64,000 nt of DNA from Kordiimonas sp. SCSIO 12610. Lineage in GTDB: Bacteria; Pseudomonadota; Alphaproteobacteria; Sphingomonadales; Kordiimonadaceae. Positions 1 to 64,000 of this stretch are shown in pieces; position 1 is the first letter of the stretch, and the number at the start of each line of letters is the position of its first letter. Both the position numbers and the translations under genes were made by a program. The notes below the pieces were generated by a model. The model worked only from the letters and a program-made list of their open reading frames with translations. It searched no databases and was not told the origin of the DNA. The DNA is taken from NCBI RefSeq assembly GCF_024398015.1, contig NZ_CP073747.1:62001-126000 (forward strand), written 5' to 3'.

Positions 1-364
1 GCGCCATCAGCCATTTTTTGGCTGGATTCAAGACTTGTCAGTGGCAGACCCGGTGACACCGCTGAACTTGTTTGGCCTTATACCGTTTGACCCACCTGCG
101 GTGATCGCGATTGGTATCTGGCCTATCCTGATGGGTGTAACAATGTGGTTGCAACAAAAACTGAACCCACAAACTAATATGGATCCAACCCAACAGAAAA
201 TCATGGCCTTCCTGCCAATTATTTTCACATTTATCATGGCGCGCTTTAGTGCGGGTCTTGTGATCTACTGGACATGGAACAACCTTCTGTCTATTACGCA
301 GCAATGGTACATTATGCGCAAGGAATCAGCGCGCCGCGCTGCTAAAGCGGCCAACAAGGCCTGA
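1..364 (+). CDS. yidC: Membrane protein insertase YidC, C-terminal fragment
   Basis: The gene begins before the window; the open frame runs from base 2 with no start needed. It encodes the end of YidC/Oxa1, the inner-membrane insertase that helps fold and insert membrane proteins with or without SecYEG. The visible part has the family's [11 protein letters not shown] stretch followed by two hydrophobic segments (one around [16 protein letters not shown], one around [19 protein letters not shown]) and the conserved [16 protein letters not shown] end. A short basic, alanine-rich tail closes the protein. It is followed after 3 bases by engB, the usual alphaproteobacterial order. The family call is secure; nothing can be said about the N-terminal periplasmic domain. 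Confidence 0.97.
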
Positions 365-367
365 TCC

Positions 368-1021
368 ATGTCAGAAGAAGAACGCTTCACACATGATGAA
401 ATTAATCGGGGCCGCCTATTGTTTGCAGGCCCCGTTGACTTCGTTAAGGGTGCCGTATCCCTTGAGACACTTCCACCACCCGACAGGGTTGAAGTTGCCT
501 TTGCCGGGCGTTCAAATGTGGGGAAATCAAGCTTAATTAACGCGCTTACTGGGCGGAAGTCCCTTGCCAGAACGTCAAATACACCCGGGCGGACCCAAGA
601 GCTTAATTATTTTGAAATGGGGCACGGCATGAACATGCCACTGTATCTGGTTGACTTACCCGGATATGGCTATGCAAAAATTGAACGAAAGAAAGTTGAA
701 CGCTGGACGCGGCTCGTCAAGACATACCTGCGGGGCCGGGCAAGCCTGCGCCGGATTATGTTATTGATCGATAGTCGCCATGGGCTAAAAGAAAATGACC
801 GCGAGATTATGAAAATGCTCGATGAAGCAGCGGTTAATTACCAGATTGTTCTAACGAAACTCGATAAGCTGAAAGTTGCCGACCGCGAAAAAATTATCGA
901 AAAAACATCCAAGGACGCAAAGACCTTCATTGCTTGCCACCCAGAAATATTAGCAACAAGCAGCGAAAAAGGCTGGGGCCTGGAATTGGTGAAAGCCGAA
1001 GTGGCATCCCTTATTCTTTAG
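368..1021 (+). CDS. engB: Ribosome biogenesis GTPase EngB/YsxC
   Basis: A 217-residue TRAFAC-class GTPase needed for assembly of the large ribosomal subunit and, in many bacteria, for normal septation. The G1 P-loop GRSNVGKS is at residues 47-54, the NTPGRTQ switch at about 71-77, the G3 motif DLPG at 96-99 and the G4 motif TKLD at 163-166, with a G5-like SSEKGWG near the end. The length is usual for the family. The start lies 3 bases after the yidC stop, so the two are probably co-transcribed and possibly translationally coupled. The gene ends facing the convergent HPt gene. Confidence 0.97.
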   Translation: MSEEERFTHDEINRGRLLFAGPVDFVKGAVSLETLPPPDRVEVAFAGRSNVGKSSLINALTGRKSLARTSNTPGRTQELNYFEMGHGMNMPLYLVDLPGYGYAKIERKKVERWTRLVKTYLRGRASLRRIMLLIDSRHGLKENDREIMKMLDEAAVNYQIVLTKLDKLKVADREKIIEKTSKDAKTFIACHPEILATSSEKGWGLELVKAEVASLIL

Positions 1022-1046
1022 GGATTAACTTAATTTCATAATTATT

Positions 1047-1397
1047 CTAAGCGATCATTTTTTCAAAATGATCCAATGTATTTTTTGCCTGCATATTGAA
1101 ATTTTTGATCAAGCTATGAATATGGGGTTGAGGTTGGTTTTCTTTGATAGCGAATTCAATTTCACGGCATCTTTGGCTAAGATTTTCTGCACCAAAAGAT
1201 AGGGTTGCACTTTTTAGTGCATGCGATTCTATCTCTAACATTTGCCAATTTTGAGTTTCAAAATACTTGTCAAAGTTCGTAAGACTGGCGCTGATTTCAT
1301 CACATAAAGACGAAACCAGTATCGGCAATACATCCCTGCCGACTTCGTTTTCCAGCGTTTGCAGCACTTTCATGTTACAGAGTGATAAATCTTCCAT
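1047..1397 (-). CDS. Small HPt-domain phosphotransfer protein
   Basis: A 116-residue all-helical protein resembling a stand-alone histidine phosphotransfer (HPt) domain, which relays phosphate between receiver domains in multistep phosphorelays. The key signature is SHALKSATLSFGAENLSQ, with the candidate phosphorylated histidine at residue 59, followed by a helix ending in a glutamate-rich stretch as in other HPt modules. No kinase or receiver is adjacent, so partners are unknown. I chose the ATG that gives MEDLSL; a TTG nine codons upstream (at 1424) with AAGG in front of it is an alternative, and it would start 6 bases after the DUF3253 stop, which suggests co-transcription. Confidence 0.75.
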   Translation of the reverse strand: MEDLSLCNMKVLQTLENEVGRDVLPILVSSLCDEISASLTNFDKYFETQNWQMLEIESHALKSATLSFGAENLSQRCREIEFAIKENQPQPHIHSLIKNFNMQAKNTLDHFEKMIA

Positions 1398-1430
1398 GCC
1401 CAGCCTGTACCGGTATGTCAGCAAGCTACC

Positions 1431-1688
1431 TTATTCTGGCTTTGCTAAACGATAGACCCCCTTTAGGCCTTTTGATGCTATCGGTTTCCCTTTACGAAGG
1501 AAAGTCAAAAGATTTTCACTTTCCAGATCAATCGCAACCTTTTTCACCTTTGGCAGTAATTTTCTCCAATCCTCACCTTCCTGTGCACTGGCTTCTGCGA
1601 TTTCCCTCGGAGCGATTGACTTGGAATTATTTATTTTTTCCAAAATCATTTCTCTAAGCTTTTCTGATTTTTCTAAGCTTTCTGACAT
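1431..1688 (-). CDS. DUF3253-type small protein
   Basis: An 85-residue protein that matches what I know of the DUF3253 family: an N-terminal helix, the IAPREIAEA segment, then EDWRKLLPKVKKVA and a C-terminal GKPI...GVYRLA tail. The fold is expected to be a small winged-helix-like domain, but no function is established for the family. The ATG giving MSESLEK is preferred because it gives the family's normal size; the same frame stays open farther upstream but runs opposite to the FKBP gene's signal-peptide region. It probably forms an operon with the HPt gene just downstream and is divergent from the FKBP lipoprotein gene. Confidence 0.75.
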   Translation of the reverse strand: MSESLEKSEKLREMILEKINNSKSIAPREIAEASAQEGEDWRKLLPKVKKVAIDLESENLLTFLRKGKPIASKGLKGVYRLAKPE

Positions 1689-1771
1689 TATTGCGATTTT
1701 TCCTCGATTTTGCTTTCCCGTTGCTACGCATGACGCTAGTGTCTGGCGCAAACGCAGGATGGAGTCCCAAC

Positions 1772-3187
1772 ATGTATAGCGTGAAAAAAACCCGCCACAT
1801 GCTGCTGATGTCAGCGCTTGGCTTATCTCTTGTCGCCTGTGGTGACAACAAGAAAGAAGAAGAAACTGCACAGCAGGACGCTTCGATTGAACAAACAACC
1901 ATTGAGGAAGGCAACGATACTGTGTCAGACGCCCCGTCAGAGAATGAAACATACAAGGCTGAAAACATTGCCTTTTTGGAAACCAACAAATCAAAAGAAG
2001 GCATTCAGGTAACCGAAAGCGGTCTTCAATATCGCATGCTAGAAGCTGGTGACGGTACTGGCAAACGCCCGACAGCCGAAGATTTCGTGACAGTTAATTA
2101 CGCTGGTCGCCTGATCGATGGTACGGAATTTGACAGCAGCTACAAACGCGGTGAACCAATTACTTTCCCACTGAACAGAGTGATCCCGGGGTGGACTGAA
2201 GGACTTCAGTTGATGCAGGTTGGCGACAAGATGGAACTCACTATTCCAGCCGAACTCGCATACGGCGATGATCAACGCCCGGGCAGCCCAATTCCTGGTG
2301 GCTCAACACTTATTTTTGACGTTGAATTGTTGGATGTAAAAACCGCTGATGAGGTTCGTGCAGAACAAGAGGCAGCACTAGCGGAACTTAAAAAACCGCA
2401 AGTTGCTTACCTTGAGGAAAATGCCAAAAAAGAAGGTGTTAACGTTACCGAATCAGGCCTTCAATACCGTGTAATTTCTGAAGGCAGTGGTGCAATGCCT
2501 AGTGATACATCGACAGTTACAGTACACTATAAAGGCAGCTTAATTGATGGTACCGAGTTCGACAGCAGCTACGCCCGCGGAGAACCTGCACAGTTCCCGG
2601 TAAACGGCGTGATCCCTGGATGGACCGAAGCATTACAACTGATGAAAGTTGGTTCCAAATGGGAGCTTACAATACCATCTGATATTGCTTACGGCCCACG
2701 CGGTGCTGGCCAAGCTATTCCCCCCCATGCAACTTTGGTTTTTGAAGTTGAGCTACTCGACAGTAAAACCCCCGAAGAAATTCAGGCCGAGATCGAGGCC
2801 CAATCCGCTTCACAAAAAGCATACCTGGAAGAAAACGCCAAAAAAGAAGGTGTAAAAGTTACCGAATCAGGTCTTCAATACCGAGTGATAGAAGAAGGTA
2901 AAGGCGTACAACCATCGAGAACATCAAATGTAACAGTACACTATCGTGGGCGCCTGATTGATGGACTTGAGTTTGATAGCAGTTACGCTCGCGGCGAGCC
3001 GGCAACGTTCCCGGTTAACGGCGTAATTGCGGGCTGGACTGAAGCCCTTCAATTGATGCAGGAAGGTGCCAAATGGGAGCTAACAATTCCTGCAGAGCTT
3101 GGTTACGGAACGCGCGGTGCCGGACGCGACATCCCACCAAATGCGACACTTGTTTTTGACGTTGAACTGATTTCAGTTGAAAACTAA
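1772..3187 (+). CDS. Lipoprotein with three tandem FKBP-type peptidyl-prolyl isomerase domains
   Basis: A 471-residue exported protein. The chosen ATG gives a short basic N-terminus, a hydrophobic stretch and a lipobox LVAC with Cys23, so it is likely a periplasm-facing lipoprotein; an in-frame ATG 81 bases upstream would bury this signal. After an acidic linker come three similar units, roughly residues 68-190, 210-333 and 350-471. Each begins with a helix (for example YLEENAKKEGV), then TESGLQYRV, then an FKBP domain with DGTEFDSSY, PGWTEALQLM and a terminal TLVFDVELL. FKBPs catalyse proline cis-trans isomerisation and assist folding of envelope proteins. All three copies keep the aromatic and Asp residues typical of active FKBPs. 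One or two domains are usual; three in series is rare. Confidence 0.93.
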   Translation: MYSVKKTRHMLLMSALGLSLVACGDNKKEEETAQQDASIEQTTIEEGNDTVSDAPSENETYKAENIAFLETNKSKEGIQVTESGLQYRMLEAGDGTGKRPTAEDFVTVNYAGRLIDGTEFDSSYKRGEPITFPLNRVIPGWTEGLQLMQVGDKMELTIPAELAYGDDQRPGSPIPGGSTLIFDVELLDVKTADEVRAEQEAALAELKKPQVAYLEENAKKEGVNVTESGLQYRVISEGSGAMPSDTSTVTVHYKGSLIDGTEFDSSYARGEPAQFPVNGVIPGWTEALQLMKVGSKWELTIPSDIAYGPRGAGQAIPPHATLVFEVELLDSKTPEEIQAEIEAQSASQKAYLEENAKKEGVKVTESGLQYRVIEEGKGVQPSRTSNVTVHYRGRLIDGLEFDSSYARGEPATFPVNGVIAGWTEALQLMQEGAKWELTIPAELGYGTRGAGRDIPPNATLVFDVELISVEN

Positions 3188-3203
3188 GTAAAGAGATAAA
3201 GAT

Positions 3204-3235
3204 TGTGCTTGTTTGATATTATTCGAACAAGCACA
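3204..3235. terminator. Convergent hairpin between FKBP gene and small membrane protein gene
   Basis: A 13-bp stem (3204-3216 pairing with 3223-3235, one G-T pair) with a 6-base loop. It follows the FKBP stop by 16 bases and on the minus strand is followed by a moderately T-rich run, so it may terminate both convergent genes. The minus-strand gene's stop codon and last codons lie inside the hairpin. Confidence 0.6.
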
Positions 3236-3389
3236 TGACGCCGTAACAGGCACCCCAAACTTCCCTGAACAACGTATAAAAAATAATATCAAGCGCAAGC
3301 ATCGCCAATAGAAACGGCAGCGCAAGATACATTAACCCATATAAATAAGCCCATATAGTCAATCTGGGTGGCGCAATCTTCCACCCCAT
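3219..3389 (-). CDS. Small integral membrane protein, unknown function
   Basis: A 56-residue protein if started at the ATG giving MGWKIAPP; an upstream in-frame ATG at 3422 would add 11 basic residues but has no Shine-Dalgarno-like sequence. The core is one long hydrophobic region (about residues 12-40), perhaps two close membrane helices, followed by a short tail containing two cysteines (GACYGVMC). Small proteins of this type, ending in GACYG..CL, appear to occur in other alphaproteobacteria, but I cannot name a family with certainty. It is divergent from the FemAB-like gene and convergent with the FKBP gene, its 3' end being inside the shared terminator hairpin. Confidence 0.55.
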   Translation of the reverse strand: MGWKIAPPRLTIWAYLYGLMYLALPFLLAMLALDIIFYTLFREVWGACYGVMCLFE

Positions 3390-3475
3390 TACGGCTTCTA
3401 ATTTTTGGCGTTTCTTTAACATATAAGCATGCTATCAAGTTATTCTTAAGGGCGAAAGAGCTATATGGAACCGTA

Positions 3476-4414
3476 ATGCCGCATATTAAATTTTCCATCC
3501 TAAACCCCGCTATGTGGCGTGATATAAGCAGCGATACCCCGATCCCTCTTCAGCAATATTGGGCTTACGGCAAAGCCTTAGAGGCATTTGGCAGCCATAG
3601 TTTTCAAATTGAAATATATAACGAGAATAATCAAAAAATTGCCCTGGCACTTGCTCTGCAAAGGCGCTTTCTAGGCCTATTATCCCTTACAACAATTTTT
3701 CGTGGGCCCGTTTGGTTATCTGATGTCGACTCAGAAGAGAAAATGCAGGCACTAAAAGCACTTAGGAAAAAATTCCCAAAAATAAAATGGAATTTTCTAG
3801 CGCTACTTCCAGAAATAGATATTACAAACCCTGATGTATCGAGCCTGAACGCCGCCGGCTATAAAAAGGTTATGACAGGTTTTTCAACAGCATGGGTTGA
3901 CCTCAGACCTGACGAGAAGACAATCCGCATGTCGCTTAAGGGGAAGTGGCGTAATCAACTTAAAAAAGCAGAAAATTCTGATATTCAGATTGCCGTTGGT
4001 GGCCGCAAACCCCATCAATATAGCTGGCTGCTGGAGCAAGAGAGCGAGCAAAGAAGTTCCCGCGGTTATCAGGCAACTCCGCTGGGTTTAGTTCCTGCTT
4101 ATGTTGATACAGTGAAGAACTCAGCGGACGCCGTCGTCAGTGTAATTGCCTCCTCTAAAAAAACCAAGATAGCGGGTGCATTGTTTCTTCTTCACGGTAA
4201 TTCTGCCACCTATCATATTGGCTGGGCCGGCAATGATGCACGTGATTTGAATGCACAAAATCTGGTGCTATGGCACGGAATTCTGACATTGCGGGAACGC
4301 GGTATCAGATTTTTGGACCTGGGCGGGCTAAATACAGCAGACTTAGCGGGCATTGCGCGGTTTAAATTGGGAACCGGAGCAAGCCCTGTAACGCTTGCGG
4401 GCGCATATATATGA
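3476..4414 (+). CDS. FemAB/GNAT-like acyl- or aminoacyltransferase
   Basis: A 312-residue protein with the double-GNAT look of the FemAB/FemX group, which transfers amino acids onto lipid II or other acceptors using aminoacyl-tRNA. The N-terminal half has the FRGPVW segment and a central basic region MSLKGKWRNQLKKAE, typical of these proteins. The C-terminal half has YHIGWAGNDARDLNAQNLVLWHGI and then LDLGGLN...IARFKLGTGA, the standard FemAB-like ending. I started at the ATG giving MPHIKF because the upstream extension runs over the divergent promoter region. Donor and acceptor are unknown; a role in peptidoglycan or exopolysaccharide modification is inference. Confidence 0.75.
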   Translation: MPHIKFSILNPAMWRDISSDTPIPLQQYWAYGKALEAFGSHSFQIEIYNENNQKIALALALQRRFLGLLSLTTIFRGPVWLSDVDSEEKMQALKALRKKFPKIKWNFLALLPEIDITNPDVSSLNAAGYKKVMTGFSTAWVDLRPDEKTIRMSLKGKWRNQLKKAENSDIQIAVGGRKPHQYSWLLEQESEQRSSRGYQATPLGLVPAYVDTVKNSADAVVSVIASSKKTKIAGALFLLHGNSATYHIGWAGNDARDLNAQNLVLWHGILTLRERGIRFLDLGGLNTADLAGIARFKLGTGASPVTLAGAYI

Positions 4415-4556
4415 AACTGTTTAGATAGTATTTTACCAACAGCTCGCATCAAATTTTCTGTATGCGGGGATATAGACGATTGAAATACTCGAAATATATC
4501 CAATATTGTGATATTATAACTGTACATTATTTGTCGAGACAGGTATCACCATCCTT

Positions 4557-5657
4557 ATGGATATAACACTGATATTATCACTTCTTATTCTACTCGTGGC
4601 GCCCTTGTTGGCGCGGCTCGCATCCCGTGCGCCCAGACTAAAAGTAGGGTTTGATGGCTTTGTTATGATCATAGTGCTTGGTTTGATTACACTTACGCTC
4701 CTGCCTGAAGCGCTGGCACACGGTGGTCTATTAGCGCTCTTTATCGCCGTATCCGGCTTTATTATGCCATGGATCGCAGAAAAGCTGTTCCACAAAACAG
4801 AGGAAATGACCCATAGAATTTTATTAGTCATTGCTTCCTTTGCGTTGGTTATTCATGCAGCGAGCGACGGGGCTATACTGGCATTTGCAAGCGACGATCT
4901 GAATGGATACTTTCTTGCCGCTGGTATTTTGTTGCACCGGTTCGGCGTAGCGATATCCGTCTGGTGGTTACTGAGGCCCGTTCTCAGCTCGGCAGGTGGA
5001 TATGTTGTCCTTATCAGTCTTGGGGTCATGACTTTAATCGGGTATTTTCTGGCTGCCTTTGCTGGTGATTGGTACAACATTCCTTTGGCAGGGTACTGGC
5101 AAGCCTTTGCTGCAGGGTCACTGCTTCATGTGGTTATGCACCCGATTGGTGAGGACCAACATACAAAAGATGTAACAACCGAAACCCAAACCAACCTGCC
5201 ACAGCAATTAGGGACTGCTATCGGTGTTTTATTCATCATCGCATTAATCATTGCACACTATTTACACCATACGCCGGTCACGGCACCACAAGGACATGAT
5301 CATACGTCAGGCAGACATGCGATTGATATGATGATGGCCAGCGGTCTGTTGATTGGCCCAATCCTAATTCTTATGCTTTTAACATCTGCTGCTATTGCTC
5401 GCAGCAAAGGTACGTCATGGCGTAACGCTATCGAGGGCGCTGAGCGCGCAGCACCTTGGTCGTTACTGAGTTGGCTGATTGTATCATGCTTCACAGCAAT
5501 ATGGCCTGACATCCTGCCGATGACAGAAAAGGGACATGTCATTTTCTTCTCTTGGCTGGCTATTGTGACGTTGATTACAATCAATATGGGTGCGCGTGCC
5601 TTCTTTAGGCCTTTGCTACCTAAATGGCTTGTTCATCAGCACAGTCATTCCCATTAA
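4557..5657 (+). CDS. ZIP-like metal transporter with histidine-rich loop and C-terminal membrane extension
   Basis: A 366-residue polytopic protein. About eight hydrophobic segments in the first 236 residues resemble the ZIP core: TM4 carries HAASDGAIL, close to the ZIP metal-site pattern HNxxDG, the next segment has LLHRFG where ZIPs have HE, and TM7 reads AFAAGSLLHVVMHPIGED, like the ZIP GTFLYVA...LPE end. A histidine-rich stretch (HHTPVTAPQGHDH) follows, then about three more hydrophobic segments and a terminal HQHSHSH. ZIP proteins import divalent metals such as zinc; the histidines support a metal role. The extra C-terminal segments are not part of a normal ZIP. Overall similarity is distant, so substrate and even transport direction are uncertain. 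Confidence 0.6.
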   Translation: MDITLILSLLILLVAPLLARLASRAPRLKVGFDGFVMIIVLGLITLTLLPEALAHGGLLALFIAVSGFIMPWIAEKLFHKTEEMTHRILLVIASFALVIHAASDGAILAFASDDLNGYFLAAGILLHRFGVAISVWWLLRPVLSSAGGYVVLISLGVMTLIGYFLAAFAGDWYNIPLAGYWQAFAAGSLLHVVMHPIGEDQHTKDVTTETQTNLPQQLGTAIGVLFIIALIIAHYLHHTPVTAPQGHDHTSGRHAIDMMMASGLLIGPILILMLLTSAAIARSKGTSWRNAIEGAERAAPWSLLSWLIVSCFTAIWPDILPMTEKGHVIFFSWLAIVTLITINMGARAFFRPLLPKWLVHQHSHSH

Positions 5658-5729
5658 TTAATACCTAAACGCTTGCATAAAAGCTGCCAAACCTATAGGG
5701 CTTGCTGCCTTGATAAAGGAAACAAAGCC

Positions 5730-6485
5730 ATGCGTTTCAAAAACAAATCCATTCTGATAACAGGCGGTACTTCTGGCCTCGGAGCAGCAGCAGCATATGC
5801 GTTTGCTAGCGAAGGGGCCCATATCAGCTTTTGTGGATTGGATGATAAAGCAGGCCAAGATGTTGAAGCAAATATTCGCCAGCAAGGCGGCATATCATAC
5901 TATTTTCCCTGTGACGTAAGAAACGAAGATGACATTGCACTTTTTGTAGCTAAAACCATCGAACAAACAGGCAAGATTGATATTGCCTTCAACAACGCTG
6001 GCATAAGCCACAGCGCAGCACGTTTCGCAGATCAGGATACGGATGTTGTCGAAGATGTATGGCGCACCAATGTCATGGGTGTTTGGTATTCCATGCGTCA
6101 TCAAATTAAACATATGTTGGAAAATGGCGGCGGTGCTATCATTAATACAGCATCAATTCTGTCCAAGTCTGGCGCTGAATGGATGGCCGCTTATGGGATG
6201 ACAAAACACGCAATTATTGGCCTGACTAAAAGTGCTGCCCTTGATTATGCAGATAAAAATATCCGTATCAATGCAGTATCACCCGGCCCAATGTTAACAC
6301 CCATGTTTAAAAGAGCGCTTGATGATATTGGTGGCGATATGGATAAATTTGCAGGTGGTTTTCCAAAAAATGGGCCGGCAGACCCTGCCGAAGTTGCAAA
6401 AACAATTTTATATCTCGCAAGCGAAGAAGCATCCTATACAAACGGGGCAAATATAATCGTTGATGGCGGCGCTAGCACAGGTTAA
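5730..6485 (+). CDS. Short-chain dehydrogenase/reductase (SDR)
   Basis: A 251-residue classical SDR. The Rossmann cofactor motif TGGTSGLG is at residues 11-18, NNAG at 88-91, and the catalytic triad is Ser142, Tyr155 and Lys159 (in YGMTK). The C-terminus has SPGPMLTPMF and the VDGGAS ending usual for the family. It should oxidise or reduce a hydroxyl/keto group with NAD(P)(H); the acidic residue after strand 2 (GLDD) hints at NAD preference, but the substrate cannot be read. The ATG chosen has AAAGGA in front at a good distance; earlier in-frame ATG at 5673 lacks this. Confidence 0.92.
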   Translation: MRFKNKSILITGGTSGLGAAAAYAFASEGAHISFCGLDDKAGQDVEANIRQQGGISYYFPCDVRNEDDIALFVAKTIEQTGKIDIAFNNAGISHSAARFADQDTDVVEDVWRTNVMGVWYSMRHQIKHMLENGGGAIINTASILSKSGAEWMAAYGMTKHAIIGLTKSAALDYADKNIRINAVSPGPMLTPMFKRALDDIGGDMDKFAGGFPKNGPADPAEVAKTILYLASEEASYTNGANIIVDGGASTG

Positions 6486-6592
6486 AGCGCAGAAAAGCAT
6501 TAAGCCTTGAAAATAGCACATTCAGATATCAGATTGATATGATATAGAAAACACAGCTTGAAACCCTATTGGCAGCATAGGCGATATACCCA

Positions 6593-7666
6593 ATGAATAT
6601 GATCAGTGCATGGTTCAATAAGACATTTGCCGACACACAGGTTGTGCTGCTTATTCTGGTGGTCGCACTGGCCGTTATCGGGTTAACGCTGTTTGGAAGT
6701 ATGCTGGCACCTGCAATTGCAGCGATTGTTATCGCCTTCCTGCTTGATGGCCCAATCGAATGGTTAAAGAGTAAAGGCGTCAGGTCTAGCCTCGCTTTCA
6801 TAAGTGTATTTTTAGGTTTCATACTTTTGAGTGTAATTACACTTTTAGCTGTTGTTCCTCCGCTTGTTAATCAGATTACGCAATTTATAAATGAAGCGCC
6901 AAATATGGTTGTGCGGCTTCAAAACGAATTGCTTGCGCTTCAACAAAGGTTCCCTGATCTTATTTCTGAAACTCAGGTACAGGAATGGTTAAATGGTTTA
7001 GGGAACGAGATCGCGAACCTTGGCCCACGGTTACTTGAATATTCCCTTAGTGGTGTTACAGGAGCCGTTACCTTTATAATCTATACAGTTTTAGTGCCAA
7101 TGATGGTCTTCTTCTTCTTGAAAGATAAAGATGCTCTGTTGAATTGGGCAGCTAATTTTTTACCTTCTGATAAACCGCTCCTTGAACAGGTTTGGCGGGA
7201 AACGTTGCAACGGGCTGGTGATTACGCCAGAGGCAAGGTCTACGAAATTGTTATTGTTGGTCTATCGGCCTTCATCGCATATCAAATAATCGATCTTCCC
7301 TATGCAACGCTTTTGGCTGTTGCAACGGGACTGAGTGTAATCATTCCGTATATCGGTGCTGCCGCCGTAACAATTCCTGTTGCACTTGTTAGCTACGCTC
7401 AATGGGGAATTGGAAGCGAGATGGCAATCGCCGTCGGTGTTTATCTTGTTCTTCAAGCCTTGGACGGTAACGTACTTGTTCCGCTTCTCTTTTCTGAAGT
7501 AGTGAATTTGCATCCAAATGCAATTATTATCGCAGTGCTTGTTTTTGGCGGCCTTTGGGGATTTTGGGGTGTGTTTTTCGCAATACCTCTGGCAACTGTT
7601 GCCAATGCAATTATCCGTGCATGGCAACAACGACGACTGGCTCCGGATACATCTATAACATCATGA
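6593..7666 (+). CDS. AI-2E family transporter (PerM/TqsA-like permease)
   Basis: A 357-residue membrane protein with the AI-2E family layout: two N-terminal hydrophobic segments, a hydrophobic hairpin (SLAFISVFLGFILLSVITLLAVVPP), an amphipathic central region (about residues 95-160), then several C-terminal membrane segments containing SVIIPYIGAA and the signature LDGNVLVPLLFSEVVNLHP and GGLWGFWGVFFAIPLA. Members include proposed autoinducer-2 exporters and Na+/H+ antiporters, so the substrate is open. It stands alone between the SDR and a small hypothetical gene, all on the same strand but with gaps large enough for separate promoters. Confidence 0.9.
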   Translation: MNMISAWFNKTFADTQVVLLILVVALAVIGLTLFGSMLAPAIAAIVIAFLLDGPIEWLKSKGVRSSLAFISVFLGFILLSVITLLAVVPPLVNQITQFINEAPNMVVRLQNELLALQQRFPDLISETQVQEWLNGLGNEIANLGPRLLEYSLSGVTGAVTFIIYTVLVPMMVFFFLKDKDALLNWAANFLPSDKPLLEQVWRETLQRAGDYARGKVYEIVIVGLSAFIAYQIIDLPYATLLAVATGLSVIIPYIGAAAVTIPVALVSYAQWGIGSEMAIAVGVYLVLQALDGNVLVPLLFSEVVNLHPNAIIIAVLVFGGLWGFWGVFFAIPLATVANAIIRAWQQRRLAPDTSITS

Positions 7667-7742
7667 TTTCAAAAAGTTTTTGATCAATAGATCTTTTTTG
7701 CATAGACTATGATACAGTGCCAACATCACTGGGGCGAGAGCA

Positions 7743-8078
7743 ATGATACAAGAATCGCGTAGCATAATTTTTACTGAAGACGAGTTAATCCAAGCTTTGG
7801 TACCACTATTGGATGCAAAAGAAATCTCTTCTTCCGAACCCCCTATAAAGGTTGAAAGCTCTTTCGATAAAGAAGGAGAGGTTAGTGTTGCTTATTTCCC
7901 GGCTGATGGTTCAGAGGCCGTTAGCTTCAATAGCCGCGAAGTCGGAGCGGCTGTATTAAATCATTGCATCGAATTGGGCATTCCCTTACCACGCGGCTCG
8001 TATAAAGAATTGACATTACGGGGGGACGATATTGCTTTGATCGTTCGACTGGAGACAGGGTTAGGGTCTGAAGAATAG
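7743..8078 (+). CDS. Hypothetical protein, 111 residues
   Basis: I do not recognise this protein. It is acidic, has no signal peptide or membrane segment, and reads as a small alpha/beta domain: an N-terminal helix (TEDELIQALVPLL), a strand pair around IKVESSFDKEGEVSVAYF, a helix near REVGAAVLNHCIEL and a final strand DIALIVRLE. A good ribosome-binding sequence (GGGGCGAGAG) sits just before the ATG, which supports translation. It is convergent with cysK, 40 bases away. No functional context is visible. Confidence 0.7.
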   Translation: MIQESRSIIFTEDELIQALVPLLDAKEISSSEPPIKVESSFDKEGEVSVAYFPADGSEAVSFNSREVGAAVLNHCIELGIPLPRGSYKELTLRGDDIALIVRLETGLGSEE

Positions 8079-8118
8079 AGCCGAATTATATCCGGCCCCA
8101 TCCAGTGTTGAATTTTCT

Positions 8119-9036
8119 TTACTCAGTCGGTAAAAAATCTGGAACGGACAAGTATCGCTCACCTGTATCGTAACAGAACCCCAGAACCCTGCTACCCTTC
8201 TCGACATCAGCAAGCTTGTTTTCAATAGCTGCTAATGTTGCGCCCGAGGATAATCCGATCAACATCCCTTCTTCGCGCGCTGCGCGGCGTGCCATTTCTT
8301 TCGCGTGCTCTGGTTCAACCTGCAAAACACCATCAAGAATATCTGTATTCATAATATCTGGAACAAAGCCTGCTCCAATACCCTGAATAGGGTGCGGTCC
8401 CGGGTCACCGCCCGACAAAACAGGTGATAACGCTGGTTCTACAGCATAGACCTGTAATTCAGGCATTGCTTCTTTCATAACCTCAGCACAACCGGTTATA
8501 TGACCACCTGTTCCAACGCCTGTAATCATATAATCTAAGCCATCTGGGAAATCTGCAATGATCTCAGGGCCTGTTGTTTTTCTATGAACTTCCAAATTGG
8601 CAGGGTTTGAAAACTGTGCTGGCATCCATGCACCAGGCGTTTGCTCGATAAGTTCGCTCGCTTTTGCAAGGGCACCCTTCATCCCCAACTCTTTTGGAGT
8701 AAGGACAAACTCTGCACCATAAGCGAGCATCAATCGACGGCGCTCAATGGACATAGATTCTGGCATTACGAGTATCAAACGGTATCCTTTAACCGCTGCA
8801 ACCATAGCAAGGCCAATACCAGTGTTTCCAGAGGTTGGTTCGATAATAACACCGCCCTCTTTCAATTTCCCATCCTGCTCAGCCGTTTCAATCATCGCAA
8901 GCGCAATACGATCCTTAATAGAACCTCCAGGATTGGTTCGCTCTTGCTTTAACCAAACTTCATGCTCAGGAAAAATACGCCCAAGGCGAATATGTGGTGT
9001 ATTGCCAATGGTTTCCAGAATAGATTGTGCCTTCAC
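8119..9036 (-). CDS. cysK: Cysteine synthase A (O-acetylserine sulfhydrylase)
   Basis: A 305-residue PLP enzyme that makes L-cysteine from O-acetyl-L-serine and sulfide. The PLP lysine is Lys41 in NPGGSIKDR, the substrate-binding TSGNTG loop is at residues 68-73, and the phosphate-binding glycine loop [10 protein letters not shown] and a C-terminal [10 protein letters not shown] are present. The length fits CysK/OASS. It lies 63 bases downstream of the serine acetyltransferase gene on the same strand, so both steps of cysteine synthesis appear to be one operon. The protein's C-terminus lacks an obvious extension that would point to CysM or cystathionine beta-synthase. Confidence 0.95.
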
Positions 9037-9099
9037 GAGTGCGCTCCCCTGTTTAAATATCTATTTCTAATATAAATGAAATTAGCAGCCAGTAACAAC

Positions 9100-9960
9100 T
9101 TAACTATTTTTTGGCTGCATCGGAATCACTTCTTCGGTATCGCAGGCTTTAAACATAACACGAGACCACGCAGGTACGGATTTCGTAAGCCAGACATTAC
9201 CACCAATAACTGAATTTTGCCCAACGATAGTATTCCCGCCAAGAATGGTCGCGCTCGCATAAATGACAACATTATCCTCAATTGTTGGATGCCGTTTCGT
9301 CGATTTTGCTGCCCGGTCCACCCGCAAGGCCCCTAATGTAACCCCTTGGTAAATCTTTACATTATTACCGATAACAGCCGTACCCCCAATGACAACACCC
9401 GTACCGTGGTCAATGAAGAATGATTTTCCAATTGTTGCGCCTGGATGAATATCAATGCCGGTTCGTTGGTGCGCAAGTTCCGTTAGAACGCGCGGCAACA
9501 TCGGAATCTCTTGTTTCAAGAGCGCGTTAGCGACACGGTATACCACAATTGCGTAAAAGCCCGGATAACTAACAATTACCTCTTCTAAAGACTCGGCAGC
9601 GGGGTCGCCCTCGATCAATGCCTCCGCATCCAAATGACAGCTCTCCGCAATGGCGGGTAACTGGGTAACAAAATCCCGAGCAAGTGCATCTGTTTCAGCT
9701 TCACTAAGGTCGCTCATCGCTTTTTGAATTAAACCCGATAAAATCTGCACCAAGTCGACGACCTGATCATCAAGATTGACATCGGCATGGTCATCAATTG
9801 AAAACTGCGGGAACAAAACCGACATAGTTTTGCGCATGAAATCGCTAACTTTACTAAAACGTAACCCGGTAGGTGATTGATAGCGCGCCCGATGATCACG
9901 CAATCGATCTATTGCATCTGTAAGCTCGTCACCTGACTTTTGTTTTACTGCCATTCGCAT
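9100..9960 (-). CDS. epsC: Serine O-acetyltransferase (EpsC type)
   Basis: A 286-residue enzyme of the longer EpsC branch of serine acetyltransferases; it makes O-acetylserine from serine and acetyl-CoA for the neighbouring cysteine synthase. The N-terminal two thirds are helical; from about residue 180 comes the left-handed beta-helix with hexapeptide repeats, including HQRTGIDIHPGATIG, FIDHGTGVVIG and VKIYQGVTLGAL. Catalytic histidines are expected in the DIHPGA and DHGTG motifs, both intact. The C-terminus ends EEVIPMQPKNS and lacks the terminal Ile that anchors the CysE-CysK complex in enterobacteria. First gene of the two-gene minus-strand operon. Confidence 0.94.
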   Translation of the reverse strand: MRMAVKQKSGDELTDAIDRLRDHRARYQSPTGLRFSKVSDFMRKTMSVLFPQFSIDDHADVNLDDQVVDLVQILSGLIQKAMSDLSEAETDALARDFVTQLPAIAESCHLDAEALIEGDPAAESLEEVIVSYPGFYAIVVYRVANALLKQEIPMLPRVLTELAHQRTGIDIHPGATIGKSFFIDHGTGVVIGGTAVIGNNVKIYQGVTLGALRVDRAAKSTKRHPTIEDNVVIYASATILGGNTIVGQNSVIGGNVWLTKSVPAWSRVMFKACDTEEVIPMQPKNS

Positions 9961-10120
9961 AATCTTCGACCCAGCTCGTATTTATTCGTTACTCTGAATG
10001 AATATTTAGATCAGTCTATACCATGTACAAGTAATTCAGAGACGATAATTTCTTCACGATATCGAGATTAAACCTTTCTTGAGCGATAGAAATACACCGC
10101 TATGGGGCGCTATTATCCGC

Positions 10121-10873
10121 CTATTCTGATGGCAAAAGCCTCTGATAGCCAACTTCGGAAATGAGTTTATCGCTATTTTTTACCACAAGCGTATCAAGCT
10201 CTTGCATGAAATCGTCTTTTTCTAAGTCGCTTTTCATACGGTCTTGGACCTGAAAAATAACAAGCCCCGAGCGATGCCAAAACCCTTTAGTCCAGAAAAC
10301 ACCCGTATTGGTGGCCACAGGATACACATCCAGATCGCCTTCTTTCTGAATGAAAAAGGCCCCGGGTTTCAAATTTTTACGCTGACCGATCGGCACCCTT
10401 GTAGCTTGCGGATAAACAATAAGGGGGCGACCTTCATTTTTGACGCGAATGGCTACGTCCGTCATCCCCATATGCGCTTTACCTGATTTACGATCAATAC
10501 GGATAACACCAATTCGCTTAATTAACGGCCCAATCATAGGAATTTGGAACAGTTCTTTTTTCGCAAGCGCGGTTACGTCCTGCCTAAGCATATAAGTTAG
10601 GATCGGATCCATATAACTTTGATGTGCCGCTGCCAATACAAGGGCGCCCTCTTTAGGCAACTTTTCTGCCCCACGGTATTCATAGCGAATTCCCATGATA
10701 TAGCGCGCAAAGAACAACGATACTTTGCAATAAATATGAATTACAGTTCGCGCTGGTTTTTCAGTTTTGCTGAAAACAACCGGTAAAGCCAATGTACAAA
10801 AAACAATTGTAAACAAATAAAATGCCAGGTTAAAAAAAACTGAGCGAATACCATCAATGACTATCTTCATCAC
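10121..10873 (-). CDS. 1-acyl-glycerol-3-phosphate acyltransferase family protein (PlsC-like)
   Basis: A 250-residue membrane-associated acyltransferase of the lysophospholipid acyltransferase family. A hydrophobic N-terminus (residues 9-32) precedes the catalytic HX4D motif HQSYMD (His84, Asp89). The region GVIRIDRKSG matches motif II. Motif III, normally FPEGTR, reads YPQATR at residues 154-159, so the conserved Glu and Gly are replaced. This may change acceptor binding or reflect a specialised subfamily. PlsC makes phosphatidic acid from lysophosphatidic acid in the inner membrane; given the altered motif I assign only the family. No operon partner is apparent. Confidence 0.85.
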   Translation of the reverse strand: MMKIVIDGIRSVFFNLAFYLFTIVFCTLALPVVFSKTEKPARTVIHIYCKVSLFFARYIMGIRYEYRGAEKLPKEGALVLAAAHQSYMDPILTYMLRQDVTALAKKELFQIPMIGPLIKRIGVIRIDRKSGKAHMGMTDVAIRVKNEGRPLIVYPQATRVPIGQRKNLKPGAFFIQKEGDLDVYPVATNTGVFWTKGFWHRSGLVIFQVQDRMKSDLEKDDFMQELDTLVVKNSDKLISEVGYQRLLPSE

Positions 10874-11005
10874 TGATCCTTATTATATTTTCTAGACATA
10901 TATTCTCATGGCATTGTATCAGGGTTTGACACAAGCAAAAAATTCGATAGCTTCTGTGTGTCAGTTGAATAACAAAGATCTAGATAACATAACAAGGAAA
11001 CAGCT

Positions 11006-11332
11006 GTGACAATTACTGAAAAACGTGGCGACGATCGACTTCCTGTTATCTGGGAAGGTCAGCTAACAACAGCAGACAATCAATCCTATCCTTGTGAAGT
11101 GCGCGACATTTCTCTTGCCGGTGCCTTAATTTCATGCAGCCAGGAATTCAACGCTGATGAACATTTGATACTCGAAATCGATAAACTCGGTGATTTTGCA
11201 GGTGTGGTACGTTGGCGTGGATCAGAACAATTGGGGTTGTTGCTACTCGCTGGCCCTGACCTGATGCTTAAAAAGTTTGCTGAAGCCGCTGGTGCTCAGG
11301 TATCACGGGAACCTACGGTGCCAGACGCCTAA
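11006..11332 (+). CDS. PilZ-domain protein
   Basis: A 108-residue single-domain PilZ protein. PilZ domains bind cyclic di-GMP through an RxxxR and a D/NxSxxG motif; here the N-terminus has KRGDDR (Arg7, Arg11) and DISLAGALI follows at about residue 31, with the strand GVVRWR later. The second motif has DISLAG, so binding is plausible though not assured. Translation starts at GTG, seven bases after AAGGAAA. It is a likely adaptor of c-di-GMP signalling, for example in motility or surface attachment, but no partner is adjacent. Confidence 0.85.
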   Translation: MTITEKRGDDRLPVIWEGQLTTADNQSYPCEVRDISLAGALISCSQEFNADEHLILEIDKLGDFAGVVRWRGSEQLGLLLLAGPDLMLKKFAEAAGAQVSREPTVPDA

Positions 11333-11492
11333 ACGCAGAGCCGCCAAGCTTGAATTCCAAGAGCATTTCTGGTTTCAACAAATAATTTTCCAATCGAATA
11401 AGTGCCGACATTCATAGTTTTCTCAAAATTGTGAACCTGTTTGTGTTGCTTTTTCAACATATTTGCTTGTATTAATACTTATATATCTGCGT

Positions 11493-11506
11493 ATATATGC
11501 ATATAT
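11493..11506. promoter_or_regulatory. Palindromic candidate operator upstream of the ArsR-type regulator
   Basis: The perfect 14-bp palindrome ATATATGCATATAT is centred about 33 bases before the regulator's GTG, inside an AT-rich run (11480-11513) with further ATAT repeats. ArsR-family dimers typically bind such AT-rich inverted repeats in their own promoters, so autoregulation of the three-gene operon is likely. The binding is inferred from position and symmetry only. Confidence 0.45.
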
Positions 11507-11532
11507 GAATATAACTGTTTTGGGAGAGGACA

Positions 11533-11874
11533 GTGCCAAGCAGACAATTAGTAGCAAAAGAACTCGCTGAAATATTCAAGCTTATGTCTCACCCTGACCG
11601 GATTAGACTTATTGAAGAGCTAAAGACCGGTGAAAAGGATGTGAATACGCTTGCCGAAATACTTGGCCTGGCTGGCCCACGTGTTTCACAGCATCTAAGC
11701 CTACTAAAACTAAATCGTATTGTTGAAGAGCGCCGTGATGGTCGACATCACTTTTATCAACTTATTCAACCAGATATCGCAGCCTGGGTCGTGGACGGCC
11801 TTAATTTTGTAGAAGGCCGTATGGGTGGCATCAGTCAATCGAGCATCAATGATGCCCGCCGCCTTTGGTCATAA
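11533..11874 (+). CDS. ArsR/SmtB-family transcriptional regulator
   Basis: A 113-residue winged-helix regulator. The core FKLMSHPDRIRLIEELKTGEKDVNTLAEILGLAGPRVSQHLSLLKLN contains the recognition helix, and RRDGRHHFYQL forms the wing. No cysteine metal-binding motif (ELCVC-type) is seen, so it is probably not a classic arsenic or zinc sensor; redox, small-molecule or other sensing is open. It starts at GTG behind the strong site GGGAGAGGA. It is followed by carbonic anhydrase (33 bases) and a SulP transporter, which suggests it controls a bicarbonate or anion supply operon. Confidence 0.92.
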   Translation: MPSRQLVAKELAEIFKLMSHPDRIRLIEELKTGEKDVNTLAEILGLAGPRVSQHLSLLKLNRIVEERRDGRHHFYQLIQPDIAAWVVDGLNFVEGRMGGISQSSINDARRLWS

Positions 11875-11907
11875 CGTGTTCTGTGTAGAACAGTAGAGGA
11901 AAACACT

Positions 11908-12582
11908 ATGCCTAAATTTGCCGCCGGAGTCGTAAGGTTCCAAAACGAAGTATACCCGCAAAAGCAAGAGCTTTTTGAAAAACTAAGCCAAGGGCAAGAA
12001 CCCGAAGCCTTGTTTATCACTTGCTCAGACTCGCGTATTGAAACTGCGATGATCACCCAAACAGACCCTGGAGAATTATTTATCTGCCGGAACGCTGGTA
12101 ATATTGTTCCACCGCACACAAGTCACACTGGCGGCATGACAGCATCAATAGAGTTTGCAGTTGCTGCCCTTAAGGTTCCACATATCGTTGTTTGTGGCCA
12201 CACAGAATGCGGCGCGATGAAGGGTGCCATGAACACTGACGGCCTTGACGCCCTTCCGCATATCAAGGAGTGGCTTGGTTATTCAAAAGCGGCGGTAGAC
12301 ATTGTAAAAGAGATTGGCAAGGACAAAGCTGAACAAGATCAGATGTCCATGCTTTTGGAACAGAATGTTATCCTTCAGCTTCAGCACCTTCGCACTCACC
12401 CGACAGTTGCTACAGCACTTGCAATGGGTACGCTTGAGCTACATGGCTGGGTATATGACATCAAAACTGGTGGTGTCAGTGCTTATGACGAAGATAGCAA
12501 CGAATTTGTCGCGGTTAATGACCGTTATGCGGCTGAATTCGCCAAATTGGCAGGCGCAGACTCTTGTAGTCATAGCGCATAA
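11908..12582 (+). CDS. can: Beta-class carbonic anhydrase
   Basis: A 224-residue beta-carbonic anhydrase that interconverts CO2 and bicarbonate in the cytosol. The expected zinc ligands are Cys39 and Asp41 (in CSDSR), His98 and Cys101 (in CGHTECGAMKG); the Arg of CSDSR is present, consistent with an active dyad. The C-terminus has ALAMGTLELHGWVYDIKTGGVSAYD, the usual family end. It sits between an ArsR-type regulator and a SulP transporter on the same strand with short gaps. Linked carbonic anhydrase and SulP genes are known in many bacteria and point to bicarbonate uptake or CO2 retention. Confidence 0.95.
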   Translation: MPKFAAGVVRFQNEVYPQKQELFEKLSQGQEPEALFITCSDSRIETAMITQTDPGELFICRNAGNIVPPHTSHTGGMTASIEFAVAALKVPHIVVCGHTECGAMKGAMNTDGLDALPHIKEWLGYSKAAVDIVKEIGKDKAEQDQMSMLLEQNVILQLQHLRTHPTVATALAMGTLELHGWVYDIKTGGVSAYDEDSNEFVAVNDRYAAEFAKLAGADSCSHSA

Positions 12583-12616
12583 AGCAACAGGAACGGTTTG
12601 ATCCGGGAGCAATAAC

Positions 12617-14266
12617 ATGAAGTTTTTCGACACATCTAATCTTCGCGGCGATATAACGGGCGGCTTGACCGCCGGTATTGTTGCACTGCCTCTTGCTTTG
12701 GCGTTTGGGGAAGCGTCTGGTGCTGGGCCAATCGCCGGCTTATGGGGCGCCATTATTGTTGGCTTTTTCGCAGCACTATTCGGCGGCACTAATACACAGA
12801 TCACAGGTCCGACAGGCCCAATGGTTGTCGTGTTTGCTGGCGTTTTTGCTTCATTAAGTGGAAATCCCGCATATGTATTCGCGGCCGTTGTGCTTGCAGG
12901 TTTAATTCAAATTCTCTTTGGTGTTCTTAAGCTTGGACAATATATAAGACTTGTACCTTATCCCGTGATTTCAGGGTTTATGAGTGGTATCGGTGTGATT
13001 ATTATCCTTCTGCAAACCGCGCGACTGTTTGGCCATGAGCCCGCAGGCGGCGGCACAATACCAGCGATTACCGCGATCCCTGGTGCTGTGATGGACCCGA
13101 ACTTTTCTGCGCTTATTATCGGCTTAGTCACGCTTGGTGTTATTTTCTTCTGGCCTAAATCAATTGGTAAATTTGTACCTGGGGCACTCGCTGCTTTGAT
13201 CATTGGCACACTTTTAAGTTTTGCTATTCCGGGGGCGCCAATCCTCGGTGATATTCCAACTGGACTGCCAGAGTTTATGATCCCTAGTTTTTCTGGTGAT
13301 ACTTTTATCATTGTACTTGAAGCTGCTATCATTCTGGCGCTTCTTGGTGCCATTGATAGCCTGCTAACATCGCTTGTTGCGGATAATATGACCCGCACTC
13401 GTCACCATTCAGAACGTGAATTAATCGGCCAAGGTATTGGTAATGCTATCGCTGGCTTCTTTGGTGCTATTCCTGGTGCTGGTGCCACGATGCGGACAGT
13501 TGTAAATATCCGGTCAGGTGGTGGAACACGCATTTCAGGTATGATCCATTCTCTTATTCTCGTCGCTGTTGTTGTTGTATTGGCACCACTTGCCTCACAA
13601 ATACCGCATGCGGTTCTTGCTGGTATTCTTGTCAAAGTTGGTTACGACATCATCGATGTCTCTTATCTGAAAAATGCACACAAGGGCCCACGTTGGGATT
13701 TGGTTCTGATGGCTGTTGTTCTTGGTGTCACTGTCTTCATCGACCTTATTCAAGCCGTTGCACTGGGCGTATTCTTAGCAGCTCTTGGGTTCGTTAAGCA
13801 ACTAGCTGACGAGCAGCTCCAGAACTTCGCCAAAGCAGAGCCAAGAGTAACAACAGATGAAGAGCGTGAAATTCTCGACCGTGCTAAAGGCCGAATTTTA
13901 CTGTTTGAATTTGGTGGCCCCTTGAGCTTTGGTGCTGCAGCTGATCTTGGTCATCAGGTTCGCGAGCGATCAAAGAGCTTAGCGCAGGCGATCATCCTGG
14001 ACTTCTCAAGCGTACCGTTTATGGATGTCTCGGCAGCACGCGCTGTTGAAACGATCGCTTGCGATGCTGGTAAGAGCAATAAAATCGTCTATGTAACCGG
14101 TATGAGCGATAAAATCGCTCAAATCCTTAACGGCCTAGACGCAGATCATTGTTTACCTGCTGACACCAAATACGAAGACCGACTAGACGCGCTTCGTGAA
14201 GCTATCCGTGTCATCGAAGATAGCGCGCCAAAGTCTTCGGATGGAGAGATAACAGCGGCTGAATAG
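12617..14266 (+). CDS. SulP-family anion (probably bicarbonate) transporter with STAS domain
   Basis: A 549-residue SulP/SLC26 transporter. The N-terminal DITGGLTAGIVALPLALAFGEASGAGP motif region opens a membrane part with about 12-14 hydrophobic segments, including TQITGPTGPM and LGAIDSLLTSLVADNMT. From about residue 430 to 530 is a cytoplasmic STAS domain (ILLFEFGGPLSFGAA ... DFSSVPFMDVSAA). SulP proteins carry sulfate, bicarbonate or dicarboxylates; the carbonic anhydrase 35 bases upstream makes bicarbonate the best guess. Last gene of the regulator-can-sulP operon, with a strong terminator downstream. Confidence 0.92.
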   Translation: MKFFDTSNLRGDITGGLTAGIVALPLALAFGEASGAGPIAGLWGAIIVGFFAALFGGTNTQITGPTGPMVVVFAGVFASLSGNPAYVFAAVVLAGLIQILFGVLKLGQYIRLVPYPVISGFMSGIGVIIILLQTARLFGHEPAGGGTIPAITAIPGAVMDPNFSALIIGLVTLGVIFFWPKSIGKFVPGALAALIIGTLLSFAIPGAPILGDIPTGLPEFMIPSFSGDTFIIVLEAAIILALLGAIDSLLTSLVADNMTRTRHHSERELIGQGIGNAIAGFFGAIPGAGATMRTVVNIRSGGGTRISGMIHSLILVAVVVVLAPLASQIPHAVLAGILVKVGYDIIDVSYLKNAHKGPRWDLVLMAVVLGVTVFIDLIQAVALGVFLAALGFVKQLADEQLQNFAKAEPRVTTDEEREILDRAKGRILLFEFGGPLSFGAAADLGHQVRERSKSLAQAIILDFSSVPFMDVSAARAVETIACDAGKSNKIVYVTGMSDKIAQILNGLDADHCLPADTKYEDRLDALREAIRVIEDSAPKSSDGEITAAE

Positions 14267-14303
14267 TCGCGTGGTTTTTTAGCTTCATTCACAAATAGGA
14301 TAA

Positions 14304-14337
14304 ACGCCTCTGCAGTTATTACAGAGGCGTTTTTTTA
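14304..14337 (+). terminator. Rho-independent terminator after the SulP gene
   Basis: A 9-bp perfect stem (ACGCCTCTG pairing with CAGAGGCGT) with a 9-base loop, followed by a run of seven T. It closes the ArsR-carbonic anhydrase-SulP operon. On the minus strand the complement lacks an equally good T run, although it could also stop leftward transcripts from the M16 gene. Confidence 0.85.
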
Positions 14338-14367
14338 TGGCTTACAATGACAGACAAGAAGTTATTT

Positions 14368-17208
14368 TTACCTGCCAATATCTTTTACAGCTTCTTCTGG
14401 AATAACTTTGATAGCCACCGACCTGGACCTATCAAAATACTTGTTCGTCACCAGTTTAAGATCCGCAGGTATGATTGCTTCCAATACTGATTGCTGATCA
14501 AAATGCCATTTTATGCTTTCTGGTTCACTTTGAAGGCTTTGAAGTAGCCCCAACCAATAACCATTGTTTTGCTTCGCACTTTCAATTTGTTCAATTAAAG
14601 GCTTTCGCGCACGAAGCAATTCATCTTCGGTGACGTCTTCCGCTTTCAAAGCATCAATTGTCTGGTAGAAAATATCAGTAACTGATTGAACATCAGAGGT
14701 TTTTACATCACTTCCCAAAACAAAATACCCATAACCGTCATAAGTAGACGAGGATGAATTACCAGCCCCCGGTGCATAAGACGCTCCCAGCATTTCGCGG
14801 ATGGTATCACGGAGCCTGTTTTGAATGATCCGCGACAGTAAATTCAAACGGATAACATCCTCAAAATTACTAGCGTCATTAGTGGGCCAATAAACCTGAA
14901 CAACTGCCTGATCGGCATCGCCTTTGTGGCTGATAGTCACATCATTTCCTGTTGCCGGAAAGGATACTGCCTTTCTGTCATAGTCCGCAAAATTTGGCTC
15001 ACGCTCATTTAGCGCACCGAAGGTCTGCGCTACAGCATTGATAATCGCTTCCTCGTCCAAATCCCCCACAAAAGTAAGCTCAATAGCGCCCCGTTCACGG
15101 GCCTTTTTGATTAACGAGGCAAAATCCTCAACCTTTAAGGCCAGCAATTCTTCCTTACTTTGCAAATAAAAGCGAGGATCATCATCATATATATATTTGC
15201 CAATATTATTTTGAAGAACCTGACCCGGTGTTGTGCTTGCATTTGCATAAATGCTTTCAACAACTCGTTTATACTGGCCGTACGCTTCTGGTCTGTAAGC
15301 TGGATCAACCATATAGGCGGCCCATAACCTAAGCTGCGGCAGCACATCACGCGGAATTACAGCCCCACTCATCACGTAGGTGTCACCGCCTACACCGAGC
15401 GACGGGCTAACGGTTTGGCCTGCATGCAAACGATTAATTTCTTCAATATCATGCTTACCGAGGCCACCACTGGTGAAGGCAAAAGGCCCCAAACTATCGA
15501 TCCCAGCCAAGTCCCGTGGAATATCTGTAAACCCCCGCCCAAAGCGCAGCAAAATCTGGATTGTATTATCCTGAAAGTCTGTTTTTTTAAGATTGAGCAT
15601 TAAGTTGTTAGCGAACTTGATCTTTGTCGTACCCAAGGCTTCATCATAGTTTTTGCTAACAACAGTTCCTGGTGTGCCAAAATCTGTGTAGGCAAAGCGA
15701 CTCACTGTTTCCTCAACAGGTGCAACCAAATCTTCTACTCGCACCGCTATTACTTTGTCCTTAACCAGCTTTTTATAACCATCAACCGGTTGATTAAGCT
15801 GAAGATAGTATTTCGCTGGTGCCGCAGACCAATAGTCTTTGAAGATATCATGGACGGCCTCAGGGGTTATCTGCTCCCTGAAACGTAAATAGTCTGCTAA
15901 ATCATCGTTTGGGTGTGTAACCACTGCATTTGAATGAAAGCGAGACAAAAGCATTTGCGCAATTGCACTTGTGGAGCGCTTATTTGCAGCTGTCGATCGG
16001 TATTCAAAACTTGTGGTATAGTTGGCAATCTGCTCATCAATTTCTGCTTGGGTAAAGCCAAACTGTAAAGCCCGTTGAAACTCGCGTTCAATAAGACCTA
16101 GTGCACTTGGCCAGTTCTCATCACTTATGCCAAGGGAAATACTGCGGATTGCTGCCTCTTGATAAAACGCGCTTGCACCAACACTTTTACTTATGAAGGG
16201 CGCGTTATCTTCCCGGGCGAGTTTGTCAAAACGCCGTGATATAATGTTCAAAGCCGTTTGGTGTAACAAGCCATCATTTCGAGTTTTTTTATTGTCGATA
16301 TAAGGCTCGAGAGGAGCAACAATATTTAGCGATACACTAGATTGAAAATTCTCCAGAACGGTTGCCTTCGAATCAAGACCAAAATCTTGTTTAAGGTCGA
16401 CGTTATCCTGAATGTAATTTAACTCGCGCTTGGGGCCGCATGCTTTCCAATCAGAAAATCTATCAGTCACCCGTTTTTCAATAGCGGAAACATCAATATC
16501 GCCGACAAATACGAGAAAAGCTTCTTCCGGCCGGTAGAAACTGCAATAGAAATCCAAAAACTGTTCTCGCGTCACACCGTTGATAGTCTCGTCAATGCCG
16601 ATTGGGAGGCGTTCGGGCATCCGACTACCGGGTACTAAAAAGTTAATTTGCTCCTTAAAAACGCGGGTGGCACTTTCATTACTGCGACGCTTTTCCGCTA
16701 AAATAACGCCGCGCTCACGGTCAATGGCCTCTTGTTCAAAAAGAACATTGCTTGCAATTTCCCGCATGAGGGTAAAACCCGTGTCAATCGTATCGTTATC
16801 TACTTCTGGTAAAGCCAGAATATAAACTGTTTGGTCCGCAGACGTGAACGCATTAACATCAGCGCCGAAGGCCAATCCTTTGCGTTCCAATAATTTAGTA
16901 AACTCACCCTCAGGAATGTTTTTAGTGCCATTAAAAACCATATGTTCGGTGAAATGGGCAATCCCTTGCTCATCTTCGCGTTCCATAAAGGACCCAACGC
17001 GAAAATAAAGCCTTATCGTTGCTTCATTTTTTGGCGTTTCATTAGCCACAATGGCATATTTCATACCGTTATCTAGCTGCCCAAAGGTGATATTGCTATC
17101 TACCTGCAACCCTTCGCCTTCAACTGGCCAATCGGGCACAGCATGAACTATGAAGGATGGCGCAATCGCAAACCAAATACAAATCGCTACAAATCTGAGG
17201 ATATTCAA
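14368..17208 (-). CDS. M16-family zinc metallopeptidase, exported
   Basis: A 946-residue protein with an N-terminal signal peptide (about residues 1-23, ending near VHA). The inverted zinc motif HFTEH (residues 85-89) lies in GIAHFTEHMVFNGT, and the downstream glutamate ligand is expected in the ERGVILAEKR stretch. The length allows the four homologous M16 domains in one chain: an active N-terminal half and an inactive C-terminal half, as in PqqL and long pitrilysin-like zinc proteases. It should degrade peptides in the periplasm. It is 60 bases downstream of the penicillin-acylase-type gene on the same strand and may be co-transcribed. Confidence 0.93.
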   Translation of the reverse strand: MNILRFVAICIWFAIAPSFIVHAVPDWPVEGEGLQVDSNITFGQLDNGMKYAIVANETPKNEATIRLYFRVGSFMEREDEQGIAHFTEHMVFNGTKNIPEGEFTKLLERKGLAFGADVNAFTSADQTVYILALPEVDNDTIDTGFTLMREIASNVLFEQEAIDRERGVILAEKRRSNESATRVFKEQINFLVPGSRMPERLPIGIDETINGVTREQFLDFYCSFYRPEEAFLVFVGDIDVSAIEKRVTDRFSDWKACGPKRELNYIQDNVDLKQDFGLDSKATVLENFQSSVSLNIVAPLEPYIDNKKTRNDGLLHQTALNIISRRFDKLAREDNAPFISKSVGASAFYQEAAIRSISLGISDENWPSALGLIEREFQRALQFGFTQAEIDEQIANYTTSFEYRSTAANKRSTSAIAQMLLSRFHSNAVVTHPNDDLADYLRFREQITPEAVHDIFKDYWSAAPAKYYLQLNQPVDGYKKLVKDKVIAVRVEDLVAPVEETVSRFAYTDFGTPGTVVSKNYDEALGTTKIKFANNLMLNLKKTDFQDNTIQILLRFGRGFTDIPRDLAGIDSLGPFAFTSGGLGKHDIEEINRLHAGQTVSPSLGVGGDTYVMSGAVIPRDVLPQLRLWAAYMVDPAYRPEAYGQYKRVVESIYANASTTPGQVLQNNIGKYIYDDDPRFYLQSKEELLALKVEDFASLIKKARERGAIELTFVGDLDEEAIINAVAQTFGALNEREPNFADYDRKAVSFPATGNDVTISHKGDADQAVVQVYWPTNDASNFEDVIRLNLLSRIIQNRLRDTIREMLGASYAPGAGNSSSSTYDGYGYFVLGSDVKTSDVQSVTDIFYQTIDALKAEDVTEDELLRARKPLIEQIESAKQNNGYWLGLLQSLQSEPESIKWHFDQQSVLEAIIPADLKLVTNKYFDRSRSVAIKVIPEEAVKDIGR

Positions 17209-17268
17209 GACTATTATACTTTCAAGCGGGCCACCCAGGCTTTAATAAGCCTAGGTGAATTGTTATTA

Positions 17269-19452
17269 TTATTCACCAGGATGGTATGTTTTTTCTGCAT
17301 TTTTCATTATGTCATCACTGTAGAAAAATACAGGCCGAAGTTCACCCTTAGCATATAATTCGGCCTGGTCTGCAAAGTGCGGTGAATTAACGTCACCGCT
17401 TTGTCCCCCAGCTGTCACGGCTTTAGCCCGAACTTTTTCACCAAATTCAACAACAGCGACAAAGCTATTGCCTCGTGTACCATACGTCTTTTTCGTTCCA
17501 TTGAAGGTACGCTGACCATAAGCCGCAAGAGACCCCCAACGCGCAGATGGAAACGCTACAGGATAACTTGGCTGCCCATCATCAAATGGTTGAACAATAT
17601 CGCCCGTTAAACGCTGGAATCTGTTTATCTCACCCCATGGGGTTTGCCATGATCCAAAATCAGCTTCCAGTGTATCAACTGCTTTTTTCAGCGCTGAGAG
17701 TTTCTCAGCATGCGATGTACGGGTCATCATATACTCATAGACCGAAATTTCGGCATTGCGTGCCGGGATAAGTGCATTGTTCCGCATTTCCCTCGCCCAA
17801 TATATAGCAATTGACGTTGGGACAGAATCGTATGAGAAATGGTAATCCCAACCGTCAAGCATACCCATCGGCGCCGCCATATCAGCTTTTATAGGATCAC
17901 TGTTATCTGTATTTTGATACGCACTTTGTAGCGACGGAATAAGATCAGCAAATGCCGCAAGATAACTATCGTATGCAGCATCACGAAGACTATCGAGTGT
18001 AAAGCCTTTTTTATCTTTCAGAACGCGAACAGCGTTGATACCTCGATAATTTTCCGGGAAGGTTGCCATATAAGCAGGGAAGTTTCCTTGTTTAGGGCTA
18101 TCTTCACCAATAACCGAATACGGCCAGTTATTGGTGTTCTGAAGCCACCCTGTTGCGGGGTTTAATACACCCACAGTTTCATCAACCGTGTGCAGCCCCT
18201 GCCATTCAGTCGCTGGGTCACTACCATCAACTGGCTTGCTCCAATTAAATTTTGGGTCACGCCGGGGAATAAAATTGCCATGGAAATACGCAATATTCCC
18301 CTCTGCGTCCGCAAACACCGTGTTGTTCGAGCTATTGGTATGCAGTTCCATAGTTTCTTTGAACTCTGCATAGTTTTTAGCTTTTGTGCGCCCATAGGAT
18401 TGCATCAACGCTTTCACGGGTTCCTGCATTAGTTTCACAGCAACCCATTTGCCGTCCAAATTGCGGATAATCGGCCCATGATGACTATAATAAGCCGTGA
18501 AAGTTTTTTCCTTCATCCCATCTGCATCTGAGAAAGGAACGGTTATTTCTTTGGCTGTCAGCTTACGCTCTGTATCCCCGTATTGATAATAAAACCCATC
18601 TTCTTTTTCGGTGATGGTTTCCAAATATTCATCAATTGCATCAGCACCCGACGAGGTATGCATCCATCCTGCTGTTTCATTAAAGCCCTGATAAATAAAG
18701 AACTGCCCCCATGTTACAGCACCGTATGCATTCAAGCCCTCATCGCTTTTCATATGAACTTCTGCACGAAAATAGAAAGATGTATGAGGGTTAATGAGAA
18801 GAAGGGCATTACCAGTTGCACTATTCGAAGGCGCAATCGCAAATCCGTTAGAACCCGTTGGCTCCTCAAATAAGTGACGGGTTTCAAGCGCCAATGCCTT
18901 TGGAGGGTTACCATAGAAGTTTTCTAATCGATTTAAGGATACCCGCTCAATATCTCCGCCAATACTTCCTTCACTGAAAGCAAGTGGCATCCAGGGCTCA
19001 AATCTATCAATAACCTTAGGCTTCACTTCAGGGTGGGTCGCAAGATAATAATTCATACCATCAGCAAACGCATTCATCAGTTTCTGAAGCCATTCCGGGC
19101 TTTCCTGATATTTTTGCTTCATATCTTCAGGATCGATGAAAAGCTTCATCCGAAGATCACGGTATATTTCATCTTCACCTTCAGTTTCGGCGAGACGACC
19201 AAGTGCGTTGATGTAATTTAACTCAACACGATTGAAGTCGTCTTCTGCCTGAGCGTAAATCATACCGAAAACTGCGTCAGCATCTGTTTTACCGTGGATA
19301 TGCGGTATACCCCATTTATCGCGCGTGATGGTGACATTACTTGCATATTGTTCCCAGCGTGCTTCTTCTTCCGACTGAGCTGATTTCTGACCGTCTTCAG
19401 ACGAACACCCTATCAAAGAAAGAAGACCCAAAAGTATCAATATCTGTTTCAT
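17269..19452 (-). CDS. Penicillin acylase family (Ntn-hydrolase) lipoprotein
   Basis: A 727-residue member of the penicillin amidase/AHL acylase superfamily. The start chosen has AAGGGG at a good distance and gives a lipoprotein signal with lipobox LIGC (Cys16), so the mature enzyme is probably membrane-anchored in the periplasm. The N-terminal part has VTITRDKWGIPHIHGKTDADA. The autocatalytic serine is Ser201 in EEPTGSNGF, followed by LLINPHTSF, as expected for the new N-terminus of the beta subunit. Later GQSGDVNSPHFADQAELY matches the family's C-terminal GQSG..SSPHY motif. Substrates in this family range from beta-lactam side chains to acyl-homoserine lactones and bile acids; the substrate here is unknown. 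Confidence 0.92.
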   Translation of the reverse strand: MKQILILLGLLSLIGCSSEDGQKSAQSEEEARWEQYASNVTITRDKWGIPHIHGKTDADAVFGMIYAQAEDDFNRVELNYINALGRLAETEGEDEIYRDLRMKLFIDPEDMKQKYQESPEWLQKLMNAFADGMNYYLATHPEVKPKVIDRFEPWMPLAFSEGSIGGDIERVSLNRLENFYGNPPKALALETRHLFEEPTGSNGFAIAPSNSATGNALLLINPHTSFYFRAEVHMKSDEGLNAYGAVTWGQFFIYQGFNETAGWMHTSSGADAIDEYLETITEKEDGFYYQYGDTERKLTAKEITVPFSDADGMKEKTFTAYYSHHGPIIRNLDGKWVAVKLMQEPVKALMQSYGRTKAKNYAEFKETMELHTNSSNNTVFADAEGNIAYFHGNFIPRRDPKFNWSKPVDGSDPATEWQGLHTVDETVGVLNPATGWLQNTNNWPYSVIGEDSPKQGNFPAYMATFPENYRGINAVRVLKDKKGFTLDSLRDAAYDSYLAAFADLIPSLQSAYQNTDNSDPIKADMAAPMGMLDGWDYHFSYDSVPTSIAIYWAREMRNNALIPARNAEISVYEYMMTRTSHAEKLSALKKAVDTLEADFGSWQTPWGEINRFQRLTGDIVQPFDDGQPSYPVAFPSARWGSLAAYGQRTFNGTKKTYGTRGNSFVAVVEFGEKVRAKAVTAGGQSGDVNSPHFADQAELYAKGELRPVFFYSDDIMKNAEKTYHPGE

Positions 19453-19551
19453 CACCAAACCCCTTGAATAAACATGCATCCGATAATCACGGAATAGTAG
19501 GTAATGTCAATAAACTTGACAGTACGGACCACGGTGTCACACGAAAGTTAA

Positions 19552-19580
19552 CTGTAAGAAAAGTGTCATCTAAACGTCAT
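19552..19580 (+). promoter_or_regulatory. PHO box (PhoB-binding direct repeats) of the pst operon
   Basis: Three 7-bp units, CTGTAAG at 19552, GTGTCAT at 19563 and ACGTCAT at 19574, recur with an exact 11-bp period separated by AT-rich spacers. This matches the PhoB recognition pattern CTGTCAT-N4-CTGTCAT. It lies 73 bases before the pstS ATG, where a PhoB-dependent promoter would be expected, so the operon is very likely induced by phosphate starvation. Confidence 0.8.
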
Positions 19581-19652
19581 ATACCAGTCTTGAAGATAGC
19601 GCATTAACGCATGTTTAATAGCAAGCATCGAATTGCTGAAGATGGAACACTG

Positions 19653-20708
19653 ATGCCCTTCACTTTGTTCATAAAAAATAGCTTACTATCGTTAGCTATT
19701 CTGATCTTTTTATCCGCATCGAGTTATGCCGATGAAAACGAACAAGTGCGCATTGTCGGATCTTCAACCGTATATCCCTTTTCAACTGTGGTTGCAGAAC
19801 GTTTTGGGCGTTTAACACAATATAAAACCCCAATCATAGAAAGCACAGGTACGGGGGGCGGCTTCAAACTTTTTTGCGCTGGCACCGGCGGGGATACGAT
19901 CGACATCACAAATGCATCCCGGGCAATAACTGCGTCCGAACGTGCAGATTGTGCACGGAATAATGTGAACAACATTATCGAAGTTAAAGTTGGGTATGAC
20001 GGTATCGTTCTGGCGAATGCGCTTGGCAGTCTCGACTTTTCGATCACAACACGCGATATATTTTTGGCACTTGCAGACACTATACCCGGCAGCAATGGTA
20101 GATTTGAAAAAAATACAGCGCTGCGTTGGTCAGATGTTAATCCTGAATTACCCGATTTACAAATTGAGGTTTTAGGCCCACCCCCAACGTCAGGGACCAG
20201 AGATGCATTCATAGACCTTGCGATGGAGCAAGGCTGCAAAAAATTACCAGAAATTGCAGTATTAGAATATACTCAGCCGACCTTATTTGACACAATATGT
20301 CATACTATTCGCGATGACGGGGCGTATATCGAAGCTGGTGAAAATGATAATCTAATCATTCAAAAACTGGGTTCTAACGATCACGCGCTGGGCATTGTTG
20401 GGTTCAGTTTTCTGGACCGCAATCACGACAGGGTAAAGGCGGCCAGTATCAATGGTGTCAAACCAAGTTTTTCAGCGATTGCGGATGGTAGCTATGTAAT
20501 TTCGCGGCCACTTTTTTTCTATGTAAAAGGTGAGAAAGTATCAAAAGTTCCAAGCTTAAAGCCATTCGTTGACAGTTTTTTAGCTAACTCTGCTACCGGT
20601 GAAGATGGCTACCTGGCATACCGCGGCCTCATACCCATGAGTGCCGAAGAACATCAAAGCTACAGAAATTCAGTATCTAACGCTATGACAAAGGGAGGGG
20701 TTCAATAA
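19653..20708 (+). CDS. pstS: Phosphate ABC transporter, periplasmic binding protein
   Basis: A 351-residue periplasmic protein that captures phosphate for the PstCAB permease. The ATG giving MPFTLF is chosen because it opens a clean signal peptide ending near SYADE; an upstream ATG at 19611 would add 14 polar residues. The mature start has VRIVGSSTVYPFSTVVAE and then GTGGGFKLFCAGTGGDTIDITNASRAI, the phosphate-binding loops of the family, and GPPPTSGTRDAF. It belongs to the larger alphaproteobacterial PstS type. It overlaps pstC by one base (TAATG), the first of a run of overlaps through the operon. Confidence 0.94.
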   Translation: MPFTLFIKNSLLSLAILIFLSASSYADENEQVRIVGSSTVYPFSTVVAERFGRLTQYKTPIIESTGTGGGFKLFCAGTGGDTIDITNASRAITASERADCARNNVNNIIEVKVGYDGIVLANALGSLDFSITTRDIFLALADTIPGSNGRFEKNTALRWSDVNPELPDLQIEVLGPPPTSGTRDAFIDLAMEQGCKKLPEIAVLEYTQPTLFDTICHTIRDDGAYIEAGENDNLIIQKLGSNDHALGIVGFSFLDRNHDRVKAASINGVKPSFSAIADGSYVISRPLFFYVKGEKVSKVPSLKPFVDSFLANSATGEDGYLAYRGLIPMSAEEHQSYRNSVSNAMTKGGVQ

Positions 20709-21661
20709 TGGGCACTTCTCCCCTCAAAATGGATAGCTCCAACAGTCTCAAGCGTGTATTCAATATATTTGTAAAAGCCTGCTTGATTACATCGTCCGCA
20801 ATTGCAGTTTTGGTGACGGTTGGAATTATTTTTTCTTTGATCGTTCAATCACTACGCTTTTTCGCCGAGGTAAGTTTTATCGACTTTCTGTTTGGGCTTG
20901 AATGGAAACCTCAATCTGCCCTGCAAACAGAGACTGGAATGTCCGTTGGCGCATTTGGGGCTATCCCCCTCTTCGTAGGTACGTTCCTCATCAGTTTCAT
21001 CGCACTCTGTGTAGCAGCGCCCTTCGGTATTTTTTCCGCTATTTACCTTGCAGAGTACGCAGGGGAGCGAAAACGAGCCTTTATCAAACCCGCACTTGAG
21101 ATATTGGCGGGTGTACCAACCGTAGTCTATGGTTTCTTTGCTGCTATTGTAATCGCACCCTTTATTCGAAATCTCGGCTCTGCCATAGGATTGGACGTTG
21201 CTTCAGAAGCTGCAATCTCAGCAGGAATAGTTATGGGAGTGATGATTATACCCCTTGTGTCCTCACTTTCTGATGATGTGATTTCTGCTGTACCGTTATC
21301 ATTAAAAGAAGGCTCGATTGGGCTCGGCGCAACTAAATCCGAAACCGTTCGACAAGTGATTTTACCAGCCGCTCTCCCTGGTATTGCTGGGAGTATGTTA
21401 TTAGCAGCCTCACGAGCCGTAGGTGAAACAATGATTGTTGTTATGGCGGCAGGCCTTGCAGCCCAGTTAAGTTTTAATCCCCTTGAAGCCGTAACCACGG
21501 TAACAGTTCAAATCGTACTGGCGCTTACAGGGGACCAGGAATTTGATAGCGCCAAAACGTTAGTCGCCTTTGCACTCGGACTAACGCTTTTTATTATTAC
21601 ACTCACATTTAATATTTTAGGGAACTGGATCGTAAAACGTTATAAGGAAGCTTATGACTAA
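20708..21661 (+). CDS. pstC: Phosphate ABC transporter permease PstC
   Basis: A 317-residue inner-membrane permease with six hydrophobic segments. The EAA-type coupling loop is LSLKEGSIGLGATKSETVRQVILPAALPGI, and the segment LEILAGVPTVVYGFFAA is characteristic of PstC. It pairs with PstA to form the phosphate channel driven by PstB. It begins on the last base of the pstS stop and overlaps pstA by eight bases, indicating coupled translation. Confidence 0.95.
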   Translation: MGTSPLKMDSSNSLKRVFNIFVKACLITSSAIAVLVTVGIIFSLIVQSLRFFAEVSFIDFLFGLEWKPQSALQTETGMSVGAFGAIPLFVGTFLISFIALCVAAPFGIFSAIYLAEYAGERKRAFIKPALEILAGVPTVVYGFFAAIVIAPFIRNLGSAIGLDVASEAAISAGIVMGVMIIPLVSSLSDDVISAVPLSLKEGSIGLGATKSETVRQVILPAALPGIAGSMLLAASRAVGETMIVVMAAGLAAQLSFNPLEAVTTVTVQIVLALTGDQEFDSAKTLVAFALGLTLFIITLTFNILGNWIVKRYKEAYD

Positions 21662-22892
21662 ACATCATCCTCTTTCAATGGCTTCGCTTCCTGGACTGGA
21701 TAAGCGCTACCGTGCAGAAAAACGTTTCAAACTTTTAGGCCTTCTTGCTGTTTTATCAAGCCTTGCCTTTCTGGGTTTTTTGATCATTGCGATCACGTTG
21801 AAGAGCTTCGGTGCTTTCACAGTACATGAGTTAGCTTTGACTGTAGAAAAAAGCCAATATGAACAATATCAGAACCAACCCTATCAACTATTCCACGATG
21901 TGTTGCGCCAGAACCTTGAAGGTGTCGAGAACCGGATCGCACTTCGTGAGGCGGTCAGCATGGTCGTTGATGGTACTGAGATTGATATTATTCATCATAT
22001 TGAAGGTCAGAAAAACCTGACGGATAACAAAAATTACCAAGTATGGGTACTTCTCTCCAACACAGTGGTATCCGCTTTAAAAGACAGTGATGAAAACAAA
22101 CGCTTAAGCAACCGCCAAAAAAAATGGCTACAGTTTTGGCGCAGCAATAGCCAAGTTCGGGAGCGATTTAACTTCGAATTTTTTACTGGCGGGAATAGCC
22201 GTGATCCTGAGCGGGCTGGCATAGGCAGCGCGCTTGTTGGTTCCGCATATATGCTGCTTGTTTGTCTGTTTTTATCTTTTGGAATTGGTATTTTAGCAGC
22301 TATTTATCTGGAAGAATTCGCACCCAAAAATAAATATACAATGTTCCTTGAGGTCAATATTAATAACCTCGCAACGGTACCATCAATCATTTTTGGTCTT
22401 CTTGGGCTATCCCTGTTTCTCAACCTTTTCGGCTTACCGCGATCAGCGGCTGTTGTTGGCGGAATGGTTCTCGCGCTCATGACCATGCCAATCATCATTA
22501 TAACAAGCCGGATTGCTCTGCAGTCTGTTCCCATTTCCATTCGTGAGGCCGCGTTCAGTGTCGGGGCCTCACGATTACAAACTGTCTTTCATCATGTTCT
22601 ACCACTCGCCCTCCCTGGAATGCTTACGGGTACAATTCTGGGCATGGCGCGCGCACTCGGTGAAACAGCACCTTTATTGATGATCGGAATGCTGGCATTC
22701 ATAGTCGAGGCCCCTGACACAATTTTTGACCCTGCCAGCGTACTGCCTGTCCAAATCTTTCTATGGGCAGAAAGCCCTGAGCGAGGTTTTGAAGAAAAAA
22801 CCGCCGCTGCTATTTTGGTATTGTTGGTTTTCCTTCTTATTATGAATTTAACCGCTATTATTCTGCGTAAAAAGTTAGAAAAAAAATGGTAA
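21654..22892 (+). CDS. pstA: Phosphate ABC transporter permease PstA
   Basis: A 412-residue permease, more than 100 residues longer than enterobacterial PstA. The extra length is a polar, probably periplasmic region between the first membrane helix (about residues 27-45) and the second (about 190), rich in charged residues. The rest is standard: [16 protein letters not shown], the coupling loop [31 protein letters not shown] and [12 protein letters not shown]. The long form is known in other alphaproteobacteria, where the insert's role is unclear. It overlaps pstC upstream and pstB downstream. Confidence 0.94.
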
Positions 22893-23689
22893 CACAAAAA
22901 ACCGAAGGCATTTCCGATATGTCCGCAGAAGCTAATGCCAAAATTATCGTACAAGGTGTCGATGTTTCATATGGTGACCATATTGCGCTTAAAAATATTG
23001 ATTTGAATATTATAAGCAACAAGGTCACATCATTGATCGGCCCTTCCGGTTGCGGGAAGACAACATTTCTTCGGTGTATAAACCGAATGAACGACCTGAT
23101 CAGTGCATGTTCTGTCGAAGGGTCTATTACCCTTGACGGATATGACATCTATGACCCAAGTGTTGATGTAGAAGTGCTTAGGCGCAAGGTCGGTATGGTT
23201 TTTCAAAAACCAAATCCATTTCCAAAGTCCATTTATGATAATGTTGCATACGGCGTTAAAATTCATGGCCTCGCAAAAGACAAGGAAGAGTTAGACGCTA
23301 TTGTAGAAACCAGTCTGGAACGGGCAGGTTTGTGGGAAGAAGTAGCGGGGCGCCTCGACACATCAGGCACCAGCCTATCAGGAGGGCAGCAGCAGCGGCT
23401 TTGTATTGCGCGTGCAATCGCAATATCACCGGAAGTTATTTTGATGGACGAGCCTTGTTCTGCGCTGGACCCTATCGCAACAGCCAGAATTGAAGAGCTG
23501 ATTCATGAACTGAAAGAACGTTATACGATTGTGATCGTAACCCATTCTATGCAGCAAGCAGCCCGCGTGTCCGACTATACTGCTTTCTTTCATGAGGGTG
23601 ATCTGGTAGAAAAAGGGGAAACAGGCGCGTTGTTCACCAACCCGAATGACAAACGCACCGAAGCCTACATTACAGGGCGTATCGGTTAA
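22886..23689 (+). CDS. pstB: Phosphate ABC transporter ATPase PstB
   Basis: A 267-residue ATP-binding subunit. Walker A is GPSGCGKT at residues 52-59, the Q-loop is in [10 protein letters not shown], the ABC signature is LSGGQQQR and Walker B is [13 protein letters not shown], followed by the switch histidine in VTHSMQQA. The start used overlaps the pstA stop by seven bases; an in-frame ATG at 22919 (MSAEANAK) would still keep the whole ABC domain. It energises phosphate import through PstC/PstA and also takes part in PhoR signalling with PhoU. Confidence 0.96.
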
Positions 23690-23709
23690 TCAGAAAGGCA
23701 GATAGAATT

Positions 23710-24414
23710 ATGGTTACAACTCAACATATTGTAACTGCCTATGATGATGAATTGGAAGCGCTCGACCGGATGGTCGCGGAAATGGGTGGCCGCGTTGAAC
23801 AGTTATTGTCGGATGCTGTCTCTGGCCTTATCAGAAGCGACGCTGAAACGGCACAAAATGTAGTTGCCGAAGATAAAAATATTGATCAGCTGGAATTAGA
23901 CATCAATCAACAAGCCACGCAGTTGCTTGCTCTCAGGCAACCGATGGCTGCTGACTTGCGGGCTGTTGTTGCTTCCTTAAAAATCGCCAATGACCTTGAA
24001 CGTATGGGCGATTATTCCAAGAATATCGCAAAACGCACAATTACACTGTCAAACACGTCCTTCATGCCCTCCATGTCGCGTTCAATTGAAAATATCAGTC
24101 GGATGGTCGGGGACATGATTAGCAATGTATTAGACGCCTATCGTAAGCGTAACAGTGAACTCGCCAAGGATGTGATTGCGCAGGACGAAAGCGTAGATCA
24201 ACTTTACACATCTTTGTTTCGGGAAATCCTCACCTATATGATGGAGGATCCTCGCAACATCACGATTTGCACACATTATCTGTTCATCGTTAAAAATATT
24301 GAGCGGATCGGTGACCATGCAACAAATATTGCTGAGCAAATTTATTATGTAGCGGAAGGTGCCCCCTACGAGGAGGGTCACCCCTACGCAGATGAAACAA
24401 GCAACATTACATAA
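23710..24414 (+). CDS. phoU: Phosphate transport system regulator PhoU
   Basis: A 234-residue all-helical protein made of two three-helix PhoU repeats. Each repeat has the metal-binding pattern: EDKNIDQLELDINQQA and ERMGDYSKNIAKR in the first half, QDESVDQLYTSLF and ERIGDHATNIAEQIYY in the second. PhoU keeps the Pho response off when phosphate is plentiful by linking PstB to the PhoR kinase. It is 20 bases after pstB and ends the operon. No phoR or phoB is in the window. Confidence 0.95.
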   Translation: MVTTQHIVTAYDDELEALDRMVAEMGGRVEQLLSDAVSGLIRSDAETAQNVVAEDKNIDQLELDINQQATQLLALRQPMAADLRAVVASLKIANDLERMGDYSKNIAKRTITLSNTSFMPSMSRSIENISRMVGDMISNVLDAYRKRNSELAKDVIAQDESVDQLYTSLFREILTYMMEDPRNITICTHYLFIVKNIERIGDHATNIAEQIYYVAEGAPYEEGHPYADETSNIT

Positions 24415-24479
24415 CCACTCGTTTCAATAATCATCGACCGTTTAGGCTCTTAGAGAAAATATAAGGCAGTATTAAAGCT

Positions 24480-25718
24480 GTGAAAATTGCAATCATTGGC
24501 GCTGGGCCATCTGGATTAATGGCAGCGGAAATATTAGGTTCAAATGGATATCAGGTTGATATTTTTGAGCGTATGCCAACGCCTGCGCGCAAATTCCTGA
24601 TGGCTGGTAAATCGGGATTAAACATCACCCACAACGAACCATTTGATGCTTTTCTTTCGCGCTATAATGAATATGAAAAATATTTAAGCGCACCCATTAA
24701 GAGCCATTCACCCGGCGATATACAGAATTGGATGAAAGGGTTAGGTAACGAGCCATTTGTTGGCAGCTCTGGTCGCGTCTTTCCAAAAGTAATGAAAGCA
24801 TCACCCTTATTGAGGGCCTGGATCAAGCGCCTCGAAATGTGCAGGGTAAAACTCTTCACGCGGCATCATTGGACAGGTTGGAACAATGATGGGCAATTAG
24901 TGTTCAACACGCCAAACGGCGATCAATTCCATGACTACGGCGTCACCATCCTCGCACTTGGGGGCGCAAGCTGGCCAAAACTTGGTAGTACAGGAGACTG
25001 GGGCGATTACTTAAGAAACCACAATATTAAAGTTACCAATTTTGCGCCATCCAACTGTGGGTTCACTGTTAACTGGAGCAAACATTTAATCGACAATTTC
25101 GCTGGCACACCCGTGAAAAATATCAAAGTATCAATTAAAGATAATAGGGGCGAAACACACTGCACACAAGGCGATTTGATGATCGCCAGTTACGGCGTAG
25201 AGGGTGGTCCCACATATACACTCTCGCGCTTTGCCCGGGAAAAACTACAAGCTGGTCAAAATACATATTTTGAACTTGATCTGGCGCCTGATCGCTCAGA
25301 AGCGGATATTACAAAAGCCCTCTCTAAACCACGCGGCAAAAAATCAATGTCAACGCACCTAAAACGGTCTGTTGGCATAGCAGGGGTTAAATCCGCATTA
25401 CTTTATGAATGCCGGCCAAAACAAACACTACACTCAGGTGATATACCGGCGCTTGCAAAAGCCATTAAATCCACGCGTATAAAATTGGAAACACCCAGAC
25501 CAATAGAAGAAGCCATAAGTAGCGCTGGCGGCGTGTGTTTTTCAGGTCTTGATGAAAACCTTATGGTCAAAGACAAACCGGGTCTATTCTGTGCTGGAGA
25601 AATGATTGATTGGGAAGCTCCAACCGGGGGTTACTTAATCACCGCATGCCTGGCACAAGGCAAACAAGCAGCAGAAGGCGTTCTAAAATGGCTCAAAACA
25701 CACAATCAAAACCCATAG
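24480..25718 (+). CDS. HI0933/YhiN-type FAD-dependent oxidoreductase
   Basis: A 412-residue flavoprotein with an N-terminal FAD-binding Rossmann motif GAGPSGLMAAEIL and the ARKFLMAGKSGLNITH stretch typical of the HI0933-like group. LALGGASWPKLGSTGDW and the C-terminal GLFCAGEMIDWEAPTGGYL complete the FAD site. The C-terminal ATGGYxLxxxxxxG pattern is shared with the TIGR03862 subfamily. The reaction is not known; members are annotated as NAD(P)/FAD-dependent oxidoreductases. Translation starts at GTG, the only start that keeps the beta strand before the glycine motif. Confidence 0.88.
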   Translation: MKIAIIGAGPSGLMAAEILGSNGYQVDIFERMPTPARKFLMAGKSGLNITHNEPFDAFLSRYNEYEKYLSAPIKSHSPGDIQNWMKGLGNEPFVGSSGRVFPKVMKASPLLRAWIKRLEMCRVKLFTRHHWTGWNNDGQLVFNTPNGDQFHDYGVTILALGGASWPKLGSTGDWGDYLRNHNIKVTNFAPSNCGFTVNWSKHLIDNFAGTPVKNIKVSIKDNRGETHCTQGDLMIASYGVEGGPTYTLSRFAREKLQAGQNTYFELDLAPDRSEADITKALSKPRGKKSMSTHLKRSVGIAGVKSALLYECRPKQTLHSGDIPALAKAIKSTRIKLETPRPIEEAISSAGGVCFSGLDENLMVKDKPGLFCAGEMIDWEAPTGGYLITACLAQGKQAAEGVLKWLKTHNQNP

Positions 25719-25762
25719 GTCATTGATAAGCTGTGTAAGGGCAAAAATATGCTTTGAAAGAA

Positions 25763-25839
25763 TGGTGATCCCGGGTGGATTCGAACCACCGGCCCCCAGA
25801 TTAGGAATCTGGTGCTCTATCCGACTGAGCTACGGGACC
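25763..25839 (-). tRNA. tRNA-Arg (anticodon CCT)
   Basis: On the minus strand the cloverleaf reads with acceptor arm GGTCCCG pairing with CGGGATC (one G-T pair), D arm with AGCTCAGTCGGATAGAGC, anticodon stem CCAGA/TCTGG around loop TTCCTAA, and TTCGAATCC in the T loop. The anticodon CCT reads AGG arginine codons. The 3' CCA is encoded (25763-25765). It is flanked by the flavoprotein gene and the peroxiredoxin gene. Confidence 0.95.
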
Positions 25840-25932
25840 ACAACGATCATGCTATATCTTAATGCTTTCAACCGCTCAAGCAGTTTAACAAATGACCATA
25901 GGCAGCTATTAAAAGGTTGTATCGCCTATTAA

Positions 25933-25961
25933 ACCGAGCCGCTCTCGTGTAACGGCTCGAT
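25933..25961 (-). terminator. Hairpin terminator after the peroxiredoxin gene
   Basis: A 7-bp perfect GC-rich stem (CGAGCCG with CGGCTCG, 25935-25941 and 25953-25959) lies 28 bases beyond the peroxiredoxin stop on the minus strand. The following bases in that direction, GGTTTAAT, are only modestly T-rich. Confidence 0.55.
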
Positions 25962-25988
25962 TTATTCAATATCTAAATTGCTTACTCA

Positions 25989-26504
25989 CTAACCTTTGAG
26001 GTGAGCAAGCATTGTATCAACGTCTGATACTTCAAATGGATCAGCGCCAAAATCATCATCAAGACCGGGCTCTACAAACATTTTGGTAATGTTGCCGTCT
26101 TCAACAAGCGCAGAATAACGCCAAGACCGAAGGCCAAAGCCCAGGTTGTCTTTCTTCACGAGCATACCAAGGCGTGAAGTTAACGTGCCAGAGCCATCGG
26201 GAAGTAAACGCACTTTCTCTACGCCCATATGTTTGCCCCACTGAAACATAACGAAGGCATCGTTTACGCTTATGCAAATAACGTCATCAACACCGAGCGC
26301 CTTCAGTTCTTCATATTTTTCTTCATAACCCGGAAGGTGCGTGGAAGAACAAGTCGGTGTGAAAGCGCCGGGAAGGCCAAAAATCACAACTTTCTTGCCT
26401 TTGAACAAATCGTCAGTCGTTACATCCTGCCAACGAAATGGATTATCACCACCGATACTTTCATCACGAACTCGGGTTTTTAGCGTAACTGCGGGGATTT
26501 GCAT
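25989..26504 (-). CDS. Peroxiredoxin (Prx5/PrxV-like)
   Basis: A 171-residue thiol peroxidase of the Prx5 group, which reduces hydrogen peroxide and alkyl hydroperoxides using glutathione/glutaredoxin or thioredoxin. The active-site motif PGAFTPTCSSTHLPGY has the peroxidatic cysteine and threonine in the expected PxxxTxxC spacing, and RLLPDGSGTLTSRLGM carries the conserved Arg region. GFGLRSWRYSALVEDG is typical of the Prx5 end. It has no resolving glutaredoxin domain fused. It is monocistronic, followed by a hairpin and the tRNA-Arg gene. Confidence 0.94.
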   Translation of the reverse strand: MQIPAVTLKTRVRDESIGGDNPFRWQDVTTDDLFKGKKVVIFGLPGAFTPTCSSTHLPGYEEKYEELKALGVDDVICISVNDAFVMFQWGKHMGVEKVRLLPDGSGTLTSRLGMLVKKDNLGFGLRSWRYSALVEDGNITKMFVEPGLDDDFGADPFEVSDVDTMLAHLKG

Positions 26505-26635
26505 GATATCACCTCATAATATTGCGGGTTAGAGCCTGACTATAGGCCAACGAAAATTATCGCTCATACTATGCCGATCTGACGCGGCGTCAACGATGAA
26601 TAGACTTTTAGCGTATTCAAGGTAAAGTTATAGAA

Positions 26636-27460
26636 ATGAAATGTCTGCGCCAATCCAGTATGCTCTGCTTGATACTCATGTTTATGAGCTTTCAAATCAC
26701 TGCTCAAGAGCTTGACACTTCCGGGTTATCTGCATGTGGTTCGACAAAATCAATTCATTCGATTAGCGGCGATAGCTTCAAGACAGAAGAGATTGGGAAA
26801 GTATCACTCGATTTACTTATTGCCCCCAAATTATGGGAAGATATTGCTGCTTACACATCATGGCCGCATGCAACTGTTTCAAGAGAATATTTAAATGAGC
26901 TTCTTCAAGGTCAAAACCTAAAGCTATACTGCGATAAAAGGGCAAGGGATCATAGATCCGTCGTACGGGCACATGTGCTGAGAGAAGACAAAGTTTGGGT
27001 TCAGTATGAAATGGTTAAATCCGGTCATGCCATTCTATACCCACATCCCTCGTCCGCTTTTATTGATACACCTGAATATCAGGCAATTCAAAAAACAGAA
27101 CGAGTTGCAAGAGAAAACAGGCTCGGATTATGGAAACTTGATGCCTATCAAACAATCAATGCAGAAAATATCAAACTACTCTCAAATCGTACCGGGCAAT
27201 TTCTGTTTGTTCGCGGATCGGTATCCAGTGCCGCCAAAGTCAGAAAGACAATATATTTGAATTTTGGCGATAACTGGCGCCGTGATTTTACAGTTGAGAT
27301 TGATGAAAAAACCCTGAAACTATTTGAAAAGACAAATATAAACCCTCTAACCTTGGAAAACACCATAATCGAAGTGAGAGGCTGGGTTGATTATAAAGGT
27401 GGGCCGAGGTTGGAACTCTTATCACCAGCCCATCTAACGATCGTAAAAGAGCTAGAGTAG
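26636..27460 (+). CDS. Exported SNase (thermonuclease)-fold protein, active site apparently lost
   Basis: A 274-residue protein with a signal peptide (to about residue 23, SFQITAQE). Residues of about 40-165 follow the staphylococcal nuclease fold: GDSF at the first strand, the YCDKRARDHR region and the family end RENRLGLWKLD. A second C-terminal domain (GQFLFVRGSV ... YLNFGDNW ... VRGWVDYKGGPRLELL) looks like the OB-fold tail seen in alphaproteobacterial homologues. The nuclease residues equivalent to Arg35, Asp40 and Glu43 in the RLLLVDTPE motif read SLDLLIAPK here, so catalysis is doubtful. It may be a binding protein of the envelope. Confidence 0.8.
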   Translation: MKCLRQSSMLCLILMFMSFQITAQELDTSGLSACGSTKSIHSISGDSFKTEEIGKVSLDLLIAPKLWEDIAAYTSWPHATVSREYLNELLQGQNLKLYCDKRARDHRSVVRAHVLREDKVWVQYEMVKSGHAILYPHPSSAFIDTPEYQAIQKTERVARENRLGLWKLDAYQTINAENIKLLSNRTGQFLFVRGSVSSAAKVRKTIYLNFGDNWRRDFTVEIDEKTLKLFEKTNINPLTLENTIIEVRGWVDYKGGPRLELLSPAHLTIVKELE

Positions 27461-27473
27461 TTACAACAAAAGT

Positions 27474-27508
27474 AAACCCCGTAAGGCATAATACCTTGCG
27501 GGGTTTTA
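27474..27508. terminator. Bidirectional terminator between the SNase-like gene and carD
   Basis: A 13-bp stem (27474-27486 with 27494-27506, one G-T pair) and a 7-base loop, flanked by AAAC on the left and TTTTAATT on the right. It lies 13 bases after the SNase-like stop and 25 bases beyond the carD stop on the other strand, so it can serve both converging genes. Confidence 0.8.
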
Positions 27509-27533
27509 ATTATTCGTCGATGGTATCTGACTT

Positions 27534-28037
27534 TCAAGCAGCAAGTTCTGCTTCTAGTCTTACAATCGCTGCTTCTTCGTCGATTTCCTCAACAGCAGCA
27601 AGCTCACGCGCAAGGCGGCCCAATGCTGCTTCATATATCTGACGTTCGCTGTATGATTGCTCAGGCTGATCAGAACTTCTGTGTAAGTCACGAACAACTT
27701 CTGCAATAGAGACAAGATCACCAGAATTGATCTTTGCTTCATATTCTTGTGCGCGGCGTGACCACATTGTCCGTTTAATACGCGCTTTACCTTTGAGTGT
27801 AGTAAAGGCTTCTTTCAATGTCGCCGAGGACGACAAACGACGCATCCCGCTTGATTCTGCTTTATTTGTTGGAACGCGAAGTGTCATGCGTTCTTTTTCA
27901 AAACGAATGACATAAAGCTCTAATGAAATTCCTGCAATATCCTGGGTTTCTAATTCGATAATCCGGCCAACACCGTGCTTTGGGTAAACAATATAATCAT
28001 CAACTGCAAAAGGATGGTTATCTGATTTGCTTGCCAT
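27534..28037 (-). CDS. carD: CarD-family transcriptional regulator
   Basis: A 167-residue CarD/CdnL protein. The N-terminal RNA-polymerase-interacting domain shows FAVDDYIVYPKHGVGRI and the following helical domain has RRAQEYEAKINSGDLVSIAEVVRDL, both conserved. CarD binds the RNA polymerase beta subunit and stabilises open promoter complexes, chiefly at rRNA and housekeeping promoters. It follows the fdxA gene in the usual alphaproteobacterial order but is separated from it by a terminator and about 300 bases, so it likely has its own promoter. Confidence 0.95.
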   Translation of the reverse strand: MASKSDNHPFAVDDYIVYPKHGVGRIIELETQDIAGISLELYVIRFEKERMTLRVPTNKAESSGMRRLSSSATLKEAFTTLKGKARIKRTMWSRRAQEYEAKINSGDLVSIAEVVRDLHRSSDQPEQSYSERQIYEAALGRLARELAAVEEIDEEAAIVRLEAELAA

Positions 28038-28330
28038 AATATTCTTTTATCCTTCTTGGTTTGCCAAAGGCCAAGAGCATTTATAAATGTTCAGCCTTAT
28101 CCGCAATTAAGCGGAGACAGCCACCATAAAAAAGCGAACCTGAGTGTTTTCGAAATTAAAAACACAATACGGCTCGCCACATGGCTTGGCTTGATGAGAA
28201 CGTCATCACTTTAAGCACACAAGCTATAAAAACCTTGATTAAATGCTTAAATCGAGGGCGATTGTAACATAATTTTAACCTTTTTCACAGTCAAAACGGC
28301 TAAAAACATGAATTAGGCTGGAAAAAGTAA
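28038..28330. other. Intergenic region upstream of carD
   Basis: No plausible coding frame was found here. The segment should contain the carD promoter, since transcription from fdxA appears to stop at the hairpin to its right. I could not pick out a convincing -35/-10 pair by eye. Confidence 0.5.
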
Positions 28331-28360
28331 AAAGGGCTAACAAATCATGCTAACCCTTTC
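28320..28360 (-). terminator. Terminator after fdxA
   Basis: On the minus strand AAAGGGTTAGCA pairs with TGTTAGCCCTTT (two G-T wobble pairs that would be mismatches on the plus strand), followed by TTTTACTTTTT. The strand bias of the wobble pairs and the T run point to leftward termination of the fdxA transcript. Confidence 0.75.
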
Positions 28361-28397
28361 AGAATAGAAAAGCTAAATTTTCTTTTATATTAAGAAC

Positions 28398-28733
28398 TTA
28401 ACTTCCTGCACCTGGATTTGCAGAGAACAGCTCCATCTTGCCTTCTTTGTCTTTCCAATCATCGGCATCAGCAGGTTGTTCACCTTTAACTGTAATATTT
28501 GGCCATTCTTCCGAATATTTTGTGTTCAACTCAAGCATTTCCTCAAGACCGTCCTCAGTATCAGGAAGAATCGCTTCAGCAGGGCACTCAGGCTCGCAAA
28601 CGCCGCAATCAATACACTCGTTCGGGTTAATAACGAGCATATTTTCACCCTCATAGAAACAGTCAACAGGGCATACCTCAACACAGTCCATATACTTACA
28701 TTTAATGCAAGCTTCAGTTACAATGTATGTCAT
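28398..28733 (-). CDS. fdxA: 7Fe ferredoxin FdxA
   Basis: A 111-residue ferredoxin of the FdxA type. Cys9, Cys17, Cys40, Cys43, Cys46, Cys50 and Cys21 provide the ligands for one [3Fe-4S] and one [4Fe-4S] cluster in the patterns [14 protein letters not shown] and [12 protein letters not shown]. The tail ([21 protein letters not shown]) is the long C-terminal part of this class. It acts as a soluble electron carrier in the cytosol; specific partners are not visible. It lies downstream of the helicase and S4 genes, an arrangement common in the class. Confidence 0.96.
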
Positions 28734-28883
28734 GGCAGTTTCCTCATATTCCTTGGATAATGTTTAATTGCCTTCAGGCTTTATCGCCTTATGCCTAAAT
28801 TCACAGGGTACGACAATATATTTTTTCTAACTATATTGTTATTCTTAGCTCATCTAAGTCATTGAAAGTGCGAATGATTATTA

Positions 28884-29294
28884 TTATCTGTCGATCTCCA
28901 TCAATCGATCGATTGCTCTTCGTTCCGCTTTTGTTGGACGGCCAGAACCCGGTTCACGCACTGGCTTAGAATAATCAGTTGTTTTCTCGGTACTATTCTG
29001 AGGGTCACTAAGATCCGGCTCGCTTAGATCAGTATATAAAGCCTGCGCCTCAGGCGCAGGGCCGCGCCGTTGTCCTATATCTTCTATTTTGACAATTTTT
29101 ATTTTATCGGCCTTAGGAAAAGTCAGAACATCCCCAACCTTTACGGTAGCACTTGCCTTGGAAGAGACAATACCATTGATGCGGATTTTACGAGCTTTAC
29201 AGATTTTGGATGCAAGCGAACGTGTTTTAAAAAAACGGGCATACCACAGCCATTTATCAAGTCTGATTTGGTCTGATGACGTGCCCGTTTCCAT
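28884..29294 (-). CDS. S4-domain RNA-binding protein (HslR-like)
   Basis: A 136-residue protein with an N-terminal S4 domain, IRLDKWLWYARFFKTRSLASKICKA, followed by VRL-like strands (KIRINGIVSSKASATVKVGDVLTF). It resembles heat-shock protein 15 (HslR), which in E. coli binds stalled 50S subunits carrying nascent chains. The C-terminal tail is basic and ends in a helix (RPTKAERRAIDRLMEID). Its start is eight bases beyond the SUV3-like helicase stop, so both are in one operon and both concern RNA. Confidence 0.9.
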   Translation of the reverse strand: METGTSSDQIRLDKWLWYARFFKTRSLASKICKARKIRINGIVSSKASATVKVGDVLTFPKADKIKIVKIEDIGQRRGPAPEAQALYTDLSEPDLSDPQNSTEKTTDYSKPVREPGSGRPTKAERRAIDRLMEIDR

Positions 29295-29302
29295 TATATC
29301 AA

Positions 29303-32194
29303 TTATTTCTTATTGGACAAAGCGTCCTTAAGACCAGCGAGTGCCGCAAACGGCGAGTCAGGATCAGCAATTTTTTCCTTCTTAGGTTTAAAACTCTGAT
29401 TTTGACGACCTTGCTTGTTATTCTGGCCTTTACCAGAACGGGGTTTACCCCCTTTACCTTTATTCGTGAATTTCTGGTTTGGTTTGCCTGTTTTTTGCGG
29501 CGCGCGTCGTTTGGAAATCCACTTGAAGAAATAACGCTCTGTTAATTCGTCATCCTTAGAAGCTTCGCCCTCTTCTGAAACGCTCTCTTCAGCTTGATTT
29601 GCCACAGCCTCATTGCCGTTCTCAGGCGTTTCTTCTTTGGCAGCAATTGAAACTTCATCACCGGAAGCTGCCTCTGCTTTCGGCGTTTCTGCCGCTTCTG
29701 CTTCACTGTTTTCTGTAACGCTGGTGGTTTCTTCTGCTGTTTCAGCAGCAGTGTTATCAGCGACTTCCGCTTTAACCATACGAACTTCATGATTATAGCC
29801 CGCAGCTTTCATAACATTGGCAAAATCTTCACCTGACAGTCCAACAAGGCCCATAATCTCAGGGGTTACTTCAAACCAGCCATGTTCCTGCCCAAGTGGC
29901 CTCACGGTATCGGCCAAACGCTCCAGCATGTCCATACGAACGGCTTTTTTGCCTGCAACACGGAAACCTGCAAGTTCATAAAACGCATCTGGCGCCGTTT
30001 CCTCGGTCTCTGTCCAAACCATTCCAGGTGTCGGAATCCCCGGAAGTGCAGACATTTCCTTTTCCATTGCCCACATCATCAGGCGAAGTTCAGTCGCATG
30101 TGGTTTCAAAAGGATCGGAATATACAAACTTGATGCGCCGATACGGATACCAAACCTGCGCAAGCCCTTACGCGCTTCCTGATCAATCTGCCGAAGATCG
30201 TTATCAATCTCGGTTCGTGCCATAGCGCCGTAATTTTCAAGAAGACGATACGCAATTCCGCGCGCAAGGCCCGTGAGTGGTGCTGCGCCTTCGGGGGCTT
30301 CAATCTCACCGTTCAGTTCTTGTGCCAAGCGCACAATCGGGTCAAGCTTCTCAGCAATGCGTGTGTCTAACCATTCCTGAATTTTCGATTGAACCAGTTC
30401 AGCATTCTCGCCCTCAAGAAGCGTATTGGTAACTAACTTCACGCGCGGCGCAAACATAGCCCCAGAATGATGAACTGTTGCCACAGGCGCACCCTCCCAA
30501 ACAATTTTCGGAAAAGCAAGTCCTTCAGTAAAATCAAACTCCAGAGTTTTAAAGCCTACGTTTGCAAAAAGTTTTGCCCGGCGCGTAAGTTCAGCCCTGA
30601 GCGCTGTTTCGGCAGCAGCCTTCAGGGTCTTCTGGTCATCACGTGCAGCCCCTGCTTCCACGCGGAAAGAAAAGCCATTAAGTTCACCAATTTCATGGCC
30701 TTCAACCGAGACCTGATTTGTATTTTCATCTATGCTCACGCTGAGTTCACCCTTTTGCCTGAGCGAGCGCATGAGGACCGCCGTCCGACGATCCACAAAC
30801 CGCTGTGTTAATCTTTCATGCAATGCGTCAGATAATTTATCTTCTACACTGCGGGTTACATGGGCCCAGTGTGCCGCATCTTCAAGCCAGCCTTTTCGAT
30901 GCGAAACATAGGTCCAGATGCGAATACTCGCAATTCGTGCCGCCAAGGTATCTATATCACCGTGCGTATTGTCAAGTCGCTTCACCTGTCTTGTGAACCA
31001 ATCATGCGAAATAACGCCGCCTTTACCCATTAAATCCATGAAAATGCGCTTCAAAAGGCTGATATGCTCGTCCATTGACAGCTTTTTAAAGTCCGGGATC
31101 TGACAAACATCCCATAACTGCTGAACAGCGGCTGGTGTTGTTGCACAATTTTGAATGTCTTCATCTTCTGATAATTTCTTAAGCGCTAATAAATCTACCG
31201 AGTCGCGAGACCTGTGGAGGCCCTCCATTGTCGCTGGCATCTCCAGCGAACGAATGAGCCTGCTAATCGTGTTAAAATCAAGCCGATGATTACGCCAAAA
31301 GATATGCTTGACCGGTTGGAATTGATGATCCTCAATCTGGGCAATCATCATCGGGTCCATTGGCTCCATACCGCCGCCAAGGGTTGAAAAGGTTCCGTCT
31401 TTTTTAAAGCGTCCGGCGCGGCCAGCAATCTGCGCGGCCTCTGAAGCACGCAAGTCTCGGAACAAGCGCCCATCAAATTTCTGAAGCGAGCCAAAGGCAA
31501 CATGGCCAATATCCATATTCAGGCCCATCCCGATTGCGTCTGTAGCAATCAGATAATCAACTTCCCCTGATTGGTACATCTCAACCTGTGAATTGCGCGT
31601 TCGCGGCGATAGCGCCCCCATCACAATAGCGGCGCCGCCCTTTTGACGACGCATCAATTCTGCCATGCCGTAAACTTCGCTTGCCGAAAAACCAACAACA
31701 GCGCTTCTTCGCGGCAGTCGATGCAATTTTGCCGGTTTGATATGGGTTAATTTTGAAAAACGAGGGCGTGTCAGGATTTCCACTTCTGGCACAAGCCGCA
31801 GAATAAGCGAACGCATTGTCTCTGCGCCCAAAAGAAGTGTTTCATTGCGGCCGCGCGTATGAAGCATATGCTCGGTGAAAACATGGCCGCGCTGCGGATC
31901 TGCAGCCATCTGCACCTCATCAACCGCGACAAAGTCAACCGCCGCATGGCGCGGCATGGCTTCCGCCGTGCACAGGAAATATCTCGCGCCTTCAGGAACG
32001 ATACGTTCTTCACCGGTAAGAAGCGCCACCTGACGCTCGCCTTTGGCGCGTACAACCTTGTCATAGACCTCGCGCGCTAAAAGCCGTAAAGGGAACCCCA
32101 TAACACCGCTTGAGTATGCAAGCATACGCTCAACAGCATAATGAGTTTTTCCGGTATTTGTTGGCCCGAGAACCGCTTTAACAACACCAACCAT
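29303..32194 (-). CDS. SUV3-like ATP-dependent RNA helicase
   Basis: A 963-residue superfamily-2 helicase. Walker A is GPTNTGKT at residues 10-17, motif II is VDEVQ, and the second RecA domain contains YLIATDAIGMGLNMDIGHVAFGS and AQIAGRAGRF, the motifs of the SUV3 group. Mitochondrial SUV3 works in RNA decay; the bacterial form is widespread in alphaproteobacteria but little characterised. After the helicase core (to about residue 430) come helical domains; residues 790-890 are acidic and repetitive (Glu/Ala-rich), and the final 60 residues are Lys/Gly/Gln-rich, likely disordered and RNA-binding. First gene of the operon with the S4 protein. Confidence 0.92.
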   Translation of the reverse strand: MVGVVKAVLGPTNTGKTHYAVERMLAYSSGVMGFPLRLLAREVYDKVVRAKGERQVALLTGEERIVPEGARYFLCTAEAMPRHAAVDFVAVDEVQMAADPQRGHVFTEHMLHTRGRNETLLLGAETMRSLILRLVPEVEILTRPRFSKLTHIKPAKLHRLPRRSAVVGFSASEVYGMAELMRRQKGGAAIVMGALSPRTRNSQVEMYQSGEVDYLIATDAIGMGLNMDIGHVAFGSLQKFDGRLFRDLRASEAAQIAGRAGRFKKDGTFSTLGGGMEPMDPMMIAQIEDHQFQPVKHIFWRNHRLDFNTISRLIRSLEMPATMEGLHRSRDSVDLLALKKLSEDEDIQNCATTPAAVQQLWDVCQIPDFKKLSMDEHISLLKRIFMDLMGKGGVISHDWFTRQVKRLDNTHGDIDTLAARIASIRIWTYVSHRKGWLEDAAHWAHVTRSVEDKLSDALHERLTQRFVDRRTAVLMRSLRQKGELSVSIDENTNQVSVEGHEIGELNGFSFRVEAGAARDDQKTLKAAAETALRAELTRRAKLFANVGFKTLEFDFTEGLAFPKIVWEGAPVATVHHSGAMFAPRVKLVTNTLLEGENAELVQSKIQEWLDTRIAEKLDPIVRLAQELNGEIEAPEGAAPLTGLARGIAYRLLENYGAMARTEIDNDLRQIDQEARKGLRRFGIRIGASSLYIPILLKPHATELRLMMWAMEKEMSALPGIPTPGMVWTETEETAPDAFYELAGFRVAGKKAVRMDMLERLADTVRPLGQEHGWFEVTPEIMGLVGLSGEDFANVMKAAGYNHEVRMVKAEVADNTAAETAEETTSVTENSEAEAAETPKAEAASGDEVSIAAKEETPENGNEAVANQAEESVSEEGEASKDDELTERYFFKWISKRRAPQKTGKPNQKFTNKGKGGKPRSGKGQNNKQGRQNQSFKPKKEKIADPDSPFAALAGLKDALSNKK

Positions 32195-32379
32195 AAAAGA
32201 CTGACTTCAGATAATTATCACTGACCTAATCCTATATAGATTAGATGAGCGAACACCAAGCTGAGACTTTTAGAAATTTATATAAGCTTTATTTATAATG
32301 GTTTAAATTGATATAGCTTGCATTTGTTCATGATATGTTCTATATTTTTATTTCAAAATACACGTCTAAAGAGAAAATT

Positions 32380-33348
32380 ATGGGGATTCACAAGCTTGAT
32401 AATATGCGGTACAACATTTTGTGTGATTTGAATTCGGGGCAACGAAATGTTGGGGAGGAAACTTTGGCGTCTATTCTTTCTGAAGAGCAGCTAAAAAAAG
32501 AAATAAACGACAAAAACCTAATACAAAGTGCAGATGTAAACTGTGCAGAAGGCATCAAATATGATTTTCGGTTAAGCAACAGAATACTAAAATCATCTCT
32601 TGGTGGGCCAATTAATTTACAAGAGTTACCCGCATTAGAACGTAGTAAGGTTGCCGTCGACCCGGGTGAAGTGGTTTTTGTACTTACAGAGGAACGAATT
32701 AATTTATCTGCTGATGTGATGATTACACTCAGCCCAAAAAGAAAATTAAGTCATGAAGGCGTGCAGATTTTAGGTGGATTATGTGTAGACCCATTATATC
32801 AAGGACACCTCTTGATTGGACTATATAATTTTTCTTCTGCCCCATTTTTGCTTAAACCTGGTCGAAAATTAATAGCTGGAGTATTTCAACGTTTAACTGA
32901 TGTTGAGAAGATGGAATTCGATATTCCAGATACAATTATTGATGATTTTCCTGATGAACTCGTAAACCTTATTAAAAATTACCAGCCTGTAGGTACTAAA
33001 GATTTAGTTTTAAAAGTAGACGAGCTTTCGAAAGAATTGAGGTTAATGAAATCGTTAATGGATGACGAGCAAAAATGGCGTACCAATTTTGAGGGGTATT
33101 TAGAAGAGCACAGTAAACAAATTGGTGATTTACTTCATGGTTTGCGGCAAGAAAAAGACATTAGAGAAAAATCTCTTAAAGAAGAACGGGATTCACGTAA
33201 TAGCCAACTTACAGATATGAAGCGTGAACTCGATAATGAACGAATATCACTAAAAGCGATTTTCAAAGTTAATAATATTCTTTTAGGTATTGCATTAATA
33301 GGGGTTGGAATAATATTACGTGAACTATGGTCTATGTTAATCAATTAA
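32380..33348 (+). CDS. Membrane-tethered dCTP deaminase/dUTPase-fold protein, catalytic Glu absent
   Basis: A 322-residue protein. Residues of about 45-180 align by eye with dCTP deaminase/dUTPase: GIKYDFRLSN, then VDPGEVVFVLTEERINLSAD, then the core VDPLYQGHLLIGLYN and PFLLKPGRKLIAGVF. Compared with dCTP deaminase (IDPGWSGCIVLEFYN) the catalytic glutamate is Gly147, and RSSxAR is replaced by SPKRKLS, so deamination is unlikely. Residues 208-292 are charged and helical, a probable coiled coil; 297-315 form one hydrophobic helix near the C-terminus. The ATG giving MGIHKL was preferred over one 45 bases upstream, though its ribosome site is weak. The gene is AT-rich compared with its neighbours and separates the helicase from rpmB. 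Binding of nucleotides is possible, not shown. Confidence 0.75.
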   Translation: MGIHKLDNMRYNILCDLNSGQRNVGEETLASILSEEQLKKEINDKNLIQSADVNCAEGIKYDFRLSNRILKSSLGGPINLQELPALERSKVAVDPGEVVFVLTEERINLSADVMITLSPKRKLSHEGVQILGGLCVDPLYQGHLLIGLYNFSSAPFLLKPGRKLIAGVFQRLTDVEKMEFDIPDTIIDDFPDELVNLIKNYQPVGTKDLVLKVDELSKELRLMKSLMDDEQKWRTNFEGYLEEHSKQIGDLLHGLRQEKDIREKSLKEERDSRNSQLTDMKRELDNERISLKAIFKVNNILLGIALIGVGIILRELWSMLIN

Positions 33349-33365
33349 AATATTAATTGGTTTTG

Positions 33366-33393
33366 CTTGACCGCTCTTGACGAATCGCATATA
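33366..33393 (+). promoter_or_regulatory. Candidate sigma-70 promoter of rpmB
   Basis: TTGACC (33366-33371) followed after 16 bases by CATATA (33388-33393) lies about 90 bases before the rpmB start. A second TTGACG lies at 33377, too close to the -10 to pair with it. Position and hexamers fit a housekeeping promoter; there is no other support. Confidence 0.35.
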
Positions 33394-33486
33394 CGCGCGG
33401 TTCTGCAATCGAATAAGCGATGCAGGTAAAAGATCATAAAGATTCTCAGGGCTTTGCTCCTGATAGAAAAACGAAGGATAAAGATC

Positions 33487-33777
33487 ATGGCTCGTGTATG
33501 CGAACTCACTGGTAAACGCGTAATGACTGGTAACAATGTTTCTCACGCAAACAACAGAACTCGTCGTCGTTTCCTACCAAACCTTACTAAAGCAACTTTG
33601 ATTTCTGAAACTCTTGGACGCTCCGTTTCATTCCGCCTATCTACACATGCGCTCAGAAGCGTAGAGCACAACCACGGTCTCGATAATTTTCTTCTAAAAG
33701 CACGTGATGCTGACCTTTCAGCAAATGCTTTGAAAATCAAAAAAGAAATCAAGAAAAAACAAGCTGCTGCAAAATAA
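33487..33777 (+). CDS. rpmB: 50S ribosomal protein L28
   Basis: A 96-residue ribosomal protein of the large subunit. The start [33 protein letters not shown] is the family's N-terminus; the frame stays open for 11 codons upstream but AAGGAT lies right before this ATG. The basic tail [12 protein letters not shown] is usual for alphaproteobacterial L28. No zinc-binding cysteine pairs are present, so it is the non-zinc form. It is a single gene with its own promoter and terminator. Confidence 0.97.
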
Positions 33778-33802
33778 AGTAAGCGTTGTATCTAAGAATT
33801 CT

Positions 33803-33836
33803 AAAACGTCAGCAATTTTGCTGGCGTTTTCTTTTG
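33803..33836 (+). terminator. Terminator after rpmB
   Basis: A stem of about 12 bp (AAAACGTCAGCA with TGCTGGCGTTTT, one G-T pair) is followed by CTTTTG. It also abuts the 3' end of the converging phytase-like gene and may act in both directions. Confidence 0.8.
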
Positions 33837-33837
33837 C

Positions 33838-34860
33838 CTATTGGTCCGTTAACTCAAAGACCATCATGATCGTTCGTTGAAGAAAACTAAAATTATCATC
33901 TGACAGCATGAAAACAAGCGTGCGACCATCCGGTAATTCGACGACATCCAACCCTTCCATATTATCGACCGTTAAGGGTGGCCTGAAGGTTGCCAATTCT
34001 TCGCCGGACAAGGTCGAGCCTTCGACAATATCTGCGACCTTAATCCGCACAAGTTTCGCCGCTACGCCGTCAATTGGTGAAAAGAAGCGGGTCATCACCA
34101 AGACATCGCCGTTTGAAAGTGTGGTCGCGTCTGTGGCGTGAAAATTAGGTGCTGGTTTAAAATGCAGCAATTTGGACGTTGTTTCAGTTGCCAAAAAAGC
34201 CTTGTACCGACCTTGGCGGTCACGGCCATTTTCCATAAACGCCAATATTTCGCCATTTGGCATTAAGGTCATTGCCTCAACACCACCATTTTTACCAACG
34301 CCGGAAAAATCGATTTGATCCGTTATTTTGGAACGTCTGGTGTTTTTCGCAGGGGCCGTCACATGCAAAATACGATGATCTTGCTCAAAGCCTATGAGCC
34401 AACCATCATCTACCTTCACAATGCTTTCGGAATCCTGTTTTGCTTTACCGTCTCTGCCTTCGGATTTCGGTGACTGCCACCGAAGTGTCGCATTTGTAAA
34501 CGGTGCTTTTGCATTCAGGTCTAAATCCGCGCGAAGCCAAAGGCCTGTATCGGTGATGGAAAATATTTTGAAAACATCACTAGCATCCGTTTCGAACACC
34601 CTAAGTGCGGAAAGGCCACCAAACTGCTTGTGGTCGCTTGTCAGTGCCCATCCATTGAGAAACCTCAATTTTCCAACGGATAACTGCTTGGGATTGTCTT
34701 CATTTAAGGCAAGAGGCTGTGCCGTAATTTTGTGTTTTTGTCCGCCCCATTCAGGCTTTTTCTCATCCGCAGTCACTGTAACGGATGAGACAACGATAGC
34801 TGTCAATATGGATAAAAGACGAACGGGTAACTTAAAACTATGCTGCATTGATCTATCCAT
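33838..34860 (-). CDS. Exported esterase-like phytase-family beta-propeller protein
   Basis: A 340-residue protein with a signal peptide (hydrophobic [23 protein letters not shown]). The body resembles the 'esterase-like activity of phytase' family, a beta-propeller: [13 protein letters not shown]...[38 protein letters not shown] and [26 protein letters not shown]. No activity is certain. The start ATGGATAG overlaps the cobT stop by eight bases, a typical coupled arrangement. Linkage to cobT and rpmB recurs in alphaproteobacteria, but the functional reason is unknown. Confidence 0.82.
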
Positions 34861-36727
34861 TACGGCGCATTTGGTGCTTTGGCCTAAATTCTTCTTCAAA
34901 CAGTTCGGCAAGTTGGTCTGTCATGGCGCCGCCCAATTGCTCGGCATCAAGGATGGTTACCGCTCGCTCATAGTAGCGCGTCACATCATGACCAATACCA
35001 ATAGCGATCAACTCAACTGGTGATCTTTTTTCAATCCAGTCAATAACTTGTCTCAGATGATTTTCAAGATACGTACCTGTGTTTACCGATAATGTACTAT
35101 CATCAACGGGGGCCCCATCAGAAATCACCATCAGGATACGCCTTTCCTCAGGCCGTGCAATCAACCTCTGATGCGCCCAAAGAAGCGCTTCACCATCAAT
35201 GTTTTCCTTCAGCAGGCCTTCACGCATCATCAAACCCAGGTTTCGGCGCGCACGCCGCCAAGGGCTATCAGCGGTTTTATAAACAATGTGCCGCAAATCG
35301 TTCAGTCTTCCGGGGCCATTACTACGACCAGCCTGAAGCCATTTATCGCGCGACGACCCGCCCTTCCAAGCTTTCGTCGTAAACCCTAGAATTTCTACTT
35401 TGACACCGCAGCGTTCAAGCGTACGGGCAAGTATATCCGCAGAAATTGCAGCGATTGAAATCGGCCGTCCGCGCATGGAGCCGGAATTATCCAACAGAAG
35501 CGTAACAACCGTATCCTTAAACTCCGTATCTGACTCTAGTTTATAAGAAAGCGGATAGAGCGGATTTGTAACAACGCGTGAAAGGCGTCCGGCATCAAGA
35601 ACACCTTCTTCCAAGTCAAAGTTCCAATGCAGTCGCTGCTGCGCCAGTAACCGCCTTTGTAAACGATTGGCAAGCTTGGATACAGCACCAGACAAATGTG
35701 CCATTTGTTGATCAAGGTATTTTCTTAGGCGGTCCAGCTCTTCGGTATCACACAGTTCTTCTGCCCGAACGATCTCATCAAACTCTTCTGTAAAGATTTG
35801 ATAAAAGGGCGAATCCGGCATTTGGTCCATCGGGCGGTTTGGCCGCCAAGGTGTCGTCCCTTCCTGCTGTCCTTCACCGGCTTCGGCTTCAGTATCATCT
35901 AGGTCTTCTACAGCAGTTTCACTACTGCTTTCGTCATCCGTGTCTGGCCCCTCACTCGATTCGCCGCCATCAGCGCCATCAGCATCGTCGCCACCATCTT
36001 CATCGCTATCGGGGTCACCCTCTGGTGTTTCTGGCGCATCACCCTGAGCATCATCGGCTTCGTTTTCATCATCACTCTCAAGCTCATCGCCTGGTTCATT
36101 ACCAATAAGCGCTTCGATGATCGTGCGGCTAAGAATAGATAGCCCCTTTTGGTCCTCAATTTTATCTTCGAGCTGATCAAGGAACTGACCAATACTGTCC
36201 TCTATCCACTTGCGCTGTCCTTCAACGATACTAAGCGCTGTTTCAGGGGCTTGTTCCCCTGTAAGGCGCTCTCTGGCCAGCAAGCCAAGGATCGTTGCTA
36301 ACTTGCTTTTCTCATCCGAACTGGGTCGATTGATACCCGATTCCAAGACACGTTTTTCAACCAGGCTATTAAGGTTACCGCGAATACCATGCATTTGACG
36401 CGCACCGATCGCTTCAATCCTCGCTTCTTCAACCGCATCATAAATATCGCGGGCTAGCGTACCCCCCGGTGCTAACTTACGGTGAAGCTTTCCATCGTGA
36501 TATCGACTGCGAAGAGCGAGCGAGTCCGCTTGTCCTCTTAGTTCCGCAACATCACGCTTGCTTGGCTTATGGGGCAATTGAGCCAACCTGATTTGATTGG
36601 CGGCAATTCCTGATACATCTGCTGTGAATGTCACTTCGAGTTCGCGGTCGCTTGCAACAGCGCGCGTTGCGGCAGCCATAGCCACCGCAAAATCTTCTTT
36701 ATCCTTCTGACCAGTTTTGTCGGTCAT
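34853..36727 (-). CDS. cobT: Cobaltochelatase subunit CobT
   Basis: A 624-residue subunit that with CobS forms the AAA+ chaperone-like part of aerobic cobaltochelatase, which with CobN inserts cobalt into hydrogenobyrinic acid a,c-diamide. The N-terminal region is helical; residues of about 210-290 are very acidic (Asp/Glu/Ser-rich), as in known CobT; the C-terminal von Willebrand A domain has the MIDAS motif DNSGSMRG and later [11 protein letters not shown]. No cobN or other cobalamin gene is in the window. CobST pairs also occur away from cobalamin operons, where their partner is less clear. Confidence 0.95.
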
Positions 36728-36763
36728 GCTGGTTCCTTGAATTATCAGACTATGGACTGTCGT

Positions 36764-37759
36764 TTAGCCTGTTATTAAGGAGGCTGCGGATTCTGGTAAG
36801 TCCTGAGCGAAAGCGCGCTGGAAATATTCAGCGACAATTGGGCGCTCGGCTTCATCGCATTTATTTAAAAAGGTTAAACGAAATGCAAATCCAACATCGC
36901 CTATAATCCTGGCGTTCTGTGCCCAAGATAAAACGGTTCGCGGACTCATAACCGTTGAGATATCACCAGCCATAAATCCTGTTCGCGTCATATCGGCAAC
37001 ATGCACCATCTGAGCAACAGTTTTCTGACCCTCTTCCGTGGCATACTCTGGCTCTTTCGCTACGATGATTTTGGTTTCCGTTTCATGTGGAAGATAATTT
37101 AGCGTAGCAACAATGTTCCAACGGTCCATCTGACCTTGGTTAATCTGCTGTGTTCCATGGTAAAGACCTGTTGTGTCACCAAGCCCAACCGTGTTTGCCG
37201 TTGCAAAAACACGAAATGCTGAATGTGGGCGGATAACACGGTTTTGGTCTAAAAGCGTAAGCTTGCCCTCGATCTCCAGAATGCGCTGGATCACAAACAT
37301 CACATCAGGACGTCCGGCATCATATTCATCAAAAACAATCGCTGTTGGACTTTGCAGGGCCCAGGGCAAAATACCTTCTTTAAATTCTGTTACCTGTTTC
37401 CCGTCCTTCAGAACAATCGCATCCTTACCAACCAAATCAATCCGACTGATGTGACTGTCCAGATTAACCCGCACAGTTGGCCAGTTGAGGCGCGCGGCAA
37501 CCTGCTCGATATGGGTTGATTTACCCGTCCCGTGATAACCCTGGATCATAACCCGGCGATTGTGAGCAAAGCCCATAAGAATAGCGAGCGTTGTATCACG
37601 GTCGAAAACATATGCCTCGTCAGTATCTGGAACATGCTCTGTCGGTTCAGAAAATGCCGGAACTTCCATATCGATATCGATACCGAATACTTCTCTCACA
37701 TTAACAGTGGCATCAGGCATTGAAATACCCGTCATTTTTTCTGCCGCATGTGCGGTCAT
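36764..37759 (-). CDS. cobS: Cobaltochelatase AAA+ subunit CobS
   Basis: A 331-residue AAA+ ATPase. Walker A is GYHGTGKST at residues 74-82, Walker B is [13 protein letters not shown], and sensor I lies in [17 protein letters not shown]. The start is the ATG giving MTAHAAEK, which has AGAGGAA five bases before it; the upstream ATG at 37795 has no such site. The gene precedes cobT by 36 bases and the pair should be co-expressed. CobS hexamers with CobT power metal insertion by CobN. Confidence 0.95.
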
Positions 37760-37907
37760 AGGAATTCCTCTTGTCAATTGATATGAAATGGTCAATTTAG
37801 CAGTGATTGTTGGACCTTCATACGCGTTCGGTCAATAGCCAGTTTGGTTTTTTAGCGCTTACCACAGGTATCGCCGCTACGAAACCCTATCATTACGGAG
37901 AGAAAAT

Positions 37908-38177
37908 ATGGCACGTATGGCAGATATTATCAGGCAAAAACTCGAAAACACCCTTTCTCCTACCCATTTGGAAATTATTGACGAATCGGAAAAGCACCGG
38001 GGCCATGCCGGGTACCGGGACGGCGGTGAAAGCCATTTTCATGTTATTGTAAAAAGTGATGCCTTTTCGGGAAAAAACCGCGTAGCGCGTCAACGAATGG
38101 TTATGCACGCACTCGCAGAAGAATTGAAAGGGCCAATTCATGCCCTTTCAATGGAAACAAAAACGCCTGAAGAATAG
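37908..38177 (+). CDS. BolA-family protein
   Basis: An 89-residue BolA protein. The class II KH-like fold shows IRQKLENTLSPTHLEIIDES, then GHAGYRDGGESHFHVIVKSDAFSGKNRVARQRMV, with the conserved histidine in SHFHV. BolA proteins bind [2Fe-2S] clusters together with monothiol glutaredoxins and take part in iron-sulfur delivery or stress regulation. CGGAGAG is placed well before the ATG. It is divergent from cobS, a neighbour in many alphaproteobacteria. Confidence 0.93.
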   Translation: MARMADIIRQKLENTLSPTHLEIIDESEKHRGHAGYRDGGESHFHVIVKSDAFSGKNRVARQRMVMHALAEELKGPIHALSMETKTPEE

Positions 38178-38230
38178 TTATTTATCCAACCATTCGGGTT
38201 ACGGGTCGTTTTAAAATTAAGTTTCTGAAC

Positions 38231-38512
38231 TCAAGTTCGAATAAATTCAACGTGCCTCATGGGCGCTTTGTAAAATGCTAAAGAGCATTTGCTCATTTTC
38301 CTAAGCATCAAACTCTTTATGGAAATGAAAAGTTGCTGAAACCGCTCCTTACGCGCAAATGACGCAAGGGGTATACGGAAATCAGCAGCTTTATTGTTGT
38401 TGCCATCATCTGGCAACCAGGGTGCTGCCGGTTCAAAAAACAGTGACAAATGTAAAAACACACAAAATACGATAACAAGTATTAAGCACGAAAATGGTAC
38501 TATGTAGATCAT
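38231..38512 (-). CDS. Possible small membrane protein, 93 residues
   Basis: From the ATG giving MIYIVPF the frame encodes an N-terminal hydrophobic segment (about residues 1-22, VPFSCLILVIVFCVFLHLSLFF), then a polar stretch and a basic C-terminus. I recognise no family. The ribosome-binding signal is poor (AGGA directly against the ATG; a TTG lies four codons upstream). It may be a real single-pass protein or a chance frame. Confidence 0.3.
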   Translation of the reverse strand: MIYIVPFSCLILVIVFCVFLHLSLFFEPAAPWLPDDGNNNKAADFRIPLASFARKERFQQLFISIKSLMLRKMSKCSLAFYKAPMRHVEFIRT

Positions 38513-38623
38513 TCCTAGTCTCAATTAAAAAGATTGCCTGATGCTTTTCGGGCATTTTTACCCTGAAAAGCTCTCTAATTGATCGGTGACTTGAGAATAT
38601 AAAATGTAATTTACTAACCTTTT

Positions 38624-38731
38624 TTAATAAAATAACTTCTTATATTGAACCTTACTGAACGCAAACCCGCCTACGGCTATCGTTCCGAGTAAGATCGTCG
38701 CAATCAATTGTGCTGTCGTAAATTCAATCAT
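38624..38731 (-). CDS. Possible 35-residue single-pass membrane protein
   Basis: A short frame starting MIEFTTAQLIATILLGT encodes one hydrophobic helix (about residues 8-27) and a basic, aromatic end (YKKLFY). GGAG lies six bases before the ATG, a better site than most genes nearby have, which argues for translation. An ATG four codons upstream is also in frame. The family is unknown; small membrane proteins of this form often modulate a larger membrane complex, which is only inference here. Confidence 0.45.
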   Translation of the reverse strand: MIEFTTAQLIATILLGTIAVGGFAFSKVQYKKLFY

Positions 38732-38837
38732 GGTTTTCTCCATAAAAATTTTATGAAGCCAGAATCACCGCGCAATTGGGCAAGATTGTGATCAAATCAA
38801 GGAGTCTTTGTTGCAATTAGAAAAAAGGAAACACGCT

Positions 38838-39716
38838 CTAAAAACGGTATAATTGTGAGGCTTTAAAACGCCATAATGGGGTATCGATGTCTTGACCCTC
38901 ATGAAGAGAAAACCAAGCATCAGTATCAAAGCTTTTAATTACATGAGGACTTTGTGCAGGTGTAAACCCCTGAATTAGGATAGCCTTTTTGTGACCATTA
39001 GCATCAATAGCCAAATCGACAATCAAAACAGCGTGGCCTGGAAAACCTGGGTCTATAAAAACATCACCAATTTTTGCATCTTTAATCGAAACCCTCTTCA
39101 AGTCTCTCGCCAAAGATGCAGTTCCTGCATATACAAAAATAGTATCAAGCCACTTTCGGAAATTATCGTAAGTGTCTTCTGATCTATTCCCAAAAGCCCA
39201 GTTTACTGAGTGTCCAGAAACTACAGCACGTTTCCCAGAAAGGTAATCCTGATAAGGAAATGCGTCTCCAGAAGTAAAATTGAATGAGAGGTCGTCATAT
39301 CTTTTCTGCTGGTAAAGGTACTCTGCATATAATCGAATCACCACGTCGGCACATTGTTGTATGTCTCTAGTACCTACATCAATTTCAATAATTGAATCAG
39401 CGTGGTTGTTTGGCCAAACATTAGATCCGTCATATTTTACTAGTTCGCTATTTTTTGGCTTTAGTGGTAAGTTCTGCAAGAATTGTTCATAGCTACCACT
39501 TTTTGTTATTATGCGTTTATAACCATTTGGAATTGCATATTTTTTGATAATGCTATTCGCGGGCTTTACTTGGTTTAGCCACACATATTGGGCGCCATCG
39601 TTATCAGTACTTTGACTACCAATTGAAGGGTTAGAAAAAAGGCAAGATGCAATAATAGCCAAAAAAACTATTAGACTATTCTGTTTTAATATCTGTTTTT
39701 GACGTATCAACTTCAC
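38838..39716 (-). CDS. Exported DUF4846-family protein
   Basis: A 292-residue protein with an N-terminal signal peptide (hydrophobic LIVFLAIIASCLFS; the cysteine may even be a lipobox). It follows the DUF4846 pattern: GSYEQFLQNLPLKP, IIEIDVGTRDIQQCADVVIRLYAEYLY, FNFTSGDAFPYQDYLSGKR, VYAGTASLARDLKRV, GDVFIDPGFPGHAVLIVDLA and a final IQGFTPAQSPHVIKSF. The family has no proven function; the GDVFI...GHAV portion is reminiscent of cysteine-peptidase-like amidase folds, but I see no catalytic Cys in the expected place. AT-rich and isolated between bolA and acnA, so possibly acquired. Confidence 0.85.
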   Translation of the reverse strand: MKLIRQKQILKQNSLIVFLAIIASCLFSNPSIGSQSTDNDGAQYVWLNQVKPANSIIKKYAIPNGYKRIITKSGSYEQFLQNLPLKPKNSELVKYDGSNVWPNNHADSIIEIDVGTRDIQQCADVVIRLYAEYLYQQKRYDDLSFNFTSGDAFPYQDYLSGKRAVVSGHSVNWAFGNRSEDTYDNFRKWLDTIFVYAGTASLARDLKRVSIKDAKIGDVFIDPGFPGHAVLIVDLAIDANGHKKAILIQGFTPAQSPHVIKSFDTDAWFSLHEGQDIDTPLWRFKASQLYRF

Positions 39717-39789
39717 ATATCTACACTACCGTAAATAAGTATTAATTGCTAGTTAGTGTTGCATTTATAATAAATCTGAGAGGGTTTCC

Positions 39790-42474
39790 ATGACTGATAA
39801 TTCACTTGATACTTTAAATACGCGGCGTGTTCTAACTGTTGGCGAAAGAGAATATGATTATTTCAGCCTTAAAGCCGCTGAGCAAACAATCGGTGATGTC
39901 TCGCGCCTGCCCTATACATTAAAAGTTTTATTGGAAAACCTTCTTCGACACGAAGATGGCACATCAGTTACAACAACAGATATTCAGGCAGTCGCTGACT
40001 GGCAAAAAGAACAGCGGTCTTCAAGCGAAATTGCTTATCGGCCGGCACGGGTTTTAATGCAGGATTTCACGGGCGTTCCCGCCGTTGTTGACCTCGCTGC
40101 CATGCGAACAGCGATGGCAGAAATGGGCGGTGATCCTGAATTGATTAATCCGCTTGCGCAGTGTGATCTGGTGATCGATCATTCGGTTATGGTCGATAAG
40201 TTTGGTACAGCGAAAGCTTTCAAGCAAAATGTCGATCTGGAAATGGAACGGAACGCAGAGCGTTATGAGTTTCTGAAATGGGGACAAAACAGTTTTGATA
40301 ACTTTAACGCCGTGCCGCCGGGCACCGGCATTTGCCATCAAGTCAATCTGGAATATATCGCCGATACCGTTTGGACACACTCAGAAGGTGGCCGAACGAT
40401 AGCATACCCTGATACGTGTGTTGGGACCGATAGCCACACAACCATGATCAATGGCCTTGCTGTGCTTGGTTGGGGTGTTGGCGGTATTGAAGCCGAGGCA
40501 GCGATGCTGGGCCAACCCGTTTCGATGCTGATCCCAGAAGTTGTTGGCTTTAAGTTAACAGGTAAACTGAATGAAGGCATCACGGCAACGGACCTCGTTC
40601 TTAGGGTTGTTGAAATGCTGCGTGAACTTGGTGTTGTCGGAAAGTTCGTAGAATTTTACGGTGATGGGCTTGATCAGCTAACATTAGCGGACCAGGCGAC
40701 AATCGCAAACATGGCACCAGAATATGGTGCAACGTGCGGGTTTTTCCCAGTTTCACAACAAACACTTGACTTTTTAACCTTCACCGGGCGCGACCCCGAA
40801 ACTGTTGACCTTGTTAAAGCCTATGCGCAAGAACAGGGAATGTGGCGGGACAAGAACACCGTAGACCCGATTTATTCCCACACTCTCGAGCTTGATATCT
40901 CTACTGTAAAAGCAGCACTTGCGGGGCCCAGCCGCCCTCAGGACCGCGTTGATTTGGATCAAGCAAAGCATTCCTTCATCAACGATGTCCTCACAAAATA
41001 TAGTAAAGTCGATGACTTAAATGAATATCGTGTCGAAGATGCTGATTACACGTTAACGCACGGCGATATTGGGATTGCCGCGATCACAAGTTGCACCAAC
41101 ACCTCAAACCCAAGCGTTTTGATCGCAGCAGGATTGGTCGCCAAAAAGGCCAATGAACTGGGCTTAAAGACGCAGCCATGGGTCAAAACATCGCTGGCGC
41201 CCGGCTCGCAGGTCGTTACCGACTATCTGGATAAAGCTGGATTAACAGAACATCTGGACGCGCTCGGCTTTAACCTCGTGGGTTATGGTTGCACCACGTG
41301 CATTGGGAACTCTGGACCGCTGGCGGCACCAATTTCAAAAACTATCAACGACAATGACCTTGTGTGTGCCAGTGTTTTATCTGGAAACAGGAACTTTGAA
41401 GGTCGGGTTAGTCAGGATTTGAAAGCATCCTACTTGGCATCACCGCCGCTTGTGGTTGCTTATGCGCTTGCTGGCTCAATGAAGGTTGACATTACATCAG
41501 AGCCTCTTGGCAAAACCAAAGATGGTCAGGATGTTTATTTGAAAGATCTTTGGCCAAGTAATCAAGACATACAGAATGCTATTCATGCAAACCTAAACCG
41601 CAACATGTTTATTGAACGCTATGCAAACGTGTTTGAGGGAACAGAGGAGTGGCAGGCAGTACCCATTAGTGAAGGTAAAACATACGCCTGGAATTCTGAG
41701 AGCACATATATTCAACACCCCCCTTATTTTCAGGGTATGAGCAATCGTATTGAACCCTCTACGGATATCATTGGGGCAAGGCCATTGGCGCTTTTAGGCG
41801 ACAGCATTACTACCGATCATATCAGCCCGGCAGGTGCGATTAAGGCCGATAGCCCAGCAGGTAAATACCTTCAGGAAAAAGGCGTAGCCCGCGTTGATTT
41901 TAATTCTTACGGCTCACGCCGCGGTAATCATGAAGTTATGATGCGCGGAACTTTTGCGAATGTTAGGTTACGTAATTTAATGGCACCTGGTACCGAAGGG
42001 GGGTGGACTACACACCAACCGTCCGGTGATGTAATGAGCATTTATGATGCCTCCGTTAAATATAGAGACTCTGGCACGCCTTTAGTTGTTGTAGGTGGCA
42101 AGGAATACGGTACCGGGTCATCACGGGACTGGGCTGCAAAAGGCACAATCTTACTGGGGGTTAAAGCAGTAATTGTTGAGAGTTTTGAGCGTATTCACAG
42201 ATCCAATCTTGTGGGAATGGGGGTTTTACCCCTTCAGTTTCAGGATGGGGATAACCGCTTAAGCCTTAACCTTAAGGGTACAGAAACATTTGATATTACA
42301 GGAATTGCGGGGCGCGTTACACCACGACAAAGTGTTAATATCACTATTCACTATGAAGACGGAGCCACAAAAGCGATCAATGCCTTGTGCCGAATCGATA
42401 CAGAAGATGAGGCAGAGTATTGTCAAAATGGCGGGATTCTTCATTACGTGTTGCGCAAACTAGCCGCTCAATAG
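39790..42474 (+). CDS. acnA: Aconitate hydratase A
   Basis: An 894-residue aconitase of the TCA cycle, interconverting citrate and isocitrate with a [4Fe-4S] cluster. Cluster ligands are in SCTNTSNP and [12 protein letters not shown]. Substrate-site motifs include [67 protein letters not shown] and [16 protein letters not shown]. Length and motif order are those of AcnA/IRP-type aconitase. AGAGG lies before the ATG. It is followed by a DUF1223 gene, a pairing common in the class. Confidence 0.97.
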
Positions 42475-42636
42475 TCATTTTGCCTTGTAATTAGTACAAA
42501 ATGTATCGTTTTCAGGTTTACAAACTTGGAAATCATGCCTTATGGACTGTCATATTCACTACAAGTAGGGACAAATTACATAAAATTCACGTAGAGGTGA
42601 TTGGCATGTTTACTAACGGGCTAATATCATAAGGCA

Positions 42637-43413
42637 ATGATGTATAGATTATTAAATATAGTTCTTAGTGTTTTTGTTTTGGGTGGCGTTTTCTCTTCAC
42701 AAGCTAGTTTTGCGCAAGATGAAGAGAGGTTAACGGTCGTTGAATTGTTCACTAGCCAAGGGTGCAGCAGCTGTCCTCCTGCGGATGCCGCGCTCAAGTC
42801 CATGCGTAATCGTCCCAATATTCTAACGCTTTCCTGGGCGGTAGATTATTGGGATCGTCTGGGTTGGGAAGATACATACGCATCGCCCAGTCACACGAAA
42901 CGCCAAGCCGCTTATAACAAACGTTTCGGCCGAGGCGGTGTTTACACACCCCAAATGGTGATTGATGGCGCTTTTCAGGCTATTGGGTCAAAAAATTCAG
43001 CTATTCGTGATGCTATTGATCAGTCTCGCGCTACAAGCCGCATTGAAGTAAAACCTACCTTAACCCCTGCTGGTGAAACCATCCAACTTGATTTACCAGC
43101 AACAGAAGGCTTGCCGAAGGAACTTTCTGTTCGGGTTGTTTGGTATCTCAGTGATGCTGAAGTTCAAATTAATAGAGGTGAGAATGAAGGCCGCGTCCTT
43201 CATTATACCAATGTCGTACGTGCTTCTGAAATGGTAATGGACTGGGATGGGTCCGCGCAATCAATTTCGCTGAAGGTAGCAGATGGTGTATCCGCCGGCG
43301 CTGACCATGTCGCAATTCTTCTTCAGGAAGGATATAGGCACGGCAAAATTATTGGCGCTGTATCAATGCCGCTTAATGGTGAAGAAGAAACCTCTACCGC
43401 ATCAGATGCCTAA
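42637..43413 (+). CDS. Exported DUF1223 thioredoxin-like protein
   Basis: A 258-residue protein with a signal peptide cleaved near ASFAQDE. The motif LFTSQGCSSCPPADA carries a CxxC-like cysteine pair in a thioredoxin-fold position, followed by LSWAVDYWDRLGWEDTYASP and GGVYTPQMVIDGAFQAIGS, the signature of DUF1223. The C-terminal half is beta-rich. The family is periplasmic and probably involved in redox or metal handling, but no reaction has been assigned. It lies 162 bases after acnA and has its own terminator. Confidence 0.9.
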   Translation: MMYRLLNIVLSVFVLGGVFSSQASFAQDEERLTVVELFTSQGCSSCPPADAALKSMRNRPNILTLSWAVDYWDRLGWEDTYASPSHTKRQAAYNKRFGRGGVYTPQMVIDGAFQAIGSKNSAIRDAIDQSRATSRIEVKPTLTPAGETIQLDLPATEGLPKELSVRVVWYLSDAEVQINRGENEGRVLHYTNVVRASEMVMDWDGSAQSISLKVADGVSAGADHVAILLQEGYRHGKIIGAVSMPLNGEEETSTASDA

Positions 43414-43455
43414 GCTAGCTATAATATAGTTTGACAATCACTCTGGAACATTTCA

Positions 43456-43486
43456 AAAACCGCGCCTTCGCATAAGGTGCGGTTTT
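43456..43486 (+). terminator. Terminator after the DUF1223 gene
   Basis: A 13-bp stem (AAAACCGCGCCTT with AAGGTGCGGTTTT, one G-T pair) and a 5-base loop, with a T-rich right arm. It separates the DUF1223 gene from the DEAD-box helicase. Confidence 0.8.
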
Positions 43487-43538
43487 GTGTTAGAAGCACA
43501 TAATAATTCTATATCTATACACAAAGAGTGAAGGGATT

Positions 43539-44957
43539 TTGATGGCAGAGTTCGAACAACTTGGGCTTGGCAAACCGTTATTAAGTGCGGTAAATGCCCT
43601 TGATTACGAAAAGCCGACTGCTATTCAGGCGGCTGCGATCCCACACTTGCTCAGTGGCCTTGACCTCATTGGGATTGCGCAAACGGGCGGCGGCAAATCA
43701 GCGGCATTCATCCTGCCACTTCTTGAGAAGCTATCATACTATGAAGACCGCCCAAAACCGGGAATGCCTCGTGCCCTCATACTCGCACCAACCCGTGAAC
43801 TTGCACAACAAATCTCAACCAACGTACGAGATTTATCATTGGGCCAAAAGGCCAGGCAGTGTGTAATTTTCGGGGGGACACCTTATAAAACACAGACACA
43901 TATCCTGCAACGCGGTGTAGATATCGTTATTGCAACACCGGGTCGATTAATTGATCACCTGAAGAAGGGTAATGTGTATTTGGATGAAACCGAATATTTT
44001 GTCCTTGATGAGGCCGACCGCATGCTTGATATGGGCTTCATTGACGATGTGCGCAGTATCGCTAGGAAGTTACGACAAGACCATCAATCTGTTATGTTTT
44101 CAGCAACATTCAGTGATGCAATTCGAGAACTGTCATCAACTATCCTGAATGATCCAGAATTTGTTGAGGTAGCGCGTCAGGCAACTATTGCAGACAATCT
44201 AACGCACAAAATCCTATACACGCCGCGTGAAAAAAAGAACGAACTGCTTCTGTATTTAATTGCAAAGGAAAAAGCTGAACGAGCGCTGGTGTTTACACGC
44301 ACCAAGGCACAGGCTGATGCCCTTGCTGATTACCTTCAAAGTATGGATTTAAACGCCCGGTCAATACACGGCGACAAGCCACAGCGAATGCGCGACCGCA
44401 TTATTCGCCAATTCCGTAATGATCAAATTAATTTCCTGGTTGCCACGGATGTTGCGGCACGCGGGATCGATGTGCCAGATATCACCCATGTCTTTAATAC
44501 TGACGTACCGTTGGACGCGGAAAACTATGTTCACCGAATTGGCAGAACTGCGCGCGGCGGTGCCAGTGGTAAGGCATTCACTTTGTGCGATAAGGCTGAG
44601 TTTAAACTGGTTCGGGCTATTGAAAACATTATCAAGCAAGCAATCGAAACAGAAACGGATCATCCATTCCCGCTTGAAATTAAAAAGTTTAAGCCCAAGT
44701 CGCGTAAATCGAATACTGGAACTTCCAATGCGTCTAAAAGCAAGCCTGGCAAAAAGCTAACGCAAGGTAAGAAAAAGTCTCTGGCAAAAAAAGCGAAGAA
44801 AGCAGCCGGTCGCGCGGACATCCCCAAGCAAAAAACAACAAAACGGAAAGAAACTTCAACAGTTACGAGCCGAAAACAAAAAAGCCGAACGGGTACCAAA
44901 CGCCCACAATCTGCTAAAAGTGGGGGTAATAGCCCAATGCGGCGTAAGCCTAAATAA
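43539..44957 (+). CDS. DEAD-box RNA helicase (RhlE-like)
   Basis: A 472-residue DEAD-box protein. The Q motif EKPTAIQAAAIP, motif I AQTGGGKSAAF (Ser instead of the usual T in GKT), PTRELAQQ, DEADRMLDMGF, SATFS, RALVFTRTK, ATDVAARGIDVPDI and HRIGRTARGG are all present. The C-terminal 85 residues are very basic (Lys/Arg/Ser-rich) and likely disordered, helping RNA binding. It remodels RNA, probably in ribosome assembly or decay. A second Met follows the first directly; either may be used. Confidence 0.95.
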   Translation: MMAEFEQLGLGKPLLSAVNALDYEKPTAIQAAAIPHLLSGLDLIGIAQTGGGKSAAFILPLLEKLSYYEDRPKPGMPRALILAPTRELAQQISTNVRDLSLGQKARQCVIFGGTPYKTQTHILQRGVDIVIATPGRLIDHLKKGNVYLDETEYFVLDEADRMLDMGFIDDVRSIARKLRQDHQSVMFSATFSDAIRELSSTILNDPEFVEVARQATIADNLTHKILYTPREKKNELLLYLIAKEKAERALVFTRTKAQADALADYLQSMDLNARSIHGDKPQRMRDRIIRQFRNDQINFLVATDVAARGIDVPDITHVFNTDVPLDAENYVHRIGRTARGGASGKAFTLCDKAEFKLVRAIENIIKQAIETETDHPFPLEIKKFKPKSRKSNTGTSNASKSKPGKKLTQGKKKSLAKKAKKAAGRADIPKQKTTKRKETSTVTSRKQKSRTGTKRPQSAKSGGNSPMRRKPK

Positions 44958-45017
44958 TACACTAAAGTTACAGATGAAACACGGTGACAAGTTTTAAGTA
45001 CCAGGTATGATCATAAA

Positions 45018-46298
45018 ATGATTATACGCCTCATACTTTTGCTTATCTTTAGTAGCTTGTGCGTGCACGAAGATACTCGTGCCTCTGATGATCAAGCATT
45101 CATCAATAGCCAAAAACACAGACATGGCGCCGCTACCGCCTATCAAAATGGTGATAGGGAAAAAGCACTAGAGCTATTGATCTTGGCCGATAAAATACGC
45201 CCAAATAATCCTGCAGTTATGGGAAACATCCTGTTTATCAGTTTGGAAACAGGAGCCACGAAAACTGCGAAAGCAATTGCCGAGAAATACGCTACGTTAG
45301 GGATGATACCTCCGCAAAGATTGCTGACACAACTTTATGACGGTATCCCTGAAACAGATAGGCGAGCATTTGAAAAAGCATATACAGCTATTAATGCACA
45401 AATAGGCACTGCTGAAATTGAATACGCTGTACCGGATAGCCTGAAGTTAATAGAAGGCATTGCTTATCACCCCAATAATCAGACGTTCTATGTTTCAAGC
45501 GTTGTCTCTAAAGGCATCTACAAAATTGAAAATGACCAAGTTTCCCCGCTTATCGAAGGGGATGAGCATCAATATGGTAGTTTTTTCGGACTAGACATCG
45601 ATCCAGAGAACACATTTCTCTACGCTACCTTTGCCACAATTGACCACACCCCGAATATGAATGGAAAACCCAAAAGAACCGGCGTTTTAAAAATCGATAT
45701 TGATTCTGAAAAAATTATCCAAACCTGGACTTTAAATGATAGTGCTAATTCACAGGTTGCCGATCTTGTTATCACAAATAATGGACAAATTTTCCTTAGC
45801 AACAGCCAAGGCAAAGCCGTATATGAAATTAAAGGTGACCAGCTCGTCAAACGGTTTAAGCATAGCGGTTTTATGAGCCCCCAAGGACTAGCCAAAACCA
45901 ACGACGGAAACCTGATTCTGGCAGACTATGGCCGTGGGCTATGGCACCTCGACACCAGCACACAAAATATAACGCTTATAGAAACCTCTGAAAATCTATC
46001 GCTCATTGGTTTAGACGGCTTGAAAGCATCATCAAATAGGTTGGTTGCAACTCAAAACGGTATCCAGCCCGCCCGAGTTATAGAAATTGAACTCGACACA
46101 AATTCAAAAAAAGTCGTTTCTTCTACAATCATTGCTAAGAATTTAGCAGCGTTTGATGAACCAACCCTCTTCGATATTCATAACAATACGGTATTCATGA
46201 TAGCCAACAGCCAATGGCCCAAATATCAAAAAGGGGGTATCTTGAAGGATAAGCAGGTTCAAAAACCCACTTACATATTAAAAATGAAGCTTAAATAA
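45018..46298 (+). CDS. Exported beta-propeller protein with N-terminal helical repeats
   Basis: A 426-residue protein with a short signal peptide (ILLLIFSSLCVHEDTRA). Residues of about 30-105 look like two TPR-type helical pairs (AYQNGDREKALELLILADKIRPNNPAVMGNILF). From about 140 the sequence is a beta-propeller of the SMP-30/NHL sort: EGIAYHPNNQTFYVSSVVSKGIYKI, GLDIDPENTFLYATFA, VADLVITNNGQIFLSN, SPQGLAKTNDGNLILADYGRGLWHLD. It may bind or act on a periplasmic ligand; the family supports no specific reaction. Confidence 0.8.
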   Translation: MIIRLILLLIFSSLCVHEDTRASDDQAFINSQKHRHGAATAYQNGDREKALELLILADKIRPNNPAVMGNILFISLETGATKTAKAIAEKYATLGMIPPQRLLTQLYDGIPETDRRAFEKAYTAINAQIGTAEIEYAVPDSLKLIEGIAYHPNNQTFYVSSVVSKGIYKIENDQVSPLIEGDEHQYGSFFGLDIDPENTFLYATFATIDHTPNMNGKPKRTGVLKIDIDSEKIIQTWTLNDSANSQVADLVITNNGQIFLSNSQGKAVYEIKGDQLVKRFKHSGFMSPQGLAKTNDGNLILADYGRGLWHLDTSTQNITLIETSENLSLIGLDGLKASSNRLVATQNGIQPARVIEIELDTNSKKVVSSTIIAKNLAAFDEPTLFDIHNNTVFMIANSQWPKYQKGGILKDKQVQKPTYILKMKLK

Positions 46299-46305
46299 TC
46301 GCACC

Positions 46306-47361
46306 TCAACTGGAGGCCAACTTCATATCAGCCCATTTTGCCGTTTCACGGATAACATCGTTCGTATCCTTCAATAACGGTTTTATATCCTGCAATAAGG
46401 ATCTATCTCCGCTATTTCCAATTGCAATTAGGACATTTCGAACAAAACGATCACGGCCAATCCGTTTTATCGGGCTGCCTGAAAAAACTTCCCTGAAAGC
46501 TGCATCATCCAGTTTAACTAGATCTCTAAGGGGTGGTGACCCTAATTCCGCTCGAGCATAAAACTGACTTTCAGAGGAAATTTTCGCAAATTTATTCCAT
46601 GGGCAAGCTGCTAAACAGTCATCACAACCGTAAATTCTGTTTCCCATCAATGGACGAAATTCTTCTGGTATTAATCCCTTAAATTCAATCGTCAGATAGG
46701 AAATACATCGTCGCGCATCCAGTTTGTAAGGTTCTGGAAACGCATTGGTTGGACACGCCGTCATGCAAGCATTGCACGACCCACACTGATTGCGGTGTGG
46801 TTGATCAGGCTCAAGGTCAAGGGTTGTATAAATTGCCCCTAAAAATAACCAACTCCCAAACTTGTTTGAGACGACATTGGTATGCTTACCTTGCCAGCCA
46901 AGACCTGCAAGTTGTGCTAAAGGCTTTTCGGGAACCGGTGCGGTATCAACAAAAACTTTAAGCTCACACCTATAGTTTTGGGCCATCCAGCGACCAAGCG
47001 CCTTCAGTTTTTTCTTTATAATATCGTGATAGTCTTTTCCACGTGCATAAACAGAAATATTACCTATTTGCTTCTCATGAAGCGTTTCACGAGGATCATG
47101 ATTGGGGCCATAATTTACCCCAAGGGCAATAACAGACCTCGCATCAGGCCACAACGCCTGCGGGTGGGACCGCTGATGAAGGCGGGTTTCCATCCAATCC
47201 ATGGTGCCATGACGCCCGTCATCAACAAAGGACTGTAGATCTTGTGAAATTGACTGCGCGTCTTCTTGAGAAAGAGCAGCACTTAAAAACCCTATATCAT
47301 CAAAGCCTAGCGCTTTGGCCTCTGATATGATCGCAGCTTTAACAGGGTCATGCCCCACCAT
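46306..47361 (-). CDS. queG: Epoxyqueuosine reductase QueG
   Basis: A 351-residue cobalamin-dependent iron-sulfur enzyme that reduces epoxyqueuosine to queuosine in tRNA. The cofactor half has YARGKDYHDIIKKKLKAL and DTAPVPEKPLAQLAGLGWQGKH with the conserved Asp. Two [4Fe-4S] clusters are bound by CGSCNACMTACP and, later, CDDCLAACPWNKFA. A C-terminal helical-repeat part (LIAIGNSGDRSLLQDIKPLL) ends the protein. Its ATG directly follows the stop codon of the GST gene (TAAATG), so the two are coupled. Confidence 0.95.
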   Translation of the reverse strand: MVGHDPVKAAIISEAKALGFDDIGFLSAALSQEDAQSISQDLQSFVDDGRHGTMDWMETRLHQRSHPQALWPDARSVIALGVNYGPNHDPRETLHEKQIGNISVYARGKDYHDIIKKKLKALGRWMAQNYRCELKVFVDTAPVPEKPLAQLAGLGWQGKHTNVVSNKFGSWLFLGAIYTTLDLEPDQPHRNQCGSCNACMTACPTNAFPEPYKLDARRCISYLTIEFKGLIPEEFRPLMGNRIYGCDDCLAACPWNKFAKISSESQFYARAELGSPPLRDLVKLDDAAFREVFSGSPIKRIGRDRFVRNVLIAIGNSGDRSLLQDIKPLLKDTNDVIRETAKWADMKLASS

Positions 47362-48030
47362 TTAAAAATCCAGTTGGCTATAATGTTTAGGGGGCGCAAG
47401 GCCAGTGATCCGGTCTTTCAATAGGCTGCGAACCGACTTGCGTGATTTGACCCGGACATACCATTCTTTCACCTCGGGCCACTCTTCCCAGAGAATATCC
47501 CCAAAATAATCCGCGACCGAGATATGGGCAGCAGCAGCAGCGTCTGCCATTGTAAACATGCCGCCAGCTAAATAATGTCTGCGTTCCATCAGGAAGCTAA
47601 TATATTTCAAATGGATCTTCAGATTATGAGAGGCACATCTTATAGATTCAGAATCCGGCTCTCCCATACCGAGGAAACGTTTAAAAAGCTTCTCGGAAAC
47701 CAAGTGCCGTGTGACTTCACTACCCAACTTGGTATGAAACCATCCTGATAATCGACGTGCCTCATATCGATCTTCGCTAGAACCTAGCAACAAGGCGGGT
47801 TCCGGGGCAAGCTCTTCCAAATATTCGGCAATCGCCATCACACCAGAAAAGGCTTTGCCGTCATCCATCACCAAAACCGGCACCTCACCCGCAGGATTAA
47901 GGGTTAAGAACGCAGGGCGTCGTTCCCATTCTTTTTCTATGCGCAGCGCAAATTCCATACGTTTCTCAATCATAAGAACGCGTACAAATCGGGCGGCAGG
48001 GCTAAGCCAGTGATGATACAAAATAGGCAT
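47362..48030 (-). CDS. Glutathione S-transferase family protein
   Basis: A 222-residue GST. The N-terminal thioredoxin fold has LYHHWLSPAARFVRVLMIEKRMEF and the cis-proline region NPAGEVPVLVMDDGKAFSGVMAIAEYLEE, which binds glutathione's gamma-glutamyl part; the serine in LSPAAR may be the catalytic hydroxyl. The C-terminal helical domain includes LAGGMFTMADAAAAAHISVADYFG. The substrate is unknown. It directly precedes queG, an arrangement found in other alphaproteobacteria. Confidence 0.9.
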   Translation of the reverse strand: MPILYHHWLSPAARFVRVLMIEKRMEFALRIEKEWERRPAFLTLNPAGEVPVLVMDDGKAFSGVMAIAEYLEELAPEPALLLGSSEDRYEARRLSGWFHTKLGSEVTRHLVSEKLFKRFLGMGEPDSESIRCASHNLKIHLKYISFLMERRHYLAGGMFTMADAAAAAHISVADYFGDILWEEWPEVKEWYVRVKSRKSVRSLLKDRITGLAPPKHYSQLDF

Positions 48031-48044
48031 ACAGGCCTTTTACC

Positions 48045-48082
48045 CGAAGAAAAGAAGCCCGCCAACAGGAATGACGAGCTTC
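48045..48082 (-). terminator. Probable terminator after gltB
   Basis: On the minus strand, 29 bases after the gltB stop, GAAGC pairs with GCTTC around an imperfect stem, followed by TTTTCTTC. The stem is short, so this is a modest candidate. Confidence 0.45.
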
Positions 48083-48111
48083 TATATTTTTTTTAGATTC
48101 TGAACACCAAT

Positions 48112-51100
48112 TTATGCGGAAAGTATTTCCTCACTCGCTTGGGATTCTTCATTAAAAACAGGGTGCTCTAACTTATCCAGCATTTCTTTCGGAACGACCT
48201 GAACAAATTGTGTTCTTTTTATCTCCCAGTTGGCAATTAACATATGAGCCCAACGAGACCCTGTTTCATCTGCATGTTCCTGAATTAGAGACTTTAAAAG
48301 GCCCTCCCAATATTCAGTCATCGAATTTACTGTGATCACAGAATCGTCGTTTAAATTATGTTCGAACGAATCGCTTTTAAGAACGAACGCGATACCCCCA
48401 GTCATACCAGCCGCGAAATTATGGCCAACATCACCGAGAATAGCGGTTATACCGCCCGTCATATATTCGCAGCCGTTTGCACCACACCCCTCTACGACCG
48501 CCTGCGCGCCTGAGTTCCGAACAGCAAACCGTTCACCTGCCTGCCCTGCCGCAAACAATTTACCGCTGGTCGCACCATATAATACCGTATTTCCGATAAT
48601 GGTATTGTCCTGACTATTGAAGGACGCGCGATTGGAAGGTTTTACAATGATTGTTCCGCCAGAAAGGCCTTTGCCCACATAATCATTTGCATCACCCGAG
48701 ACGACTAGTTTCAAACCCTGAACAGCAAATGCACCAAGCGATTGCCCAGCAGAACCACGAAGGCCAACCGTTACATGATTGGGTTTCAAGCCCGTCATAC
48801 CAAATTTGCGAACGATATGGCTTGAAAACCTTGTTCCAACAGCGCGGTGGGTATTTTGAACAGTATAGTTCAATTGCATTTTCTCACCGCGGTTAAATAC
48901 AGCCTTCGCGTCCTCTGTCATTTGTGCGTCAAGGGTATCGGGAACCGGATTACGTTCCGTGAGTGTACAAATAGATTGCTTGTTACGCCCTCCCACCTGA
49001 ACAAGAAGTGGATTTAAATCCAAATCGTCAAGGTGATCAGCACCGCGGCTAACCTGATGCAATAAGTCGGTTCGGCCAACTATTTGTTCTAAACTCTCAA
49101 AACCGAGGTCTGCGAGGATTTCACGTACTTCTTCCGCAATAAAACTGAACAGATTGACAACTTTTTCCGGGGATCCATCAAATTTTTCCCGAAGCTTTTC
49201 ATCCTGGGTACAAATTCCAACAGGACAAGTATTAGAATGGCACTGGCGCACCATAATACATCCCATTGCAACAAGCGATGCAGTTCCGACACCGTATTCC
49301 TCGGCTCCCAGCATCGCTGCAATAACAACATCACGGCCTGTGCGAATACCACCGTCAGTACGTAGTGTGACACGATGGCGAAGATTGTTCAGCGTAAGAA
49401 CCTGATTAACCTCGGCAAGTCCAATTTCCCATGGTGTGCCAGCATATTTTATACTTGTTTGCGGGCTAGCACCTGTACCCCCAGAATGCCCAGATACCAG
49501 AATAACATCCGCATGTGCTTTCGCAACACCGGCTGCTATCGTGCCGATGCCTGCGGACGCAACCAGTTTGACGCAAACCTTGGCATCAGGATTAATTTGC
49601 TTAAGGTCGTAAATAAGTTGTGCCAGATCCTCGATCGAATAAATATCGTGGTGCGGTGGTGGGCTAATGAGTGTAACCCCCGGCGTTGCATGACGAAGGC
49701 GCGCGATCATTTTGGTTACCTTAAATTCAGGTAACTGGCCGCCCTCGCCGGGTTTTGCGCCTTGAGCAACCTTAATTTCCAACTCTTCACAAGCATTTAG
49801 GTATTCAGCGGTTACACCAAAGCGCCCGGATGCAATCTGCTTAATTGGGCTATTCGCATTATCCCCATTCTCGTAGGGAGTGTAGCGCTTTTGATCCTCG
49901 CCGCCTTCACCGGATACCGATTTCGCACCAATACGGTTCATCGCAATCGCGAGGGTTTCATGCGCTTCCTCTGACAATGCACCCAATGACATTCCGGGCG
50001 TGATGAAGCGTTTACGAATTTGTGTAATCGATTCTACATTCTCAAGCTGGACTTCTTTATCTAATTTTTTAAAGCCCATCAGGTCACGCAAGTTGATAGG
50101 CGGAAGGTTATACAGCCCTTTTGCATAGCTTAGATATTTAGCATAATTATTGGTTGCCACCGCATTTTGCAGGATATGGATCAATTGACCATCAAAGGCA
50201 TGGGTTTCACCGCCGCGTCGATAGCGGTACAGCCCACCGATTGGTAATGAAGATACGTTACTAGCTGCAAATGATTTCTGATGCTGGTTCAAAACCTGTT
50301 TTTGGATACCCGCCAACCCGATACCAGAGATTTTTGTGGGCATGCCCGGGAAAAACTCAGCAACCAAAGCACGCGACAGCCCAAGCGCCTCAAAATTTGC
50401 ACCGCCGCGATAGCTCGAAATTACCGAAATCCCCATTTTAGAGATGATTTTTAGCAACCCTTGATCAATCGCTTCGCATGCACGGACAACACACTCATTA
50501 AGTGGCATATCACCAAACAAGCCCTTTGCGTGTCTATCAGCAAGCGCATCAAGGCTCAGGTACGCATTCACCGTAGTGGCACCGACACCCAATAAAACAG
50601 CAAAATAATGCGTATCCATACACTCTGCCGAGCGAACATTCAGGCTTGTGAACGTTCTTAGCCCTTCTACAATCAAATGTGTATGAAGTCCACCAGCAGC
50701 CAAAATCATCGGTATTGGGGCTCGGTCTGTGCTGATATTTTCGTCAGTCAGGAAAAGGTGACCACGACCAGCACGAACAGCATCTTCCGCCTCGCGTTTA
50801 ATTCGGTCCAAAGCCTCTGCAAGCGCACCTGGTCCCGCGTTGATATCAAACGTGCAGTCAATAATTTGAGCAGCGTCGCCAAAATAGGAAATAATGGCCT
50901 TCCATTCACGATTTGTAATAACCGGGCTTTCGAGGACCAGAGCACCCTTTTGGGTGTGGCCTTCATCCAAAACGTTGGCAAAGTTTCCAAAACGGGTTTT
51001 CAAACTCATGACACCGTGTTCCCGCAAACTATCGATTGGCGGGTTCGTTACCTGAGAGAAATTTTGTCTGAAATAATGTGATAAATTACGATACTTGTCT

Positions 51101-52629
51101 GACAATACCGCAAGCGGCGTGTCATCCCCCATAGAGCCAATAGCTTCCTTGGCTGTAAGCGCTTGTGGATGGAGAATTAACTCTAAATCCTCAAAAGTTA
51201 TGCCAGCCATTTTCTGACGTAATTTTAATCCATCACCAGAATATTCTATCTGTTCGGGACCAACATAATCTGGCAGATCACGAATTGAGATAATATCTTC
51301 AACCCATTCCTCAAAAGGCTGCGACGCCGATAGACGGTCCTTAATTTCAGCGTCATGGAAGAACTCACCTTTTTCCAGGTTAAGCGCTAGCATTTCACCG
51401 GGGCCAAGACGCCCTTTTTCTAGGACGTCTTCTTCTTCGACAGTAACCATGCCTGTCTCAGAACCAACGAGCAAAAACCCGTCATGGGTGACGGTAAAAC
51501 GCATTGGGCGCAGGCCATGGCGGTCTAGTCCAGCAACGATCCATTTGCCGTCTGTTGCTGCAAGCGCTGCAGGACCATCCCATGGTTCCATCACCGAATT
51601 TGTATAGGCGTACATAGCTTTGTGTGCATCTGGCATTGCATCATTTTTTGACCAGGCCTCAGGTACCAACATGGTTTTTACCATGGGAACAGACCGGCCT
51701 GCATGGATCATAACCTCGAAAACAGCATCAAGCGCGGCAGAATCGGACGCACCATTTGGGATAACAGGCTTTATGTCTTCTGAGTTTTCACCAAATGCGA
51801 TTGAGGCCATGCGGATTTGATGGCTTTTCATCCAATTTACATTACCGCGAATAGTATTAATTTCGCCGTTATGCGCCAATGTCCTGAATGGCTGTGCCAA
51901 CCACCACTGGGGGAACGTGTTCGTCGAATAGCGCTGATGATAAACAGCAAACGAAGATACAAAACGTTCGTCCTGAAGGTCGGGATAGAAAACAGAAAGT
52001 TGTTCCGCCAGAAACAACCCTTTGTAAATTACGGATCTGCACGAAAGCGAGCACATATAGAAATCGCTAACCTGTGACGCTATGACTGCTTTCTCAATTT
52101 TACGCCGAATTATATAAAGCTCTCGCTCAAAGGTGGCTTCGTCCACACCTTTTGTGTTGGCGATCATCACTTGCTCGATTTCAGGGCGCGTGGCTTCAGC
52201 CTTTTCACCGATCACGTCAATATCAACCGGAACCTGACGCCAGCCATAGATCGTGTAACCAAAGGCGATAATTTCTGTTTCAACAATGGTACGGCATGTT
52301 TCCTGAGCGGCCAAATCCACACGCGGCAGGAACGCCATACCAATTGCAAGCTTTCCACCGTCCGGTTCATGACCAGTTGCCTTCACGTGTTCTTTGAAGA
52401 ATTCCTGCGGTATTTCAAGGTTGATACCGGCGCCGTCACCGGTTTTACCGTCTGCATCAACAGCACCGCGGTGCCATATAGCCTTCAAAGCTTCAATAGC
52501 CTTTAAGACAACATCGCGGCTCGCTTGCCCGTTCATAGCTGCAACAAGGCCGACACCGCAGGATGAATGCTCTTCAGATGGGTCGTATAATCCAATGGGG
52601 CCAGGAACATGAGGGTTTGAAGGTGCCAT
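48112..52629 (-). CDS. gltB: Glutamate synthase (NADPH) large subunit
   Basis: A 1505-residue GOGAT large subunit. The N-terminal amidotransferase starts SSCGVGL with the catalytic cysteine near residue 24, uncovered by propeptide removal; the FMN synthase domain has GEGGEDQKRYTP and HSGGTGASPQTS; the [3Fe-4S] ligands are in CIMVRQCHSNTCPVGIC; and the C-terminal beta-helix has GANGCEYMTGG. It combines glutamine and 2-oxoglutarate to give two glutamates, using electrons from GltD. The gene is downstream of gltD with an 11-base gap. Confidence 0.97.
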   Translation of the reverse strand: MAPSNPHVPGPIGLYDPSEEHSSCGVGLVAAMNGQASRDVVLKAIEALKAIWHRGAVDADGKTGDGAGINLEIPQEFFKEHVKATGHEPDGGKLAIGMAFLPRVDLAAQETCRTIVETEIIAFGYTIYGWRQVPVDIDVIGEKAEATRPEIEQVMIANTKGVDEATFERELYIIRRKIEKAVIASQVSDFYMCSLSCRSVIYKGLFLAEQLSVFYPDLQDERFVSSFAVYHQRYSTNTFPQWWLAQPFRTLAHNGEINTIRGNVNWMKSHQIRMASIAFGENSEDIKPVIPNGASDSAALDAVFEVMIHAGRSVPMVKTMLVPEAWSKNDAMPDAHKAMYAYTNSVMEPWDGPAALAATDGKWIVAGLDRHGLRPMRFTVTHDGFLLVGSETGMVTVEEEDVLEKGRLGPGEMLALNLEKGEFFHDAEIKDRLSASQPFEEWVEDIISIRDLPDYVGPEQIEYSGDGLKLRQKMAGITFEDLELILHPQALTAKEAIGSMGDDTPLAVLSDKYRNLSHYFRQNFSQVTNPPIDSLREHGVMSLKTRFGNFANVLDEGHTQKGALVLESPVITNREWKAIISYFGDAAQIIDCTFDINAGPGALAEALDRIKREAEDAVRAGRGHLFLTDENISTDRAPIPMILAAGGLHTHLIVEGLRTFTSLNVRSAECMDTHYFAVLLGVGATTVNAYLSLDALADRHAKGLFGDMPLNECVVRACEAIDQGLLKIISKMGISVISSYRGGANFEALGLSRALVAEFFPGMPTKISGIGLAGIQKQVLNQHQKSFAASNVSSLPIGGLYRYRRGGETHAFDGQLIHILQNAVATNNYAKYLSYAKGLYNLPPINLRDLMGFKKLDKEVQLENVESITQIRKRFITPGMSLGALSEEAHETLAIAMNRIGAKSVSGEGGEDQKRYTPYENGDNANSPIKQIASGRFGVTAEYLNACEELEIKVAQGAKPGEGGQLPEFKVTKMIARLRHATPGVTLISPPPHHDIYSIEDLAQLIYDLKQINPDAKVCVKLVASAGIGTIAAGVAKAHADVILVSGHSGGTGASPQTSIKYAGTPWEIGLAEVNQVLTLNNLRHRVTLRTDGGIRTGRDVVIAAMLGAEEYGVGTASLVAMGCIMVRQCHSNTCPVGICTQDEKLREKFDGSPEKVVNLFSFIAEEVREILADLGFESLEQIVGRTDLLHQVSRGADHLDDLDLNPLLVQVGGRNKQSICTLTERNPVPDTLDAQMTEDAKAVFNRGEKMQLNYTVQNTHRAVGTRFSSHIVRKFGMTGLKPNHVTVGLRGSAGQSLGAFAVQGLKLVVSGDANDYVGKGLSGGTIIVKPSNRASFNSQDNTIIGNTVLYGATSGKLFAAGQAGERFAVRNSGAQAVVEGCGANGCEYMTGGITAILGDVGHNFAAGMTGGIAFVLKSDSFEHNLNDDSVITVNSMTEYWEGLLKSLIQEHADETGSRWAHMLIANWEIKRTQFVQVVPKEMLDKLEHPVFNEESQASEEILSA

Positions 52630-52640
52630 GATTTTACTCC

Positions 52641-54074
52641 TTAAGCCGCTTTATTTTTATTAGCTTTGACTTCGAGATACTGTGCGATTGCCTCAGCAGC
52701 ATCACGGCCGTCACGAATTGCCCAGACGACAAGGGACGCACCACGCACAATATCACCGGCTGCAAAGACGCCGGGCAAATTTGTCATCATTGTTGAATGG
52801 TCAACTGTTACCGTGCCCCAACGGGTAATCCTGAGTTCAGGCGCATCAAACATTGTAGGCAAGTCCTCTGGTTCGAAACCAAGCGCCATAATTGCCAGAT
52901 CACATGGAAGGTCAAACGATGAGTTGGGGATGGGTTCAGGCGCCTGCCGTCCCGTAATATCTGGTGCCCCAAGCTTCATTTGATAAGCGCGCACTCCCGT
53001 AAGTGTTCCCGCGCCAAGAAAGGCCTCAGGACCAGACAACCAAACGAACTCAACACCTTCCTCTTCTGCATTCTGAACCTCACGTGCAGACCCCGGCATG
53101 TTATCGCGGTCGCGGCGATAAAGGCATTTTACTGATTTAGCACCCTGACGCACAGCGGTCCTAACACAGTCCATCGCGGTATCCCCACCGCCAATAACAA
53201 CGACATCCTTATCGGCAGCATTATATTTTTTTACCATTTCATCATCGAGGGTATCATCCAAATCCTGACGATTAGATACTGTTAGATAATCAAGCGCTTC
53301 CTCAATGTTATCCAAGCCAACTCCTGGCGCTTTTAGCTCACGGCTTTTATATACCCCCGTTGCAATCAGAAGCGCATCATGCTTGTCGCGTAATTCCTGA
53401 AGCGTTGCATCCCGTCCCACTTCGAAACCCAAATGAAATTGGATACCGCTTTCGGTCAAATAATCGATACGGCGCACAACAACTTCTTTTTCGAGTTTAA
53501 AAGACGGGATGCCATAAACCAGTAGACCACCGGCGCGGTCATACCGATCATAAACATGAATCTGAAAGCCTTGTTTCCGTAGCTCTTCTGCGGCCGCAAG
53601 CCCTGCCGGTCCAGCGCCAATAATACCAATAGTTTGATCGTGCTCATGGTTTGGCTTGATTGGTTTGATCCAACCATTTTCCCAAGCCGTGTCAGTGATA
53701 TATTTTTCGACGCTGCCGATTGTTACTGAAGAGAAGTCTTTTTCAATAACGCAGTTACCCTCACAAAGGCGGTCCTGAGGGCAAATACGGCCGCAAATTT
53801 CGGGCATATTATTTGTTGCGCTCGAGATTTCATAAGCTTCTTCCAGCCTACCCTCTGCGGTTAGACGCAGCCAATCGGGAATATTGTTGCTGAGAGGGCA
53901 GTGAATTTGACAATAAGGGACGCCGCACTGCGAGCATCTACTGGCCTGGACTTCTGCGCCATGAACATCAAACTGTGCGTATATCTCTTGGAAATCCTGT
54001 TTACGGAGTTCTGCCGTCCGCTTTTCAGGCATAGCCTGTTCTACATCAACAAACTGTAGCATTTTCTCAGTCAT
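52641..54074 (-). CDS. gltD: Glutamate synthase (NADPH) small subunit
   Basis: A 477-residue flavoprotein that passes electrons from NADPH through FAD and two [4Fe-4S] clusters to GltB. N-terminal cysteines lie in CSQCGVPYCQIHCP and CGRICPQDRLCEGNC; the FAD motif is IGIIGAGPAGLAAAEELRKQG and the NADPH motif is VVVIGGGDTAMDC. The C-terminus has GVFAAGDIVRGASLVVWAIRDGRDAAEAI. The ATG giving MTEKML has GGGAG at the right distance; an ATG nine codons upstream is less likely. First gene of the gltDB operon. Confidence 0.96.
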   Translation of the reverse strand: MTEKMLQFVDVEQAMPEKRTAELRKQDFQEIYAQFDVHGAEVQASRCSQCGVPYCQIHCPLSNNIPDWLRLTAEGRLEEAYEISSATNNMPEICGRICPQDRLCEGNCVIEKDFSSVTIGSVEKYITDTAWENGWIKPIKPNHEHDQTIGIIGAGPAGLAAAEELRKQGFQIHVYDRYDRAGGLLVYGIPSFKLEKEVVVRRIDYLTESGIQFHLGFEVGRDATLQELRDKHDALLIATGVYKSRELKAPGVGLDNIEEALDYLTVSNRQDLDDTLDDEMVKKYNAADKDVVVIGGGDTAMDCVRTAVRQGAKSVKCLYRRDRDNMPGSAREVQNAEEEGVEFVWLSGPEAFLGAGTLTGVRAYQMKLGAPDITGRQAPEPIPNSSFDLPCDLAIMALGFEPEDLPTMFDAPELRITRWGTVTVDHSTMMTNLPGVFAAGDIVRGASLVVWAIRDGRDAAEAIAQYLEVKANKNKAA

Positions 54075-54389
54075 GTTGGCTCCCGATATAAAAAACGGCA
54101 CTCCATAAGGTCAATGACAGCACCGCTTTAATTCTGACTGTGTAATTTAATTACGTATTTCCTAGTATGTTTGGCATTATATATTTAAATTCTCAGATAT
54201 CATCCCAAAATCGTCATATATGTCAATTATACTGACCTATTATTTTATGTTTTTTGTCGAAGTGTTGAATAAATTCTGAAAAATTTCTATTTTTAGTACC
54301 GTTATTGTACTTTATTAACATAAGCGACGCTTTTAAAAACCTGATATAGAGAGAATCATTGATATAATGACCACAATTCGGAGAAATTC
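54075..54389. other. Divergent promoter region of gltD and uppP
   Basis: An AT-rich, non-coding stretch that must hold the promoters for gltDB (leftward) and uppP (rightward). TATAAT at 54363-54368, close to the uppP start, could be a -10 element but lacks a clear -35. No RNA element or operator was recognised. Confidence 0.5.
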
Positions 54390-55220
54390 ATGAGCGTTTT
54401 TCAGTTAATTATACTTGCGCTAATACAAGGTATTACAGAATTTCTCCCCATTAGTTCGTCTGGCCATTTGGCACTTGTCCCGGCTCTAACCGGCTGGCAG
54501 GATCAAGGAAACCTGATTGATGTAGCAGCGCATATAGGCACGCTGGCTGCCGTATTGTTATATTTCCGTACTGACACAAAAGGGCTTACACTTGCCGCGA
54601 TTGGCGCCGCTGGCGTCACCCCAGCGCGCAGAGCAATAGACGGCACATTATACAGTAAACTGTTTTGGTATTTGGTAATCGCGACCATTCCCACCGTCAT
54701 CGTTGGGCTGGCGTTTAAAGCAACCGGACTTGACGATGCTATCCGCCTACCTCATGTGATTGCAGCGTCTTCGATCGTCTTTGGTATTCTTCTGTATGTC
54801 GCTGACAAACGCGGTGCGGTGCAGAAATCCATCGATAATATGGCAATCAAACCTGCGTTATTAATTGGCCTCGCTCAGGTGCTGGCATTAATTCCAGGGA
54901 CCAGTCGCGCAGGCATTACCATGACGGCGGGGCGTTGGCTTGGATTTAACAGAATAGATGCCGCAAGATTTTCAATGTTATTATCTATCCCAACTATCTT
55001 CGCTGCCGGTGTGTTGGGCATCAAAGACATTATAGAAAGCGGAAATGCTGTAATCTGGCAGGATGCAGCTATCGTAGCTGGTTTATCATGTGTCACCGCC
55101 ATGGCTGCCATTCATATTTTAATGAAGTGGCTAGAGCACGCTACAATGACAATCTTTGTTATCTACCGCGTGCTCCTCGGTATTCTTTTATTTGCACTTA
55201 TTGGAACCGGGCTGGTTTGA
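54390..55220 (+). CDS. uppP: Undecaprenyl-diphosphate phosphatase
   Basis: A 276-residue integral membrane phosphatase (BacA/UppP) that regenerates undecaprenyl phosphate, the carrier lipid for peptidoglycan. The two active-site motifs are present: QGITEFLPISSSGHLALVP near the N-terminus and IPGTSRAGITMTAGRWLGF in the second half. About eight hydrophobic segments are visible, as in known structures. GGAGAAA precedes the ATG. High expression gives bacitracin resistance in other bacteria. Confidence 0.96.
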   Translation: MSVFQLIILALIQGITEFLPISSSGHLALVPALTGWQDQGNLIDVAAHIGTLAAVLLYFRTDTKGLTLAAIGAAGVTPARRAIDGTLYSKLFWYLVIATIPTVIVGLAFKATGLDDAIRLPHVIAASSIVFGILLYVADKRGAVQKSIDNMAIKPALLIGLAQVLALIPGTSRAGITMTAGRWLGFNRIDAARFSMLLSIPTIFAAGVLGIKDIIESGNAVIWQDAAIVAGLSCVTAMAAIHILMKWLEHATMTIFVIYRVLLGILLFALIGTGLV

Positions 55221-55249
55221 TAGAGACACCTACCAAACCATCAATATTC

Positions 55250-56191
55250 TTATGACTTACTGAATTGGCCCTGAGGTTTATAATGCACACAATATTTTGG
55301 TAAAATTGCCTCGATTGATGACGGCGTAATACCAAGTGCTTTAAATCCTTTTGACCCTTTGGCGGTAATATTATCGCTTTGCAATAACTTAATCTGATCA
55401 AGTGTTAATGGCGGGTTAGGTAACAAGCCCATAAAAAATGCCTGAAATTTCGCAATACCAAGCGGTAGGGGCACAATAGGACGATGTACATCAATGTGAT
55501 CCATCATAAAGTTCAGCATTTCACGCATGGTCATCACTTGAGGGCCGCCAAGCTCAAAGGTCATACCCTCAACGCTTTCGCCGCCATCAAGGCATTTAAC
55601 AACAGCATCCGCAACATCACCGACGAACACCGGCCGAAACTTTGTTTCCAAGCCCGGCAGTGGTAGAACTGGCAATAGCTTGGCCAATCCCGCGAAACGG
55701 TTAAAGAAACCATCTTCGTGGCCAATAACCACACTAGGTCGCAATATAGAAGCATTTGGAAACGCGTCCAGTACGGCTTGTTCACCGCGCGCCTTTGTAC
55801 GCGCATATTGTGCAGCAGACTCCTCATCAGCACCAATAGCAGACATATGAACCAGATTATTAACACCCGCTGCTGCTGCAATGCGAGCAACAGTTGCGGC
55901 ACCATCTGCCTGGAGCGCTTCAAATGTTTGTCCGCCACTATTGTGCAAAATACCGACAAGGTTAACAACGGCGTCCGCGCCTTGTATGGCACGCTCAACC
56001 GACGCTTCATTTTTAAGATTGGCCGCGATGATTTGAACCTGTCCAACATCACCTAATGGCTTTAGGAACAATGCTTCGTTCGGGCGGCGAACCGCAACGC
56101 GAACCAAATGGCCTTGAGACGCGAGGCGTTGAACAACATACCTGCCAATAAATCCTGATCCACCGAAAACTGTGATCAATCGTTTTGTCAT
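55250..56191 (-). CDS. NDUFA9-like atypical SDR (complex I-associated family)
   Basis: A 313-residue extended/atypical SDR. The NAD(P)-binding motif VFGGSGFIGRYVVQRLASQG is at the N-terminus, followed by VRVAVRRPNEALFLKPLGDVGQVQ. DAVVNLVGILHNSGGQTFEALQADGA and VHMSAIGADEESAAQYARTKARGE match alphaproteobacterial homologues of the complex I subunit NDUFA9. Bacterial members are found as single genes; a role in complex I assembly or quinone chemistry is inferred from the mitochondrial protein. It converges with uppP. Confidence 0.9.
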   Translation of the reverse strand: MTKRLITVFGGSGFIGRYVVQRLASQGHLVRVAVRRPNEALFLKPLGDVGQVQIIAANLKNEASVERAIQGADAVVNLVGILHNSGGQTFEALQADGAATVARIAAAAGVNNLVHMSAIGADEESAAQYARTKARGEQAVLDAFPNASILRPSVVIGHEDGFFNRFAGLAKLLPVLPLPGLETKFRPVFVGDVADAVVKCLDGGESVEGMTFELGGPQVMTMREMLNFMMDHIDVHRPIVPLPLGIAKFQAFFMGLLPNPPLTLDQIKLLQSDNITAKGSKGFKALGITPSSIEAILPKYCVHYKPQGQFSKS

Positions 56192-56686
56192 GAATTATAA
56201 CTCCCAGCGGAATATTATCTGAATCAAAGCGGTTATAGCGCAATGCCTGATAGCAAGCCACGGAATTTTACGAAAGCCCTAAATTATCCCTCTAACGTGA
56301 TATCCAATCAATGTAATGGTTCGGAGATGATTCTATTCGGAAATACCTCAAAGCCTGTGTGCAACCATATTCCAAAGCTCATCACCTCCCGGCGCTATTC
56401 CTGTGGGTGCTGTTTATAGTAAACCATCAGTTGACTATAAAATATGCAATCATAACAGAATTTCTGACCCCACTTTTGACTGATACATTGCCAGGCCAAA
56501 GTATACTGACAGTTTACACATACTATAATAGCCCAAAATCATTCAATTTTGCTAAACTCTTATTAACTTTTTAGTTGTTTAATAGAACCGTAAATCAGTA
56601 AAGGAAATATAGTTACTATCTCATTCTGAATATATAGGGATATTGTTAAATATTCCATCTTTGCACTTTCACCAGGGGGGTCGAAA
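56192..56686. other. Intergenic region upstream of the chemotaxis-like operon
   Basis: Nearly 500 bases without a convincing gene; the longest frame (about 70 residues, plus strand) has no ribosome site or recognisable protein. The right third is strongly AT-rich and ends in the strong site AGGGGGG before the PAS gene, so the operon promoter is probably there. No clear repeat or hairpin was found. Confidence 0.5.
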
Positions 56687-57217
56687 ATGAGCAAATATAC
56701 AGTTACACCCGTCGATGAGGCGATCCATTTCGGTAAAGACGAAATTATTGTTTCAAAGACAGACCTTAAGGGTCGCTTATTGTACGCAAACGATGTTTTT
56801 TGCCGCGTTGCAGAAATGACAACTAGCGAAGTTATTGGCAAACCCCATAGCATCATTCGTCACCCCGATATGCCGCGAACTATTTTTAAGCTTCTGTGGG
56901 AAACCATTCAAAATGGTGAAGAAATATTTGCGTTTGTAAAGAACATGTCCAAGACAGGAAAATACTATTGGGTTATCGCCCATGTAACGCCAAGTTTTGA
57001 CCAGCAAGGCCAGATCATCGGATATCATTCCAATCGACGTCGTCCCTCAGACCTTGGTATCGCTCAGATCTCTGGGATTTATGACCAACTTCTTTCTGAA
57101 GAACTAAAGCATACCAACAGCAAGCAGGGCCTGATTGCAGGGGAAAACTTATTGCATTCAATGTTGAAGGAAAAGTCCCAGACTTACTCTCAATTCGTCT
57201 GGTCGATAGGAGAATAA
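56687..57217 (+). CDS. Aer-type PAS-domain protein (stand-alone)
   Basis: A 176-residue soluble protein consisting of one PAS domain (about residues 18-120) and a helical tail. The PAS resembles that of the aerotaxis receptor Aer: [50 protein letters not shown], then [17 protein letters not shown] and [11 protein letters not shown]. In Aer this domain binds FAD and senses redox state; here there is no transducer on the same chain, but a soluble MCP starts two bases after the stop. The two proteins probably form a split receptor. Strong ribosome site AGGGGGG. Confidence 0.85.
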
Positions 57218-57219
57218 CA

Positions 57220-58452
57220 ATGTTGGATATTTTCAGAACTACAACAACAAACCCCTCTGCACCTACGGTACAGAGCGATTATGATGAAATGAAGGATCGT
57301 CTTGATCTCTATGAAAGAGCTTTTGAAGAGATCAAAAATGTAGCAAGTAATGTCTCCAAGGGCGACTTCAGTGCCCGTATTGTAAACTGGGACGAATATG
57401 ACCAACTGTCTGAAACCCTTGCCGCCTTAAATCAATCATATGACCTTGCTGATGCTTTTATTCGTGAGGCAAGCGCATCTCTTCAGGCGGCGCTTAGAAA
57501 AGAATATCACCGAGTTTTTCTTGAGCAGGGGATTTTAGGCGATCTTGGTCGAGGGGCCAGAATTATTAATGACGCTTCAGCGGCGATGAAAGAAGCTGAA
57601 GAAAATCATATTAAGCTCGTAAATGAATTAGCGGAAAGCTTTGAAAAAGAAGTATTAGCAGCAGTTGATTCGGTTGCTGAGCTTGCCAACCGTACAAAAG
57701 AGAATGCTTCAAAGCTGCAGCAAAACTCGGAAGACAATCAAGCGCAAGCAAACTCCGTAGCCGCAGCGGCAGAGCAGGCATCCGTCAATGTACAAACCGT
57801 AGCAGCAGCCTCGGAAGAATTATCTGCATCCGTGGAAGAGATTGCAAAACAAGTTAACAGGTCTTCACAGCGGTCCTCTGAGGCATCAGAATCTGCAAGC
57901 AACACTAATGATACCATTGGGGAACTCGCTGAAGCTTCCAAAACAATTGGAGATGTGGTCGGACTTATTAATGATATTGCTGATCAAACCAATTTACTTG
58001 CTCTTAATGCAACAATCGAAGCAGCAAGGGCTGGTGATGCGGGAAAAGGGTTTGCCGTTGTAGCCAGCGAAGTAAAATCCCTAGCTCAGCAGACATCTAC
58101 AGCAACAGGCGATATTGGTGTCCAAATCAAAGATATCCAGGATAAAACCGGTCTATCGGTTAACGCCATTCTGGATATTGCAAAAGTGATTGATGAATTG
58201 AATGAAATCGCTAGCTCTATTGCTGCTGCAACAGAAGAGCAGTCAAGCGCCACAATTGAGATCAGCCGCAATATTCAGGAAGCCTCGCAAGGAACAGACG
58301 AGGTTTCAACCAGCATACAACAAGTGAGTCAAACCGTAGCAGACACCCTTGAGATGGCTTCCGAGCTTAAATCATCTGCACTTGAAATGCAGGACCAGAT
58401 GGCGGCAGTGAAAAAACAATCGCTCAAATTCGTGAATTCCATTCGTGCCTGA
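57220..58452 (+). CDS. Soluble methyl-accepting chemotaxis protein
   Basis: A 410-residue MCP without any membrane segment. Residues of about 20-130 form a HAMP-like helical region ([19 protein letters not shown] ... [22 protein letters not shown]). The rest is the long antiparallel coiled coil with the CheA/CheW-binding tip [41 protein letters not shown]. No CheR/CheB-docking pentapeptide is seen at the C-terminus. It lies two bases after the lone PAS protein and overlaps the histidine kinase gene by eight, so input from the PAS protein is likely. Confidence 0.92.
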
Positions 58453-60022
58453 TAAAGATAGTAAAATACAGCAGGCCCTGAGCTTTGCAGCGCGAGAAGG
58501 ATGGTCCAGAAAGCCTGAGTTGTTTCTGGAAAAGGCAACCCAATTCCTTTGCACCCTTTTGGGCGTAAAATATGCTTTTGTCGCACTAAAAATCAAAGGA
58601 ACATCCACCGCAAAGACCATAGCTATAGCCGCTGATGGGGAAATTATTGATAATTTTGACTATGAATTAACGGGTGCTCCTTGTGAAAACGCTGTTTCAT
58701 TTGGTTACTGTGAATGCCCATCGGGGGTGACGCAAGAATTCCCGAGAGACACGTTGCTTCAAGAGATGGGTATAGAGAGTTATTTGGGATTTGCTCTGGA
58801 GGGACGGTCTGGTGAAGCTCGCTCCATTTTTGCCATAATGGATGATAAGCCACTCCAAGATGCTGTTGTAGCACGAAATATCCTGAAGATCCTATCACAT
58901 AGGGTTGCAGCAATTATTGTGCACCTTGAAAATGATCAGCTAATCAGCAACAAAATACAAGAGCTCGAAAGCTTTAGAAGAGCTATGGATGCGCAAGCCA
59001 TCGTGTCTATTGCCGATAAAGCAGGAAATATCATTTATGTGAATGATATATTTTGTGAGATCAGTGGATATAGACGTGATGAACTAATCGGCCAAAATCA
59101 CCGTATTCTAAAATCAGGTCAGCATACCCCAGAGTTCTATCAAGATATATGGAAAACCATCTCGGCAGGTAAAATTTGGCAAGGTGTTATCCAAAACAAA
59201 ACAAAACAGAACAAACCTTATTGGGTTAAATCGACCATTGTACCTGAACTGAATGAAAACGGCATACCTGTAAGATATGTATCGATTCGAACTGATATAA
59301 CAGCCGAATATGAAAGACTGGATAAAAGCACAGCCGCAAACAACGCAAAACAGCGTTTTTTAACATCAATTAGCCATGAATTTAGGACCCCATTAAACGC
59401 TGCATACGGGTATTTACAAGTTGTTCAACACAATTCCGCACTTCCACCCACGGCCCAGGAACAACTGACAGAAGCTTTGAAAGCAATTGAGACCCTAACC
59501 GATTTAACAGATAGTGTAGTCTACTTTGCAAGCGGATCTCATCTAAAATTGGATGTTCGGGGTCAGATTAATATCTGCGATATTTTCAAATCTTGCAGAG
59601 ATAAATATGGCACACAACTTAAGGCGCGCGGATTATTACTGAAGCTAAACTGTGGACCTGATCTTACTATAAGTCATCATAAAAATCCTATTAGCGAAAT
59701 TTTGGAGCGTTATCTCTCTAATGCAATCAAATATTGTGAACATGGCGGCGTAATTGAGTTGAAAGCCGAATACATAGACAAACACAAGCTTCGCCTCTCC
59801 GTTAAGAACGATGGTAAGGGCCTTGTTGAAAATGATAACAATCTTTTCGAAGCTTTCGAGAAGGCAGACCAAATGGCGGGCAGTCAATCTGGTTTAGGTT
59901 TAGGCCTGTATATTGTTGCGCAGACGGCTCAGGTTATAGATGCTAAAGTTGGCTATGAAAATAACCCAGGGCCTGGCGCTAAATTCTGGGTTGATATCCA
60001 AGAGAGTGGGGGCTCAGCTTGA
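58445..60022 (+). CDS. GAF-PAS sensor histidine kinase
   Basis: A 525-residue cytosolic kinase. An N-terminal GAF-like domain (about 15-165) contains [16 protein letters not shown], with clustered cysteines, and [12 protein letters not shown]; a PAS domain (about 180-285) reads [35 protein letters not shown] and ends in a PAC-like [15 protein letters not shown]. The phospho-acceptor is His311 in [11 protein letters not shown]; the ATPase has N box [19 protein letters not shown] and GLGLGLYIV. Translation begins at GTG overlapping the MCP stop. The receiver next to it starts inside its own stop region and is the likely partner. Confidence 0.92.
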
Positions 60023-60402
60023 AAATACTGTACGTAGAAGACATAGAAATCAATTTCAAAGTCATGCAGGCCATGACAAGTGCTCTAGGTCTGCAAACAT
60101 TAGATCATGCTGAAAATGGGCATAGTGCCCTGAATATGTGCCAAGACATTGAATATGATTTGATATTTATGGATATAAATCTGCCGGATATCTCCGGCCT
60201 TAAAGTCACTGAACACATTAAATGCAGCACATTGAACAAAAACACCCCTATTATAGCGGTCAGCGCAGATGTTACGGCAACCACCCGTGAAGCAGCAATT
60301 GAAGTAGGGTGCGATGATTATCTTACAAAACCTGTAAATATGACAATTTTAAAAGATACACTTGATAAGATAATTGACCCTCAATTCGCTACCCAACCGT
60401 AA
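60019..60402 (+). CDS. Single-domain response regulator (CheY-like receiver)
   Basis: A 127-residue receiver without output domain. Asp52 in LIFMDINLPD is the phosphorylation site, the acidic pair is Glu7-Asp8 in YVEDIE, and KPV with the conserved lysine follows DDYLT. Translation starts at TTG, overlapping the kinase gene by four bases, which indicates tight coupling to it. Such lone receivers either act on the motor like CheY or pass phosphate to an HPt protein; this one has neither in its operon. It closes the PAS-MCP-kinase-receiver set. Confidence 0.93.
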   Translation: MKILYVEDIEINFKVMQAMTSALGLQTLDHAENGHSALNMCQDIEYDLIFMDINLPDISGLKVTEHIKCSTLNKNTPIIAVSADVTATTREAAIEVGCDDYLTKPVNMTILKDTLDKIIDPQFATQP

Positions 60403-60467
60403 ATAAGGCTATTGGTTACAATTGATCCAGCTATAGTCAGTCAACCTGGCTCTCGAGTATACATCGA

Positions 60468-60866
60468 TTATGTGTTCTCCAATTTTTGGCGTATTTTGAT
60501 TAATAGGAATAACGAGAGGATGCAGACCACTATCTCATATCCAAGTAACGAATAAATTGTCTCTTGCGGCGGGCCGGCCTGTATTAAACTTGCGATACGG
60601 CCAAGGGCAAATCCCCCCATAACAAGCGACAATAGCGCCAGCATATCCAAACGTCGGTGCGCTTTTACACCGCCCCAGCCCCACAAGGCGGCCAAGACCA
60701 ATGAAACACCCCCATATGAAGCCCGTAGCATATTGTCCATACTGGGGTCCGATGCCGTTAAACCGTAGTTACCCAGCAATAGATCTGGATCATATAGATA
60801 TGCCAGGCCAATCAAACCCATAACGACCGAATTAATGATTAAAACAACTGAAGCAAAACGGGTCAT
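60468..60866 (-). CDS. DUF4345-like integral membrane protein
   Basis: A 132-residue protein with four hydrophobic segments, beginning VVLIINSVVMGLIGLAYLYDPDLLLGNYGL and containing MLRASYGGVSLVLAALWGWGGV and a terminal YEIVVCILSLFLLI. The pattern fits the DUF4345 family of small membrane proteins, whose function is unknown. It is divergent from an HxlR regulator 102 bases away, which may control it. Confidence 0.78.
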   Translation of the reverse strand: MTRFASVVLIINSVVMGLIGLAYLYDPDLLLGNYGLTASDPSMDNMLRASYGGVSLVLAALWGWGGVKAHRRLDMLALLSLVMGGFALGRIASLIQAGPPQETIYSLLGYEIVVCILSLFLLIKIRQKLENT

Positions 60867-60968
60867 ATATTTTCTCTTAATTTACATTTTCTTCAAAAAT
60901 AACTAAAGTATAGTAATGGTCAATAGAGTTACTTATAGGTAAGTTTTGAGCATTCAGAGGATTACGAG

Positions 60969-61367
60969 ATGCCAGAGAAAAATAATCAGCAAACTGTGTT
61001 TCTATATGACGATCCAGATTGTCCAATTAGACGACTGGCATCCGAGGTTGGTAGTAAATGGCAAATGCTAACGGTGTTTGCCCTTGCTTGCGGACCAGTA
61101 AGACACAATCAGTTACTCGATCGCATTGAGGGAATATCCCCAAAAATGCTGAGTAGTACCTTAAAGTCTTTACAGCGGGACGGTTTTATCAACCGGATAG
61201 CCTACCCGGCAGTTCCACCACATGTAGAATATTCACTGACCGAGATGGGCAAAGGTCTATTGCACCACCTGAACAACCTCGTGCAATGGAATTATAATCA
61301 TCTGGATGAGATTAAAGCAGCCCAAGAAACTTTTGATATGGAAAAAAACAAAATTCGAATTGGCTGA
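60969..61367 (+). CDS. HxlR-family transcriptional regulator
   Basis: A 132-residue winged-helix regulator of the HxlR/MarR-like type. The family pattern CPIRRLASEVGSKWQMLTVFAL...GPVRHNQLLDRIEGISPKMLSSTLKSLQRDGFINR is complete, with the wing in PHVEYSLTEMGKGL. The N-terminal cysteine (DDPDCPIRR) is the position used for aldehyde or redox sensing in some relatives. The divergent DUF4345 gene is the most likely target; a VOC-family gene lies just beyond. Confidence 0.93.
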   Translation: MPEKNNQQTVFLYDDPDCPIRRLASEVGSKWQMLTVFALACGPVRHNQLLDRIEGISPKMLSSTLKSLQRDGFINRIAYPAVPPHVEYSLTEMGKGLLHHLNNLVQWNYNHLDEIKAAQETFDMEKNKIRIG

Positions 61368-61374
61368 AAACATC

Positions 61375-61421
61375 AAAGCCAGAGCAGTTTTAAAAGGGTA
61401 ACACCTTATTGCTCTGGCTTT
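61375..61421. terminator. Hairpin between the HxlR and VOC genes
   Basis: A perfect 12-bp stem (AAAGCCAGAGCA with TGCTCTGGCTTT) encloses a 23-base loop. Neither side carries a long T run, so it may act as a weak bidirectional terminator for the converging genes or protect their 3' ends. Confidence 0.4.
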
Positions 61422-61448
61422 CGTATTTGAGTTAAATTAATTCGCTGA

Positions 61449-61829
61449 TTAACTCATGAGATGTAAGGCGCAAATCTTATTACCAGAAGGGTCACGAAGG
61501 TACGCTAAATACATCTGTGTTGTGTCATTGCCGCGAACACCTGGTGGATCTTCAATCGCAGTACCGCCATTTTCAAGTCCAGCTTTGTGCCAGGCATCAG
61601 CAGTTTCAGGGCTATCAACCGAGAAACCAATTGTGCTGCCATTTGCGGCTGTTGCCGGGTTGCCGTCAATCGGTTTACTTAAAGAGAAAATCCCTGTTTT
61701 TTCGTAATAAAAACAACGGCCTTTCTCATCGATAACACCCGGCCTGTATCCAAGAACGCCCAAAATAGCATCATAAAAGCGCTTAGATTCTTCAATGTCA
61801 TTAGCGCCGAGCATAATATGACTAAACAT
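61449..61829 (-). CDS. VOC-superfamily (glyoxalase/bleomycin-resistance-like) protein
   Basis: A 126-residue vicinal-oxygen-chelate protein. It starts MFSHIMLGANDIEESKRFYDAIL, with the histidine and aspartate usual at the first strand, and the second module has TIGFSVDSPETADAWHKAGLENGG and MYLAYLRDPSGNKICALHL, placing the metal-binding Glu/His positions at the ends of strands. Members bind divalent metals and act as lyases, dioxygenases or drug-binding proteins; the substrate is not readable. Confidence 0.9.
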   Translation of the reverse strand: MFSHIMLGANDIEESKRFYDAILGVLGYRPGVIDEKGRCFYYEKTGIFSLSKPIDGNPATAANGSTIGFSVDSPETADAWHKAGLENGGTAIEDPPGVRGNDTTQMYLAYLRDPSGNKICALHLMS

Positions 61830-61957
61830 AACCTCTACCTCTTTTTATTTACCACTAGGGAGTTTATGCGGGGCATAAAAGATTAAGTCAATAAATCAGA
61901 ATAGCATTTTGATTTCAAATGCTTTGCAGATAGATTCAATCATGTTTTCTGATTAAA

Positions 61958-62032
61958 TGGAGCGGGCGATGAGATTCGAACTCACGACCCCAACCTTGGC
62001 AAGGTTGTGCTCTACCCCTGAGCTACGCCCGC
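61958..62032 (-). tRNA. tRNA-Gly (anticodon GCC)
   Basis: On the minus strand the acceptor GCGGGCG pairs perfectly with CGCCCGC, followed by T and an encoded CCA. The D arm is AGCTCAGGGGTAGAGC, the anticodon stem CAACC/GGTTG encloses loop TTGCCAA, and TTCGAATCT forms the T loop. The anticodon GCC reads GGC and GGU. No other gene is apparent in the flanking 370-base gap. Confidence 0.95.
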
Positions 62033-62202
62033 TCAACACGTAAGGGGTAACAAACCGTTCGGCTTGCGTGGCGGGATAATAGCTATAGACTTTTCCTTTG
62101 CAACATTTATTTTCATTTTTTTACAAAATTGATGTAAGCTATTAATTTTAAAAGTAAAATTACTCACTAACATTTACCTTAATAACCAAATCAAGGACTG
62201 AT

Positions 62203-62703
62203 ATGCCTTATCCAGCGAGTGAATCTGATTTAATGGAATTCCTGAAGAAATTGGAAATTCAGACAGAAACCGTTTCACACCCTCCTGTTCATACGGTTGA
62301 GGATGCTCAGAGTTTACGGGGCGAAATACAGGGTGGGCATTGTAAATGTCTTTTTATTCGCGATAAGAAAAAAAGACGCGCCCTTATTGTTATGGATGAA
62401 AATAAACAAGCCGACCTAAAGGCCGTCGCCCAGATACTCGGTTTAGGGAGAATATCCTTTGGCAGTAGCAATAGCATGATGGATATGCTCGGCGTAAAAC
62501 CGGGCTCGGTAACACCATTTGGCCTTATAAATGCTATGGATCGATATCCCGACATTATCATTGCACTGGATCAAGGCATGTTAGAGAACGAGTATCTAAA
62601 TTATCATCCTTTACATAATGCCGCGACAACAACTATTAGATCAGATGATTTGCTAAAATTTATTGCCGCAACCGGTTATCGCCCACAAATCATAGAAATT
62701 TAG
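62203..62703 (+). CDS. ProX/YbaK-family aminoacyl-tRNA deacylase
   Basis: A 166-residue single-domain protein related to the editing domain of prolyl-tRNA synthetase (INS/YbaK family). Signature parts are ETVSHPPVHTVEDAQSLRGEIQGGHCKCLFIRDKKKR, with Lys in KCLFIRDKK, and GSVTPFGLINA; these fit the ProXp-ala/PrdX subgroup, which removes alanine mischarged on tRNA-Pro. It acts free in the cytosol, cleaning up ProRS errors. No signal or extra domain is present. Confidence 0.9.
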   Translation: MPYPASESDLMEFLKKLEIQTETVSHPPVHTVEDAQSLRGEIQGGHCKCLFIRDKKKRRALIVMDENKQADLKAVAQILGLGRISFGSSNSMMDMLGVKPGSVTPFGLINAMDRYPDIIIALDQGMLENEYLNYHPLHNAATTTIRSDDLLKFIAATGYRPQIIEI

Positions 62704-62813
62704 GCGAATATAAACTTCTTACTGGCGTATCCTATCCGGACTCATTATTGTCCCGACATGAATAAACCATCAGGTTTAACGGTTGATTTATCACACAATC
62801 AGATGAGCATAAA

Positions 62814-63749
62814 ATGGAACACCAATCTCCAGCGCCGACAGCGACTAGCGACACGTCAACATTGATCAAAGATACAAACCTACAAGGGTTCGGCGAGGAT
62901 GTGATTACAGCGTCTATGCAAAGACCTGTTATCGTTGATTTCTGGGCAGATTGGTGCGGACCATGCAAGCAGTTAATGCCTGCCTTAGAGGCTGCGGTAA
63001 CCGAAGCCGCTGGCGCGGTTACACTGGTTAAGGTAAATGCCGATCAAAACCAGGCACTTTGCGGGCAACTACAGGTGCAAAGTTTGCCAACAGTGCTCGC
63101 CTTCTGGCAAGGTCAACCAGTAGACGGGTTTCAAGGCGCCGTTCCGCCCTCTCAGATTAAAGCCTTCATTGATCGCCTGATTGAAATCAGTGGTGGCGCA
63201 CAACAATCAAACCCAATTGATGCTGCATTGGAACAAATAGACGCGCTATATGATGCAGGTGAATATATGCAGGTTGTGCAAGGGTGTCAGCAGGTACTCG
63301 GGCATGAACCAGGAAACATAGGCACAGTTATCCGATTGGGAGACGCCCTTTTGAAAATGGGTGAAACCGATCAAGCGAAAACAATCCTGACACAGCTCGA
63401 CCCTAACGCCATTAATGATAAAGACCTAAAGGCACGCTTAGAACGCCTGAACACAGCACTTGAACTATCGGCACAAGCAGAAAGCGCCGGTGATATCGAA
63501 GAACTTGAGCGCGCTATCGAGGCTGATAGCACCAATTATCAAGCGCGTTATGACCTTGCGCTTGCTCATCAGGCGAAAGGTAATCTGGAAGCAGGCGCAG
63601 ATGCCCTGCTCGCTATCATTATGCGCGACCGCGAATGGAACGAAGATGCGGCTCGAAAACATCTCCTGAAATTGTTTGAAGTTGAAGGTGCGGATAGTCC
63701 GTTCACTCTAAAGTATCGTAGAAGATTATCATCAATCCTCTTTAGCTAA
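62814..63749 (+). CDS. Thioredoxin-TPR protein (CnoX/YbbN-like)
   Basis: A 311-residue protein. The N-terminal thioredoxin domain has VDFWADWCGPCKQ with Cys48 and Cys51 both present (E. coli CnoX lacks this active CGPC and reads SQHC). Residues of about 135-311 are TPR-like helical repeats (YMQVVQGCQQVLGHEPGNIGTVIRLGDALLKMGE, TNYQARYDLALAHQAKGNLEAGADALLAI). Relatives act as a holdase that hands substrates to chaperonin, or as a redox-active thioredoxin. The LON-domain gene starts 10 bases beyond the stop, suggesting co-transcription. Confidence 0.93.
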   Translation: MEHQSPAPTATSDTSTLIKDTNLQGFGEDVITASMQRPVIVDFWADWCGPCKQLMPALEAAVTEAAGAVTLVKVNADQNQALCGQLQVQSLPTVLAFWQGQPVDGFQGAVPPSQIKAFIDRLIEISGGAQQSNPIDAALEQIDALYDAGEYMQVVQGCQQVLGHEPGNIGTVIRLGDALLKMGETDQAKTILTQLDPNAINDKDLKARLERLNTALELSAQAESAGDIEELERAIEADSTNYQARYDLALAHQAKGNLEAGADALLAIIMRDREWNEDAARKHLLKLFEVEGADSPFTLKYRRRLSSILFS

Positions 63750-63759
63750 GGCCCAAAGA

Positions 63760-64000
63760 ATGGAAGAAACGGTTAATCCCTTTACATTACCAAAAACAAT
63801 TCCATTGTTTCCCTTGCCGGGCGCAACTCTTCTGCCGAGGTGCAATCTTCCGCTCAATATTTTCGAACCTCGCTACCTCAAGATGATAGAAGATGCCTCA
63901 ATGACCAATAATTTGATTGGCATGGTGCAACCATTGAAAGGCGTTTTAGACAGTAAAACCCCTGAACTATTTTCAATAGGATGTGTTGGCCACATCGAAC
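63760..64000 (+). CDS. LON-type substrate-binding domain protein, 5' part
   Basis: The first 80 residues of a protein cut by the window end. PLFPLPGATLLPRCNLPLNIFEPRYLKMIEDA and GMVQPL match the N-terminal LON domain. In alphaproteobacteria the gene next to the thioredoxin-TPR gene is usually a short (about 200-residue) LON peptidase substrate-binding protein, not full Lon; the end is needed to decide. It follows the upstream gene by 10 bases and is probably in its operon. Confidence 0.88.
   Translation, partial: MEETVNPFTLPKTIPLFPLPGATLLPRCNLPLNIFEPRYLKMIEDASMTNNLIGMVQPLKGVLDSKTPELFSIGCVGHIE

Follow-up and report, generated by a model that had tools for sequence, protein, structure and literature searches.

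A CetB/CetA-like receptor pair with an adjoining histidine kinase and receiver in Kordiimonas sp. SCSIO 12610: a likely redox operon with two parallel outputs

The window analysed here is a stretch of 64,000 nucleotides from Kordiimonas sp. SCSIO 12610, in which positions 56687-60402 carry four open reading frames on the plus strand, with intergenic gaps of +2, -8, and -4 bases. The first (56687-57217, ATG start, 176 amino acids) codes for a CetB-like lone PAS protein (PF08447, 3.6e-12), the second (57220-58452, ATG start, 410 amino acids) for a CetA-like chemoreceptor (MCP; PF00015, 8.7e-37), the third (58445-60022, GTG start, 525 amino acids) for a histidine kinase (PAS 6.6e-16, HisKA 4.5e-11, HATPase_c 2.5e-15), and the fourth (60019-60402, TTG start, 127 amino acids) for a stand-alone receiver (Response_reg 2e-23). 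The gene order and the gaps given in the initial annotation of this locus were confirmed by the reading frames and the Pfam domains, and the GTG start of the kinase and the TTG start of the receiver find support in homologues with nearly the same starting residue. These two starts had been taken as a sign of fixed stoichiometry; start codons are no gauge of stoichiometry, and the most that the tight overlaps suggest is coupled translation. Because the neighbouring genes on both sides (55250-56191 and 60468-60866) lie on the opposite strand, the four genes form a self-contained unit, which would presumably be read from a common transcript. A scan for sigma-70 promoters was uninformative (12 promoter-like sites versus 10.8 expected), terminator-like sites numbered 7 versus 3.8 expected, and the scan found none of the latter on the plus strand 3' of the receiver gene up to position 60600. 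No membrane helix was predicted in any of the four proteins by hydropathy over 19 residues with a threshold of 1.6, the latter being our own choice.

The lone PAS protein consists of an Aer-type FAD PAS domain at residues ~17-118 and a partly conserved C-terminal tail. Its best match in the PDB is the PAS domain of E. coli Aer (8dik, 2.1e-27), and an MCP output is likewise common to both systems; Aer, however, is one membrane-anchored chain, whereas here the two parts are separate proteins without predicted membrane helices. This split had been presented as a departure from typical Aer, but it is not unusual and corresponds to the known CetA/CetB kind of receptor. The study of Elliott and co-workers from 2009 is said, judging from its title and from the papers citing it, to have defined this bipartite family. 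CetA/CetB of Campylobacter jejuni was the first case of a bipartite receptor (PMC2628428, PMC3558505), and pairs of this kind were shown to interact (PMC2628428). In a review of 2026, bipartite receptors are set apart as a separate class (PMC13401364), and a similar split was proposed for Leptospira, where a photoactive yellow protein on its own is encoded next to a chemoreceptor lacking a sensor (PMC9664959). In Magnetospirillum gryphiswaldense, CetB2 is reported to be a lone PAS protein which contains FAD and is encoded beside the membrane receptor CetA2, with which it interacts; together the two favour an oxygen-avoiding response (Herz et al. 2025, PMC12442639). Like CetB/CetA of C. jejuni and CetBA2 of M. 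gryphiswaldense, the present locus combines a small PAS protein possessing an FAD pocket with a sensorless chemoreceptor directly beside it, the genes being adjacent (overlapping in M. gryphiswaldense, with a gap of +2 here). It differs from them by the kinase and receiver behind the pair and by an MCP without predicted membrane helix, the CetA proteins of these two examples being membrane proteins.

When compared with the eight FAD-pocket residues of CetB2, the lone PAS protein has seven identical ones at the same numbers (H54, R58, F67, W71, N86, V100, and R117), and S55 replaces N55; the spacings of H54, N86, and R117 are identical to those of the corresponding triad in MmoS. In 140 paired CetB-like proteins, the present one counted, H54, R58, F67, W71, N86, and R117 were found without exception and V100 in 135, and position 55 is occupied by serine in 72 and by asparagine in 65. 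To judge from these residues, the protein probably binds FAD.

The survey of this gene pairing covered 98 relatives as well as 387 genomes from the class, and 140 regions were scored together with the window. They were chosen from the top of the search listings (60 regions were taken for the class, fewer than the lone PAS matches listed there), a lone PAS protein had to reach at least 110 bits, and an MCP was counted when it lay on the same strand with a signalling domain starting at most 1.3 kb downstream. Where PAS genes stand in tandem, both were counted with the same MCP; the loci L198-L201 and L262, taken for their kinase hits, contributed no lone PAS protein to the total of 148. With the window counted, an MCP lies downstream for 140 of the 148 lone PAS proteins; seven have none, and one is truncated by the end of its stretch. 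This argues that PAS protein and MCP constitute one system, as proposed in the initial annotation, and the two genes almost certainly encode an energy-taxis receptor in two parts, like the published CetB/CetA. Among plasmid records (40 of 1011 and 25 of 44 listed), the two best PAS matches, in Methylovirgula sp. HY1 and Azospirillum thermophilum, have PAS and MCP genes annotated beneath them. In a genome of the same genus (G001), no close lone PAS protein was found (best E value 6.2e-8). Two CetB-like PAS genes occur in tandem ahead of a single MCP gene at L182 (G073), L185 (G077), L161 (G067), and L173 (G041), which is reminiscent of CetB and CetC of C. jejuni. At L123 (G077; 7921-8337 and 11737-12102), an extra gene of 121-138 amino acids lies between PAS gene and MCP gene; its product resembles the MCP N-terminus alone, that is, a stand-alone HAMP-like module.

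The MCP itself is composed of a tandem-HAMP-like N-terminus and the MCP signalling domain and has no sensor domain of its own. A profile of the N-terminus made from 30 members matched 9trk (9e-10) and Aer2 (3vol, 2.2e-4) over ~100 residues, and we take the matched parts of both structures to be tandem HAMP domains. The Pfam HAMP model reached only 0.048 with this MCP, below the cut-off, and among the 30 members HAMP was matched weakly in 3 and HAMP_2 weakly in 2; a model of the MCP by AlphaFold without alignment (pLDDT 58.8) was not used as evidence. With a peak hydropathy of 0.88 over 19 residues, the MCP stays under the threshold and is not predicted to be membrane-anchored. Unanchored receptors are the usual form in the order to which the genome belongs, 81 of 82 MCP partners having no predicted membrane helix at the threshold of 1.6; the sole exception has a value of 1.61, which drops to 0.65 when its start is trimmed. 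In the wider class a membrane helix is predicted in 31 of 58 MCP partners and in none of the other 27, and since anchoring varies among the pairs, it is not treated here as a defining trait of CetB/CetA. FrzCD is likewise a soluble MCP with a tandem-HAMP-like region; its N-terminus, however, binds DNA, and no partner PAS protein is mentioned for it in the accessible portion of the source (PMC12077210).

The histidine kinase comprises a putative GAF-like domain (residues ~25-165), a PAS domain (~175-292), a HisKA domain with H311, and a HATPase_c domain. Of the GAF-PAS arrangement assigned to it initially, the PAS domain was recovered by Pfam; the Pfam GAF model matched neither this kinase nor its homologue from L188, and the GAF-like domain is predicted because the aligned N-terminus of the L127 homologue matches PF01590 at residues 27-142 (3.7e-7). 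An AlphaFold prediction of this region without alignment was unusable (pLDDT 45.2). The PAS domain has its best PDB match in 3ewk (2.4e-43), followed among PAS proteins by Aer and by NifL (2gj3, 6.5e-17), the latter acting in nitrogen fixation. 3EWK represents MmoS, an FAD redox sensor with a role in methane oxidation, and H53, N85, and R115 of the flavin pocket of Aer correspond to H132, N164, and R195 of MmoS (PMC9668731). H219, N251, and R282 of the kinase keep the MmoS spacings of 32 and 31, and by its sequence the domain is of the FAD type found in MmoS, Aer, and NifL; unlike in MmoS and NifL, it is situated within a GAF-like-PAS-HisKA kinase behind a chemoreceptor. This H-N-R triad is complete in all nine MCP-linked kinases compared versus 13 of 37 unlinked relatives, numbers which describe related sequences and do not amount to a test. 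Residues of the H, N, G1, and G2 boxes (H311, N426, G457, G459, G483, G485, and G487) are present, but the aspartate of the G1 box is replaced by Asn455, alone among the 46 kinases compared, so that ATP use may be weak. The kinase could even be dead, although E. coli CusS, presumably an active kinase, likewise has an asparagine at the aligned place.

In the stand-alone receiver, D8, D52, S82, and K104 are kept. It lacks an output domain and is similar to hybrid-kinase receivers, scoring 93 bits with BarA and 88 bits with ArcB versus 56 bits with CheY, and for these reasons it most likely passes its phosphate to an HPt protein. Five Hpt matches were found in the genome; one of them belongs to a CheA-type frame, and another falls short of the cut-off. 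Two of the five, among them the one below the cut-off, sit in small frames of their own, separated by ~1 kb, at G000:C1:2194266-2195597 and are candidate phosphorelay partners. The HPt gene within the window, which had been suggested as phosphotransfer partner with coordinates 1047-1397, is real, lies on the minus strand, and extends to 1424 (1047-1424, TTG start, PF01627 4.2e-7); its choice was arbitrary, nothing speaking for it beyond its being one of several Hpt genes. As to the receptor, the genome has 15 MCP matches, one CheW, and a single CheA-type frame (G000:C1:2591035-2593656, L321-L323; 1056 codons, matching Hpt once and CheW twice), and as this frame is the only one of its type, the MCP most likely uses it. 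No sign of a link between MCP and HisKA kinase was seen in the analysis, and the suggestion that the kinase takes the place of CheA as target of the MCP is not supported.

Taken as a whole, the locus is best read, in our view with good probability, as an energy-taxis operon with two flavin redox sensors and parallel outputs, leading from the CetB-CetA pair to CheA and from the kinase to the receiver. The lone PAS protein would bind FAD, the redox state of which would reflect that of the respiratory chain, and would dock on the HAMP-like region of the soluble MCP, which, by analogy with the experiments on CetB/CetA elsewhere, would control CheA and thereby the flagella. In parallel, the co-translated kinase would sense redox through its own FAD-type PAS domain and a further cue through the GAF-like domain and would phosphorylate the adjoining receiver, which most probably hands the phosphate to an HPt protein. 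One kind of signal would thereby act both on movement and, by way of a phosphorelay, on gene expression or a second messenger, and two parallel redox outputs from one operon appear likely.

The linkage of the kinase to the pair is rare. Of the 140 cases, 7 have a kinase gene immediately after the MCP (one each in the window, G005, and G316 and two each in G008 and G077), and 3 of the 140 have a receiver gene as well (the window and both loci of G008); the other 133 lack a kinase at this place, although a divergent kinase could have escaped detection. The initial annotation held that the four genes would not be one system if their homologues stood apart in most genomes. By this measure PAS protein and MCP belong together, and the kinase does recur elsewhere, but a linkage of 7 in 140 does not make the four genes a general unit; a search with the single kinase protein in named genomes yielded 16 distant loci and no carrier of the set. 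Three further kinase-linked loci lie beyond the seven: two contigs of G073, which begin inside the MCP gene and are outside the 140, and one in G493, which belongs to the order of G316 and was found later in a search of 25 genomes.

It is possible, if somewhat unlikely, that an ordinary two-component pair of kinase and receiver landed behind CetB/CetA and shares its promoter but not its signal. Besides the rarity of the linkage, the trees of kinase and CetB are compatible with such an event: the linked kinases belong to a broad family and stand on several separate branches of the kinase tree (4 changes, all forced, versus a shuffled mean of 8.4, 0 of 500 as low), and the seven kinase-linked rows of the CetB tree are not clearly clustered (6 changes versus 6.9 on average after shuffling, with 50 of 500 shuffles as low). 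The CetA side points the other way. A quick tree with 142 CetA-like proteins placed eight of nine kinase-linked ones in one branch of 10 (SH-aLRT 85), a clustering to which near-copy pairs from G073 and G077 contribute, and linkage requires 4 changes, compared with 8.8 on average after shuffling (0 of 500 as low). The branch persisted in a careful tree of 40 rows, though with weak to modest support (81/56; 4 changes, 1 of 500), and this weakness speaks for a chance landing. G003 and G075 fall into this branch, yet their MCPs have no kinase behind, and a more distant CetA (L188) is kinase-linked as well. Also against a chance landing are the distance from the MCP to the kinase start, which lies between -8 and +52 bases in all ten linked loci, the flavin triad present in every linked kinase compared, and the spread of the linkage over the families f1, f8, and f40; in all three loci having both, kinase and receiver overlap by 4 bases. 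Since the linked kinases are scattered in their own tree, they were not simply inherited together with CetA, and we read the sequences to mean that one CetA branch tends to carry such kinases, which may have been replaced or recruited more than once.

The receiver might instead work on chemotaxis, as a CheY-like motor ligand or a phosphate sink fed by CheA and the kinase. A chemoreceptor and a stand-alone receiver do stand within one set here, and a CetB paralogue beside a CheY paralogue is reported for M. gryphiswaldense (PMC12442639), but the much better scores with BarA than with CheY and the lack of the receiver in 4 of the 7 kinase-linked cases make this role unlikely. A direct action of the CetB-like protein or of the CetA bundle on the kinase, with one flavin sensor serving two transmitters, would fit MCP and kinase genes that touch or overlap at several loci and a kinase association found mostly on one CetA branch, but is quite improbable, as the kinase has an FAD-type PAS domain of its own and needs no borrowed sensor.

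Returning to the operon with two parallel outputs, a bolder version, in which a soluble CetA branch and a dedicated, swappable non-CheA flavin kinase share one complex and the redox signal is split at the receptor, is quite doubtful; if true, swimming would be governed by the CheA branch, and gene expression or a second messenger by the HisKA phosphorelay. The locus extends bipartite energy-taxis receptors to soluble, kinase-linked forms, offers a small system for direct tests of a tie between redox taxis and phosphorelay, and indicates that a PAS gene beside an MCP gene is the unit to look for in the annotation of such genomes. The PAS-MCP pair has already been published; in the accessible open-access literature searched, no CetA/CetB pair with a linked HisKA kinase was found, and the kinase-linked form may be absent from print and the soluble kinase-linked form perhaps new. 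A kinase of the same family is also seen at L261 (G236; 5448-9237), where it stands divergently beside a CetB/CetA pair.
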